Source: Triparma columacea (Eukaryota > Sar > Bolidophyceae > Parmales > Triparmaceae). Taken from it: a DNA stretch of 64,000 bases. Below are positions 1-64,000 of this stretch, piece by piece (position 1 is the stretch's first letter; the number at the start of each line of letters is the position of its first letter). The notes under the pieces are model-generated. The model did no database searches and was not told where the DNA came from. It worked only from the letters and a program-made list of their open reading frames with translations. Made by a program: the position numbers and the translations under genes. The stretch spans positions 1-64,000 of the forward strand of contig BRYA01000106.1 of the NCBI GenBank assembly GCA_030267965.1. Direction: 5' to 3'.

Positions 1-1153
1 TGCCTTTTGATTCGTAGTCAAACGCGTTCTGAGGGTGGATACTTGGTAAGTATGTTGGTTACACAGTGGAAATATGGTGAAAATTCTTACATCCATTGCG
101 CTGAGAAAGAGGGGTGGTAAGAATATAGACGGTTGAAGGTGACAGAGGGAGAAGGTGCTTACCCAATCCAGCCGTACCGGTGCAGAGTGAAATTTGCAAC
201 CGATGAAGAAAGCGCGAATTTTTTGGTACGATTTCTCCCAACAATCATTTGGTCAGATAAAAAATTGGGGTAATAAAATTGGTTATGTTATAGGTTTTTT
301 GGCGCGCTTTTAATCCACTCACGTAGTTACGTAGACGTAATCTCTTCCCTCAGCGGTCTTTAAATTAATTAATTCGTCTTCTGAGATACATTCTGCCATC
401 CTCGTCGATATGTTGCCTCGATTTGAGGCCATGATTACTCGTCTCCTTTTCGTCTAAAGTACTTTTTCTGCCAATGAGCCTGCTACGCGGTATATAGGGA
501 GGCTTGATCCTCTATGAATCCCACTGAAACGTCTCCCAACCCACTAAAGCGGCGTGGGGAGGAAGGGGGAGGAGGGGGGAGTTGTTCTATTTGGCAGGAA
601 CATGGTCGTGACAGCAGAAGGATACTTCGTGGGCTCCGTAGTGGTATGGGGGTGGGGTGCGACGAGATTTGACACAAGTATTCTTGCAATTTGGATGTGG
701 TTGGTGTTTGTTGGTGTTGATTGGTGTGTGTGGAGTTACCAGCCACGTTTTTTCACAACTCTTCACAGCCACGCTGCGGTCACAGGGTCAATACCTCCCC
801 GTGCCATCAGGTCCTCTGCATATATGCTTCCATCAGACGCCGCATCATCAAGGTCATCCCCAGTCAACGATGAAACTAGGCAAGTGACATGTGTTGGCGG
901 CTGGGACAGAGAACGGTGAGAACAAAGAGTCTGGGTTTCGTCTGGATCCGTGAATTGAGTTTGGGCAGAGTATATCGTCCCTCGCACATCTCCACCAAGC
1001 GGTCCTACGCTCTGTCAGGGGGAGGTGTTGCCCCCCTCCACGTTGCCTCTGCTTTTCCGCCTGGAATCGATGTAGACGTGTAAAGTATAGACCAGATTGT
1101 GTTGTTTTACATAGAAAAGTTAAATGAATCAATCCTTCAATTCATTTCTGCCT
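1..1153. other. No supportable gene
   Basis: Only short open frames occur on either strand and none has a recognisable motif. One detail stands out: about 25 bases at 577-601 recur exactly at 1845-1869, where they begin a coding-looking stretch, so this may be an old duplicated gene remnant. Confidence 0.4.
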
Positions 1154-1600
1154 TCAGCTGTATTTACCGCCACGGATTTCATGGCGACCCCCCATCACAA
1201 GGGTCTGAGGCTCTGCTTCGCCTCCTCCTGCTTCACCTCCTGCTTGGAATTTCATGACTGTCAGCGACTTACCGTCCTTGGACAGTGTCCCTGATGCAAT
1301 GACTTGCTCGTTGAGCGGCTCTTCCGCCTCCAGAGTTTCCTTACCTGTCACCACGTTATTTACCTTAGAGATGATTGCCTGGTAAGTGAGGCGCATAATT
1401 TGGGAAACGTCGAGCGTGTAGGTTCCACTGTACACGATGAGTGACACGCCCTCCGTAACCCAACCCTCCTTCAAGTCCCATAGATGCTCGTAATAGTCGG
1501 TGAAGGTGCCATCCTCGTTGAGTGTCAATGTGCGGTACTCATCATCGTAGTCCTTTGGGCTGGTGCTGATGTCGGCGTGAAAGCGGAAGGCTCTAGTCAT
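1154..1600 (-). CDS. Hypothetical small beta-rich protein, 148 aa
   Basis: Single-exon frame with an ATG start at 1600. I do not recognise the family. The protein looks like a real soluble domain: alternating hydrophobic strands (RTLTLNEDGTFTDYYEH, SLIVYSGTYTLD, QVIASGTLSKDGKSLTVM) suggest a small beta-barrel such as a lipocalin-like or META/NlpE-like fold, but that is only a guess from the strand pattern. There is no signal peptide or membrane segment. A Gly/Glu-rich loop precedes the last strand and the chain ends in a short basic tail. It stands alone, with no clear operon-like partner. Confidence 0.55.
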   Translation of the reverse strand: MTRAFRFHADISTSPKDYDDEYRTLTLNEDGTFTDYYEHLWDLKEGWVTEGVSLIVYSGTYTLDVSQIMRLTYQAIISKVNNVVTGKETLEAEEPLNEQVIASGTLSKDGKSLTVMKFQAGGEAGGGEAEPQTLVMGGRHEIRGGKYS

Positions 1601-1845
1601 ACAAACAAGAGTGAGAGCTTTCTGCTAGTCTAGGACTCGAAGTGGGAAAAATGAGTAAAGTGAATGGGAGGTAGGAGGGGGGGCGAGGGAGGTAGGGGGG
1701 GGGTAGCGGACGAAAGTGTAAACTAAACGAAAGGTCAAAATTTGACGCGAAATCGGGTCAAAAGTGGGGTCAACAGGTCAACAGAAGGTTTTTCCTGCAT
1801 ATCCCGGAGCAAACCAAATTTATTTATTAGCCATTTGAAAAGTAG

Positions 1846-2037
1846 GGAGTTGTTCTATTTGGCAGGAACGAGGATGACAGTGAGAACGTGGTGGTCGCCG
1901 ACTGTACGTATTTGGACGCGGTCAAGGCTTTCGTCGAGGACGGTGAGCTGACGGTGAGCGTAGACGACTGCGGGGGGGAGAGTGGGGACGAGGACTACGT
2001 GCCGTGCAACGAATATTGCGAAATACACTGCGGGTGA
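1846..2037 (+). pseudogene. Coding-looking 3' fragment, no start codon
   Basis: From 1846 to a TGA at 2035-2037 there is an open frame of 63 codons without an ATG. It encodes an acidic, cysteine-containing C-terminus (VVLFGRN, VVVADCTYLDAVKAFVEDG, CNEYCEIHCG). A possible AG splice acceptor lies at 1844-1845, though the tract before it is not pyrimidine-rich. The first 25 bases are shared with 577-601. It could be a last exon or the remnant of a broken gene. The function is unknown. Confidence 0.35.
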
Positions 2038-2209
2038 AACGGGGGAAATCTTTATTTGCTAAAGTAATTGTGAAGAGCATGAAAAGAAAGACGGAACATT
2101 TCCTTGCCTACACGTTCAACATTGATTTTAGAGTTGAAAAGTACAATCATCTATTATTATGACCCGATTGTTTCGTTCATGTCTGACTATACTTGGAAAA
2201 AGGGTAACG

Positions 2210-3397
2210 TTACAGAAATTCCAGAATCACTCTCCACAAAACTTTCGGGATCTTCTCACGTGCCGGGGTTACCCTTAGCGCCGCGGGGGCTTCAACTCCG
2301 TCCGGTTGCTTCCTCTTCAGACTATCAGGTCCACTGGGTTGATCCTCCACGTGATCCCAGGTTCCCTTGAGGCACAGAAGAGCATTGACGCGTTCGATCA
2401 CAGCGACATTGCGGTGCCACCTATAATGGAGAAGGTCCGAGACAGTCGACATATTTTGATCGGCAGCAGCAGAGATTAGGGCAGTGCAGTTTGAGAAGCA
2501 GTTTTGACCGATGGAGACGGCGGGAGATAAACTGAGTCTCGTCAGGGCTGAGCATCCGTAGAAGGCGTAATTGCCAATTGTCGTCACTGAGTCCGGGATG
2601 GTGATGGCCGTGAGGGAGGAGCATTCGTGGAAGGCGAATTGGTCAATTGTCGTCACTGAGTCCGGGATGGTGATAGCCGTCAGGGCGGCGCAATCTCCGA
2701 AGGCTTCATCGCCAATCGTCGTCACTCCGTCGGGGATGGTAATGGCCGTGAGGGAGGAGCATTCGTAGAAGGTTTCATCGGCAATCGACGTCACTCCGTC
2801 AGGGATGGTGATGGCCGTGAGGGAGGAGCAGTCTTCGAAGGCGCCCTGGCCAATCGTCGTCACTGAGTCCGGGATGGTGATGGCAGTGAGGGAGGAGCAT
2901 CCGTAGAAGGCGCCCTCGTCAATCATCTTCACTCCATCCGGGATGGTGATGGCCGTGAGGGAGGAGCATCCTCTGAAGGCCCTTCTGCCAATCGTCATCA
3001 CTGAGTCCGGGATTGTGATGGCCGTGAGGGAGGAGCATCCAGAGAAGGCGCCCTTTCCAATCGACTTCACTCCGTCAGGGATGGTAATGGCCGTGAGGGA
3101 GGAGCAGTCTTTGAAGGCGCCCATTTCATGTAGAAATGAAAGTGGAGAACGGAAGGCGCTATCGCCAATCGTCGTCACTCCATCTGGGATAGTTATGGCT
3201 GCGAGGGAGGAGCATCCGCAAAAGGCGCCACTACCAATAGTCGTCACTCCGTCCGGGATGGTGATGGCCCTGAGGGAGGAGCATCCCCTGAAGGCGCAAT
3301 CGCCAATCAACGTCACTCCTTGTGCAAAAGATACTTCTGTGATTTCACTATAATCTTCGAAGCTCCGTCTGCCAGAGTATACTGCTGTTTGGGGCAT
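2210..3397 (-). CDS. BspA-like leucine-rich repeat protein, 395 aa
   Basis: Single-exon gene with an ATG at 3397. About 10 near-identical 23-residue LRR_5/BspA-type repeats (core GCSSLTAITIPDGVTTIG) are followed by two diverged repeats and a C-terminal tail of about 100 residues ending VLWRVILEFL. There is no signal peptide or transmembrane segment, so it is probably intracellular. BspA-type LRRs usually mediate protein binding; the partner is unknown. A second copy lies at 5277-6221 with nearly identical tail DNA. One repeat is interrupted by a short insertion (SPLSFLHEM), and the paralogue has an unrelated insertion at the same place. Repeat number differs between the copies, as expected from unequal exchange between 69-base units. 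Confidence 0.85.
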   Translation of the reverse strand: MPQTAVYSGRRSFEDYSEITEVSFAQGVTLIGDCAFRGCSSLRAITIPDGVTTIGSGAFCGCSSLAAITIPDGVTTIGDSAFRSPLSFLHEMGAFKDCSSLTAITIPDGVKSIGKGAFSGCSSLTAITIPDSVMTIGRRAFRGCSSLTAITIPDGVKMIDEGAFYGCSSLTAITIPDSVTTIGQGAFEDCSSLTAITIPDGVTSIADETFYECSSLTAITIPDGVTTIGDEAFGDCAALTAITIPDSVTTIDQFAFHECSSLTAITIPDSVTTIGNYAFYGCSALTRLSLSPAVSIGQNCFSNCTALISAAADQNMSTVSDLLHYRWHRNVAVIERVNALLCLKGTWDHVEDQPSGPDSLKRKQPDGVEAPAALRVTPAREKIPKVLWRVILEFL

Positions 3398-3429
3398 TTT
3401 GGGAAGGGGAGAGTCCCGGGGATGAGAGG

Positions 3430-3870
3430 ATCTTTTATACCGTCTTCTCGTTAATAGCTTAAACCCTCAACGAATTCCTACATTATTGACAAGGATCAGG
3501 AGGGTTAGTGTGGTGTGATTGACGAAGAGCAAGGGATGTGATGGAGTAAGAACAAGGGAGAGGGATGGTGAGACCCTCAAGGAATGCGTCAATGCGGCGT
3601 CAATGGCTGCTATCTACCCCATAGTAGCCCCACTATGATACTATCAGTATCGGAAATTGGACCGAAAGTAGTATTATATCATCTATGGGACGAAAAATCC
3701 AAACCCAATGAACACTCAATCAGTCGACCGTGATTGAAGAGGGGAAATAACTTGAACTTGGACGTGAATAGGATATTAAAAGCAACAATACGACAAATAA
3801 CAACTTGATCAAGCCTTAACAAGGGTTATCATTGTCATAATTGTCCTTCTTACCTATTTCAAAGCTATAT
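3430..3870. repeat. Upstream spacer, copy 1 of a segmental duplication
   Basis: This spacer between the LRR gene (minus) and the DeSI-1 gene (plus) is largely the same as 6285-6690. Shared landmarks include CCTCAACGAATTCCTACATT, the GGAGAGGGATGGTGAG stretch and ACAAATAACAACT. It is part of the duplication that produced the two LRR genes. It probably holds promoters for both flanking genes; no individual element is identifiable. Confidence 0.8.
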
Positions 3871-4053
3871 TTATTGCTCCTCCTCCTCCTCTCTCCAAAA
3901 TCCTAAACCAGATTGTCTCATTTTCCTGCCCACCATACGTTATATACCGTTTCTGCCGCCACCAATAGCATCCAACTCTCTCACTTTGCCACTTTACCTA
4001 CCTCTCTCTACCTCTCTCTACCTCTCTACCTCACACCTCCACCTCCTCCTCAC

Positions 4054-4863
4054 ATGCCTACCGTTCAGCTTGCAATTTACGACATATCCGGCGGCCTTGC
4101 GAGATCCCTCTCTCTCCAATTCGTAGGCACCCAGATCGACCTCATCCCCCACACCGGCGTCATCATCGACGGTGTTGAACATTTTTTTGGGGGAGGACTC
4201 CAACGCCAGCGCCATGCCACCTTCGCGTCATCTCATGGCATCCGCCCCATCGAAGTCAAGGAGATGGGCGTCACGTCGAAGCCCTCTGTCGAGATCGATC
4301 AGTGGCTCCGTGCCAACGATCACCGCTTCACAATGTCGACGTACAATTTGCTGAGCCACAACTGCAACAATTTTTCGCACGCTTTCCTGACGGAGTGCCT
4401 TGGCCTCGAGGGCGTTCCTGCCTATATATTAAACATCCCCTCGCAGTTTTTGCAGTCTCCCATGGGCGCGATGGTCGCTCCCATGCTACAAAATATGTAC
4501 CAACCGTTCTCGGTCCCGGTTTCGCAACCCTCTGTCAATGTGCCTCCTCCTCCGTCCTCGACGATCAACGGTCTCGACTTTACGTCCCTGATAAGTACTT
4601 TCCAGCAGCAGCAGCCGCCTCTTGCACCTGTTGCACCTCCGCCTGCACCTGTTGCACCTCCGCCTGCAGCACCTCCGCCTGCAGCTCCAGCAACCGGCAA
4701 TCCCTACAGAGAGCAATTTGAAACCCTTGAGCAAATGGGTTTTGTCGATCAATGGGGCGCTCCTCCTGTTGAAAGTGCATTGCTGCAATCTCGCGGTGAT
4801 TTAGCAGGGGCAATTGACATACTGGGTGAATATGAGAAGGACTTTACCGACGCTGCAAAATGA
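4054..4863 (+). CDS. DeSI-1-type PPPDE isopeptidase with C-terminal UBA-like domain, 269 aa
   Basis: A PPPDE-fold thiol isopeptidase related to DESI1, a family that removes SUMO or ubiquitin from proteins. The start chosen is the ATG at 4054 (MPTVQLAIYD), which matches the family N-terminus; the open frame extends 47 codons upstream without another ATG. The catalytic pair is visible: His33 in IPHTGV and Cys104 in LLSHNCNNFS. Family motifs GLARSLS and FFGGG follow the usual order. The PPPDE domain covers about residues 3-150. A Pro/Ala-rich linker (repeats of APVAPPP) leads to a UBA-like helical bundle at about 222-265 (QMGFVDQWGAPPVESAL), which would bind ubiquitin. Human DESI1 lacks this UBA. 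It lies between the two LRR paralogues. Confidence 0.9.
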   Translation: MPTVQLAIYDISGGLARSLSLQFVGTQIDLIPHTGVIIDGVEHFFGGGLQRQRHATFASSHGIRPIEVKEMGVTSKPSVEIDQWLRANDHRFTMSTYNLLSHNCNNFSHAFLTECLGLEGVPAYILNIPSQFLQSPMGAMVAPMLQNMYQPFSVPVSQPSVNVPPPPSSTINGLDFTSLISTFQQQQPPLAPVAPPPAPVAPPPAAPPPAAPATGNPYREQFETLEQMGFVDQWGAPPVESALLQSRGDLAGAIDILGEYEKDFTDAAK

Positions 4864-5276
4864 AATTTGTATGTTTCATTGTCTCCTGCTGGCAGCGCTG
4901 CCGAACCGCTTCTCCCCCCCGATCTCCCTACTCCTACTACAGTCCTCGACGGCATGGTGCAGGAGATGGTAAACACATCTCGTTCCCTTTCGTTGAGCTC
5001 CTATGGCTCCTTCTCGCCAAGGTGATGGAAAACTCGGGGGGGGGAGGCAAAGTCGGGGAGGAGAAGGCTCGGGTCAGGACCAAGGATGCCCTCCCCAGCC
5101 GGTCTGAGACGACTACTTCTGAGTAAGGGAAGGGGGCAAAACAATATCTATCCAAAGGGTATTCGAAACATTTTGACGTTGACACGGTAGCGGGATACCT
5201 ATAAATTAAGATCAATGATGCCGTTTACAAATAGAACAGGATTTTTATCATGAATCCTTGATTGATTGACAAAGAG
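4864..5276. other. Intergenic, nothing identified
   Basis: Spacer between the ends of the convergent DeSI-1 and LRR genes. It contains short G and C runs and no credible frame. Confidence 0.5.
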
Positions 5277-6221
5277 TTAAAGAAACTCCAGAATTACTCT
5301 CCACAAAACTTTCGGCATCTTCTCACGTGCCGGGGTTACCCTTAGCGCCGGGGGGGCTTCAACTCCGTCCGGTTGCTTCCTCTTCAGACTATCAGGTCCA
5401 CTGGGTTGATCCTCCACGTGATCCCAGGTTCCCTTGAGGCACAGTAGAGCGGTGACGCGTTCCGTCACAGCGGGTTGGCGGTGCCACCTGTAATGGAGGA
5501 GGTCCAAGACAGTCGGCATGTTTTTGTCGGCAGCGGCAGAGATTAGGGCAGTGCAGTTTGAGAAGCAGTTTTGACCGATGGAGACGGAAGGAGATAAACT
5601 GAGTCTTGTCAGGGCGGTGCATCCATAGAAGGCGTTGTGGCGAATCTTAGTCACTGAGTCCGGGATTGTGATGGCTGCGAGGGAGGAGCATTCTTCGAAG
5701 GCGCCCTCGCCAATCGACGTCACTCCGTCAGGGATGTTGATGGCCGTGAGGGAGGAGCATCCCTTGAAGGCGCCCATCACAAGATATGAAAGTGGACCTA
5801 ATTTGAAAGGGCCAATCGTCGTCACTCCATCTGGGATGGTTATGGCTGCGAGGGAGGAGCATCCGCAAAAGGCGCCCTTTCCAATCGACGTCACTCCATC
5901 AGGGATGGTAATGGCCGTGAGGGAGGAGCATCTGTAGAAGGCGCCCTTGCCAATCGACGTCACTCCGTCAGGGATAGCAATGGCTGTGAGGGAGGAGCAT
6001 CTGTAGAAGGCGCCCTTGCCAATCGACGTCACTCCTTGTGCAAAAGTCACTTCTGTGAGTTCATGATTGTCTCTGAAGCTCTCTGTTCCGGAGTATACTG
6101 CTGTTTTGGGAAGGGAAGAGTCCCCATCATCTGGGTCGTCATAGTCACCACCATACTCATCATCATAGTCATCACTATAATCATCACCATAGTCATCATA
6201 AGTAAAGTCAAATTCACTCAT
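5277..6221 (-). CDS. BspA-like leucine-rich repeat protein, 314 aa (paralogue)
   Basis: Single exon with an ATG at 6221. It has an acidic Asp/Tyr-rich N-terminus of about 38 residues (repeats of DDYGDDYSDDYDDEY type) that its neighbour lacks. Five canonical BspA repeats and two diverged ones follow, then the same C-terminal tail as the 2210-3397 protein. No signal peptide or membrane segment is seen. The central repeats of both genes are so alike in DNA that gene conversion or a recent duplication is likely. Function is unknown beyond protein binding typical of LRRs. Confidence 0.85.
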   Translation of the reverse strand: MSEFDFTYDDYGDDYSDDYDDEYGGDYDDPDDGDSSLPKTAVYSGTESFRDNHELTEVTFAQGVTSIGKGAFYRCSSLTAIAIPDGVTSIGKGAFYRCSSLTAITIPDGVTSIGKGAFCGCSSLAAITIPDGVTTIGPFKLGPLSYLVMGAFKGCSSLTAINIPDGVTSIGEGAFEECSSLAAITIPDSVTKIRHNAFYGCTALTRLSLSPSVSIGQNCFSNCTALISAAADKNMPTVLDLLHYRWHRQPAVTERVTALLCLKGTWDHVEDQPSGPDSLKRKQPDGVEAPPALRVTPAREKMPKVLWRVILEFL

Positions 6222-6801
6222 TGTAGGGATGGAGAGGATCTTTTATCCGTCCTTTCGGTAACCTAACCCTCCCTGGATTTATTATACAGTCTTGTCGTTA
6301 ACAGCTTCAATCCTCAACGAATTCCTACATTATTGACGGGATAAGCAGGGTTAGTGTGGTGTGATTGAGTAAGAACAAGGGAGAGGGATGGTGAGGCCCT
6401 CAAGGAATGCGTCATTGTGGCGTCAATGGCTGTTATCTGCCCCATATAAACCCCAACATGGTACTAATCACATCGAAAATATGGCCGAAAGTAGTATTAT
6501 CTCGTCTATGAGACTAATAATCCAAACCCAATGAATCTCAGTCGACCACGATGAAGAGGGGAAATAACTTGAACTTGACGTGAATAGGAGATAAAAACCA
6601 ACAGTAGGACAACAATAGGACAAATAACAACTGGTTGAAGGCCTAGAAAAGTGTTATCATCGTCATTGTTGTGTTTCTCACCTAATTTCTCATTGAACTC
6701 AATTTCTTGTCATCTCCTCCGACTCCTTGTCATGCTTCTGGCACACTTCCCCACTTTACAAGAACTCAAATCCTCCTCCTTCCCAATAACACGCCCACCC
6801 A
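6222..6801. repeat. Upstream spacer, copy 2 of the segmental duplication
   Basis: Positions 6285-6690 match 3430-3870 with scattered substitutions and small indels. The duplicated block therefore includes the divergent promoter region as well as the LRR gene, while the plus-strand neighbours (DeSI-1 and the gene at 6802) differ. Confidence 0.75.
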
Positions 6802-8106
6802 ATGCCTTCCCTCAGCCCCCCACGCTTTACCATTCTCTCCCCTCCAATCTTCTTCCTCCTCGTCCTCCTCTTCCAGTTTCTCCCCACAACCTCCTTCAAC
6901 CCTGTTCCCCCCTCGCCCCTCTCATCCAAACTGAAATATGCCTCAAATCCTGATCCTATCCCCAAATTACCTCTCCATATTGAGGCTTCGTTACATTCTC
7001 CGACTAAATCCGTAATCAAATACTCCACTCCACCCCCTCATTGGGAATATATGGCAAAAATTCTCAAGGTTCCTTTTTCCTATTTTGATGATGACCAAAT
7101 TGAGGCCCTTAATGACACCGCTCGACGAGTATTCTTGGCACGTAAGGCTATAGGTGAGTTCTAACTTTCGTCCAGCGTGCAGGATAAAGACGAAGATCTC
7201 CCAGTTTTCATGAATTTTTCAACTTTCTCTCAAGCTTGCGTTGCAGTTGGTAATTCTCATCCAAATTTCTCATTCTTGATTCCGCTTCTCTCCCTCCCCA
7301 TACCAGGAGATAACCGTTCTCACCAGGCCGAGCAGGTACGTACAAGTTCCTCTGGTAAAATATCGTTGTTTCGTGTTCCTGTGAAGAAGAAAGCCCACAA
7401 CCTTTTCCTAAGAATGATATGCGACGTGCATTTCGGCGACACGCGCAATGATTTTACGCCAGCAAGCGTGAACTGGCTGCCAAACAACCATCCTGAGGAA
7501 CAACAACGCCACCCCAACCTCTCCCCTTCTCCCCAACCCTACTTCCCTAACCACCCCATCACCCCAACCCCCCCCCCCAGATTTACACCGCCCTCTTAAA
7601 CTCTCCCTCAATCGACCTGACCTCCTTCGCTGCGACCTCCCTCCTCCTCGCCCTTCACTACCAACGTTCCGACAAGGACATTAAGAAGGCCCGGAGCGTC
7701 TTCAACAACTTTGTCAAAACCATCCATGAGTACGAAGCGGAGGGGGAAGACGAGGGGAGGGTGAAGGACTGTAATTGTGGTTGCGGGGATGACTGTACGG
7801 CGAGGGTACTGCAGGCCTTCGCGTTGTTTGAGGTGAGTGTGCCAAAGATTGTTGACCCAACATTAGCCCCCACCCCAAGCCCCTTAAGCGGTTCGCTTCG
7901 CTCACCGCCTGCTCTTCGCTCCCTCCTCGTAGTCCCGCAACAACCTCCTTCCGAAGTCCGCCTTCTTAATCCGCAAAGCTATCGAGTTCGACCCCAAGAT
8001 TGCCTCCCTCCTACGGTGGAAGATGTTCCATGGGCTGGAGCACAAGGTGTTTGCGACGCAACTCAGACCAAACCCAAGGAGAACAAACAAAGTCGATAAT
8101 TCTTAA
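6802..8106 (+). CDS. Putative plastid-targeted helical protein, five exons
   Basis: Likely exons are 6802-7128, 7183-7249, 7307-7335, 7581-7832 and 7933-8106. Phases add up, but the first intron (54 bases, GTATTC donor) is uncertain and the third (7336-7580) stays open if retained. The N-terminus is a signal peptide (SPPIFFLLVLLFQFL) followed by PTTSF, a Phe-containing cleavage site like those of algal plastid presequences. The mature part is alpha-helical, with paired helices resembling TPR-type repeats (TSLLLALHYQRSDKDIKKAR and NNLLPKSAFLIRKAIEF), and a Cys-rich loop (DCNCGCGDDC) sits between them. I do not recognise the family. Intron 4 carries the TCGCTTCGCTC motif described elsewhere. 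Confidence 0.6.
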
Positions 8107-8490
8107 CTTTTGCAAATAGCACAAGGCAATGATGTCTTTTTTTTTGAGGAGAGAAAGAGGGATTGGGGATTGGCGCTTAGGAAATAGCAAAGCAAAGGAG
8201 TTGCGTGTTTTTTTGTGGGTTTCAATTATGGCCTTGTCAAAGCTGCATCCAATTTCCCTTCTCCCACCCCGCCCCCTTTAACTCCTCTCCCCAAACATTG
8301 GACCAAACATTGGACGCAACATTGGCCCCAACCTTGGACGCAACATTAGCCCCCACCCTAAACCCCTTCAGCGGTTCGCTTCGCTCACCGCCATTAGCCC
8401 CCACCCCAAGCCCCTTCAGCGGTTCGCTTCGCTCACCGCCCACCCCAAACCCCTTAAGCGGTTCGCTTCGCTCACCGCTTTTCGCTTCGC
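8107..8490. repeat. Repeat-rich convergent spacer
   Basis: The 3' spacer between the 6802 gene and ALKBH8. 8290-8345 is a degenerate tandem array of ACATTGG-type units. 8345-8490 holds three to four copies of a roughly 45-base unit (ATTAGCCCCCACC, then GCGGTTCGCTTCGCTCACCG) also present in intron 4 of the 6802 gene. 8240-8280 duplicates part of the ALKBH8 C-terminal coding sequence. Confidence 0.75.
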
Positions 8491-11400
8491 TCACCGCTTC
8501 TTCACCGTCACAAACCAATTCCCCTTCTCCCACCCCGCCCCCTCTACCTCCAGTCCCCCGCACTCCTTCACGAGCTCCTCCATCTCCCCCTCAACGTAGA
8601 CATGACAGTACCTGTCAAAGCTGACGAGCCCCTCGTCCAAATCAACCTTTCCCTCGGGGTACTCTTCCATTATCTTGTCCTCGCTTATCCCTCCCCCTTC
8701 CCCTCCCCCCCCCCCTACCCTCTGAAGGTACTTGGGTTGGACCTTGAATGGGACCCAGACATCCTGTTTCTCGAATCTTGGGTGATGGGTAAGAATTGGG
8801 TAAGCAACAAGCAAGGTACGGTGAACTTCGAAACCGGGGAACGCGTCAGACGAGCGAAAGGCACCTCAACTTATACACTAGCATAATCCCTTCCGCAATT
8901 CGATTCGCTCATCGCCGCAAATCCCTTCCGCGACTCGCTTCGCTCGTCGCAGGTGGTAAGCAACAAGCAAGGTACGGTGAACTTCGAAACCGGGGAACGC
9001 GTCAGACGAGCGCAAGGCACCTCAACTTATACATTAGCATAATCCCTTCCGCAACTCGATTCGCTCGTCGCCGCAAATCCCTTCCGCGACTCGCTTCGCT
9101 CGTCGCAGCCCCTTCAGCGGTTCGCTTCGCTCACCGCTCGCTTCGCTCGTCGCACTCACTCACCTCCTCTTCCCCCCCGCTCCCTCTTGCTCCATCGCCC
9201 ACGCCTGTATTTCCGCCCTCCCCCCAACCTTCAAGACTCTCCTAATCTCCCTCAAGCACTTAACCCTCCTCTCCCTGCTGCTCAGGTGGTGCATGACCGC
9301 GATGCATATAGCCCCGTCGAACCATTCATCAATAAACGGTAGCTTCAAACAGTCCCCCACAACCCCGTTCCCAACCTTCCCATAAGCGCTCCCCCCCATC
9401 TCCACCTGCATCCTATCCTTCCCCCCCCTCCTCCCCCCCCCCCCCACAGCGCACTTAACCAGCTCCTCGCTAACGTCAACCCCCTGAACCCAGTGTCCAT
9501 TACAGTACCCCGCAGCGAAGTACTTCCCGTCCCCGCACCCTGCGTCGAGGACGAAGCTACCGGGTGGTAGGGATGCCAGGAAACCCACGGCACGGGGCCA
9601 GAGGATACCACGCAAGCTGCGGGTGTGCGTCCACTGGAGAGCGACGTTGTTGTAGAAATCCACAACCCCAACACCCTCAACGTCTGGTCGAACCTTCACG
9701 TTATCTTGGGGAGTTGCGGCGACCCCTCCGACTCCTTCCTCTTCTCCAGAATCAACGTAATCCATAAATCCCGTCCCTTCTACGTTCAGTACGCTCCTGA
9801 ACGTAAGGCTTATCCTCTTGGTTCTTTTTAGGATCTTCCCAAAGACCTTGTCGGTCTTCCTGCTGCTGATGGCGTGAGTCCACTTGTAACGTGCATCACC
9901 CTTCATGCTGACGAGGCTAATATTGAGAGAGAGAGAGAATAGGGGGGGAGGGGGGAGGAGTGGGGTTAGAGGTTTGTGAGAATGATCCGTGTCTAATTGC
10001 GTAAATTGCCTTAATTGCCTTCATCCCTAGTCCTCGAACCCTCTCCTTTCCCCTCCCCCCCTTCCCTCTCCTTCCCCTCCCCCACAAACTCCCCCACAAG
10101 CTCCCTAACCCTCCTTCACTTTAACTCTGCGCCTCCGGCGCCTCCCTTAATCTCACCTCCCCCTCTCTAACCAAACGTCTTTCCTCCTCCCCTTCCCCCC
10201 GATTTCCCTAAACTCCATAACAACTCCACTCCCCGTACTAACACTAACAATCTCCTCACCAAACGCGCTCTCAGTATCAACATGTCCCCCGATACCCTGC
10301 CCGGGTTCGTACTCGTTTACTGTACATTGATTACAACCGGGGAGGATGGTGAGAACTTTATCACGAACAGAGGCTACGGAAATATCGTTTAAACCACCCA
10401 TACCTTCACAGGTACCGAGGGGTGTTGTTCTATCCCTTATTACATCCTGGGTGGAGTAATCGAATACGTAACCGTAGTGGATTACACGACGACGTAGAAG
10501 ACCACCGCGCTTTCGTGATTGTGAGAACCATGATTTACAGGTGGGACTGGTGAAGTAATCGAAACATTCACGTTCCTCCTGTTGCGTGTGTGTGGGGGGG
10601 TTGGAGATTTAGTGAATTATTTAACGTGATTTAGAGTGTTATGAGAGCTTGTAAATTATCTAAATACACACACAACAAAACACACATCATCATGAACACG
10701 AACGTAAACGAGCACCGTATCCCCGACTCTACCTTTTATAAATTCGTCCTTTTAATCCCACACACACACACTTACCTGTTCGTTTAAGAATCCCTCAATA
10801 ACAGTAAGTCCCTCAACTTCAACATCCCTATATACCTCAACGTCGATCAACCCTTCCTTCTCCCCCTTTTTTACGTTATTAACAAACGCTTTCTCCACCT
10901 TAACAACCCTACTTTTCCTCCATTTGTTATTCCCTTTTTGAATAGATATAGATTTACCGTTCATGTTACTAATAACCTTATCGACTTCGGCGTAGTTTTC
11001 AAAGCCTATATAAAAATGTGATTTACCTACTGGTTGATAAACCTCAATCTCACCTTTGACACCTAGGGTGTTTTTTAAATATGGGAGCAAGGTTACTTTG
11101 ATAGTATGGTTGGGGGAATTGAACGGGTACGTGTAACAGATGTACGGGATTCTTATATCCGGTTCATCATCGTCGGTGGAAGTAGAATCTCTTTCATTCC
11201 CGTTATCATCCCTACCATCCTCCTCCTCTTTTTCCATACCTTCTAGTCCCATGATAATAACGCAATTACTATCCCCCCCTCCCCCCCCCACGATTTTCCC
11301 CCCCGGTAGAAACTTCGGTATGTTACTCAGACTCAACCACGGTATCTTAACCCCGTTTGCTGGAGTTGGTGAGGATACATCTGAGAGAGAGGAAACGTTG

Positions 11401-11891
11401 TTTACAACAATCTCACCGTCAATCTCATCACCCTTTCTTTCGTTAATCCATTTAACTTTAACCCCCCCCCCCTCCCCCCACCCCATGTCCATTGTTGTAT
11501 CTTTCCCTTTCATCCACTCCACAACCATCTCCGTCTCCTCACTCATAGGCTCAAAAGGTAGTTTCAAAACGAATGTCTTACTACTTTTACACGTCCAAAT
11601 TTCCCACTTCTTTACCCCTACTATATCATTAAGGTTTGATAGAAGTGTGTTTAACGGTTGTATAGCTACGAAGTTGTTGGTGGGGATTATAGGGATGGAT
11701 GTTATGGATAAATATGTATTTATTGAATTCAAGTTATACGCACTTGAGGGTGTTGGGTATACATATGGTAGAGGCTCTCTCGGGGGGAGTGTATGGAGGG
11801 TTATTGAAGGGGAGATTAATGAGGGAGGGGGGGGAGGAGGGGATGAAGTGGGAGAGGAGAGACGGGTACTGTATACGTATAGGTTTAACAT
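8491..11891 (-). CDS. ALKBH8: ALKBH8-like tRNA wobble-uridine hydroxylase/methyltransferase, 858 aa
   Basis: Exons 11891-10776, 10578-10157, 9916-9164 and 8776-8491; all phases fit. Order: an N-terminal region with an RRM-like fold (KSHFYIGFENYAEVDKVISN, about residues 300-350), an AlkB 2-oxoglutarate/Fe(II) dioxygenase, then a Trm9-like SAM methyltransferase. Iron ligands are HVD (in GIGGHVDTESAFG) and the His of RYKWTHAIS; the 2OG-binding Arg lie in RISLTFR. The SAM site is VLDAGCGDGKY. The C-terminus (RYCHVYVEGEMEEL, EKGNWFVTVKKR) matches the family end. The family methylates carboxymethyluridine in the tRNA wobble position and hydroxylates the product. The extended N-terminus (about 300 residues, partly acidic) is not recognised. 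Intron 3 contains tandem intron-like repeats. Confidence 0.92.
8800..9108. repeat. Two tandem 156-bp units, intron-like in the plus direction
   Basis: Lies within intron 3 of ALKBH8. Two nearly identical units start at 8800/8801 and 8956/8957 (period 156). Read on the plus strand, each begins GTAAGCAACAAGC and ends CTTCGCTCGTCGCAG, that is, with a 5' and a 3' splice-site consensus. The host gene runs on the other strand. Each unit holds the GCTTCGC core near its end. Confidence 0.85.
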
Positions 11892-12708
11892 AGGGTGAGG
11901 TTTTTTATGGGATGGGGGGGAGGGGGGGAGGGGGGGGGAGCTTGGGTAGAATAGGAAGGATGGATTGGTTGTTTTTGTGATGTTTTGAGTGATGTTTGTT
12001 GAGTGATTGTCGTTGATATGTGAGTGACGTTTAATATTCTTATTAACAAACTATGAGGGGAGCTGCTAGATGGAGATAGTGGATGGGGATAGTGGATGGG
12101 GAATAGAAGTGAGTGAGATGAGCCAAAGTGGGTAAAAATGCGCTAAAATGGAGCTAAAATGGCGCTAACATGGCGCCAAAGTGAGTAGACTTGGCTATAG
12201 TGTGCTGTAATGCGCTATACTGTGCTATAATGTGCCACAATTAGCTATAGAATATAAGGCAGCCAATCGATATCTGAAAAAGCAAATATAAACGTAATCT
12301 AACCTCAATATGATCCTCAATACGATCTAGAATACAAACAACGACACAAACCACACCACAAACAGCTCCTCAAATGAATAAATGAGGAATAAATGCAGAG
12401 CATCTCGAGGACCAATCTCCACACCAACACTCAATTTAACACACTAACTACACATATACAAGCTTCAGAAACTAACAACTACGTAAATAAAGCCAACTAC
12501 TACTACTATATATCATTCGATTCACTCAAATCCACTGCTAACATACAAATTGAAATTACCTCCTGTGTTTTGCTCCTTCCATCCATTCTGCTTGTTTCCC
12601 TCATTCCACCAAACTATTTCAACAAACTTTAGCACCGTCGCTTAAAATATATTTTGCAACAATAAAAGAAGGTTTAGATGCTTCAACTCTTCTTAAGATG
12701 AATCAACG
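11892..12708. other. Upstream region of ALKBH8, low-complexity
   Basis: Contains G runs at 11910-11940 and a degenerate short tandem array at 12130-12245 (GCGCTAAAATGG / GTGCTATAATG-type units), then AT-rich sequence. Short open frames (e.g. 12393-12632) have a biased composition and no family features. Confidence 0.5.
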
Positions 12709-13797
12709 TTATACGTGATGCTTAGAAATGTGACTCTTGAGGTTGGATCTCTGCTTCGTCTTATATTCACACCCTTCTTGCGAGCATGTATGCCAGGTTA
12801 CGCCAATATCGTGAATATTAGCAAGGTGTGTCTTGATGCTGCCTCTCTCCTTCGCCTGATATTCACACCCTCTTTGCGGGCATGCATGCCAGGTTACGCC
12901 AATGTTGTGAATTTGAGCAAGGTGTAACTTAATGCTGCCTCTCTGCTTCGCCTTATACTCACACCCTTCTTGCGGGCATGAATGCCATGTTACGCCAATA
13001 TCATGAACATCAGCAAGGTGCCTCTTGATATCACCTTTCAGCTTCGCTTTAAATTCACACCCTTCTTGCGGGCATGTATGCCAAATTACTCCAATATTGT
13101 GAACATTAGCAAGGTGTAACTTGATATTGCCTCTCTCCTTCGCCTTATATTCACACCCTTCTTGCGAGCATGTATGCCACGTTACGCCAATGTTGTGAAC
13201 ATTAGCAAGGTGTAACTTGATATTGCCTCTCTCCTTCGCCTTATATTCACACCCTTCTTGCGAGCATGTATGCCACGTTACGCCAATGTTGTGAATATAA
13301 GCAAGGTGTATCTTGATTTTGCCTCTTATCTTCGTCCTATATTTGCATCCTCTCTGTTTGCACATGTAAGGCCTCTCAGCTATCTCGTCCTCGTCGTACT
13401 CATACATCCTCGCAGCCACCTGTCCATTCACCCCAACTACTCCAACGCCTCTGCTGTCAGTCTTCCTTTCAGTAACAACTTCCACCTCCCCATCACATGG
13501 TTGGCAAACAAGCAGATCATGCTGTACCACGTTACCATCTTCAACCACCTCCCCGTTTCCTGCTTCCTTGATGCCATCCACTGTCGTTGTATTCTTGTTG
13601 TGTCCTTGAAACCCAGGAAGGATACCTGGTGCCGTCCATGGAAATTCTTCCACCTTGAAAGCATCTATGACTGTGGTGGTATTTGGCGCAAACATGTCCA
13701 TATCTGACGACATATCCTCACTGAATGCCGATATGCTCGGCCAGCAAGTGTCTTTGTTGAATGCTTCCAGTAACAGGTAGCAAATGTTTTTTGCCAT
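12709..13797 (-). CDS. C2H2-type zinc-finger protein with seven tandem fingers, 362 aa
   Basis: The start is the ATG at 13797 (MAKNICYLLLEAFN); the frame opens 26 codons earlier without an ATG. About 170 N-terminal residues lack a recognised domain. Then come seven fingers of pattern C-x4-C-x12-H-x4-H (CSQEGCEYKAKERGNIKLH), joined by the unusual conserved linker N/D-I-G-V-T-W-H instead of TGEKP. Such arrays normally bind nucleic acid in the nucleus; no target can be inferred. Two adjacent fingers are identical in sequence, a sign of recent duplication or conversion. The neighbour at 14201-15193 has a related but distinct array. Confidence 0.85.
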   Translation of the reverse strand: MAKNICYLLLEAFNKDTCWPSISAFSEDMSSDMDMFAPNTTTVIDAFKVEEFPWTAPGILPGFQGHNKNTTTVDGIKEAGNGEVVEDGNVVQHDLLVCQPCDGEVEVVTERKTDSRGVGVVGVNGQVAARMYEYDEDEIAERPYMCKQRGCKYRTKIRGKIKIHLAYIHNIGVTWHTCSQEGCEYKAKERGNIKLHLANVHNIGVTWHTCSQEGCEYKAKERGNIKLHLANVHNIGVIWHTCPQEGCEFKAKLKGDIKRHLADVHDIGVTWHSCPQEGCEYKAKQRGSIKLHLAQIHNIGVTWHACPQRGCEYQAKERGSIKTHLANIHDIGVTWHTCSQEGCEYKTKQRSNLKSHISKHHV

Positions 13798-14200
13798 TGT
13801 TTTCTGGATTTTGAGTTTTGGAGTTTTGGGTATTCTAGGGGAAAAGTTAGTCCTAGAATTCCTACGTCTAAACAAACTTATTGGAACAAGAGGGAGAGGG
13901 AGGGGTTGACGATTAGGTGGGAGTGTGTGTTTTGTGATTATTTTTTTCTTGTGACAAGTGGAGCAGACCGATCGTTTTACTTTGAATCTGGCTATGGTGT
14001 TTCGGCGATTTGGCTCAGAGCCCTCCTTGGTGTTTGAAAAGGAGAGTGATTTCGGCGTAAATTTGTTGAGAAAATAAACTTGACAGGAAAGAGCGACAAT
14101 GCAACGATCGTGGGGAGAGGAGGTGATGAGGGAATAATGTAAACCTGGATATTGTTTTGTTTTATAGGTATGTTTTCGTTTTATGAAACGGACTGGATTT
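13798..14200. other. Spacer between two zinc-finger genes
   Basis: No gene seen. It must hold the promoter of the 12709-13797 gene and the 3' end of the 14201-15193 gene. Confidence 0.5.
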
Positions 14201-15193
14201 TTAGTGCATTGAGGCGTGATGTCGTTTGAGATTGTTTTTTTGCTTCGTTTTGTAGTCGCAGTCCTCGCAGTGGTGCCAGATCACATTTTCATTGTGGATG
14301 AATGCGCGATGCTTGTTGACAGCGCTTTTATGCTTCGCTTTGTAGTCACAGTCCTCACAGTGGTGCCAGGTCACGTTTTTATTGTGGATGAATGCACGAT
14401 GCTGCTTGAGGTTGCCTTTATCCTTCGCTTTGTAGTCGCAGTCCTCACAGTGGTGCCAGGTTACGTTTTTGTTGTGGATATCTGCACGATGCTGCTTGAG
14501 ATGTGCATTTTGCTTCGCTTTGTAGTCGCAGTCTTCACAGTGGTGCCAGGTCACGTTTTCATTGTGGATATCTGCACGATGCTGCTTGAGATGGCTTTTT
14601 TGCTTCGCTTTGTAGTCGCAGTCCTCACAGTGGTACCAGGTCACGTTTTTGTTGTGGATAGCTGCGCGATGCCTGTTGAGGCAACCTTTCCAGTTTGTCC
14701 TGTAGCTGCATCCAGGTTCACTACAAACAAACTTCTTCCCATCCTTCATACTACCCACAGCTTGCTCTTCGACTTCTACCTCTTCGTCACTATCCTCATC
14801 AATCGAGACTAGATCCTCGTCCTCCTCCTCCCCATCCCCCCCCTCTTCCTCTTCGCTGTCGTCGCTGTTAGAGTCTATCGAACACAAATCCACTTCCTCC
14901 TCTTCACTACCCTCCTCCTCCTTACAAACCCCACAAAGCAACGCTGCTCCTCTCCCACCAACGTCCTCTTCCTCCCCTTCTTCCTCATCTTCCTCTTCCT
15001 CATCGTCACTGTACAAGCAAACGAACTCCCCTACTCCACCTCCCCCCCATTCCTCAAAGCTACTCTCACCCTCAACATCCTCCACCTTGCAACCAGCCTG
15101 ATCAACCTCACCATAACCGCTGGGAAGCTCAATTTTTACCCTGCTCATCTCCTCCTTCGTTGTTGTCTCCCCCATATTCTCCAAGTTCTCCAT
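14201..15193 (-). CDS. Acidic C2H2-type zinc-finger protein with six fingers, 330 aa
   Basis: The start chosen is the ATG at 15193 (MENLENMGETTTKEEM); the open frame upstream begins only with GTG. The N-terminal half is very acidic, with long Asp/Glu runs (about residues 60-150), resembling an activation-type or histone-interacting segment. Six fingers follow. The first is C-x4-C and the rest are C-x2-C-x12-H-x4-H (CEDCDYKAKQKSHLKQH), separated by H-N-K/E-N-V-T-W-H linkers. The shared TWH linker signature suggests common ancestry with the neighbouring seven-finger gene. Probably a nuclear nucleic-acid-binding protein; the target is unknown. Confidence 0.85.
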   Translation of the reverse strand: MENLENMGETTTKEEMSRVKIELPSGYGEVDQAGCKVEDVEGESSFEEWGGGGVGEFVCLYSDDEEEEDEEEGEEEDVGGRGAALLCGVCKEEEGSEEEEVDLCSIDSNSDDSEEEEGGDGEEEDEDLVSIDEDSDEEVEVEEQAVGSMKDGKKFVCSEPGCSYRTNWKGCLNRHRAAIHNKNVTWYHCEDCDYKAKQKSHLKQHRADIHNENVTWHHCEDCDYKAKQNAHLKQHRADIHNKNVTWHHCEDCDYKAKDKGNLKQHRAFIHNKNVTWHHCEDCDYKAKHKSAVNKHRAFIHNENVIWHHCEDCDYKTKQKNNLKRHHASMH

Positions 15194-15484
15194 TATGGTC
15201 CCTGAAAATGGCCTTCCAGTGAGTGAGATCTTCCGGGGATGTAGGGACAAGCACTTACAGATCCAAGATGCGGAGGATCGGTAGGAAATCGAAGGAAATC
15301 GTTGATGGAATACGGCAAACCCCGCAAACGTCAAAATCACAGGGTTTTGTACACGATAAACCAAGAAAATATTCACAGAGAAAAAAAGGCCTTTTGTAGA
15401 TCAGATCGGGTCCCACCACTCGGCCCAGAATTTAATCCAGTAATTCCGAAATCCCTCCTTCATTCTTCTGTTGCGTGATTCCAG
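15194..15484. promoter_or_regulatory. Divergent promoter region
   Basis: About 290 bases between the head-to-head zinc-finger gene (minus) and the large surface-protein gene (plus). No individual element can be named. Confidence 0.4.
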
Positions 15485-18400
15485 ATGAAGTCGATGCGCC
15501 TAGTCTTGTCCGATAGTGGATCCGGCCTCCAAAAAACCAGGAATCCTCAGCAATGCAACCGAGTGAAAGTGTCTCATATTTGCCTAATCTTTTGGACCTG
15601 CTTAGTCCTAGTCGGAGGGAGGTCGTTGGCTGAGGTGAATGTGGTCGATATGAACGGGCTGTTCAACACGGTCAGTAATTATGTGAATAGCAATGTTAAC
15701 ACTGGCAACTCCATCATGGCAAATGGTGACTCTACGATTCTAGCTGCTGGGCCGTATAAATGCTCACAGGGGACTTGTGCAGATAGTGGTACCATGCTGG
15801 CCACAAGAGACTTGAATGGAGAGGTCAAGTGTGTGGAGGACAACGCAAGCTGTGTGTTGGATGGAGAGAATGAAAGAGGAGGGATGGTTGTGTATGGAAC
15901 TGGGAGTGGAACACTTATTCTCCGAGCTCTCACCTTCGAAAAGGGGTATCGTGATGTTGGTGGAGGGGTTTTCATTTGGAGTGGTGCCATAGTGGACTTG
16001 AAGCTCTGTATTTTCTCCAATAATAGAGCTACAAGTAGTAGTTATGGAGGTGGAGCAATTTATGTTGCTTATGATGGAACTACTGTCAATGCCTACGGAA
16101 CAAGCTTCAATGGAAACACAGCAGACTCAGGAAATGGTGATGATATTTACAGGGCTAGTGGAACCATCACCATCCATAATACGTGCCCTTCTCCCTACTC
16201 CTCCAACACTCCAATCCAAGGTAAGATGAGAATGAGGTTTGTGTGGTCTATAGAACCATTCCTAACCCCACAACTCACTTTACGTTACCGCTGCACCAAT
16301 TCCTATTCCTACCTCTCTCCNNNNNNNNNNNNNNNNNNNNNNNNNNNNNNNNNNNNNNNNNNNNNNNNNNNNNNNNNNNNNNNNNNNNNNNNNNNNNNNN
16401 NNNNNNNNNNNNNNNNNNNNNNNNNNNNNNNNNNNNNNNNNNNNNNNNNNNNNNNNNNNNNNNNNNNNNNNNNNNNNNNNNNNNNNNNNNNNNNNNNNNN
16501 NNNNNNNNNNNNNNNNNNNNNNNNNNNNNNNNNNNNNNNNNNNNNNNNNNNNNNNNNNNNNNNNNNNNNNNNNNNNNNNNNNNNNNNNNNNNNNNNNNNN
16601 NNNNNNNNNNNNNNNNNNNNNNNNNNNNNNNNNNNNNNNNNNNNNNNNNNNNNNNNNNNNNNNNNNNNNNNNNNNNNNNNNNNNNNNNNNNNNNNNNNNN
16701 NNNNNNNNNNNNNNNNNNNNNNNNNNNNNNNNNNNNNNNNNNNNNNNNNNNNNNNNNNNNNNNNNNNNNNNNNNNNNNNNNNNNNNNNNNNNNNNNNNNN
16801 NNNNNNNNNNNNNNNNNNNNNNNNNNNNNNNNNNNNNNNNNNNNNNNNNNNNNNNNNNNNNNNNNNNNNNNNNNNNNNNNNNNNNNNNNNNNNNNNNNNN
16901 NNNNNNNNNNNNNNNNNNNNAGACTATGCAGAATTTGCTGCTACTTCTTGCTCTGCCTGCTCAGGAGAGGGAGAGTTCTCGGCAGAGAAAGGACAGGCAG
17001 CATGCTCCACAGCACCGGCAGGCTTCAAGCCCATCTCTGAGACTAACCGCTCGGGAATCGTGGCTTGCCCCGCCGGGACATTCGCAATTGGGGGCAAGAC
17101 GAGCTGCACAGTCTGCCCAGCAGGCAAATACAGCAGCGTGGGAGCAGCCGGTTGCTCTACCTGCGCTACTTGCGCTACCGGTAGATACTTGATCAACGCC
17201 TGCACTCCTACAACCGAGACTCTGTGCGGAGACTGCCTAGCAGGGACAGCGTCGATTGGAGGTGCAGTGACGGAATGCACTCCATGCAACGTGGATGGCA
17301 AATACTCCATCTCTGACAATGCCAGCTTTTGCTTGACAGCCAAGGCTGGATACAAGCCGAGAGAAGACCACAAGGGAGAGGAACTTTGCCCAGCAGGAAC
17401 GTACTCCACTGGCGGAGCTAATGAGTGCTCCGAGTGTGGTGAAGGAGAAACTAGCGATGCTGGTGCCGCGGGCTGCTCCACCTGCGCGACTTGTGCCACC
17501 GGTAGATACATGATCAATGCCTGCACTCCTACAACTGAGACTATGTGCGGAGACTGCCCCAAAAACACCTTCACTCTTTCAGGCGCAGCAAATAGAGAAG
17601 GCTGCACTCCGTGCGAAAATGTTGGCGAGTTCTCTAAACCTGGTGCTGGCTACTGTGAGAAGTGCCCTCAATATGAGGAGTTCAATGAATTCTCTCTGTC
17701 TTCTTGCGAGTGCATGCCATCCTTCTCCAGAATAGGCGATGACAACTCATGTACCTGCAAGGCCGGAGAAACCCTGATGGGTACCTCCTGCGAGCCCTGC
17801 GAGAAGGGGAAATGGAAGTCTGTCATTGGCGTCACCAGCTGCTCTCGTTGCGAGGACACTCTCAAGGGGTCAATCACTGAGAACCCTGGTTCAACCTCAT
17901 CATCTTCCTGTATCTGTCCCTCCCGTACTTACGACGATGGGGAGGGCTCCTGCGTTCCAATTGAGGAGGGAATGAGGGAGGATATCACTGGCATGACGCT
18001 CGCTTCCTTGACCCTCGAGGAAGGTTTTTGGAGAACCAGCTCAAAGTCCTCCGATGTCCGCCCCTGCATCACCCCAGAAGCCTGCGCTGGCGGCAACGAC
18101 ACTGAGACCATGTGCCGCGATGGACACACCGGCCCTTATTGCGCCCTCTGCAAGGACGACTACAACCTAGACCCTTTCATGCTTTGCAAGCAGTGCAGCA
18201 AGAGCAAAAACGATGTTGCTTTCACCGTCCTCGCTTTCGTGCTCTTTGCGTTGATACTGATCGGCGGGTACGTGCTCCTTAAAAAGAAACTGGGTGGAGG
18301 ACGAAGGGGGAAGGAGGTTTGGAAGAGGTGCAAGAATGGGGTGAAGATTTTGTTCGCCTCCGGCCAGATTACAGCATCCCTCCCCAACGTCGTCCCGCAA

Positions 18401-19675
18401 GTGTCTCTCCCTGAGAACTTCAAAGAGGTGGTGTCGGCAACACAGTTCCTCAACTTCAACATGTTCACGCTCGTCCCCATGGGTTGCTTCGCAGGGGGAG
18501 GCTTCAACTTCTACGTCAAGTCTGTGGCTCTGACCATGTCTGTCATCATGGTGATCTTGACACTTTCCCTCCTGGCATTCTTCAAGAAGAGGCCCAACCT
18601 GTATACCGCCGCTATTGCCATATCATACCTCACTCTTCCCACCATAACGACTACTGTCTTTGGAATGTTTCCTTGCGATGATTTTGATGATGGTAACTAC
18701 TCTCGCCTCAGAAGCGACTTGAGCATCGACTGCGGAGCGGGGGGTAGGGGAGCTTGGCAGGCATTCGGCTACTTGATGGTTGGGATCTTCCCAGTCGGGG
18801 TTCCGTTAATGTACTGGGTCCTCCTCTACCGGATGAAGGACAGGTTAATGGGGGAAGACAGGATAAACGACGAGAAGCTCAGAGGGATATTGTTCTTGTG
18901 GGAGCCCTACAAGAAGAAGTACTGGTGGTGGGAGGTGTTCGAGACCGTGAGGAGGCTGGCAATGACTGGTTTGCTATCTACCATTGATCCAGGATCCTTC
19001 ACGCAGATTACAGCGGGAATCGTGATGATGACGCTCTACACGAATTATCTTACGTGGGCAAGGCCCTTTGATGAGCTTCGGGACAACGTTATTGCGATTT
19101 TATCTGCCATTCTGTTGACTCTCACATTCCTTTCCGCGTTTCTGATGAAGTCCCAACAGATGGTTGAGGATGACTACGAGGCGAAGGGGCTAGGAACAGT
19201 TTTGATCGCTGCAACAGTGCTCATAATGGTCCTGTTCTTTGTGTGGGCATGGTACTCATTCAACGACCTGAAAGCAAGCAATGACGGTATGGCTGCAAGA
19301 GCTTTTCAAAGTTCTATTGGGAGCAGGTCAGGGAGTAATGTGGGAGAGGGGGGGGGAGTCGAAATGGGGGCGAGGAGAGGGAGCGAGTTCTTGAGTGATA
19401 ACCCCATGCATGTAGAAGCTGAAACTGAGGAGGGGGGGAGGGGGGAGAAGAAGGAGGGCAAGAGTTTCTATAGGAGGTTCGAGGATGAGATACTGAGAAG
19501 ATCTTATGAGAGGCAGTTGAAGAAGATGCCGGTTAACACAAGGGTGGTCAGGCAACAGCAGTACGAAGACCCCATTCCTGGACCGCCACCAGCTAAATCG
19601 CAGCAAAAGTCCCCAGCGTCGAAGGTTGAAGCCGGGGAGACGGGCCAATCCATGCAATCAAGAAATAATTCTTAA
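15485..19675 (+). CDS. Large POMP-like / GCC2-GCC3 Cys-rich multi-pass membrane protein (assembly gap inside)
   Basis: Exon 1 begins at the ATG at 15485 and ends near 16220 (AAG|GTAAGATG). The next kilobase holds intron and N gap, so the exon joining the halves is missing. The 3' coding block is open from 16921 to the stop at 19675. The N-terminus has a hydrophobic signal/anchor (ICLIFWTCLVLVGG). GGGVFIWSGA and GGGAIYV are chlamydial-POMP-like beta-helix repeats. After the gap come several GCC2/GCC3 ephrin-receptor-like Cys modules (CPAGKYSSVGAAGCSTC). The C-terminal third has about 7-8 hydrophobic spans (KNDVAFTVLAFVLFALILIG to VLIMVLFFVWAWYSF) and a hydrophilic tail. This layout suits a cell-surface receptor or channel-like protein; the ligand is unknown. 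Confidence 0.8.
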   Translation: MKSMRLVLSDSGSGLQKTRNPQQCNRVKVSHICLIFWTCLVLVGGRSLAEVNVVDMNGLFNTVSNYVNSNVNTGNSIMANGDSTILAAGPYKCSQGTCADSGTMLATRDLNGEVKCVEDNASCVLDGENERGGMVVYGTGSGTLILRALTFEKGYRDVGGGVFIWSGAIVDLKLCIFSNNRATSSSYGGGAIYVAYDGTTVNAYGTSFNGNTADSGNGDDIYRASGTITIHNTCPSPYSSNTPIQGKMRMRFVWSIEPFLTPQLTLRYRCTNSYSYLSXXXXXXXXXXXXXXXXXXXXXXXXXXXXXXXXXXXXXXXXXXXXXXXXXXXXXXXXXXXXXXXXXXXXXXXXXXXXXXXXXXXXXXXXXXXXXXXXXXXXXXXXXXXXXXXXXXXXXXXXXXXXXXXXXXXXXXXXXXXXXXXXXXXXXXXXXXXXXXXXXXXXXXXXXXXXXXXXXXXXXXXXXXXXXXXXXXXXXXXXXDYAEFAATSCSACSGEGEFSAEKGQAACSTAPAGFKPISETNRSGIVACPAGTFAIGGKTSCTVCPAGKYSSVGAAGCSTCATCATGRYLINACTPTTETLCGDCLAGTASIGGAVTECTPCNVDGKYSISDNASFCLTAKAGYKPREDHKGEELCPAGTYSTGGANECSECGEGETSDAGAAGCSTCATCATGRYMINACTPTTETMCGDCPKNTFTLSGAANREGCTPCENVGEFSKPGAGYCEKCPQYEEFNEFSLSSCECMPSFSRIGDDNSCTCKAGETLMGTSCEPCEKGKWKSVIGVTSCSRCEDTLKGSITENPGSTSSSSCICPSRTYDDGEGSCVPIEEGMREDITGMTLASLTLEEGFWRTSSKSSDVRPCITPEACAGGNDTETMCRDGHTGPYCALCKDDYNLDPFMLCKQCSKSKNDVAFTVLAFVLFALILIGGYVLLKKKLGGGRRGKEVWKRCKNGVKILFASGQITASLPNVVPQVSLPENFKEVVSATQFLNFNMFTLVPMGCFAGGGFNFYVKSVALTMSVIMVILTLSLLAFFKKRPNLYTAAIAISYLTLPTITTTVFGMFPCDDFDDGNYSRLRSDLSIDCGAGGRGAWQAFGYLMVGIFPVGVPLMYWVLLYRMKDRLMGEDRINDEKLRGILFLWEPYKKKYWWWEVFETVRRLAMTGLLSTIDPGSFTQITAGIVMMTLYTNYLTWARPFDELRDNVIAILSAILLTLTFLSAFLMKSQQMVEDDYEAKGLGTVLIAATVLIMVLFFVWAWYSFNDLKASNDGMAARAFQSSIGSRSGSNVGEGGGVEMGARRGSEFLSDNPMHVEAETEEGGRGEKKEGKSFYRRFEDEILRRSYERQLKKMPVNTRVVRQQQYEDPIPGPPPAKSQQKSPASKVEAGETGQSMQSRNNS
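16321..16920. other. Assembly gap (600 N)
   Basis: Unsequenced stretch inside the surface-protein gene; the round length suggests an estimated size. Frames reading through it are not reliable. Confidence 0.99.
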
Positions 19676-19930
19676 CAAGCTGTACTACAATACAAGCTGT
19701 ATATTTGTATATTTCGCCCTGTTTATTATATGGCTAATTTTGAAGAAGAACCTTGGACCCCTTTCCCTTGAGATGGATTTGATCGATTTGATCTTGAGAC
19801 ATTTCTATCATCAGGGTCTGATAAGACTGGATCGGTGGGCTTGAAGAGGAGCCTCGAGTAAAGAACTTTCTAACCCTAACCAACATTTGCAGGTTTCAAT
19901 TTTCATTCCCCCCTCTCCCCCCCCGCCCGT

Positions 19931-21141
19931 CTACACCAATTCCAGACCAGCTAGAACAACTCCCAAAGTGGCTCCTAGAGCGACTCCTCCCGCATTGACA
20001 TGTAAATTCGAAGCGCCACCGCCTCCACCGACAACATCATCACCCTCTTCATCGCACTCATTGGATTTCCAAAGCGTGCACCCAGTGACATCGCTTAGGG
20101 CAGTCGCCACCCAAGTGTTCCAATGCTCGTAACCCTTGTCGCTCAAGTGCAAACCATCGTCTGCGTAGAGGTCGCGGGTGTTGGCGACATCAAGAAAGGC
20201 ATTGTAGGAGTCGATGAAGACGAACTTGCCATCCAAGGTTTTTATGAAATCGCTGCGACGAGGAGAGGAGAGGGGGGGGTTAGTTTGAAATGTTCTTAAT
20301 GCTCGTCGCTTCATTTCCCATGTAGCCTGGCTCATGCTTCATTCCCAGCTCGTCGTTTCGCTCCTCACTGGGCTTAGTTTGAAATGTTCTTAATGCTCGT
20401 CGCTTCATTTCCCATGTAGCCTGGCTCATGCTTCATTCCTAGCTCGTCGCTTCGCTCCTCACTCACTCACCTCTTGATCAACCCATCTAACTCCTTGTAC
20501 TTGGAGTGGAGAGACGTCGTTTCCGGTTCTGGCTTAGTCGACACGGCGATGACTTTTTCAGCCCCGCCATCAATGTATGCCTGCACAACTTCCTTGAACT
20601 TTGAGTAGGTGCTTGACACGCTCGCCCCGCCTGCCAGGTCATTCTCTCCGCACACCAGGACCACGGTTTTGGGAGCGAAGGTGGCCGTGAAGGCCGTCAC
20701 CTCGGGCTTGATGTCGGAGCAGGTGTAGCCGCCGAAACCGACGTTGTAAACGGCGGAGTGGCCCTCGCTGAACTGCGACTCGGTATTTTGCCAGTAGTCA
20801 ATGTCCGAGTCTCCAACGAAGAGAAGGGGGTCAGCAGGGATGGGGGTAAGGTCAGGCGAGCACAGGACTTTTGCGTTGCCGTTCGCGGCTCCCGTGGCGT
20901 GCTCGTTAAACCACACACCGTCCGTGCAAGAAGGGGTGTCGTCACAGTAGTAGCAGCCCTTCGGCCAGTCACTATCGTCCTCGTCTCCATTATAGTAGTC
21001 CCCGTTTAGTAAAAAAGAAGAAGAAGAAGACAAAGGAAGGTTGTAGAGGGAAAGCGCGGCGCGACAAAGTTCTACAGAGGCAATGTGAAGCTCTCCTGAA
21101 GGGCAGGTGTTGCCAGTGGTTAGAGATACGCTAGCAGGCAT
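19931..21141 (-). CDS. SGNH/GDSL-type hydrolase, 330 aa
   Basis: Exons 21141-20471 and 20252-19931 (phase 2 junction). All SGNH blocks are present: GDSDIDYW (catalytic Ser), the Gly of YNVGFGG, GENDLA (oxyanion Asn) and DGLHLSDKGY (Asp/His). The family hydrolyses esters of lipids or sugars. A roughly 90-residue N-terminal region with paired Cys (CYYCDDTPSC) precedes the hydrolase and contains no clear signal peptide. The chain ends in a hydrophobic stretch (GGVALGATLGVVLAGLELV), possibly a GPI-type or tail anchor. The intron holds a 94-base direct duplication. The gene is head-to-head with the desaturase (274 bases apart). Confidence 0.85.
20280..20467. repeat. 94-bp tandem duplication inside the SGNH intron
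   Basis: Two near-identical copies start at 20280 and 20374. Each contains GCTCGTCGCTTCATTTCCC and ends with a CTCGTCG(T/C)TTCGCTCCTCACT motif next to the 5' splice site on the gene strand. Confidence 0.85.
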
Positions 21142-21415
21142 GTTTTATTTGGTTGTTGGCCGGCCTGTAATTGGTTGGATCCTTTTTCAGGATGTTTGAG
21201 TCGGAGGCTTTAAAAAGGTTTGTCAGGTTAAACAAAATCGCAGGGTTTTGCAACAGAGAAAAAGTCAAGGAAAAAGTTGCTTTCTTCTAAGAGAAAAGTT
21301 GACCTCTACTTTCCATCAACAATTATTCAATCTCCTTCCGCAATTTAATACAAATAAATATACCCACGCACCCTTCAAAACCTTGTACCCCTAAAAGTAA
21401 CAGAGACAATCCAAA
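21142..21415. promoter_or_regulatory. Divergent promoter region
   Basis: 274 bases between the SGNH hydrolase (minus) and desaturase (plus) start codons. No specific element recognised. Confidence 0.4.
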
Positions 21416-22785
21416 ATGCGGCCCCTAACCCTTCCTTTCTTCCTCCTCTCAATCCTCGCCCTCGAGTCACAAAGCTTCCTCACCCCTCCTACAACCCAAA
21501 CGTACATGAACCCCAAGCCCCGACGGTCCTTCAAATCACAACGATCCACCAATCCAACCACACCTCCCCTTTTCTCCACCCTTTCCCCCACTCTACCCTC
21601 CAGTCCTTCCCTTTCCCCAACCATACCAAACTACCACAACAACCGTCGTTCAACTCTCCTTCGAATCCCCTCCAACCGTTCCCTCCTCTCCTCTCTCCCC
21701 CGTTACTCCTACCCTCTCGGTGTCCCTCTTCTCCTTCTCTCCACACTCTTCCTCCTCCTTCCTTCCATTTTATTCCCCAAAGTGTCACTACCCTTCCTAC
21801 TACTATCAGCGACACTAGGTTCGTTAGGGAGCATGTGGCAACTACAAATAATGCACGACTGCTGCCACGGTACATTCTCACCGAACAGAAGGATCAACAA
21901 TGTAGTGCTACAAGCTTTCGGGGCTGTCAGCTATTACGGTTATTCTGTTTACTTGAAGGTGAGATTTAAAACTAGATAGGAAGTGCCCTTCTCCCCCCCT
22001 CAATTCCGTTTCAGGTCACCCTCCTCCCCCCCCCTCTTTCCTCCTCACCCTCTCCTTTTAAAAAACCACAGCACGGTCATCTCTCCCACCATTCAATAGG
22101 TGGTTCAGTATCCCCCCGTTCAGCCTTTGACGACGCCGTGCATAACCTCCCCGACGGTGACGTTCTATTCAACGTCCACAGTCGTACCATGAAGGGTCTT
22201 AAATCCCGTTTTCCAACATTATCAATGTCCCATAAATTCCGCCCCTCTAAACCCTACATCAACGCCCTCCTCTACGCCTTCACCTTTAGTTTCGAACGAG
22301 TATTCCTCGGCGTAAACGACGTAGTAACGTCCCTTTACCGTAAGAACGTGTTCTTCCCAAACGCGAACCCCAAACTGTCCTCATCACTTGTAAACCTATC
22401 CACATTCAATACACTAGTACGTGTAATACTAACCTACCTACTAGGTCCGAAGGTACTATTATCGTTGTATGTAGCTGAGTTAAGCTGGTGCATACCACCT
22501 AACCCCCTCGCACCCTGCTTCCTTAACAACCACTCTACGAAAGAGGGTGAGGAGTGCGTGCCCACGATGAGTTGGAGAAGTGAGAGTAGTTTGTACTCTG
22601 TGGTAACGTTGAACACGAACCATCATATGGAACATCACGATTTTCCACAGGTTCCTTTTCATGCGCTTGGGAGGATTAAGGGCATGGTTGGTTACAACGA
22701 CGATGTTGATAAGGGGGAAGGAGAGGGAGGTAGAAAAGGAATGGAACTTTGGTTCGGTCAGGGAGGGACTTACGGGTGCCAGTGA
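21416..22785 (+). CDS. DEGS-like membrane fatty-acid desaturase, putatively plastid-targeted, 418 aa
   Basis: Exons 21416-21958 and 22072-22785, in phase 0. The three histidine boxes of membrane desaturases are visible: HDCCH (about residue 147), H-GHLSHH spanning the splice junction (182-188), and HHMEHHDFP (about 365). The last box and the spacing resemble sphingolipid delta-4 desaturases (DEGS/DES1, NYHxEHHDFP). The N-terminus, however, has a signal sequence and SQSFLTPP, a likely plastid presequence, followed by a Ser/Pro/Thr-rich stretch. Hydrophobic spans flank the boxes. The likely role is oxygen-dependent introduction of a double bond (di-iron) into a lipid acyl or long-chain base; the substrate is uncertain. 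Confidence 0.8.
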
Positions 22786-22814
22786 ACTCCAGTCGTTTGT
22801 ACTCAATTCTATCG

Positions 22815-22911
22815 TTATTCACGAACCACCAGAAGGAGCATCGTGATTTTCCACAGGTTCCTTTTCATGCACTTAGGTTCGGTCAGGGAGGGACTTACGG
22901 ATGCCAGTGAA
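22815..22911 (+). pseudogene. Broken duplicate of the desaturase 3' end
   Basis: Just after the desaturase stop, DNA matching its third histidine-box region (GATTTTCCACAGGTTCC) is joined directly to DNA matching its last codons (GGGAGGGACTTACGG). The intervening part is deleted and the frame is broken. It is a decayed partial tandem duplicate. Confidence 0.8.
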
Positions 22912-23130
22912 AAAAGGGTAAATAGTTGTGTTGTTGATTTTAGAGCGTCTTGAGTCTTTTTAACATCCAAACAACCTTTCTACCAATTTACGCGCGTTCG
23001 CGTCAACTCTCAAAGGCCAATTCTTGTGCAAGGTAAACTCCGAAAAGGGGGTTACCCAATTTCATTGATAATACATTCCCTTCATTTTTACATTAACATC
23101 GTCTTCCGGCTGCCTACCCCCTCCCACATT

Positions 23131-24265
23131 TCAGCACCAAGGGTACGCCCCCCCAGCCGTGCACATGTCCCTTCTATGTATCGCAACCATGTCCATAACC
23201 TCCCCCTTCAATTCCCCCGCTACCCCTACCGCCCAGAGGCCTTCAAGGAAAGCGAAGAGCGGGGCGACACCGAGGGCCTGCCCAAGGGAGTCTAGGAGGG
23301 CAGGCTTGACGCCCTCAAAGTAACCGTGCCCTGGACCGATCTGCATTACCCAGCCAGCCAGGTGAACCCAGAACGCGAACCAGCCCCAAGACATCTTGCC
23401 CCCCCCCTTACCCTTCCTGTTGCCCTTCACGGGCTCCCTCCCCCCCTTCTCCCCGTTGACTGCAGTCTGAGCCTGCATGTATAGCGCGGCCAGCACGGCA
23501 GTGAAGATTCCCCCCGTGAAGCCGTCCAGGGCCACGTAGTACAAGCCGTACATTAGGAGCATGACGGTGCCGTAGGTGAGGGGGAAGGAGGAGGAAGGTT
23601 GGAGGGGGAGGGGGACGTAACACATCCAGACGTTTATGGACCACCAAATTAGGGGGATGAAGATGAAGTGGATCAGCTGGTTGTAAGGGTCCTGATGGTA
23701 GGCTGCGTAGAAACCTGGGGGGTGTTGAGTGGAGGGGGGGGGGGTGGGAGTGAGTGAAGGGTTCAACCAATGGCTAAGAAGTAGTGGGAGGATGGAGACG
23801 TAACAGCGGCATGAGCAGCAATGGCAATGGCAATGGCAACTACAACTACAACAACAACAACAACAACAACAAGCAACCGTTGACTACGCTCCTCATATAA
23901 CCAGCCAATTTCTCCAAAGATATCTGCCAGAGATATCTCCAAGATATCCAGCCAGAGATACCTCTCCTCGCCTAACTAGCCCGCTCAGCCACCCTTTCTC
24001 CGCAATTTTCTTTCCTCGAAGCTTCTTCTAATACCCTCCAATCTTCTAGTACCCTCCAATCACCCCAAACTTGCCCAAACTTGCCCAAAATGTACAAAAA
24101 CTTCCCCTCTATCCTCGTCTTCGATGCAAAGGCATTTGCTCAAACCAAAAAATGAGGCCTAAATTACTCACCGAGGCTACTCTTGAAGTCGAGGTTTGTT
24201 ATCATCGCCTGACCTACGACACCAAACAGCAAGAAGCACATTAGGTGCGTTACAGGGGAAGCCAT
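23131..24265 (-). CDS. Mpo1-like (DUF962) membrane protein, 225 aa
   Basis: Exons 24265-24172 and 23714-23131, phase 1 junction. It belongs to the yeast Mpo1/YGL010w family: conserved YHQDPYNQLIHFIFIPL and QIGPGHGYFEGVKPALLDSL, with four or so hydrophobic segments. Yeast Mpo1 is an ER dioxygenase that shortens 2-hydroxy fatty acids in phytosphingosine breakdown, using Fe(II) bound by His residues; the two His motifs here fit. A Gly/Lys-rich loop (GNRKGKGGGKMS) is inserted mid-protein. The 457-base intron contains a (CAA)n run at 23845-23875. The tail-to-tail neighbour is a sphingolipid-type desaturase, which may be coincidence. Confidence 0.85.
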
Positions 24266-24945
24266 AGGTGTTTGGATTTTGCTGCCTTTTTTCACTTGAT
24301 TTTTCAACTTGATCTCAAGTAATTTTACATTTGAAACCAAGTATCTAACCTCGTAGTCGATGGAAGAATGAGGAATAATTTTCCCCCTTTCCCCTGGCGC
24401 ATTTCGTGCCCGTCGAAAATAAAATTAATGCTTCGCGTGTCTAATTTTATAGGCATTTCCGATGCAATTGGGACAATGACTAATAAGCAAATTAGGGCAA
24501 GAGGATAACTATTCCCGATGCTTGTTTGATGGAGGCGGTAACGATAGTCGATTGCAATAAACAAGTATAATACTGTATGTTTTCTGACCAATAATCTGAT
24601 CTTGCTTACTTCCAATTACCCGGTGAGTTGTCCTAAATACAGCCATTCTTTTCTTTCTGGCAGTAAGTAACTCCCTTCTCTCTCTCTCTCTCTCTCTCTT
24701 TCTCCATACATGCACAATTACGTTGTTTCCCCCAAGCGTAATTCCCAGGATTTCCGCGTATCTTAGTTCCGTAAAACACAATCATACGCGTAATCGTTTT
24801 TAACGTCGGACATTCCCTTAATGTCGTGCGACGATACCCCATAAGAGTGACCACAGCAGTGACCCTCTTATCATCAGCTACGTTACCTTTCAGCACTGGC
24901 CTCGACTCTTCTGTCCTAAACGGCGGCGAAATCGTCTCTGGAAAC
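24266..24945. other. Intergenic, AT-rich, no gene identified
   Basis: Contains the promoter side of the Mpo1-like gene and the 3' side of the secreted Cys-rich gene. A (CT)n run lies at about 24677-24702. Minus-strand frames here (24325-24896) lack any recognisable feature. Confidence 0.5.
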
Positions 24946-25761
24946 TTAGTACTTCAGAAAACGGTCGGTGGGGCTGACTTTTGGAACGCGTGGTGGCAGG
25001 ATAGGCTTGACGATTGGCACCTCAAATTCACTGTCTCCATCAATAGTAGGCGATGGCGTAGGATTAGCAGTAGGCGATGGCGTAGGCGGAATACAGGCGG
25101 ACGCAGGCGTCGGGTTGTCAGTGGGCCCAGTGAAATCCATGGCGCACGTGCATGTGCAGTTGCCGGGGAAGTACCCCCACTGCCATAGCCCACTGGCATA
25201 GCCTGCCATAGGTGGGGGGGTGCCGCAGTTCCTCTTTTTGACTTGGTTGAACTTAGCTTCGTTGTTGTCGTTGTTCGCTGAGTTCAGCTTGTCTTGGATA
25301 ACACAGCAAAGCTTCGTCCTGTCGGTACTTGTGCTAGAGATCGGGTCAGTTGTGTCCACACAGGTGGGTGCAGGAGTAATTGCCGGGGTGGGCGCAGGCG
25401 AGAGGATAGGAGTAGTAGCAGTAGGTGCGGGAGTAGGAGTGGGTGCAGGCGTCGGGCTGTCAGTGGGACCAGTGAATTCCATGCCGCACGTGCAGGTGCA
25501 GTTGCCGGGGAAGTAGCTCCACTGCGAGGTAGCAGTGCCGGGGCCGCAGTTCGTGTTAAAGACTTTGTTGAAAGTAGCTTCCTTGTTGTCGTTGTTCGCT
25601 GAGTTCAGCTTGTCTTGGATAACAGAGCAATACTTCGTCTTTGTGGTACTCGTGCTAGGGATCGGGCCAATTGTGTCCACACAAGAAGCTTCTGGAATAG
25701 CTTCCGTGACACTGGCGTAAGCAAGGAGGATGAGGAGATAAATAGCAAGTAGCATCTTCAT
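24946..25761 (-). CDS. Secreted protein with two Cys-rich repeats and Thr/Pro linkers, 271 aa
   Basis: Single exon with an ATG at 25761. A clear signal peptide (MKMLLAIYLLILLAYASVTEA) precedes two copies of a roughly 80-residue domain, at about residues 27-105 and 132-218. Each has CVDT, a shared VIQDKLNSANNDN helix, an NCG motif, and ends YFPGNCTCTC. The copies are joined by Thr/Pro/Ala repeats (TPAPTPTPA), typical of extracellular, probably O-glycosylated, linkers. The tail is another TP-rich segment. I do not recognise the domain. A secreted or wall-associated role is inferred from the layout only. Confidence 0.8.
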   Translation of the reverse strand: MKMLLAIYLLILLAYASVTEAIPEASCVDTIGPIPSTSTTKTKYCSVIQDKLNSANNDNKEATFNKVFNTNCGPGTATSQWSYFPGNCTCTCGMEFTGPTDSPTPAPTPTPAPTATTPILSPAPTPAITPAPTCVDTTDPISSTSTDRTKLCCVIQDKLNSANNDNNEAKFNQVKKRNCGTPPPMAGYASGLWQWGYFPGNCTCTCAMDFTGPTDNPTPASACIPPTPSPTANPTPSPTIDGDSEFEVPIVKPILPPRVPKVSPTDRFLKY

Positions 25762-26683
25762 GTTATATGCCTGCGGAGGTCGATTGGAGAGTTAGTTTAA
25801 AGTCTGACAGGCAGCCCGAGGAAAAGTACCTCTCTGATGGCCAAATAATCGCAAAACAAAAAACAATCTGGACGACATGTGAGAGATGATCCGATGAGAG
25901 CTCTATTTTCTCCACATTTGGGGGCGTATGCGATTTAAATAGGCAATTGGTCGTACAACGATAGCAAGATTTGAGTTTTGAGGAGAGTGTAGGAGTAAAG
26001 GCGCCCGAAATTAGCCAAATAATCACACAAAAACAATTTGGAGGACGACGAACGAGCAGTTGAGAGAGAGAGCTCTATTTTCTCCATATTTGGGGGCGTA
26101 TGCGAGGAAAAAATCGGTAAATGGTATAATGATAGCAAGATTTGAGTTTTAAGGAGAGCGTGGGAGTAAAGGCGCCCGATATTAGTGTAAATACTGACCT
26201 GTGGATTTGCTAAAAAGAGAGAAAAACAGACCAAAAAATCTGAAGTCCTTCCATTTTCCAACATTCCAAATCATTAGGGAATTTTCTCTATTTTCCCCAC
26301 CCGCAATGTTTGAAAGAGAGCGCAACCCTAATCTCTGACTTAGTAGCCCCCCCCCCCTCCCCCCCAAAAAAAGAGTGAAGTCGATAAACATGTGTGCAAT
26401 TCGAAATTCGGAAGTGTAAGAAGCAAATTCATCTCGTTTTCATGCTCGAATGTTACACTCAATCATTCTGTGCCATAAAACACGTAATTGCTCAAATGTT
26501 AACACGTCCCACATTTTCGTATAGTAGTTGTATCGTTTACCACAAATCCGCTTAGTTTAAACCAGCTTAAACCCACCCCGCCAAAATCCGCCAAAATCTC
26601 TCACATAAACACACAAAATTTAACTACCCCTCTCCCCCCAATAAAAGACTCCCGCCAACAACCATATCCATCCAACCCCCTCA
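25762..26683. repeat. Intergenic with a 174-bp tandem duplication
   Basis: Copies start at 25841 and 26015 (CCAAATAATC) and share GAGAGCTCTATTTTCTCCA, GGGGGCGTATGCGA and TAGCAAGATTTGAGTTTT, with about 80-90% identity by eye. The second copy ends near 26186. The rest is AT-rich with a C run at 26346-26365. No gene identified. Confidence 0.75.
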
Positions 26684-27280
26684 CTATTGAACACCCTCTG
26701 ATATATTGATCGCGTACTCCAGCGCCTTCCCCAGCTCCTCCACCCCCCCCCTCCCCTCCCCCTCCCCCTCCCCCAGTATGGTGAACTCAAAAACCCCGCT
26801 AACGATCCCGTACTCGATGTCCGCCACCAGTGTCTCGTCCCCCGGTGGTTCCTCCCCCCTCCTCTCGCAGTTCGCCTTCACCCTGTCCCTGATCTTGTCC
26901 AGGGTCGTGTCGCTGCACCAGACCCCAACCATGACCCCGTCGAAGGAACGCCGGAGGCTCTCCACCCCCTCAACGTCCGCGACCACGACCTTTACTCCCT
27001 CTCTTTCCATGTCCTCCCTCCTCCACCCTCTCCCCCCCCCCTGCACCCCCACGACCCCCCCCTCCTCATAGCCCGGGTCTCCGGGGGAGACGAGGGGGGG
27101 GAGAAACACGGTGGAGGAGGAGGAGGCGACCACGGCATCTGAGACCATGAGAGGGTCGACGTATCCACGGGCTCCGCTGACGACCACGACGACGTTCTGA
27201 CGGGGGGGGGATGGGGGATGGGGGGGGAGATTGTGAGGATGGGGACGTTAGGTTGGGGGGGAAGGGGGGGGGTCGTGGGC

Positions 27281-27334
<54 letters not shown>

Positions 27335-28680
27335 TACACGCTCTTTCTCCCTCCCTATCTCTCTCTCTATCTCTCTCTCTCTCTCTCACTCACCTCCTTC
27401 TTCCCCTCTCCCCCCATCCCCTCCTCCCCCATCCCCTCTCCCCCCATCCCCCTAATCCCCTCCCTCCCAATTTCCACCGCCACCCCCACGCTCCCCGGTA
27501 GCAAGCTCGCACCCTCTATACCTAGCTCTTCACCGATGGCACCACCAACCTCACGGAATACAATGGGTAACCTGTAAGTAACGAAACCACCCATTGTGGC
27601 CGCAAACTGACTTGGGGTTACAGTGTGAAGGAGGTTACCAGGCTGGATTAACGGGTTTCCCTTGACGTAGTTATCTACCGCCACCACCCCCAGAGCCAGG
27701 GCGGGGGCTAGGAGACGTAAGGGTGGTAGGTTCTTCCTTAGCATTCCAAGTGCGTCCCCGGGGGTTGCGGAGGGACCTCCCATAGTGTCTGTGGAGATAC
27801 TGAGAAGACCGACGTAGATGATCCCGCTAGCGAGGCCTAGTAGGTAGTCCGATGCTAGCTCCCTGTCCACAACCCCAACCGCCAGCGCAGCCGTACCGCC
27901 TAGTGCAAGGGCGTCAAGGAGTATCCTATTCTTCAAATCTTTGTACTTTCTACCGTCCTCTTCATTAACGGCCTCGTCTATGACGATGTTTGACTTGGGT
28001 CTAACGATGCCTTCAAAACCCTCCTGATCGTAGACCCTGTCCTCCTTCAAACCTAGCGGTAGACCATCCCTATCGACAGCAACCTTGAAAGCGTCAACAG
28101 CCCGGACGTAGGATCCAACCTCCTTCCTTAAATCCTTCATGTCAACGACCTCGTTACGCCCCCTGTTTCTCCTTGTAAGTTCCCTATAATATCCTGGTTT
28201 TGATTCCTCGCTGTAGTCCTCTAATGGTCTAACTTCTACCATCCAGGTTGCGGTGTTGGGACCGGCTAGGAAGGCGGTTACGGCGACGCCTACGTTTATT
28301 TTACCGGTGGGGGAACCACCGTCGAGAGTGTAGTAGGATACTATGTCGGACTGACGGAGATATAAAGGGTTGGAGGAGGAGGAGGAGGAGGAGGTGGTGG
28401 AGGAGGAAGGAGGAAGACCGTCGTCAGGAGAAGGAGAAGACGAAGAAGAAGAGACGGAACGTAACGTAGAGAGATAAGACGTACGTAACATTGAGTGTTG
28501 AGGTTTTAGATATGAAGGAGAAGATGAAAAAGAAGGAGAAGATGTTTGAGATGGAATTAAATGAGATGGAGAGACATGGAAGGAGATGGACGATGGAAGG
28601 TGAAGAAGGGATAAAAGAAGAAGGAGGTTATAGTAGTAGTAGTAGTGTAATGAGTTCTTGTGAGTGATTGATTTGGACAT
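26684..28680 (-). CDS. Plastid-targeted membrane protein of unknown function, 599 aa
   Basis: Exons 28680-27394 and 27196-26684, phase 0. The N-terminus has a hydrophobic signal (NLLLLLSLLHLPSSISF) ending in SISF, then a long Ser-rich transit-like segment, consistent with targeting to a complex plastid. The middle has a soluble domain (SYYTLDGGSPTGKINVGV, VEVRPLEDY) and two to three hydrophobic spans (LDALALGGTAALAVGVV, YLLGLASGIIYVGLL). Exon 2 opens with VVVVVSGARGY, which recalls the strand-loop start of nucleotide-binding or Rossmann folds but lacks an intact P-loop. I do not recognise the family. It is head-to-head with the pseudouridine synthase gene. Confidence 0.7.
27288..27390. repeat. 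Compound (CT)n(CA)n microsatellite in an intron
   Basis: The single intron of the 26684-28680 gene is largely a compound microsatellite: (CT)n, (CA)n, then more (CT)n with CTAT interruptions. It abuts the splice donor. Confidence 0.9.
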
Positions 28681-29151
28681 TGCCTTTTGGACTTTGCCCG
28701 ATGTGTGGTGCTTTATTTCTTTTTGAACACGATATAGGATATAATTATGGTGTGAATGTGCTTATTGGATATTCTAAGTGCTAGATATGTAGTTATAATA
28801 GTTGTTGTTGTTGTTGAGAGGGAGAAAATGAGTCCTCAAAATGTGTTAAAAAAAAATAGGCCAATTCGGAGCCAAACTCAATACATTTGTGTGTGTTCTC
28901 CCCCACAACACTACTCCGTGTGTTTGCTTCGTAACAGGACCCGTGCGTGCGGCTGATCGTCTCCATCTACCCCGGGATTGGTGGGAAAAACACACAAAAC
29001 ACACCCTACCCCACACCTTCCCCCGACCCCTCCTCCACCACACCACACACCACACCCGCACAAGGGTCAAAGAAAGAGCTTTAAGAGAGTGCGAAAGATT
29101 GTGCGAAGAGACACCTACCGAGACCCCAAAAGAGACCCCAAAGATACCTAA
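28681..29151. other. Divergent spacer
   Basis: 471 bases between the plastid membrane protein (minus) and pseudouridine synthase (plus) start codons. It has a GTT run at 28800-28815 and CA-rich sequence at 28990-29060. No gene seen. Confidence 0.5.
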
Positions 29152-29916
29152 ATGCCCCTCCCAATACCTCGTCCCCCCTTCCCCACAATCTACCTCTACA
29201 ACAAGCCATCCCACGAGATAACAGACATGACAATCCCCCCCTCCTACCACACCTCAATCTCCCAGCACACAGTCCCCTCCTGTCCTCTTCCTTACGGTCG
29301 TAAAGGCACCTTAACAATGTACCACCACGCATTCCAATCCGGTGTCGTATCAACCTCAGGTGTAGGATGCATGCCCGTAGGTCAACTCGATGTAAACACC
29401 ACCGGTCTAATGATCTTCACAGACGATTCCCGTATCCTCGACGCCATCTGCAAGCCCAAGAAATGCACCAAGGTATACAGGGCAGGTTTCGACATTCCCG
29501 AGGGTTCCGATGCTTTGAGTGTGGGGAGTAGACAGACTTTGGAGAGGTTGTTTGAGACGGTTGGGATACCATTTGAAGTTGAGGTACAGGGTATGAACGA
29601 TAAGGTACCAGAAGGCTGTAGAAGGAAGAAAAGGTTTAACGTTGATGTCGCGATATCCACGGGACAGTACCATGTTGTGAAGAAGAACTTCCAGGCTGTT
29701 AAGATAAGCCTAAAAACCCTAGAGAGGAGGTCGGTTGGGGGGTTGGAGCTGGGGGATTGGGAGAAGGGGAAGTTTAGGAAACTGGGGAGGGAGGAGGTGG
29801 AGAAGTTCTGCAAAGAGCTGGGGGTTAAGGTGGGGGAGAAGGAGGGACGGGAGGAGGAGGAGGAGGAGGAGGATGAGAAGGGAGAACTACCTCCTAATAA
29901 ACGCTTGAAAACATAA
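29152..29916 (+). CDS. RsuA/RluB-family pseudouridine synthase, 254 aa
   Basis: Single exon with an ATG at 29152. Family motifs in order: YNKPSHEIT (residues 16-24), VGQLDVNTTGLMIFT with the catalytic Asp80, KCTKVYRAGF, and GQYHVVKKNFQAV followed by LERRSVGGLEL. The family converts uridine to pseudouridine in rRNA or other RNA. The usual N-terminal S4 RNA-binding domain is absent unless an unseen upstream exon supplies it. An acidic Glu run and a basic end (PPNKRLKT, possibly a nuclear signal) close the protein. No plastid presequence is evident. It is tail-to-tail with the Dispatched-like gene, 97 bases away. Confidence 0.85.
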   Translation: MPLPIPRPPFPTIYLYNKPSHEITDMTIPPSYHTSISQHTVPSCPLPYGRKGTLTMYHHAFQSGVVSTSGVGCMPVGQLDVNTTGLMIFTDDSRILDAICKPKKCTKVYRAGFDIPEGSDALSVGSRQTLERLFETVGIPFEVEVQGMNDKVPEGCRRKKRFNVDVAISTGQYHVVKKNFQAVKISLKTLERRSVGGLELGDWEKGKFRKLGREEVEKFCKELGVKVGEKEGREEEEEEEDEKGELPPNKRLKT

Positions 29917-30013
29917 CATAATTTATCTTTGCTGCCAAAACTGCTGTTCCTATTTATTTTGCTCCCCCTCAAGCACCAATTCAGTGCAATCCTCTTTCCC
30001 ACTTTCACGCGTT

Positions 30014-33000
30014 TCATACGTTCCCCCTCATCTCTATCTTGGCCCTCTTCTCCCTCTCTGCCTTGTCGATCTCCTTCTCCATGTGTTCCTTCGCTCCGGT
30101 TAAAAAGCCCCCGTAAATATTTATCAGCCTACCCTGCATACCCAGCGGTCCGAAGGATGCCAAGAGCGCCGCGTAGAAGCCCAGCGAGAAGAGCGTCGAG
30201 AGAATGATAGTTAAGAAAATGAAGGTCCCGAACTTCTCGAAGAAGGCAATGTTTGCAGTAAGCATGATGCCCGCCGCCCCGACCGTGCTAATGGCCCCGC
30301 TGATTATGCTGAACCCCGTTGACTCAAGCGCGAATTTGACCTTCCCGTACCTGGTGACATCCTCGCATGCCTTGTAGCTGTCGCTCAGGTGCACTGTGTA
30401 GTCTACTGAGAAGCCGATAACCAGGACGACCAGGATGCCCTCCAGCAGGCCTAGGCCCCAGCCGGAGAAGGTAAGGAAACCGAAGACGATGGTCACGATC
30501 ATGCTGATGGTTAGGATGGCAAGGGAAGCTAGGATCCAGTTCTCGCACGCGATTACCAGGACTATCCAGCTGAGCGCCAGGCTCAAAACCACCCCCTGTA
30601 TAGCCGCGGGCATCAGAAGTATGGTCTGCCTCCACTTTGGTGCGCTCGCGCAGTAAACCATGACCTTCGCCATGTCCTTCGTCCCCTCGTCTTCCACTCT
30701 CTGGTTGTACTCCTTCGCCCATTCGTCCCAGACGTTTACCATGTCCATGCCCTTCCATGCGTCCGTCGCGAAAATGTCCAGCTCCGTCTGCACGGTCACC
30801 TCGGACATGGCGATCCTCTCGAACTTGTTGTCCTCGTCCTTCGTCGCGTAAACGTAGTCCACCCACCAGTTCTGGTTTCCCCCCACCGCCATGTAGTTGG
30901 TGAGGCTGGTAGTGAAGAGGTTGCTGTTAATGCACTTGAAGGGGTTCCCCGCGTCCAAGTAATTGAACTCCGAGAAGCAGACGTGCTCGGGGACGGGGAA
31001 GATTCCCATGCAGTTGCAGCCCTTGCTAACCCTGGTCGTGTTGCTGACGACGTGGTCGAGTATGACGTCTTCATTGGTGAGCTTTGATACGATGAAGCCG
31101 TCGAAGCAGTAGCGGCAGGAGTCGACGCTATCGGGGTCGGAGCTCCAATCGGGGACACCGTTTACTTCGGGGGCTGGCTCGAAAGTGTACCTGTACGGTG
31201 GTGGGGAGGGGGGGAGTTTGTTGGCTGGAGAGAAATAAAACTCCTTTGTCTTCTTTCGAAGTTCGTTGCTTCCCTTGTCGCTTCCCTCGTCCCCACGCAC
31301 CTCTTGGCCTCACTCATGTCACTGCCATCTGGAACTATAATGTCCGCCGCTTCCTTGCTGACGTTCTGAAACTGCTGGAACCCCTTCATGAAGCACTGTA
31401 TCCCGTAGGCCTTCCCGGTGGCTTTACTAGTGTCTCCCAATACCCCGTCTTCCTGCCCCGTAAGTTGGGGGTTTATCCCATACTTTTGCTCCATCAAATA
31501 CTTGGGATCGGGCTTCAATTCGGTATCGACCTCCTTGCAAAGGTCAACGAACTGATTCTGGAAGTCAATTGTCGCCATGTTGAAGCTCCTTTCGAAGTTT
31601 GGAACCCCGCTAACTACATCTGTAACCTCCGCGGCTGGCCCGGGGACAAAGTCTTCTTCCTTCATATTGCCATAATTGACAGGGTCGTCGACATTGAGAC
31701 CGAACACGAGATGGATGGTGAGAGGGTTGGCCTCGCCGGGGAACCTGCGATGAGCAAAGCGGGTGAAGATCGAATGAAATTAGCGATGATGTATTTGGTG
31801 TTGGGTTGCCCAAAACGTTTCTGAAAATCGCTTCTCCACACGCACCTTGTCAGGGCCAGCTTTGTAAAGGTGTAGAAGTTGTCGCCAGGCGGGAAAAGCG
31901 TGTATATTTCAAGCGGCGTGGGAGTGATCATGCAAGCCCCGACCAAGAAGATGGCCCAGACTACGGTGAAGACGGCCAAAATGATGGTCTTCTTCTCCTC
32001 CAAGAACGGAGCGTAGACGTCCCCAAACCAATTCCCGCCCCCCCCCCCCTCCATATCAACACTCAGCATCTCCCCTTCCTCCTTCTCCTTCCTGTCTTCC
32101 TCCATCTCATCACTTTCACTTACGGGATCCGATGTTTTCTTTTTTAGCTTGTCCCGAAGCTTGGCAAAGAATGAGGGGATCCCATCAAACAACCCAAAGC
32201 AGAACCTAGTCTCGGAGAGGTACTTTTCGTAGAATAAGACGGCCGACGGGAAAAAGGTGCAGACACTCACGAAGTTCACAGTTACCAGGAGTCCTGCGAA
32301 CAGGCCAAACGTTTGTACCCCAATGAAGGAGCTGCTCAGGTTGGAGAAGAAGGAGATCACCGTGGTCACCGAAGTCACCAGCATAGCGTTGACTGCGTGA
32401 CTGTAGACGTGACTGAGTCTCTCAGCCGTGCTTGCGAATTCTCCATTCTTGCTCGCGACCCAGGTGTCCCAGTACACGAAGACGTCGTCGGCCCCGATTC
32501 CCATGATGACGAACATCGCGAGGCCGCAGAAGAGCGTGAAGTAGTCGTAACCGTAGCCACTCGAGGTGGGCCACATGTACCTGTACACCAAATTGGCACC
32601 AAAGAAGCTGCAAAGTATCTGGAACATTCCGCAGCAGGTCATGAAAAAGCTACCAAGGCTGAACCACATGTAGAAGAAGACGAAAGCCATGCTGATAACG
32701 ATTTTGCTGAGGTCCTTCCTAACGAGTTCCTGGAGAGGGTCGTAGTTGATGTAGTTGTAAGAGACAGAGGGTGCATTTCCGCTGTTGTACATTCGTTCGA
32801 AATCATCGTTGAAAGTGCTGCTCGTGTACGCGTTCAACTCGTCGAGCTCCTCCACGACGAAGTCGGCAGTGTAGTACTCGAAGTGGGTCGGATCCTGGTT
32901 CTGCAAGCCCAGCTTGTCCATGTAGTAAGTAACGTTGTGGAATGGCGTGCCATAAAGAATGATTGACTTTAGAAGAGGCGACTTTTGGTTGGTGTCGATG

Positions 33001-33816
33001 TCAAAGTCCTTATCTAAATAGCTCAGCATGGAGGCGGAGTCAGGTGAATTCATGATAGTCTGGAGCGTTATCTCGATGTTTTCAAAATTTGGGTCGCCAT
33101 ACTTGGAGAAGAGCGAGACGGGGGAGTTAGGGAGGAGACAACCGTAGGGGTCGGTAATGTTCACTGGGACGTAGGAAGAGATGGCGGTGTTGACCACTTT
33201 CACGTTGCAGGTTGGGAAGTCGTAAAGGAGGGTACACCTGTCGCTCCACTCGGCCTGCTTCATGAACGTCTCCTCGGTTTCTTTCAGTATCTCCAAGCCG
33301 GCTTTCGTCAACGCGTTTTTGTCATCGCCTAGGTCAAGAATCAGGGCCAATGGGGCTCTCTTTGCTTCACTCCTTGGACACATGACCCCCGTGAGGCCGA
33401 AGTTCGCTTCCTCCCTGGCAGTCTCGTACGCGTTTGCCCTCTCCTGGAAGGTGTCAGTGGGGATTTCCAGCCCTAACGGTTGAGTTGTGGTGTGAGAAGA
33501 GCACAAGGATGGTTGTGGTGAGAGAAGAGAACAAGGATATCTGAAAATTATGGTCTCTCCATTTCGCGCTGCAAGGACCCAATCGAAACCCCTAAGTCTG
33601 TTAAATCTCTGTCTCACCTATCTTAGTTATCTTATCCCCATCAATCACATCATAACCTAAACCCAAGAGGACAGCCGTGACCAGGATGAATGTAAAGTTA
33701 CAAAAACAAAATGTTCCAAAGGACGTCTTTACATGAGCAGTAAGGAACTGGTGGAAGGCGGTCGGGTTCGCGTGCTTATGGTCGTGTCCATGTTCGTCGT
33801 CGCTGTTGTCAGCCAT
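30014..33816 (-). CDS. Dispatched/Patched-like RND membrane protein with sterol-sensing region, 1148 aa
   Basis: Exons 33816-33618, 33472-31846, 31744-31301 and 31190-30014; every phase fits. It has two repeats of one TM helix, a large extracellular loop and about five TM helices. The signature proton-relay motifs of the RND/Dispatched group are clear: GIGADDVFVYWDTW in TM4 and GFSVDYTVHLSDSY in TM10. The first loop has paired Cys and N-glycosylation sites; the second begins near CRYCFDGF. A His-rich start (DDEHGHDHKHAN) is cytosolic. A hydrophilic Asp/Glu/Lys loop separates the halves. Relatives export or move sterol-linked or hydrophobic cargo using ion gradients; the cargo here is unknown. 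Confidence 0.88.
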
Positions 33817-33912
33817 GTACAGTTAGGGTATTTTGTCCGGATTTTGCAGATTTTGGATTTTGTTGTTTTCTTGATTGGGGATTTTTCCAATTTTCCAAAT
33901 TTAAACTTCACC
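33817..33912. promoter_or_regulatory. Compact bidirectional promoter
   Basis: Only 96 bases separate the ATG of the Dispatched-like gene (minus) from the ATG at 33913 (plus). It is T-rich on the plus strand. No defined box can be called. Confidence 0.5.
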
Positions 33913-36530
33913 ATGCCCAGAGATCCTGGTACGTGATTTCGCCAATCAAAGCTTCAGTTCGCTCCGGTTGGACTGATTATGGTCCCTCTTGAGCGTATGA
34001 AACTCTCGTACCCCTGCATGGGCCATAACCCTCCCTGAATGACCTTCGCCGCCCTCCTCTTATTTCTTACCCAGGTCCATCCCTAACCTACCCCGTTGCT
34101 CGCAATTCACTCCTACCGTTCTCCTCGTCGCAGATGAATACGACTCTGACGGTGGATCGCCGACTCGTGGTACCCCTCAGTCAATCCCAGAAAACATGCG
34201 GGGTTATCAGCAGGTGTACCTTATCAAAAAGCCTAATCCCAACACCTCGGACGCGTACTCTGGGGAGCGCGAGGTTCTCTTCCGGTGTGGGAACTGGTGT
34301 TACGTCGGGAGGGTTACTTTGGACTTTGGCGGAGCTGAGGGACCTGACGATGATGATGAGAGTGACTCTGAGGGCAAGGACATGAGCCTGAAGGACATCC
34401 CCAGGGTCATCCCCATCCTGCAGCGGCAGCAGGGGAAGCTCGCGTTCTACTGCAACCATGATAGCGTCCCCCGCGACTCTTCCTTCTTCGAGCCCCTCGA
34501 GACCATGCAGGAGGCACAGGACTTTTTGTCTGGAGAGTTCATTTCTGACGAGTTCAACGACTCCCTGGAAAGGTTCGAGAGCATGTACCCCTGGATGAAT
34601 GACGACGAGGTCAAGTCGTACTTCGAGCTCAATGCCAACTTCGAGAACGACCCGATGGAGAACATCCAGTGCATCTGCTCCAAGACTTACGCGAGGGGGC
34701 TCATCTTCGTCACAATTTACTTCGAGAACACGTTCTATGTCACCATCAGTGAGGGCTCAGGGGATCAGCCCCTCCTCGACGTTAGGTTCCCAGACGTCTC
34801 TAATCACGGGGAGGGCGTGACCTTGATGTCCTACATCGACAATGACATTGAGGCAAAGTACCAGAAGCTAACCCTCTGGCAGAGCCTCGCCGGGGAGATG
34901 AAGCTTTCGACGCTGCTGGCGCCGAGGGTGAAGAAAACGAAGAACCTCGCCTCTGACTCTTACGTGCAGAGCTACATCGTCATGAAACCCAACAAAGACG
35001 AGGGCAACGAGACCTTCAGAACCGCCCTCTTTCGCTTCGGCAGCTGGTGCTACAGCGGAAGGGTGCAACTTACTGCGAGCCTTGCCCTGGCTGATCTCCC
35101 CCACGTGATTCCCGCCCTGAGGATGCAGCAGAGCAGACTCGAATTCCTTTGCGACGTCTCAGCCATGCCCTCGCGCTCACCCTTTGTGCGGCCAATGGAA
35201 TTCGCCCAGAAGGCGGCTGGCGTTATGGAGGAGGAGGTGGTTGCGTCGGAGGACGTGCTCAACAACCTCGTCGAGAGGCTCTGCTCCATGGGCCTCGGAG
35301 ACAGCATATCCCAGTGGCTTGAGGGCGATCCCTCGCAGTCCTTCTTCGAGGTGAGTGAGATGAAGGGGAACGATCGTTGGCGGGTGAAGTTCGGTCCAAA
35401 TTTTTCTCACCTTTTATCTCCTCGCGCATCGCAGTTCTCCTTCGCATCCACTCCCAAAACCGACAAAGCGCACAAGAACGTCGAGCTCATGTGCACCAAG
35501 TCTTACACCCCCAACGGCCTCGTCACAATTTGCATCTATTTTGGCGGGGTTTACTACCTTTCCCTGCAAGAGGGGGGGGGGGAGCAACCTCTCCTGGACA
35601 GCAAGTTCCCCAACGTGGCAGGAAAGGGGAGGGGGTACCAAATTAGGTCGTACTCCTCCGGCGTTGAGGGGTGGGACAGCCTTAGGAAAGTCTCCATCTG
35701 GCAGACGCAGAGCGCAATGCAAGAAGAGATGGAGGCGAGGATTGACAAGGTAAGTCAACGCAACACCCACAACAATGACACATAACACGCAACTATAAAA
35801 TCACTAACAATCTACTAACCCTCAGTCAACTCTCGGAATCGTTGGACCTGCCATCATGTCCCTCCACGGTACTTCACCATCGCAGGCAACGGACGCAGAA
35901 GCCAAGTCTGGAACAAGCTTCGGCGAGGCGGTCGCCGTCACAGAGGCTCGGAACGCGAAGATGGTGGACGAGGAACTCAGCAGGAGCTACGAGGTCGACG
36001 CTGGGGCTGGCGTTGCCGAGGCAAAGGACGCGGGGATGGGGGAGATCGAGAGCAAAATGGGAATGGTTGAGGTGGGGGGCAGCGGAGCGTCGACCCCAAC
36101 AGCGGCGGCGGGAGCGGGGGTGACCTCGCCGACGCGAGAAATCGAGACCGCGGCTGAGTCAAAGACGGAGGGAATGGCAGAAGCACAAAGCCCAGAGAGG
36201 ACGGTGCAAAAGAGCCCGGCCAAGGCCGTCGACGACAACGAGGGCGGCGAAGCGGCTTCGCCAAACACCAGAGAGGCAGCGGGCGGGGCGGAAGCAAAAA
36301 ATACGCCTGGCGGGGGGCAGCAGCAAGAGGGGTCGAGGAAACAGAGTCTGGGTGCCTTCCACCACCTCGCGCCGATGAGAAAGCCAAGCGGATTGGAGAG
36401 CAAACTGGGAGACATCAGAAAGGGCATGGGTGGGTTGGGGCCTGTCGGCGGAGGAGGGAATGCGGCACCGTGGGACCCGTTCGGGAAGCCCGTCCTCGGG
36501 AAGGGCAAACTTGACGCGAAGCCTTTATAA
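33913..36530 (+). CDS. Protein with two copies of an unrecognised domain, 750 aa
   Basis: Exons 33913-33928 (a 16-base first exon), 34134-35350, 35435-35749 and 35826-36530; phases fit throughout. Residues about 28-275 and 280-505 are two copies of one domain. Matched pairs are FRCGNWCYVGRV / FRFGSWCYSGRV, RVIPILQRQQGKLAF / HVIPALRMQQSRLEF, CSKTYARGLIFVTIYFE / CTKSYTPNGLVTICIYF and EGSGDQPLLDVRFP / EGGGEQPLLDSKFP. I do not know this domain; the strand pattern suggests beta-rich. The last 230 residues are Ala/Glu/Gly-rich and probably disordered. No signal or TM is seen. Intron 1 ends CTCGTCGCAG. Confidence 0.75.
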
Positions 36531-36574
36531 AATTTAGAAAAGATATATTATGAAAACAACAACAATGATCATTA

Positions 36575-38511
36575 TCATTTCTTAGGGCGGAGGAAGAAGG
36601 AATCGAGCGTCTTGGTCTTTTCACGCTTGGGAGGAGGTTTTGGTGAGTTTTTGTCGCTGGCTTGACGTTTTTGCGGGTTTTGGTGTGGAGGAGAGGAGGA
36701 ACTCAAAAGGTACTCGACGGCTCGTTGGGCATTGTTTTTTGAGAAAGCTAAGGCAGCTTCGGCGACGGAAGCAGAGAACCCCATGGAAGTTATGAGGGCA
36801 ACATCGCCTTCTGAGGGGACCGGGGGCAAGGCAAAGCTGGGCTTCGGGGGAGAAGACATCGACGGCTTGGAAACAGCGGTGGCTTGGTGTTTTTTGGAGC
36901 TCTTGCTGCCGCCGCTGCCGCCTTCTCCAAAGAAGGAGGACAAGAACTTCTCCTTTGCAGCTCCCCTATCACAGTACTTGTTGAAGTCGTCGGTTATTTT
37001 TTTTCTCTTCTCTTCCGACGAGTAAACCGTCGGAGTCACCTTCACCGGTTTGAGGCCTTCCACAAAGGCTACCAATTCCTTGTAGGTTGAGTGCTCCGAA
37101 TAGCCAACTAGGTTCACCGTTACTTCTACCAAATCATTCTCATCCTCTGCAGTTTTCATCACCCCTTTGTCGCCTTTTTTCATTCTTCTCGGTACTTGCT
37201 TCATATTTGTAGCGTTCTTACGGTTCCAGTTGGTAGCGTTTGCCCACCCTGTGGGAATGAAGGCTACTACCCTACGACGAGCGAAGCGAGTCGAGGAAGT
37301 GGTTGGATAAGTAGGCAAGGACGGTCCCGCGCGCTTAAGAGAGGCTTGGGTGGAATACTTACCTGTCGTACCTGATTCCGCCGCCATGCTTGTCTGCATA
37401 ATCTGCACAATTCCTACGGATACGAGCGAAGTGAGTCGTAAGCAGATCACTGTGCATTGTTTTTTTTCTTCCATTCTCACCGATAATCAGGTATGAAATA
37501 AGGGAACATTTCCCCAGCTACGTTCATGGGTATGACATGAATTGGTGACGACGCAGGATCTGACGTCGTGCTCGTGATGAGGTTCAGGGCTGCCGACGGT
37601 GGGACGCCGCTGCCATCGTCCAGGCTTCCGTCCTTGACACACTGGAGCATGAGAGCTTTCTTTGGGTTCACGTAGAGCTTCTTTGCGGTCTGCATAGCGC
37701 ACTCTGCGAGGAGCTTCTCTTTGCCTATCGAGTAGCACGAGAGTAGAATGAGCGTTCGAGAGGGGTGGGAAAGCTCAGATACGACGGACAAAGCGACAGA
37801 GTCGATCACAGACTGCTGGGGGGGGAAGGAATACTTTTATAGATTATGGGCGAGCGATGAGAAAGGACCGATGAGAAAAGACCGATGAGCTAGACGTTCT
37901 TTGTCGTTGGTGCCGTACATTCTCACCTTGGGGAAGCCATACGTTGTGTCAAGGAAGATCTCCCCGAACTTGGCCCCCTTTTCCCTCCTCTCAAGGACGG
38001 CTTCAAGCATCGAGGGAGAGTAACGCATGTCCCCGCAGTGGATGTTTATGGTCTTGGGGTCAGAGGAGGTGGAAAACAGAAGGATTGCGGCACCAGGGCA
38101 GTGATTCGCTGGGAGGAATGTGCACGAAAGGACACCTCCCTTCCCGTCCTTGACCTCGAACTCTTCCCCGTACGAGTGGGACTGTATCTTCGTTGTTTGC
38201 TGTAGTGGAGTGGTTTCGGCTTTGGTTTTCGCCTTGGTATTATTTGCCTTGGTATTATTTGCCTTGGTATTCCCTTCATCATCGACAAAGTGAACCCTCT
38301 CCAACAACAGTTTCGTCACTTCTGTGCAATGGATAGTTCCATTTAGCTGGTTCCTCCCAAGAGTGCCGCGCTTCAGACCCTTGTAATGGTCGGCGTGGTA
38401 ATGGGACAGGACCCAAGAGCAGAGGCTGTTCTTCCACTGGTTACTGTAAGCTGAGAAACCATCAATGTAGACGGAATTTGCCAGGAGGTGGCATGACGCG
38501 TCTTGGTTCAT
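36575..38511 (-). CDS. SNM1/Pso2-family DNA cross-link repair nuclease with UBA and PIP-like tail, 555 aa
   Basis: Exons 38511-37927, 37815-37481, 37413-37363 (51-base microexon, RNCADYADKHGGGIRYD) and 37271-36575; phases fit. Metallo-beta-lactamase motifs are SHYHADHYKGL (residues 36-46, zinc ligands), PANHCPGA and LDTTYGFPK. Beta-CASP elements are SCYSIGKEKL, HVIPMN and VVAFIPTGW. Family members are 5'-3' exonucleases that process interstrand cross-links. After the nuclease come a UBA-like domain (about 472-515, ITSMGFSASVAEAAL) and an extreme C-terminal TKTLDSFFLRPKK, close to a PCNA-binding PIP box but with Thr in place of Gln. Introns 2 and 3 both end with the CTTCGCTCGT motif. Confidence 0.92.
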
Positions 38512-38936
38512 TCTTAGTTTTGAAAGAGGCTATTGTTTGGGGCTCGAAGAAAAAAGGAGTATCTCGACTGGGTGAATAATTGTGGAATATGCAAGAGTAC
38601 AACAACAACGACGATATCTTGATAGATGGGGTTGATAATTTAACGCGATTATGGGGGAGCCGGAGAAGGTCGATGTCGTGCGAGGAAATTTTCCTGTGTT
38701 CCTTTGGAGTTTGCTTGCTGACTGGGAAACATTTTCGCCAAGTCAAGCTGCCTCTAGTGTTAAATATCATAACCCCTCCTTTGCTGATTGAAGCCGCTTC
38801 CCTTTTCCCAACCGTTCAGTTTTCTGTCCAATCGCCCTGTTACTCCTGGAGCTATTCTCGCATTTTTCCAGCCACAAGACAACAAGGCCTCAAGCTGTTA
38901 AGCCCCACCCCGTCAGGCCCAGAGATTTTTTCCAGA
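38512..38936. other. Divergent spacer
   Basis: Between the SNM1-type nuclease (minus) and the PH-FHA gene (plus). The frame open upstream of 38937 has no convincing start and no features, so it is treated as untranslated. Confidence 0.5.
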
Positions 38937-40848
38937 ATGGGTGGAGGAGTCAGCACCTCCAAGCACCCTGAGATTAATGCGTCACTCTCAGGGGTGAGCA
39001 TCATGGACACCGGAGACGACTTCCTCGACTTGGGTGACCCTGAGGCTCTCGCTTTGCTCTCCCCTGACGAGCTAGATGTCAAGCTGGATATTGGTCCTAA
39101 GGCAAAGAAGGAACAGATCAAGACAATCACGAAGGTGAGACGAGGTGGGGCGTGGCTTCTTTTTACTGGATGGGGTGTCTCGTCGATCACCTTCGCTCAC
39201 CCTTACCTTTTTTTTTCTATCTCTGACTAATTGCAGAGTCTTTTGGAGCGCAAAGTTGGCCTTTCTGTCGTTGATATGGACGTAGATGATGGCGACCCCG
39301 GTGCAATCTCCGGTAAGGTCGCGATTCGTTCCGGTGATAATTTCAAATTCAAGACGTACTGGGTTGTATTGAAGGGCACCCGCCTGCTCCTTTACAAAAA
39401 CGAGAAGAGCAAAAAGCCTAGCAGGACGCTGTGGATATCATACTGGGAAGCGGAAAAGTTCGACAAGGAGACCCTTGACTATTTTAAGGCGGATCACCCT
39501 GAAAGTGTCGTGGACCTCGAGCAGGTGAGAAATATTGGGGCGGGACAGAAGCAAAACGCTGTAATTATTATCGTGACAACAACTGTAAGCACTAACGCAA
39601 CCCTTTCCGTCGCATGGCAGTTCATGGGAGAAACTAAAGGGTACCGCTGCTTTGCAACCGGGGGGCTGTTCCTTTTAAAGTTTGAAAGCGAGGAGGTTGG
39701 GAAGGAGTGGAACCGCCTGGTGTTGGACGTCTTGCATGCCAACTTTGCAAGAGCCGAGATGGAGGAGAAGCACGAACTCTGCTCCTCCTTCCAGCGTATC
39801 GTGTCCGAGCAGACCTGCGAGCAGCTCATGGGAAGACACCTTCTTCTTGAGTCTTTGCAGAGCGCAGGTGAGTAGTGTGAGCCTCGAAGCCTTTGCCAAC
39901 CCGCACACGTGCCTGCTATTTTTCTCACTCATCCTCTAATCTCTCCCCATCTTTTTACACATCTCTCCTTCTATTTAAACCCTAGGTTTTACCGATAGCA
40001 GCCCCTTGCGCCCCATAGACGCTCCGGACAAGATAAAGTTTGGTTACGTCAAAGCTCTCCTTGGTTCAGACGGTGACGAGAACGACGAGAATGGCGTCTG
40101 GGGCGAGTCTTGGGTCCGTTTGTACTTCGTCCTTCTCCCTGGAAACGTATACGCGTACGAAAAAAGCAGCGACCCCCACCCTCGTCAGCACCTTTGCATT
40201 AACAAGATCGGGGTGGAGAGGAGCGAAAAGGACAAAAAAGTGCTAAACGTTTCCACGCCCCTGAGAACTTTGAGCGTCAAGTTCAGGGACGAATACCAGA
40301 TGTTCGACTGGCTCCATGGGCTTATGAAGGCGAGCAAAGAGAGCAACGCCGGGACGCTACTTGCAAATATGCACCGGGAACTGAACAACACCCTTGTGGC
40401 TCTGATGACCGAAAAGGCCCCCCTTTCGGACGATGACCTCTTGGTACAGGTACACTTGATGGCTGATGAGGACTGGAGTGGGAAGAAGGCCAAAGTCCGC
40501 ACGTTCTCTTTAAAGAAGGGGGGATCCTTCGTACTTGGCCGCGAGGCAAGCGTCAATATATTTTTGGACGATTCAAATATCAGCCGTGCGCACGCGAAGA
40601 TTGACGTAGACGTGCGCGGCGGTTGTAGGGTTGCGGATCTCGGCAGCGGAAACGGTACAAAAGTAAACGGCAAGTACATAGAGCCGCATGCTGCGGTTAC
40701 GGCGGGGGATGTGTTGGTGATTGGGAAAAGCACAATTGTGAGTGTAGGCAAGGTGGTCGACCAAGCAAAGCTTGATGAGGCGTTGGCTTATAGGAAGCAG
40801 CAGCTCTTGGACAAAGAACAGCGCAGCAAGTCTGTGGACCTTGTGTGA
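38937..40848 (+). CDS. N-myristoylation-type PH-PH-FHA adaptor protein, 531 aa
   Basis: Exons 38937-39134, 39237-39524, 39621-39867 and 39986-40848; phases fit. It begins MGGGVSTSK, a good N-myristoylation signal. A PH domain starts near residue 80 (KTYWVVLKGTRLLLYKNE) and ends with a Trp helix (GKEWNRLVLDVL). A second PH lies at about 262-355 (GESWVRLYFVLLPGNVYAY to MFDWLHGLM). A C-terminal FHA domain is at about 418-505, with the phosphothreonine-binding core FVLGREASV, SNISRAHAKI and DLGSGNGTKVNGK all intact. The inferred role is a membrane-attached signalling adaptor that reads phosphoinositides and phosphothreonine. I do not recognise this combination. Confidence 0.85.
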
Positions 40849-41094
40849 GTGGGGTGATAATTGACAAGGTGGTTTGCACGGGGGGGGGGGGGCACAGGAA
40901 AAGGTTGTACATAAGGCCATTTGGTGAGCACGGGGGGGGGCGGAAGTCGAAAATTCACGGGAGGAGAGACCTAGCGGGATGAAGGTACAAAGAAGCTTTG
41001 AAATGAGAACAGTTACAACAACAAAAATTTCAAATCGTACTTGGGGCTCCGCTCTTTCCCACCACGCCTTCCCCCTTCATCCTCCCTTGTATCC

Positions 41095-42636
41095 TCACAC
41101 GTAGCCCCTCCCCACCCCATCCATCCACTCCACCTGCTCCTTGAACCTCGTCTGGCTGAACTCCCAGACCTCCATGTCGCACCTGTTGACCTCCATCAGC
41201 TCCTCCACCAGTTCCTCCCTGACGTCCGCCTTCCTCTCCGCGCCGCTCCCCCTCCCTGTGTTGGCCCTGACCTTGTCCTCGAACTTGAGCCACGGGAACC
41301 ACCTCCATATAACCCTCTTTGTGTCCTCCCACTCCCCCTGCATCCCCACCACGCACTTTCCCATCCTCTTCATCGCCTCCCCCCCGTCCAGCCTCATCCT
41401 CCCTACCCTCTCCCAGTCCACTTCCTCCGGCCTCTTCCCTCTGAAGTGGCTCTCCCCCAGTAGCATCTTGCACATGCTGTCCTTGAATCCTTCGTCCCGG
41501 TACATCCCCCAAGCGCTCCCCCTCCACTCCTCAAGTATGAACCTCCACTCCTCCCTCGTCAGCTCGTTCAGCATCCTCCCCCCCAGGTGGTCCTCCCTCG
41601 TGTACACCCTCTCGTAGTAGAGGCTTATGGCCCTCTCTACCGGGTCCCTCACCATCACCAGGCACCGGGGGTCCTGGTAGTCCTCCCACTCACCCCACTG
41701 AAAGTGACCACCCATAACAGCGAGCTCACCCCTCCTCCCCCCGTTCTCCTCCGTCGCGTTTGACGTGTCGAAGCTGTAGCACCTGTAGTCCTCGTAGTAA
41801 AGCCCGTCCCCGTAGTAGCAGGGTAGGTAGAAGGGTGCCGATATCGAATGGGCCGTCGAGGCAATGTGGGAACGAAGTGTCGAACCGGAGGTCTTCTCGT
41901 GGTGAAGGAACACGAAGGGGGTGGCGACGGAGGGCAGGGCCTGGATAAGGGGCAGGCCAAAGCGGGAGAGGGAACCCAGGGTTAGGGCGTGGGCGGCTGC
42001 CCTGTTGGCAAGGCCCGAGCAACCAGGGTGGTCGAGGCCGGAGGAAAAGCAGAGGGTGGCCACGGAGACCTGGAGGGAGTAGGGCCTCCAGAGTTCGGCG
42101 GTAAGGGAACCGCCCCCTGTCAGGGGGAGCGTGAGGGTGTCCCCAGGCCTGAACAGCCTGTAGTCGTGCATGTCTGGGGGGGAGTCCTCGAGGCCATCCT
42201 GCGACGCTGCCCCCCCCCCGTGCGTGACTGTGGATATCTTGAGACCCTCGGTCGGACCCTTAACCTCGTAGGAAAAGTACGTGTCGCTGCCCTCAACGTC
42301 CCCTTCCCCGACCCTTAGCCAGGCGTGGAGGTTGAGGGTAGTGCCGGGGGGGAGGTGTAGGTCGAGTGTGCTGAACTCGTTGAAGGCCGTTGTGGGCTGG
42401 CAGACGTTCCCCCCAAACTCGTCCCTGAGGTTTAGGTTGAGGTCGTCAACGCAGAGCTTCCAGTCGCCTATATCGAAGGGGTGATGGAAGAGCCCGGGGC
42501 GGAGGGGGGGGGGGGGGAGGAGGACCTCAAATACTAGCATCACGCGGAGGAGGGAGGGGGAGAGGGAGAGGACACGCAGGTCGGAGACGTGGAGACGGGG
42601 GGTGGGGGGGGAGGTAGGGTGGGGGGAGGGGGGGGG
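41095..42636 (-). CDS. Sulfotransferase domain protein (5' end lost in gap or fused to GT61)
   Basis: The frame is open from the gap edge at 42636 to the stop at 41095; the first ATG is at 42540, but coding-like sequence continues upstream of it (LHVSDLRVLSLSPSLLRV). PAPS-binding motifs of carbohydrate sulfotransferases are visible: FLHHEKTSGSTLRSHI (5'-phosphosulfate loop) and VMVRDPVERAISLYYERV (3'-phosphate site), with GGHFQWGEW between them, as in Sulfotransfer_2 enzymes such as heparan-sulfate 2-O/6-O types. An N-terminal region of about 190 residues looks beta-rich. It lies directly downstream of the GT61 sequence on the same strand, separated only by 25 N. See the fusion finding. Confidence 0.8.
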   Translation of the reverse strand, partial: PPPSPHPTSPPTPRLHVSDLRVLSLSPSLLRVMLVFEVLLPPPPLRPGLFHHPFDIGDWKLCVDDLNLNLRDEFGGNVCQPTTAFNEFSTLDLHLPPGTTLNLHAWLRVGEGDVEGSDTYFSYEVKGPTEGLKISTVTHGGGAASQDGLEDSPPDMHDYRLFRPGDTLTLPLTGGGSLTAELWRPYSLQVSVATLCFSSGLDHPGCSGLANRAAAHALTLGSLSRFGLPLIQALPSVATPFVFLHHEKTSGSTLRSHIASTAHSISAPFYLPCYYGDGLYYEDYRCYSFDTSNATEENGGRRGELAVMGGHFQWGEWEDYQDPRCLVMVRDPVERAISLYYERVYTREDHLGGRMLNELTREEWRFILEEWRGSAWGMYRDEGFKDSMCKMLLGESHFRGKRPEEVDWERVGRMRLDGGEAMKRMGKCVVGMQGEWEDTKRVIWRWFPWLKFEDKVRANTGRGSGAERKADVREELVEELMEVNRCDMEVWEFSQTRFKEQVEWMDGVGRGYV

Positions 42637-42661
42637 NNNNNNNNNNNNNNNNNNNNNNNNN
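42637..42661. other. Assembly gap (25 N) in a G/C homopolymer tract
   Basis: Flanked by long G runs on both sides, which probably caused the gap. Its true length, and hence the frame across it, is unknown. Confidence 0.95.
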
Positions 42662-44575
42662 GGGGGGGGCAGATAGATACGCAGGATACACCGGAGAGGA
42701 GAGCCTGGTTAGCGTAGGCCCAGGCGAAGTCGCACCAGCCGGGCTGGAGGAGGAGGATCATGACTGATCCTGGGTTTAGGAAGACTGAGTTGTGGCCACC
42801 TGAACCGTACTGGGTAACGAGAATGTCGGTGGACTGGAAGAGGGCAAACTGGGCGGTTAGGGAGAGGGACTCTAGGGAGGCTACAGTGGGGGAGGGGAGG
42901 AGTGGGAGTAGCGAGGTGAAGTTGATGAGTTCTCTGGATCCTGTTCGTTTTATTATTGTGCTAGTGACAGGAGGAGTTGGTGTGTGTGATGGAGGAGTAG
43001 TTGGTGATGGAGGAGTTGTTGTAGTAGTTGTAGGGTTAGTGCCCGTAGATGATGCTACCGTTGTGTGTGTGTGTGTGTGTAGAGTGTGTGTGTAGAGAGT
43101 GTGTGTAGATGTAGATGATGCTGCTGTTGTAGATGCTGTTGTTGTAGATGATGCTACCTGTGTAAGTGAGTGGATGAGAAAGTTCTTAAAGTTGTCATAT
43201 CTCATCCTCAAATCTTCGCTCTCCTTCTTTTCTCTTTCCTTCATTTCTCTCTCCTTCATTCCCCTCTTCTCCTCCTTCTCCTCCTCCTTATTATCCTCCT
43301 CATGATCCTCGTTATTATCATCGTCGGCATTATAATCATCGTCAACATCGTTGTCGTCAAAAGATATTACTGACGGGTAATTGTTATAACCCAATATGTA
43401 GTACGTTGAGGATACATCCAACTCTAACGTAACCTCCTTAAAACACACACGCGTGCCCTTAGGCATACTAAAAAGCGCATGCTTCGTCATAATCGGGTGC
43501 ACCGTAAAAAGCTTAAGCAGCGAGAACGCCGTGTCCCTCTCGTAGACGTCCCTCAGTATCAGCTCGTGCAGCTCCTCCTTCTCATCTTCATTCGCGACGT
43601 CAAGGAATATACGGCAGGAAGAGTCGAGGGGTAAGGTACCGTTGGAGGTTAGAGAGAGATACAAAGGCTCGAGGACGTCGACGATCAAATGACCAACCTG
43701 CCAGGTCAGGATCGTTATAACGTACACGGGAGAGTCGAAGTAGTAAGTACAGGAGGATAGGGAAAAGGGGGAGGGAGTTATAGAGGAGGGGGTTGAGGAC
43801 GTGGGGGGGGAAATGAAGAAGAGAGACCACTTTGAGGAGGATAGGGAGGGGGGGGGTGGGGGGGGGGAGGTAATTGAAGGGGTGTGGAGAAGGAAGTGAG
43901 GGAGGGAAGAGGAAGAGGAAGATACCAACGTTGTGTGGGTTAGAGTTGTGGACGTAGAGGGGGAGGGGATAGTTTCGGTTGTCGTGGTTTTAATCGTCGT
44001 TGATTCGGGGGTAGGGGGGGGGCAAGTGCCAACGGGGGGGGAGGATGAATGAGCAGAAGGCTCAGGGCGAGGTATGGGAGATGAAGACGGTTGGAACAAA
44101 GAGTATGACACCTCCTGGAGGACGGACTCGCAGAAATACGAGGTGGGAAAAAGGTGGGAGGGGGAAGAATGGGAGGTGAAGTCGGAGGGGGGCCAGAGAG
44201 AGAGGGACTGGTGGAGATTATGAGGGGGAAGACTGGAGGATTGAGGACGGCAGTGACGGTTGGAGGGCTGGGGAAGCTTTTTTTGGTTTGTTATCATATT
44301 TCTTAGATATTCTACTGTGGATAGGAGATGAGTGGTGACGGGCGTTAGATGAGGGGGGGGGGAGATGGAAATTACGGAGGATTCATACCTGAATTGGAGG
44401 TTGTTATACTCGGGGGCGGCGGGGGGGGGGGAGAATCAGAACATGCAGAGGGGATATCATCAGAATGGGAAGTTTCAGAGAGAGAGGTAGGGGAGGGAGA
44501 GGACGGAGTCAGGAAGATGAGGAAGAAGAAGAAGAGGGGAGGGAGCATTGGGGTTAACTGGACTTTCCTTTTCAT
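42662..44575 (-). CDS. GT61-family glycosyltransferase, type II membrane protein
   Basis: Exon 1 44575-44389 starts with the ATG at 44575 and encodes a basic start plus signal-anchor (MKRKVQL, LPPLFFFFLIFL). It joins in phase 1 to exon 2 from 44314 (VEYLRNMITNQ), which stays open to the gap. GT61/DUF563 features are WQVGHLIVDVLEPLYLSL and, near the end, SLTAQFALFQSTDILVTQYG with GSGGHNSVFLNPG, the counterpart of the HGAGLTN donor-site motif. Such enzymes add xylose, GlcNAc or arabinose in the Golgi lumen. Ser/Thr/Pro-rich stem sequence, an acidic insert (about 43240-43360) and a (CA)n-encoded Thr/His stretch are unusual insertions. Confidence 0.75.
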
Positions 44576-44719
44576 TCCCAAAAAAGTAATTCAAAGAGTC
44601 CGAAAGAGAGAGAGCAAATTTACCAGAAAGAATGACGATTAAGGAAGGATAAACTTCTTTCGGGGTGTGCCTCGGTGTAACTTTTGCGTTTAGTTATTTC
44701 CTCGGTCGCCGTCGCGCTT

Positions 44720-46254
44720 TTAAATCAACCCGCGGTTCTCCTTCTTCTTCTTTTTCTTCTGTTTCGTTGCAACCTTGTCCTCCTCATCATCGAAATCGCC
44801 CTCGCCCAAAACCTCCTCCCCAGCCCGCTTCCTCCCCTTCCCCCCGCCCTTGCCGAAGGTCATGGTACCGCCGAACATGAAGGAGGATTTGACGTAAAGG
44901 TCGTTGCCGAGGATACCAGATTGGCGCACTTTAGAACCTTGGAAGGGATTGGGGCCGGCGAACAGGGGAGCTGGGGGGGTGGGGGGGAGGAGGGGGGGTA
45001 AGATTTGAGATTAACGATAACGATGAGGTGCTATAAAAGAGATGGCGACTACAAAAAAACGCACACAACCCTAACCCCTCACCCCTCACCCCTCACCTTC
45101 ATCAAAGTCAGCGTCGTCGACGTCCTCCCCGAGACCCGCGAGAGAGCCCTCCTTCACGAATCCATTCTCCTCAAGCCACTCCATGTCATTATAGTTCTCT
45201 AGCTCGCTGTTTGTTGTCGCAAGGAAAGGCACTAATAAGTTCCCCTCCTTCTCAAAGCACTTCTCAAGGCACCCCTTCCAGTCATAGTCCAAGCAAGTGA
45301 AGCCGGCGTTGAAAAAAACAACCATGTCCGGCACCCCCCTCACGAAACCTCCCTCCTCGACTAAACCTATTACATCCTCATACTTCCCGTCCTTCAAGCA
45401 CACCCTGCAGCCCTTGGAGAGCTTCAGAACCTCCCCTCCCCCGTCCTCGAACGCCCCCAAACCTTCCCCCACAAAAACGAGTTCCAGCTGAACCTCGAAA
45501 GTCTCGCAGACCTCGTCCAGGGCGTCCGCGTAAGCCGCCTTCCACCCTCCCCCGCCTTTGGAATCCGATGGCCCCCAGACCTCACTGGGGGAAGACGCGC
45601 CGACGATGTGGAGCTGGAGGACGCGCTGGGACCCGCTCTTTCCGGTGCGACGGCCGTGCTCAGATACGACGGTTGTGAAGGAGGGGTGGGAGAGAAGTAC
45701 ATTTGAGAGCGTTGAGGGGTAGCTCTTGGGAAGGTAGGGGTGAGGGGGGGTTAGAGGGGGGAGATGGGGGAAGGCGCGTGGTGCCCCTCTTACAGCAGAG
45801 GAAAACTGCTCTTTAGTATACCTTCTCCCCTCCAGGCTCTGAAAGGCGTTGCTTCCTCATCCCCCCCCACACCCAACAAGCCCAAAGCCTCACCTCCAAC
45901 TCGCTCCTGTCTGCCTCCTCGGAAGAGGAAGCAACGCCTTTCAGAGCCTCGCAAACCTCAACACAGTGACCAGGGGTAGGACTCGAAGCGGGAATACTGG
46001 CATCGACCTTCCTGCAGGCCTCAGAGCAGTAGGCGACAAGCTTGCACTTTGGACAAGAGAATTTAATTGACTTCTTCCCGCAAACCATACACGCGTTGAT
46101 CCCAGGGCACAAGCTGCGTGGAAACGAGGGGGTGAGATGGTATGAGAGGGGCTTAAGCTCTTTCGTTTCTCACTCACCTTTCATCCTCGACCATCAACTT
46201 CCCTAAGTTCTCCTCTACATTTGAGGCTTGAGACGGGAAGTCCGAGTACTCCAT
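44720..46254 (-). CDS. MYND zinc-finger / MSS51-like protein, 391 aa
   Basis: Exons 46254-46178, 46113-45894, 45724-45097 and 44970-44720; phases fit. The MYND finger is at about residues 31-75 (CMVCGKKSIKFSCPKCK, YCSEACRKVD, then H and C). The middle matches the conserved C-terminal domain of MSS51-type proteins (VLQLHIVGASSPSEVWGP, VPDMVVFFNAGFTCLDYDW). The last exon (PNPFQGSKVRQSGIL) ends in a basic Lys-rich tail. In yeast, MSS51 controls mitochondrial COX1 translation; here there is no obvious mitochondrial presequence, so the role is open. A perfect inverted repeat spans the exon 2 donor. Confidence 0.82.
45834..45949. repeat. 25-bp perfect inverted repeat bracketing a splice donor
   Basis: Arms 45834-45858 and 45925-45949 are exact reverse complements (core GAAAGGCGTTGCTTCC). 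One arm is in exon 2 and the other in intron 2 of the MYND gene. The GTGAGG donor (45893-45888) lies in the 66-base loop. Confidence 0.9.
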
Positions 46255-47024
46255 GTATGTAATCTAATTCTACTGGTCAGGTGGGTATATATTACAGCGT
46301 TTCTACTGCAGAAAGGCACTTTTTTTGCCCAAAAAATTTTTGCGAAAAAATAGCTTTTTGTAATCGCTTTTTAATTATAAATTGGTCATCAATATCATTA
46401 ACAATCAAAATTCGATTACTTAAAATCTACAGATGTTATATAGTACACTTTGAATTATATATTTTTTTGATTTGGAGGCACAAAATATTTTTGTAATTTG
46501 ATATGTTGAAATTATATTTATTATACAGATGATATGTAAGTTAGATCATAAACACAATTATAAACTCATCTAAAAATACATATTTTTGCCATTCAAAAGT
46601 TACTAAATTGCATAAATCCTATTATTTAAAGAAAGAAGAATGGATCAATAACCTTAATGAGAAGTTTCATTGAAAAAATCTAGAAATGATTTCACCGCAA
46701 ATTGAAATCCTTCGTCGTTGACGTATGAGCGAACGGCGTTTGTTGTTCAAGAAGGGCTCTGTGTTCACATTCATCCGACGGGTTAATAGTATACTCAATT
46801 TTTGTCTCCCAAAAAATGATGTATGTCTGGCAAATTGCTCTGAAATTGGCAAAAACCTTATTACTCTTTGCGGTGTCTCTCTTCCTCTCATACTCGTACT
46901 CATCTCTTATTCTCCCCCCCGACCCTCCTAACTCCCCTTTTAAGGCATTACATCAATAGTTTTCCTCCAAAAGCTCTCCTGTCTCCCTCCGATCTCCCTC
47001 ATTTAGTCCTCATTTTGTACCCTT
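46255..47024. other. AT-rich divergent spacer
   Basis: Between the MYND gene (minus) and RAD51-like gene (plus). 46300-46720 is strikingly A/T-rich with long T and A runs, unlike the GC-rich surroundings. Short frames at 46667-46931 show no family features. Confidence 0.6.
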
Positions 47025-48776
47025 ATGGAGGAGTATTCTTCAATATCACCCTCAATATTAGAATGGTTTACACCAAATGAAACTTTAGAAGATATTATAT
47101 CTACATCTGCACCTCCAAAACTTTATCCTCCACCAACAATATCACCGTCACATTTGGGGGAAGGAATAGGAGAGGGAATAGGGGAAGGAATAGGGACAGA
47201 AGTGACACCACAGATAACATCACGGATACCACGCCTTTTTGACAATCTACCACCGCCAAAGGTTAGTCTAGTAGGGAGCTGTATGGGAAGCATAATGGGA
47301 AGCATAATGGGAAACATGATAGGAAGCGTGTATATGTATGTACATGTATTACAAAGTCACACGCAATGATATAATACACACACAACCATTCGGAGGAACT
47401 TATAACAACTTCACCTTCAGTTCAACTTCTTCTCACTCAATCTCCTCTAATCATCTTACACAACCCCTCCTCTCCCCCCCTCTCCCTGCAGACTCTCCCC
47501 CCACCCCCCCACCAGCAGCACCCCCCCTCCTTCCTGGACCATGGCTTCTACTCCACTGCCCCCCCTCTCCCCACGTCACTAACCTACGTAGACTCCTCCC
47601 TCCGTCACCGCCCCCCCCCCACCTCCAAGGGTTATGTGTTTGAAGTTGAGGGCGCATCCTCCACCGGCAAGACCCTCTCAACCATAACAATGGCGGTCTG
47701 CCACGTTCTGAACAACTACCGGAGCTACCACGAGGCGGTGCTGTCCGGGAGACCCAGGGACGGGGGGAGGACAGTGATACTCGACCTAGAGTGCTCGATT
47801 ATGTCGAAGGATATACGCGAAGTTGCCAAGAGCCGAATAGGTAAGTTCATGTACGAGACCCTAGACTCTCTCCAAAAACCAGACTAAACCCTCAACCCCC
47901 CCCTCCCCCAATCGTAGCCAACATGGGCTCCCCCACAGACCCAAGCTCCCTCCTAAGGTGAGAACGGACGGCGACGTCACGAACGGGGCTTTACATGTAC
48001 TAACGGATCCCCCCTCTCCCCCCTCCTCCGTTGTCTACCGTCAGCTGGGTCCTCTCCCGCATCCAGATCTCCCGTCCCCACTCCACCTCCGCCACAGTCG
48101 CTGCCCTCGAGCTCGTCCGTCAAATGTCGACCCTCTACTCCCCCAACCTGTCATCTTCCCATCAGTACGTCTATAAGGGTCCCTTGAAACCTCCCTCCTC
48201 CTCCATCCGCCCCCCGACCTTAATCTGCATAGACTCCCTGACCTCCTTCCACTACATAAACCAGTACCTGGACAACCTCCCCCCTCCCCTCCCACCCTCC
48301 GTCTCCCCCATCCAACCAGTTCCATCCTCCAACGCTCCGCCCCCCCAGCTGTCCGGGACGAACGATTTCTTCATCCTCCTCGAGCGCTTAAGGAGGGATG
48401 CGAACGTCAACGTCTTCGCTACCAAGTCCACCCTCAGCAAGAAAAGGAACAGCGACTCGATGCCAAACATCTGGAGGTGAGGAACCTGCGGGGGGAGGAG
48501 GAGGGGGAAGATCAGGAGCAAGGGGCCAGGGGGGGAGGACCGAGCAATCATCAAAACCTGACCTCTCCCCCTTCCCCCCCCCCCTCCCCACCCAGGGATA
48601 AAGTGACCCACCGTGTAATTCTCCACCACCCTCAAGAAGGTACTAACGAGCACATGGAAGGGTGGGACGCTGTAGCTATGGACACCACTGCCAACGTCCA
48701 GACCAACCTGAGGTTCTTCGGCATGTCCATCACGGAGGGGTGGAGCAAAGTAGGGGGCCAAGACGGTGTCAGATAG
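47025..48776 (+). CDS. RAD51-paralogue-like (XRCC2-type) ATPase, 412 aa
   Basis: Exons 47025-47261, 47492-47840, 47918-47957 (a 40-base microexon), 48045-48476 and 48596-48776; phases fit. It has a RecA-like core. The Walker A motif is GASSTGKT (about residues 133-140) after strand VFEVE, as in XRCC2/RAD51 paralogues. A Walker-B-like strand LICIDSLTSF lies near 267-276. DFFILLERLRRDANVNVFAT and the terminal strands TANVQTNLRFFG complete the fold. The N-terminal 80 residues include a GEGIGEGIGEGIG repeat, and Pro-rich inserts interrupt the core. The likely role is homologous-recombination repair; the exact paralogue is not certain. Confidence 0.72.
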
Positions 48777-48820
48777 GCGTGCTGGAAACCAAAAAGGTGG
48801 TGTAAAATATATATGTTGTT

Positions 48821-49774
48821 TTAGTCAAGCACAATGGGATTATCCAAGCTACCCCCTCCCCCCTCCCTCCCCTTGTCAACATAAACTACTTCCCTCATCC
48901 TGCGTGAGTGAGCGAAGCGATGGGCGAAGGGGTGCGTTAGAATTCCCCCCCCTTCACCCAACCATTTCGCTCACGTTCGTCCTCACCAGCTATAACACGC
49001 CCACTTCCCACAAACGCTCAGCCCCGCCTTGAACAAGCTCCGGTACGTCCCATTTGTATCCGCATCCTCCTCATAGCTCTTGCACCAATTGTCGCAGAAG
49101 AGCAGCTCATCCTCGTTGTAACCGACACACGTCCGGGTGTGCTCCGCAAAGTTTATCGCGACCGCCCGCCCGTCGTCAATCAGAGACTCGACCAAATTCG
49201 CATTATGGTAGACCCAGGGCGTCGCCTCCACGTCCGCTATGCTCGCCCCGTAGCGATCCGCGAGGGAGAGCGGGTCGGACACCCAGTAAGAGGGGTTGAA
49301 GCACATCTCGCGCTTCCCTCGGGACCGAATAGGGATGTAGCGGAGGCCGGTGGACGCACAGGTTCCAAGGATCGACTTGGAAGCGAGTAAATCCAAACAC
49401 TCAGCGAGATCCTCGCACTGATCGCGGTCCAACCGCAGCCACGAAGCGCGCCACCGCTTTGGATTGACCGGTATGAGGTCCCTCCTCCCCATTAACGCCA
49501 CAAGGTTGAGGAGTCCCACGAAGGTGCAAGCGCCGTCCTGGCCTTGATCCACATTCTTGTAATCCATCACGGCGGATGGACTTACAGCGAGGCAGAACGA
49601 GCGTACGCATTCAGCCCGAAATTCTGTGATCTCCTTCGATGTCAGGTCGTGCCTACATGTCCTGCCAAACCCACCAAAGGGAAATATCATCGACACAAAG
49701 TGAGAGGCATCTGTTTTCCTCGGAGCGCGCATTGGCTTAGCATCTTCCAGAGCGAGCCGAAGACCTATGTACAT
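48821..49774 (-). CDS. Papain-like (C1-fold) cysteine-protease-like protein, 288 aa
   Basis: Exons 49774-48987 and 48899-48821; the phase-2 join replaces an immediate TGA and adds WMREVVYVDKG and an end IVLD. The start is the first ATG in the frame (49774). The papain oxyanion/Cys segment is VDQGQDGACTF (papain: GQCGSCWAF) and the His segment is EHTRTCVGYNEDELLF, with correct spacing to GY. The usual Asn of NSW is CDNW here, so the third catalytic residue appears to be Asp. There is no signal peptide or propeptide. It could be a peptidase or an inactive relative. The intron carries the GAGCGAA / TTCGCTC motif at its two ends. Confidence 0.75.
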
Positions 49775-50022
49775 GAAGAATGACGGTGCTTGCGGGTCGG
49801 TTAAATCAAGGCAGTGCTCACGACTGCTTCCAACCGATTGAGAAACCTTGCAAGACTGAGGACCGGAAAATTCTTCAGTCCCCACCCAACACCCAAGTCC
49901 AGCAAGATTTTGAAAACAGATTTGACCTCTCCACAATTGTCCATTTTATTCGTCCAAGACTCGTGTTATATTCGGAATTGAACTTCGCCACTTCAAACCA
50001 TCTGTATCACGACCTCATAATA

Positions 50023-53000
50023 ATGGAGAATTTGAGTTGGGAGGAGCGTTACCTAAGATTAAGGCAAGTACCTTAATCGATCATGAGGCAATGAACCCTC
50101 TAGATCTTCTCTCTGAAGCCTTTCTTCTCCCCTTCACCCCACACCCGGAGTTCCCCGTAACTTCTCCCCCCGATTTCTCTCCCCCATCTCTCTCTGTGTG
50201 AAACAACAACCCATACCAAGGCCCCCCCCCCCCCATTTTCAAGCCGCCGAAACTCCCCTCTCCTTGTTCTTTCTCAATCACCACTCTTCTCCCCATTTCG
50301 CCCTCATCCTAACCCATTTCTCTCTTTCTCTCCCCCCACCCTCACTACTCACAGGGCGGAGAAAGATGAAATCGCCAAGAAGTCTACTGAACAGGATAGG
50401 GCCATCCGCCAGATGAGGACCAAGTTTGCCAAGCTTGAGTCTCTATTTAAGCAGAAGCAGAGGGCCGAGGGCGGCCCGACAGGGGGGATCGACCTGGGGG
50501 ACGGCGACGGCATAGTGGGTGGTCGCCGTGCGGACAAGGATAATGAGCAGCTCGTTACTGATTTATACAAGGTGAGAGGGTGCGCAGTAAATGAAGACGA
50601 CGATTACCAATGGGCGACAATCTGACCTCCCCATCTCCCCTACCCTACCACCTTTGTCTATCACCGCAGCGCAATGCCAAGCTCCAGAGAGAGAACAAGG
50701 GATTGGAGGCCAAGCACAAGGCCCTTGGACAGACTTGCGCCAAGCTGAAGCGCGAGCTGCAGCTCGCCCGCAGGAGAGGGGGAACGAAGATGGCTTCCAA
50801 GACCAACGATTCCTTCAATGCGGAGAACTTGACCGGCAACGTCACCGCCGCCAGTTCCTCTCTCTCTTCTTCCAAGCTCGCGGAGCTCGTTGACAAGCTC
50901 CGCCACAGGCTCATCAACGCCGAGAAGCAGCTTGGGAAGCTCCGTGAGGAGAACAACAGCCTCCGCAGCGGAGGTAAGGTTGGGGTGTCCAGCGCGGGCG
51001 TCAGGGACGACATGGACAGCAGCATGGCTGCGGCCAGGAGCGCCAAGTGGGCCAGCAGCACCGCTGAGGGGGAGGAGATCCTCAGGCTGCAGCGCGAGCT
51101 CCGCGACACGGCGGCCAAGCTCCAGCTGCTGCAGACTAGGTACGACCACATGGAGTCCAAGACAAAGGCCCAGAGCGAGCTCCAGCAGGGCTCCTTCGAA
51201 CAGCTCGAGGAGTACAACAGGAAGATTAGGGACCTCCGCATGAAGGTCCAGGAGGCCCAGCACGACAAGGAGGTCGCCGAGGCCCGCGCTGCCAGGGCGG
51301 AGGACCTAGAGGAGGAAAATAGGGAGCTCCAGGCAGAATACCAGTCCCTCGAGGACAAGTTCATGAGGATCGACGCCGTCGGAGGACCCGCCGCGGGCAG
51401 GTCGGCCCTCGAAACTTTCGACCGTCAGCACCAGCACGAGAGGCAGCACAAGCAGAAGATCGAGAAGGTGAGAATGAGCGGTTGGCGAGAAGTCCTCACG
51501 CTCACCTTGCGCCTCAACTAACTCTCCCCCCTCCCCCCCCCCCCCCGCTCAGCTCCAGGAGGTTGCGCAGACGCACCTAGCCACCCTAACCGCCCTCCAG
51601 AAGGAGTGCGACTTGCTCAAGAGGGAGAAGGAGGGCCTCAAGAAGCAGCTCGACCGCAGCGAAAACTCCAACCGTGAGTCCTCCTACGCCCACCAGGTTT
51701 CCAGGGATAAGGGCAACCTCTTCGGCTCAATGTCCGACCTTGCTGACTTGGGCATGGAGGATATTAACATGCAGGAGCTCGAGCGCGCCCTGGCTATCGT
51801 TCGCCGCAAGATGGACGACCCCACCGACCTCGATTTCCTCGAGAAGGTCGACGACGGGGACCAGGACATCAAGAAGAGGCTGCAGATGGTTCAGGTCGCA
51901 AACCTCAACATCACCCGCGAGCTAGAGCGCGCCGAGCGCATGCTCAAGGCGCAGGCCAGTATCAACCGCGACCTCCACCTGGAGCTCGAGGAGGCGCAGA
52001 AGCGCCAGAGAATGGAGAAGGATTCCCTTCAAGCCAAGCTCGAGGACTTCGAGTCCCTCTGCCTCAAACGCTTGCAGCGCATCCACTCCCTCGAGGCGCA
52101 GGTGCGTCAGCATCTGTACGCCGTTGGAGGCTCCGGAGGCGGAAAGTTCAAGAAGACCCCCGCCGCCCTCGATGACGTTGTTGGACTTCTTGATGAGGAG
52201 GACAACCTCCTCCAAGAAATTTCTGGTGGGGACTTTGGACCCGACGAGAACCTCATCGAGGTGTACATCGTCGATGCCGAGATCTCCGAGAATACTGTCA
52301 CCTCAGACGCCTCGACCTTTGTGCTCGTTGACTTCTTCGACTACGAGTCACAGGCCACCCCCCTCGTCACCGGATTGTACCCCAGGTACGACTTCGCGAC
52401 GACCTACAAGGTCACGGTCGACGACTTCTTCCTGCGCTTCCTTGCGACAGACAGTCTTTCGATCGAGCTCAACAAGGCCCACAATGCAGACTACCTTCTT
52501 CTCGCCAAGGCCACCGTGACCCTCTCGGCCCTTCTCGAGTCTTCACCTCGCGTCCTCCTATCTCGCCTGCCCCTCATCTCCACCAAGGATGGCTCTGTTG
52601 CGGGCTATGTCCACCTTGAGATTCGCATGGCGCTTCCTGTCACGGAATTGTACAGGCTATTCCTTGACCGCCACCCGGAGGAGCGTAGCAGGATCGAGAG
52701 CGTCGCGAGGGAGAACCTCAAAAGCGAGATTGTCATGAAGCCAGACGGTTCCACGGCCTCCGTGTCGGCCCTGACGACCTCCAACCTCGGACCCAGGGAG
52801 GAGGCCCGCCTTTCCAACGAGTTGTCCGTCACTGTCAAGTCAGCGTCAGGGCTCGTCAAGAAGGGCCGCCAGTCCCCTTCCACTTACGTCCACTACCAGC
52901 TTTTGGGATTCCAGGACACGTTCACCAACGTCGTTGAGTTCTCCTCCGAACCCACCTTTAACCACAGCTTCAGCTTCCCCATTGTTACGGACCCCAAGCT

Positions 53001-56000
53001 TCTGAGGTTCTTGAGGAAGTACAAGCTGACCTTCACAGTTTTCGAGGATAATAACGGCGACGGAGATGACGACGGCAACACCCTCTTCGGCGAGGCCAAG
53101 CTCCCTCTGGCTGCACTCTCCAACGGAGACGACATTTTTGAGACTGTCACTCTCTTCAACTCCCACAAGCACGAGGTTGGAACGATGGAGATCGAAATCA
53201 GGTGGAACTCCCCTCTCAAGCGCCCGGCTGATGCGGGGCCTAACGCTTTGACTGCTCCCGAGGTCGAGGAGATCATGAGCCGCTTCGGCCCCGACAAAGA
53301 CGGCCAGGTGAACTACATGGATTTCGTAAGGTTTGCTGATCCTCAGCCTGCCGTGATTGCCGCCCTCGAGTCCTTCTCTACCTTCCTCACCATGGCGAGG
53401 AAGGAGCAGGGCATTACGACCGCCGAGTTCTTCGAGGCCCTCTCTGACGGCAAAATCGACTCGAACTCCAAGGCTGCCTACATTGATAGCGAAGCCTTCG
53501 TCTCCGGTCTCATGAAGATGCAGGTTGGCATCCCCCCTGACGAGCTTGCAGCGGTTTTCACCCACATTGACGCCAGTGGCGAGAATATGGTGAATGTCAG
53601 GGACTTTATCAAGTTTGCTGAGCCCCCTGTCTCCTCTGCGACCACCATTATCACCGAAAAGCTCCGTCTCCGCTGTCAGCACCTCCACAGGCTCGGAACC
53701 CCGATCATGATGCCCTTCCAGAAGGCCGACACTTCGGGAAGCTACAGGGTCACGAGGCTGCAGTTCAAGGAGTGCCTTAGGGAGATGGGCTTCCAGCTTG
53801 TCGACGACGACTTTTCTACCGGCAAGGTGGTCAAGTCCTCGGTCAAGCCCAAGAGGGTCTTCGAGATTGATCAGATTGACGACGACGAGGAGATCATCGG
53901 AGGAACAAATGCCAAGGACTTGAAAGGTGTCATCAACGAACGGTTCGACAACTCAAGGAGCAGGGCCGGGACCACGTCGACTAACGCAGCTGCTGCCGAG
54001 AACGAGAAGAGGAGGGTAGAGTTTGAGAAGAGGGTCAAGGAGCTAACACAGCAGAACAACGCGGCCGCCGCCAGTATTGATTTCGAGGGTTTGGCCGGGG
54101 ATGGCCTAGAGGAGGAAACCGAGAACATCAACAGCAGCAATAAGAGTATGACCATGACTGCTCCTTCGAGGAGAAAGCCCCCCACCGGGAAGGCCTCGAC
54201 GCAGCAGCAGCCATACGAGACCCCCCTCCGCCCCGACATGGCCGCTACCCATACCGGAATCGCGCAGACTCCTAGCAGCAGCATGTCTAAGATCGACCCC
54301 TCTTCCGCTGCGCCAGCAAGCAAGACAGCCGCAGCGGTATCTGGCGACTCGATGGACTCAATGAATATTGTCGACGTCGAGACTGTCCTCACAGACTGCT
54401 GCAAGGTCTTCAAGGGGGCCAAGGTTCTCCCTGAGGGACTCAAGAGGGCTCTTCAGAATGCCGACGACGGCAACGAGGGCTACCTCAGCAAGAGAAAGTT
54501 CGCTTCCACCGTCGCTTCGATCGAGGGCATGTCCCTTCTGTCTTCTGACGCCCTCAAGTCGGCCATGGACTTCTTCCAGAAGACTCGTACCGGCAGTCAA
54601 ATCGATTACCGCGCGTTCCTTACCTTTATGGGTTGGAAGAAGCCCGCCGTTGCTAACGGCGTCTCGTTAATGTCCAAGATGCTACTTCACTCAACCTCTG
54701 CCATGGACGAGTTCAACAAGTTTGACAAGGAGGGCAGCGGGTACGTGAAGCGCGCTGACTTCTACGAGGGGCTGAGGGAGCTTGGTTACAACAAGCTCAG
54801 CAGCAGCGACATGGACGACATCGCAATTCTGTTCGAGTTCGGTGCGAGGAAGGGCGAGGTCTACTACGGCGCCTTTGTCGAGTACGTGACCCAGCAGGAG
54901 AGCATCCTTGAGCTCAAGGAGGTCGAGAGCAGGCTGAGAAGCAGCATCAGGAACCACTACAGGGACTCGTCAGTGGGAGCCGCGGACGAGCTAAGAGCTG
55001 CCTTCTCCAAGCTTGATCCCGACGGCAAGGGGGTGCTCGACGCGAACGATTTTGCTGCCGGCCTGGACAATCTCGGGTTCAAGCTCACGAGGAGCGACAT
55101 GGATGCATTGTACGTGAGGGCGGACCCCAGCGGGGAGGGAGTAAGCTACAAGGACTTTGTCACTTTCATTGTCAGCGGACCCGACGATGGATTTGGCGAG
55201 CCTCAGAAGTCCCTCAGTGACTTTGACATGGCCATTCTACAGCTCAAGTGCTTCAATGTGGTCAACGAATGCATGGCCCGATTGCCCAACATCGAGGGCT
55301 TGAGCGACGCCTTCAAGCACTATGACTGGAGGAGGAGTGGCAAGCTTGGCTTGAGGAGCTTTGCTTCCGCTGTGAGGAGCAGCGGCTTCACCCTGACCAG
55401 GGCGGAGATCGTCGTGCTCGCCCAGCATTTTGGCGACGGCAGAGGACCAAGCGTCATAGTCCCGTACAACGACTTCCTTAACTGGGCTACTCCTGACAGT
55501 TCGGCTTCTGTCCCTGTCATCGGGGGGAACAACGTAAACTTGGAAAGCACTATGGCCAACCTTAGGAGGCTAGCAGCGAGGAGCGAGAACGGCTCTTTCA
55601 GGAAGTGGTCCGACGTATTTGAGACCATGGACGTCGACGGAAGCGGCATTGTCGACGAGGAGGGCTGCAGGATGGCTCTCAAGAGGCTTGGTGTCAAAAT
55701 CTCCGAGGCCGAGAGCAGGGCCTTGAGTGTAGAGTACGGAGGGGGCAAGAAGGGCGCAGTCAGGTACAGGCACCTCTTGAGGATTCTTTTCCCCGGAGCC
55801 GGAGGGGAGGAGAACGGCAAGGGCGTCGCCGCCTTGAGGAGGCTCCAGGCCAGCGCTAACAGGCTCGACTCTGATCTTTCCGAAATCTCTAGGAAAGCCA
55901 GGGAGATTTTCGGCGAGCTTGACTTAGACGGCCTAGGCTACGTGACGAAGAAGGGCTTCAAGAGGGGCATGATCAAGCTCGTCAACAGGTTGAACTTGGC

Positions 56001-59000
56001 TGCCCCCAGCGACAACGACCTCGAGGAGCTCATGGAGAGGTTCGATACCGGGGGTGATGGGAGTGTAGGATGGAAGGAGTTTGTCAGTGAGAGTTTCGGT
56101 GGCGGCGGAAGTGGCACTGGAGACGAGCTCGAGGCTATCAGTAGGTTCAAGTCAATGATGAGGAAGTGCATCAGGAAGGGCATCGACTACAGGGCCGCGT
56201 TTGACAAGCTCGACGAGGGCTACAAGGGAAGCCTTTCGCTCATTGACTTCAAGGCCGCCCTTCAGGATCTCGGAGGCGGGCTTACAGAGGGCGAGATTAA
56301 CGCTCTTGCTGTCAAGTTCAAGAGCCCTGCTGCTGCGAGGAGGGGGGAGACCGGAGACGGGGCAAGGGTAGTCCTTTACCTGGAGCTCCTTCATTCCCTC
56401 ATGCCCGCTAGGGATATCGAGTGGGATGAGCCCGACGGGTGGAGGATCGAGGAGAAACTGAGGAGCATGATCAAGAACAGGTTTGAGTTCTGGGTCCCCG
56501 GAAAACTGAAGAAGGCCTTCAAGTTCTTCGACAAGCCGACCCCCAGGGGAAAGATAGGGATCGACCAGCTCAGTGACGGCTTGAAGAGGCTGAAAGCCTT
56601 CAGGCTGAGCGCCAGCCAGGAGAAGAAGCTCTTTGACATCATTGACTTGAGCGGCTCTGGGAGAATCACCATGTCTGACTTTGTGACTTTTGTCAGGGAC
56701 CCCACGTACAACGATGTCTGCATGAAGTGCATTAGTGAGCTCGGGAAGGCCACTGTAATGTGGAACGAGGTCAAGAAGAACCTCGAAAAGAAAGACGAGA
56801 GCGGAAGGGGCATTGTCAGCATGAAAGACTTCAAGACTGTTCTTTCCAAGCTCCAGTGCGACTTGAGCAAGAGTGACATCCTGAGGTTGATGGCAAGGTT
56901 CGACGAAGAGGATTCTCAGAACGTCGACATTGCAAAGTTCGTCGACTTTGTCAAGCAGGGTGGGAAGAGGAAGGGGGACGAGGAGGGCGAGGTTTTCAGT
57001 GATGACGAGGACGACGATGACGAGGATAGCGAAGACGACGAAGACGAGGACACGGGATCCGGAAAGAAGAAGAAGAAAGTCGCGTCCCTGATGAAGAAGC
57101 TGAAGAAGAGGCTTCAGGCCGCGGAGGACAAGGGGGTCAGTGCCAAGAGTAGCTTCAAGTTCTTCGACAAGGACGGAAGTGGGGACATCGACGAAGATGA
57201 GTTCAGGCAAGGCGTGAAGAAGCTCTTGAAGGTTAACCTCACCAAGAGTGAGAGCTCCGCCTTGATGGACAAGTTCAAGAGCAGGAGGATCGGAAAGATC
57301 AAGTATACCGAATTCTTGAAGGGGCTTGGCCTTGGGGAGGGCGAGGACGAGGACGAGGATGACGTGGATGACGTTGACGATGAAGATGACGATGACGATG
57401 ACGAGGAGGAGGCTAGATCGAAGAAGTCCAAGAGCAAGAAGAAGGACAAGGGCAAGAAGAAGGAGGACGGGGACTTTGCTGCCATGGTGAGGAAGGAAAT
57501 CAACAGGATAGCAAGAAGTGGAAAGGGGAAGCCTAAGATTAAGACCGTCTTCACCACGTTCGACAAAGACGGCGACGGCACATTGTCCACGAGGGAGTTC
57601 AAGAAGTGCTTGATTAAAATGGGCTTCGAGTTCACGTCCGGGCAGCTCACGAGGCTCATCGACAGGCTCGACGAGGACGGAGACGACAGCATCAGCTGGA
57701 AGGAGTTTGATAGGTTCTCGAAGATGAACACAGGTGGGGACGAAAGCGAGGAGGAGAGCGAGGAGAAGATGAGCAAAGACGAGATGAAGAAACTTATCCA
57801 GAAGCAGATGAAGAAGATGAGCAAGAGGGGAGATAAGCCCAACGTGAGGAGGAGCTTCACTAGGGCGGACAGGGACGAGGAGGGCTTTTTGACAAAGAGA
57901 AAGTTCAGAAAATGCGTCGAGGACATGGGCTTTGAATTCGACAGCGACGACTTGAACGGTATCATTAAGAATTTGGACAAGAATGGCAATGGGAACATTC
58001 ACTACGCCACGTTCGTCAAGTACGCGAAGAGCGACGACGACGAGAGCGCGGACGACAGTGGAGACGACGAGAAGATGGCGGACGTTGACGATTTGGCCTT
58101 GATGGTGAGGAAGGAACTGAGAAGGGTGACAAAGAGCAACAGCGGTCCCCCAAAAGTAAGGAGAATCTTCGAGAAGCTCGACACGGATGGCAGCGGGTCC
58201 TTGAACGCAAGGGAATTTAAGAAGGCCTTGATCAAGATGGAATTCAAGTTCAAGACCGACGAGATCGACAGGCTGCTCGATTATTTGGATTCAGACGGAG
58301 ACGGAAGGATCGACTTCAAGGAGTTCGAAAAACTGGTCGATGCTGATATCGAGGCTGATAGCGAAGCTAGTGACGACGACGAGACGGATAGCCCTTACGC
58401 CATGCTCATGGACAAGGTTACTGCGGCCCTGGACAGGGGTCGGGACGTGCTGGAGGCCTTCGAGTACTTTGATGGTAGGGGCAATGGGGAGATCAGCGAG
58501 GACGACTTCAAGGAGGGGTTGCAGAAGCTCAGGATCAAGGCCAACGGGAAGGCTATTAGGCAGGCTTTCAGCAAGTTCAAGGGGAGGAGGGCTGGGAAGA
58601 TCAAGTATACGGAGTTTGTGAGGGCGGTGGAGAAGGGGGGGAAGAAGAAGGGAGGAAATAAGAGGAGGGAAAGAAAGGAGTTCGACGACGACGACGAGAT
58701 CTCGAGGAAGCTCAAAAAGGAGTTCAAGAGGGTCACGAAGAGTAGTAGTGGACCCCCTAGGATCAGGGCGGTTTTCGAGGAGATTGACACCAACGGTAAC
58801 GGGAAGATCGACGAGAGCGAATTGAGGAGGGGCTTGGATACTATGGGGTTCGAGATGAGCAGGAGAGAGGTCAGGAATGTCATGAAGAAGTTCGACGATA
58901 GGGACAAGGGGGAGATTGATTTCGACGACTTTGCATACTTCCTGACTGGGGAGGACGAGGACGCGGACGCCAGTGGGAGCAACAGCGAGGACGGGGATGA

Positions 59001-59574
59001 GAGCGACAGCGACGAGCTGGTCGAGATGGTCAGAAATGAGTTCAAGAGGATCACCAAGAGCAGCAGGGGGCCTCCTAGAATTCGGTCCACCTTCGACGAG
59101 ATGGACATCAACGGGGACGGAGTTGTCAGCAAGAGAGAGTTTAGGAACGCGCTGGACGAGATGGGATTCAGATTCAGCGAGAGGCAGATCAAGGACGTGC
59201 TATTTAAGCTCGACAAGAACAAGGACGGGGGATGCGACTACGAGGAGTTTGAGAAGCTTTGCACGGGCAAGAAGGGTAAGAAGGGGGGAAGGGGAGGAGG
59301 ATTCGACATCGACGATGAAATCGTGCGGAAGCTGAGAAAGGCAAAGCTCGTCAAGAGGGGGAAGCTGGTCGGGGAGCTCGAGAACGCCGACGAGGACTTC
59401 AACAGGAGGAGCAAGGAGTACCTCAAGGTCAAGGACTTTGAGAATTTCGTCAGGGAGAGCATGGACGACGCGAGGCTCAGCAGGACCGAGCTCAAGGACC
59501 TGGTGAGGAGCTGCGACCCGAATGATACCGGGAAAGTCAAGTACGAGAAATTCGCGCAGGTTCTAGAGGGGTAG
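50023..59574 (+). CDS. RPGRIP1L-like C2 protein fused to a giant EF-hand array, 3025 aa
   Basis: Exons 50023-50063, 50355-50571, 50670-51467 and 51553-59574; phases fit only if intron 1 uses a GC donor. Residues 1 to about 560 are coiled coil, starting NLSWEERYLRLR, the RPGRIP1/RPGRIP1L N-terminal signature. A first C2 domain is at about 584-735 (VDFFDYESQATPLVTGLYP, VDDFFLRFL) and a second at about 775-905 (LSVTVKSASGLV, YKLTFTVFEDNN, HEVGTMEIEIRW), matching the RPGRIP1L C2 pair. From about 920 to the end there are more than 30 EF-hand-like units, many with canonical calcium loops (DKDGSGDIDEDE, DKDGDGTLSTRE, DSDGDGRIDFKE), with acidic and Lys-rich linkers near 2170 and 2290. RPGRIP1L organises the ciliary transition zone; a calcium-responsive ciliary scaffold is inferred. 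Confidence 0.88.
50064..50354 (+). other. GC-AG intron of the RPGRIP1L-EF gene
   Basis: The donor reads AAG|GCAAGT, the consensus for GC introns; the acceptor is CTCACAG. The nearby GT (50067-50068) would put a stop just inside exon 2, whereas the GC donor gives a continuous coiled coil (RLRAEKDEIAKK). Confidence 0.8.
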
Positions 59575-60508
59575 ATACTAGGGAGTGTCATAGAATAGAT
59601 GAGGGGGTGTGTGTGGGTGGCAGCAAAGGGGGTTGGGGCGTAGATGACGAAGTCTTGCGGTGGCTCGCGAGGCTCATGTCGAGGGGGGGGTGGATAAATA
59701 ATCAAACACAATAACAACAAACAAACAAACAATAACCCATGTCAGTAATCGCATGCCACTCCTTTTGCAACTTCATGGGCCTACCGATGCTTCCAAGTCC
59801 TAATGATAGGGAGGTCTATGTGCACAGAGGCTGGGTTTACGCATCATTCACGAAAAACCCACTAAGTTCGGACTAAGTTTGCTGTGAAGGTTCTTCACTA
59901 CAAAGGAGTGAACGGCGTCAGCTGGGAGGTTGGAGTACAGTAATCTTCGGGTATTAAGCAACGGAGCCCATTTCGTTGAAGGTTTAATTAAGCAATAGAA
60001 ATTAAGCAACAGTCTGTGAAAATGAAGGTTCAATTAAGCAACGCTCTCCCCCCCAACCCTCCCCCCAACCACGCACCCCCTCTCCCTACACGCACTCTGC
60101 TCACTCATCCATCTCGTCGCCTGAGTCGGACTGCGCCTCTGCCTCCTGCGCGACGAACCACGAGAACACCGGCGCTTGCGAGTCTGCCTCAGTTGTTGCA
60201 CTCATCTCCTTGTCGAAGTCCTCCCTGTCAAAATTCCTAAGGTGAAATCGTCAGTTCTGGGATGTCTGTTGGCAACTTTGCCCTCACCACTCTCAAGCAA
60301 TTGATCAACCTAATTTACCGTTTAAAGATGAAACTCAGCGTGTTATTAATCCTAACAGTGATGCTGGAGCATCTCGGCGGTCCGGTCGCTCACAAAGTAC
60401 GAGTAGGCGTCGCCGAGAGCCGTGGCGATGACCGCAGCCTTGTATCGACTCCTGACCCCCCCCCCCCCCTCCTCGCCCATCCTCTCCAAAAATCCGTTTG
60501 TTTCTGTC
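59575..60508. other. Convergent spacer with possible unassigned minus-strand exons
   Basis: Mostly featureless. On the minus strand, two coding-looking pieces follow AG acceptors: near 60458-60360 (YKAAVIATALGDAYSYF) and near 60239-60108 (NFDREDFDKEM, ending acidic SDSGDEMDE and a stop). They do not join to each other in phase by any donor I can find. The first can follow the V-ATPase subunit in phase 2 if GAGTAGG is used as a donor. Confidence 0.35.
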
Positions 60509-61742
60509 CTACTCGCAATTGTAGGAAGTCTGCGTGAGAATGATGGCCGTGATCATCCCGTAGAGCGCGAGGTTGCCCGCGAAGACCTGCGAGGGAGCGG
60601 CGGGGGCCAGGAGGGGTTAGTAAAGTGGTGGTGCGTGTGTGTGTTGGGGGGCGTTCGTTGTTGAATCCTACCTGGATGAGGACTGAGCCGACGAAGATCT
60701 GATCCGCTCCTCCTTTCTTAACCCTCCTGGCCCCCGGTACGCGGTACATGGTACGCTTAGATCGGGTGTGTGGTGGAGGGTCGTGTATACTGTTAGCGGT
60801 GGATCGTTGGTGTGTCTGCTTGTGTGTGTGTCCGTATTCTCTCCCCCCCCCCAAACTCCCTAGCTCTCACCTGCTTCGTCATCCAATCCAGCTGCGTGAA
60901 CGCCCTAACCCCCGATTCCCCCGCTATCCCAATGCACACTCCGCTCGCGAGGCCGCACAATCCGCAGCATAGACCGCCGGCGAGGTGGGCGTAGCCCGTG
61001 TAGAGGGAGTAGGATAGGGGGGTGTTGCCGTCCAGGTTGGGGGGAATGATGTTATTGAGGATAATTATGGCGGTTATCAGGCCGTAGATGCCGTTGACGC
61101 CGGCCCTGAGGAAGTCATGGTGGGTGGTTAGAGTGGGGTGGGGAGAGATTGTCATCACTCGGCAGGCCTGAGGGGCCACTGTCTCGGTCTGCATGCTTAC
61201 TTACATGATGATGGGGATGAGGTTCTTGTAGATAAGATCCGGGCCCTGCACCCCGGCACTCAGGACGCCGACGCCGGACTTGGCTGTGCCGTAGGCTGCT
61301 CCCAAGTCTGCGAGGGGGGGCGGCGAGCGAAGGCAGTCGTTAGATTTGATTTAAGAGGATTAACGACAACGGCGGCGAAGGGGCGACGGCATGGGATGGG
61401 GGGAACGAACCAGAATCTTGCGGAGGCGGAGGAATCCGTAGTGTTGTCTCATAATTGGAAAGCAAACAACGCCTCTCTCATCCCTCTTTCCCACTTCCTC
61501 CCAAATACTCACCTATGCTCACCCGAAATCAAAGAGAGTGAGATAGGAGAAAGAGTGAACGATATTAACGAGCATGTTAGAATACAGGCAGCTCACAGCG
61601 CTAATAAAGGGGATAATTTGGCAGCAATGCTGAGAAAGAGACGAAAGAGACGACTGTACTCACTGGCAAAAATAAGGGAGAAGGCCACTCCCATGAAGCC
61701 GAAGAAGGGAGCGGTGGGGGTGCACAACGGGTACTCAGACAT
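60509..61742 (-). CDS. V-type ATPase proteolipid (c) subunit, 179 aa, lacking the TM4 Glu
   Basis: Exons 61742-61664, 61307-61205, 61105-60871, 60716-60672 and 60586-60509; phases fit. It has four TM helices with the full family pattern: [71 protein letters not shown] and [19 protein letters not shown]. The proteolipid ring carries protons through the Vo sector. In c subunits the last helix reads FAEVLGLYG with an essential Glu; here it is FAGNLALYG, and TM2 offers no substitute acid. The subunit may be a structural or regulatory variant, with canonical copies elsewhere in the genome. Confidence 0.88.
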
Positions 61743-62554
61743 CGTCGAAAGGAAGTTTAGTAGGATTCAAATTGAACGCCTGTACACAATGTCTTGGTAG
61801 ATGAGGAAATTTGAAACGAGAGATAATGGTGAACTTCGGACTTGCAGCTTCGGACTGCAGAATTTGGCTGTGACCCAAAACCCTTTTCTGTTGTTGACTT
61901 CCTAATTTCTGGCTTGTGAGTACGCGATCGGGACTCGAGATAAAACGAGAGCCCTTAGTATTTCATCTAATTTCTAGGCTTCATGACTTCATGTTAAAAC
62001 TGCGTGAAGTTGGGGTTGGGAGGTCGTAACATGCATGGGGTTCTGCGAGGCTTTCAGTTGGGGCCTAATTTTTAGCATTCACGGAAGGAATTTAGACCCT
62101 GGTCATGTTAGATCGACCGCTGTCACTATATTATGCTGGAAAAATTGACGAGAATAATGACTTGGGACGGACTCGTGAAAAAAAGTCTCCTCCCAAAGGC
62201 AAGCCTCGATCTCAAGGCGGGGAAGCTATCAACACATAAGAACAATCCCGGCTTGGGGTTGGGCGTCATCGTGATGGTAGATTATTTGGCTCACACCTCA
62301 CCCCATTTCCATCGTTTCCGCAGATTANNNNNNNNNNNNNNNNNNNNNNNNNNNNNNNNNNNNNNNNNNNNNNNNNNNNNNNNNNNNNNNNNNNNNNNNN
62401 NNNNNGGCTGGGCGAGAGGTTGAGGGGGGGGGATGGATCTGGGCGAGAGGTGGAGGGGGACAACTCGAAGTGTGACAAAATCTGGGAGCCTGTACAAGCC
62501 GACCCACCGCAGATCTCCATCCACTGTTAACTCACTCAGCACTTCCTCACGCAG
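61743..62554. other. Spacer with an N gap (62328-62405)
   Basis: No gene identified up to 62320. A possible acceptor (TTCCGCAG) sits at 62323 just before the 78-N gap, so an exon of the downstream partial gene may be hidden there. After the gap, G-rich GGGCGAGAGGT units begin. Confidence 0.5.
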
Positions 62555-63038
62555 GGCATACCTCTAATCACAAACAGGGAGCAATCGGTCACGACAGCCC
62601 CACCGAACCCAAGCACTCGGCCATCTCAAGGCAGGTGCTTCGGAGGACTTCAACAAGCGGAGAAGGTGAGAAACGAGTAACTTGACGACGATAACCTCAA
62701 GTAGGGGGGGGGGGCTGGGCGAGAGGTTGGGGGAGGGGGATGGGCCTGGGCGAGAGGTGGAGGGGGACGACTCGAAGTGGGACAAAATCGGGTGGGGTGG
62801 GTGGGCAAGAGATTGGGGGGGGGGCTGGGCGAGAGGTGGGAGGGGGTGGGGTGGGCGAGAGGTTGGGGGGGTGGGTCTGGGCGAGGGGTGGGGGGGGGGG
62901 GAGTCTGGGCGAGAGATGGAGGGGGACGACTCGAAGCGGGACAAAATCTCAGCCGACCCAATCCGCACAAATAAAACTCCATCCATGGTTAACTCACTCA
63001 GCACTTCCTAACGCAGGACATACCTCTAATCACACCAG
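62406..63038. repeat. Duplicated block with GGGCGAGAGGT minisatellite
   Basis: Units of GGGCGAGAGGTTGGGGG / GTGGAGGGGGAC recur at 62408-62465 and 62715-62935. The sequence after them (GACTCGAAG, GGACAAAATC, TTAACTCACTCAGCACTTCC) up to an exon start at 62555 recurs up to the exon start at 63017. The block is a tandem duplication of an intron end plus an exon start. Confidence 0.85.
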
Positions 63039-64000
63039 ATCGACGGGAGGTGGGGAGGGAGGGGATCGAATCCTTTCTGGGAAAGTCTCTGTCGAACTCC
63101 CTGACGGCAATGTCGATTTTGACGAAACCCCTCAAACCACCGAGCCGACATTTCACTCAAGTTCAAACACTGGTGTGGATCTAAATGGTAAGCAAAGGGC
63201 AAGACGGCGTTGTTGGTGGGGTCCTGGAGAAGGAGAGAGGGGGGGGATGACTACTCCCGTTCCCCGAGAATGCACAATTTTATAGCTCACCAACGAAATC
63301 TCGTCGACGTCATTTTTCACCCCCGCGCAGAGAGGAACGGGAGTGACGCACAGGTTTGGGCGCAGAGCAATGTAGAAGACCCCCCTAATTATAAGGGAGA
63401 CCCAACGCCGTCAGAGGGTGCGAAAGGGACGGAGATTTCAATTGAGAAAAAGGAGGAAGTTTCAAGGATGGCACACGACGCAAACGCTGAATGGGCTGAG
63501 CGAGGTGAGTTCAGATAGTTTAGGCTGCCTGAGGAGGTGGAGGTCAAGGAGGGGCTGCTTTCGGCGCTGATCAGGCAGCTGAGGTTGGTCAAATTTCATC
63601 CATGCGAATTCCGCTAATCTCATCGCCAAACGCACCGTCACGATGTAACCACGCTTACCATCACAGCAGGGCCTCGAGGCGGTTATCATACTCAAGTATT
63701 ACCTCAAGAGGGATCTCTCATTGAAGGTGACGGAGTCTTGCTGCCGTCGCTGGTCGCCAGTACAAGCGAGGGCATGAAATTAAACATGTCAAGTGAGGAG
63801 ACTGCGCTCGACACTAAAGCCGAGGGAGTTGAAAGAGGTGAGATAAGGGTAGATGGGGGTTTAAGGGGGGAGGTAGATGATAAGGGGGGTTTAGCGCGCG
63901 GAGTTTGTGTGACTGCAGAGGCTCGTCAAATATCATTAAGTAATGTGTCAACCCCACCAACACGTATATCTTCATATTCAAATGCCCACGCTTACATTCA
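62555..64000 (+). CDS. Partial multi-exon gene of unknown function, phase-1 exons
   Basis: Exons inferred from splice signals: 62555-62665, 63017-63187, 63331-63504, 63670-63837 and 63919 to beyond the window end. All lie between phase-1 introns and keep one open frame. The first two begin with the same motif (GHTSNH), showing exon duplication. The protein is hydrophilic and low in hydrophobics (VSVELPDGNVDFDETPQTTE, VEDPPNYKGDPTPSEGAKG, KAEGVER) and probably disordered. No domain recognised. Both ends are missing; an upstream exon may lie in the N gap at 62328-62405. Confidence 0.55.

What the first reader, a model, noticed from the sequence alone, without database searches (positions are those of the whole stretch)
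50023..59574. RPGRIP1L-like ciliary protein fused to a giant EF-hand array
One continuous 8-kb exon links the C2 pair typical of RPGRIP1/RPGRIP1L to more than 30 EF-hand-like units, giving about 3025 residues. Known animal RPGRIP1L proteins end in an RPGR-interacting C2-type domain and have no EF-hands. The array alternates canonical and degenerate calcium loops, as if built by repeated duplication of an EF pair. This would place calcium sensing inside the ciliary transition-zone scaffold, an architecture I do not know from the literature.
Basis: partly seen in the sequence, partly recalled or inferred. Interest (0 to 1): 0.9.

Follow-up and report, generated by a model that had tools for sequence, protein, structure and literature searches.

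The report
EF-hand-tailed RPGRIP1L of ochrophyte algae
A marine alga's version of a protein that builds the gate at the base of the flagellum carries a very long tail of about 20 paired EF-hand (calcium-loop type) modules, and related algae carry much the same tail in much the same order, which suggests an old structural arm rather than simply a calcium sensor.

Summary
A four-exon gene (50023-59574, +) encodes 3025 residues, with the C2 pair and the EF array in one 8-kb stop-free exon. The C2 part is RPGRIP1L-type (PF11618, E 5e-43; human fantom best in PDB). It is not a chimera: 42 of 51 homologues found carry PF11618 plus EF-hand Pfam domains. The array has 20 EF-pair modules; eight of the first twelve have partners in 25-32 of 32 proteins compared, mostly in the same order. 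Calcium-type loops vary from 0 to 13 per protein, so a structural arm fits better than a dedicated sensor. [quoted passage not shown] What I did not find in print is the giant size, the wide conservation in ochrophytes, the module order, and an IQ motif in 29 of 51 homologues. No structure model could be obtained. New variant of a known kind.

The parts
50023..50063 (+). exon 1 (start of the N-terminal motif MENLSWEERYLRLR), GC donor
   Evidence: nearly the same residues in T. strigata P0003
50355..50571 (+). exon 2, coiled-coil region (inferred)
50670..51467 (+). exon 3, coiled-coil region (inferred)
   Evidence: only weak coiled-coil-type Pfam matches
51553..59574 (+). exon 4 (8022 bp, no stop inside): rest of the coiled-coil region, both C2 domains and the whole EF array
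52231..52638 (+). first C2 domain, RPGRIP1-type (PF11618)
   Evidence: (human fantom 2yrb E 1.6e-16)
52819..53241 (+). second C2 domain (PF00168)
   Evidence: region end
53248..59565 (+). array of 20 EF-pair modules, aa 918-3023
53812..54423 (+). linker between modules 3 and 4; holds an IQ motif in 29 of 51 homologues, not in this protein
55300..55488 (+). landmark module 7 (YDW motif)
56500..56697 (+). landmark module 11, well conserved between clades
57133..59262 (+). modules 13-19: block with internal duplicates and 7 of the 9 canonical calcium loops

Best explanation
This is the single RPGRIP1L/MKS5 (NPHP8-type) gene of a Triparma-like bolidophyte. The coiled coil and C2 pair would place it in the flagellar transition zone, as in other eukaryotes (inferred). 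Where vertebrates have the RPGR-interacting C2 domain, it has about 2100 residues of EF-pair modules that begin directly after the second C2. Much of the order of the first twelve modules was set before the sampled ochrophyte clades diverged (shown for eight of the twelve), so the array most likely works as a long, semi-rigid structural arm with fixed binding sites along it, reaching from the doublet/Y-link region (inferred). Calcium binding would be a secondary, lineage-tuned property: in this protein the canonical loops sit mainly in the duplicated modules 13-19; in many other lineages an IQ motif could dock calmodulin or centrin (inferred).
For: Gene model and stop-free exon. PF11618 E 5.4e-43; human fantom C2 best PDB match; one PF11618 gene in the genome. 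The same genome has B9-C2 matches (4 places) and Meckelin, so an MKS module is likely; parmalean genomes keep a nearly full set of IFT/BBSome genes (PMC10328945, passages). 42 of 51 distinct homologues carry PF11618 plus EF-hand Pfam; P0013 is an MMETSP transcript product with both parts in one frame. Reciprocal best partners of modules 1, 3, 4, 5, 7, 10, 11 and 12 in 25-32 of 32 proteins (the 32 is my count of the script's filter). Module order against Q: p 0.01 or less in 9 of 14 non-bolidophyte proteins tested, out of 46 held; landmark modules 3, 7 and 11 in order in P0033, P0049 and P0032, and two landmarks each in P0048 and P0050. Q versus T. strigata identity: C2 80%, aa 1300-2100 80%, aa 2100-3025 64%.
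Against: No localisation or structure data; the structure server never accepted a job. 9 of 51 homologues have no EF-hand Pfam domain; 6 of these show 1-3 EF matches just after C2, and 3 (P0045-P0047) none, ending 31-72 aa after C2; truncated gene models and real loss were not separated. Modules 2, 6, 8 and 9 have partners in only 12, 16, 6 and 2 of 32 proteins. Module order was not significant in 5 of 14 by best matches (P0025, P0032, P0033, P0049, P0050), and by profile only P0032 of five reaches significance alone. The C-terminal modules evolve faster. RPGR1_C was not found. A CEP290 marker domain was not found, but its control was silent too. In Paramecium the EF part is dispensable for localisation and deciliation.
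Confidence: 0.6

Rival explanations
1. The array is a calcium sensor or calcium-driven contractile element in the transition zone, for example for flagellar shedding or beat control.
For: 9 canonical loops in Q, 13 in P0003 and P0044, 11 in P0033; IQ motif in 29 of 51; calcium-driven centrin contraction causes autotomy in most green algae (PMC9010356, passages).
Against: 8 of 40 longer family members have no PS00018 loop and 2 of 40 none by a looser pattern; Paramecium RPGRIP1L without EF-hands localises and rescues deciliation (PMC7093003, section 14).
Confidence: 0.2
2. The array derives from an EFCAB6-like axonemal protein and binds doublet microtubules.
For: EFCAB6 is the best PDB match of the EF part, E 2.2e-28, 101.6 bits; RIB57 (a Tetrahymena axonemal protein by my recollection) 1.5e-17. 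EFCAB6 is a microtubule inner protein at the inner junction of mammalian doublets (PMC8595878, passages).
Against: The score sums several overlapping, out-of-register pieces; the best single pieces of the two alignments shown are 33.3 and 38.5 bits, while whole calmodulin chains score about 55-58 bits. No EFCAB6-specific motif was tested.
Confidence: 0.12
3. Two neighbouring genes or an assembly or gene-model artefact.
For: Database names are uninformative (Calmodulin; EF-hand superfamily protein); 9 of 51 homologues have no EF-hand Pfam domain.
Against: No stop over 8022 bp of one exon; the same fusion in separate Triparma records, Scytosiphon, Tribonema, a transcriptome and many unnamed contigs.
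Confidence: 0.02

Closest known systems
Paramecium RPGRIP1L (PLoS Biol 2020, PMC7093003; passages and section 14 seen)
   Different: Described there as Paramecium-specific; its sequence could not be compared here, so homology of the two EF tails is untested; here 20 modules, with an order shared over many algal homologues
Human RPGRIP1L (fantom) and RPGRIP1
   Same: PF11618 first C2 (2yrb, E 1.6e-16); a second C2 follows (for human, recalled)
   Different: No RPGR1_C match in the algal protein; the human protein has no EF-hands (recalled)
EFCAB6
   Same: Long chain of EF-hand repeats in a ciliary protein
   Different: No C2 pair (recalled); register of repeats not one to one

Membership tests
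RPGRIP1L / MKS5 | RPGRIP1-type first C2 (PF11618) | tested here: met
   E 5.4e-43; 22 of 22 members of A1 match
RPGRIP1L / MKS5 | second C2 after it | tested here: met
   PF00168 E 3.1e-9; 17 of 22 members of A1
RPGRIP1L / MKS5 | N-terminal coiled coil | tested here: inconclusive
   only weak coiled-coil-type Pfam matches under cut-off; N-terminal motif shared with several algal homologues
RPGRIP1L / MKS5 | C-terminal RPGR-interacting domain (RPGR1_C); replaced by EF-hands also in Paramecium RPGRIP1L, so not taken as defining for the whole family | tested here: not met
   not among 24 families at E up to 10; genome scan empty but its control was silent
RPGRIP1L / MKS5 | transition-zone location | not testable with these tools
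   none
EF-hand calcium sensors | canonical calcium loops | tested here: met
   9 PS00018 loops, of about 37 units by my estimate; calcium binding itself untested
EFCAB6 | EFCAB6-specific sequence over the array | tested here: inconclusive
   best PDB match but out-of-register pieces

The most novel reading that the evidence does not exclude
In the ancestor of ochrophytes, and perhaps of a wider group including ciliates, RPGRIP1L gained a giant EF-pair arm that is a main building block of a heterokont-type transition-zone structure (such as the transitional helix) and that changes length or stiffness with calcium, so that the flagellar gate itself responds to calcium.
Probability: 0.12. Interest if true: 0.8.

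Novelty: new variant of a known kind. Interest (0 to 1): 0.5.

Why it matters
RPGRIP1L is a human ciliopathy protein and a hub of the transition zone (established knowledge). An old EF-pair arm at its C-terminus in ochrophytes, with a similar description in Paramecium, suggests that the vertebrate RPGR-binding end is one of several alternatives. The partly fixed module order gives a clear target for finding what binds there. No diatom is among the hits that bear an organism name, which fits the loss of IFT-A and BBSome genes in diatoms (PMC10328945); but most hits are unnamed and absence was not tested directly.

Tried and rejected
Assembly or gene-model artefact: rejected. Second RPGRIP1L gene in the genome: none found. 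Close separate copy of the array in the genome: only weak EF-hand matches at E 1e-10 or better, 26-29% identity. EFCAB6 descent: left open, weak. NCBIfam match to a bacterial EF-hand effector model is taken as generic EF-hand similarity. Reaching animals, oomycetes or ciliates with the protein search: no hit bore such a name; searches hit the candidate cap and exact-word matching limits reach, so distribution outside these algae is untested. Transitional helix link: speculative; brown algae, which lack it by my recollection, keep the array (P0008, Scytosiphon; P0010 groups with the brown algae).

Papers: in searches the one paper I found that describes EF-hands in RPGRIP1L is PMC7093003. One search listed 20 of 75 papers and one search listed 10 of 718; PMC3499766 and PMC6952885 hold both words and were not opened. 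The library lacks most subscription journals, and PMC3495828 is not held. Only passages were seen of PMC4092220, PMC8535419, PMC8041816, PMC10328945, PMC9010356 and PMC8595878.

Full report
Observation. Exon 4 alone is 8022 bp and holds the C2 pair and the whole array. The T. strigata protein P0003 starts MDSLSWEEKYLRLRAEKDEIAKKSTEQD, matching the joint of exons 1 and 2.

Host. The window lies on contig C106 of a 37.85-Mb, 789-contig genome. The closest protein, P0001, is TrRE_jg7069 of Triparma retinervis: 98% over the searched C2-side region, 97.6% in the C2 pair but 89% in the last 900 residues. The host is therefore a bolidophyte near T. retinervis; the exact species is not settled.

Identity of the N-terminal part. 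PF11618 (first C2 of RPGRIP1) matches at E 5.4e-43 and PF00168 at 3.1e-9. The best PDB match of the C2 pair is human fantom (RPGRIP1L) 2yrb at 1.6e-16. It is the only gene with PF11618 found in the genome. B9-C2 matches (4 places, one with a stop inside the match) and Meckelin are present, so an MKS-type transition zone is likely. The vertebrate RPGR1_C domain was not detected.

The array. An iterated EF-pair profile finds 20 modules from aa 918 to 3023, and none in one shuffle of each of 52 proteins. A single-EF profile reports 17 units at 5 bits or more. Starts of the C-terminal modules lie 97-106 residues apart. PS00018 loops number 9, seven of them in modules 13-19. Within Q, modules 14 and 16, 13 and 17, and 18 and 19 are mutual best matches, so this block grew by duplication; P0003 and P0005 already share most of it.

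Distribution. Three protein searches gave 35, 31 and 9 hits, 51 distinct homologues in all. All 51 carry PF11618 and 42 also carry EF-hand Pfam domains. Named sources include Triparma, Scytosiphon, Ectocarpus, Tribonema, Phaeothamnion, Aureococcus and Chrysophaeum; most hits are unnamed. The nine without EF-hand Pfam are P0009, P0034, P0036, P0037, P0039, P0042 and P0045-P0047. The local profile sees 1-3 EF matches after the C2 pair in the first six and none in P0045-P0047, which end 31-72 residues after the C2 pair. Where EF modules are found they lie after the C2 pair; the one flagged exception, P0029, I take for an effect of an overlong C2 match (C2 end 785, 934). P0013 is a transcript-derived protein with the C2 pair and 12 modules in one frame. 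The first two searches scored only the 7993 best word-sharing candidates, so groups outside these algae were probably out of reach.

Age of the array. A tree of the C2 region (44 proteins and the human C2; P0035 left out as short, P0045-P0051 found later) separates bolidophytes, brown algae, a clade with Aureococcus and Chrysophaeum, and a large 18-row clade; deep forks are unresolved. Reciprocal best module matches between Q and 14 chosen non-bolidophyte proteins (of 46 held) are in order beyond chance (p 0.01 or less) in 9 and not in 5 (P0025, P0032, P0033, P0049, P0050). Over 32 proteins, partners of module 1, 3, 4, 5, 7, 10, 11 and 12 are found in 25, 32, 27, 27, 30, 27, 30 and 27; modules 2, 6, 8 and 9 in only 12, 16, 6 and 2 (32 is my count of the script's filter). 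With module profiles built without P0032, P0033 and P0045-P0050, all assignments to modules 1-12 with a margin of at least 10 bits are in order in 5 of 5 proteins tested, but only P0032 (six assignments, 0.0014) is significant on its own; the others give 0.083, 0.083, 0.5 and 0.5. The core of the array was thus most likely assembled before these clades split, and its C-terminal part has been reworked since.

Calcium. In 40 longer family members (Q included; 12 shorter or partial ones left out, each with no PS00018 loop), PS00018 loops range from 0 to 13, with 8 at zero; a looser pattern ranges from 0 to 14, with 2 at zero and a median of 4. Some of the 40 are themselves incomplete, so low counts are partly lower bounds. 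Length and order are kept better than calcium loops. An IQ-type motif (xQxxxRGxxxR, after the C2 pair) is found in 29 of 51 homologues but not in bolidophytes; the consensus of A1 places it between modules 3 and 4. Looser matches, as in P0044 and P0050, were not counted. Pfam's IQ model confirms it in 4 of the 22 members of A1.

Known relatives. [quoted passage not shown] The present data show a like arrangement in ochrophytes, but whether the two tails are homologous was not testable here. The EF part's best solved relative is EFCAB6, with pieces out of register.

Verdict. The fusion is real, conserved and old. It is best read as an RPGRIP1L orthologue with a structural EF-pair arm whose calcium binding varies by lineage. 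It is a new variant of a known kind, with moderate interest. Mechanism and location are inferred; no structure model could be obtained.

Noticed in passing
window 31662-33617 (-) and 30014-31300 (-): Neighbouring minus-strand frames match Patched/sterol-sensing (1.4e-11, 4.5e-10) and MMPL families, possibly exons of one RND-type transporter gene.
   Followed up: no
window 15485-19675 (+): 1396-aa frame with ephrin-receptor-like, TNFR cysteine-rich and TRP-channel matches, all under the cut-offs.
   Followed up: no
window 42540-44297 (-): Glycosyltransferase 61 match, E 7.7e-10.
   Followed up: no
G000 contigs C239 and C392: Open frames of 5251 and 5383 aa with many C2 domains each in the same genome.
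   Followed up: no
linker of homologues, e.g. P0033 residue 1207, P0010 residue 1416: IQ motif in 29 of 51 homologues but not in bolidophytes or in P0013, P0015 and P0025.
   Followed up: partly
window 50064-50354: First intron has a GC-AG boundary.
   Followed up: no
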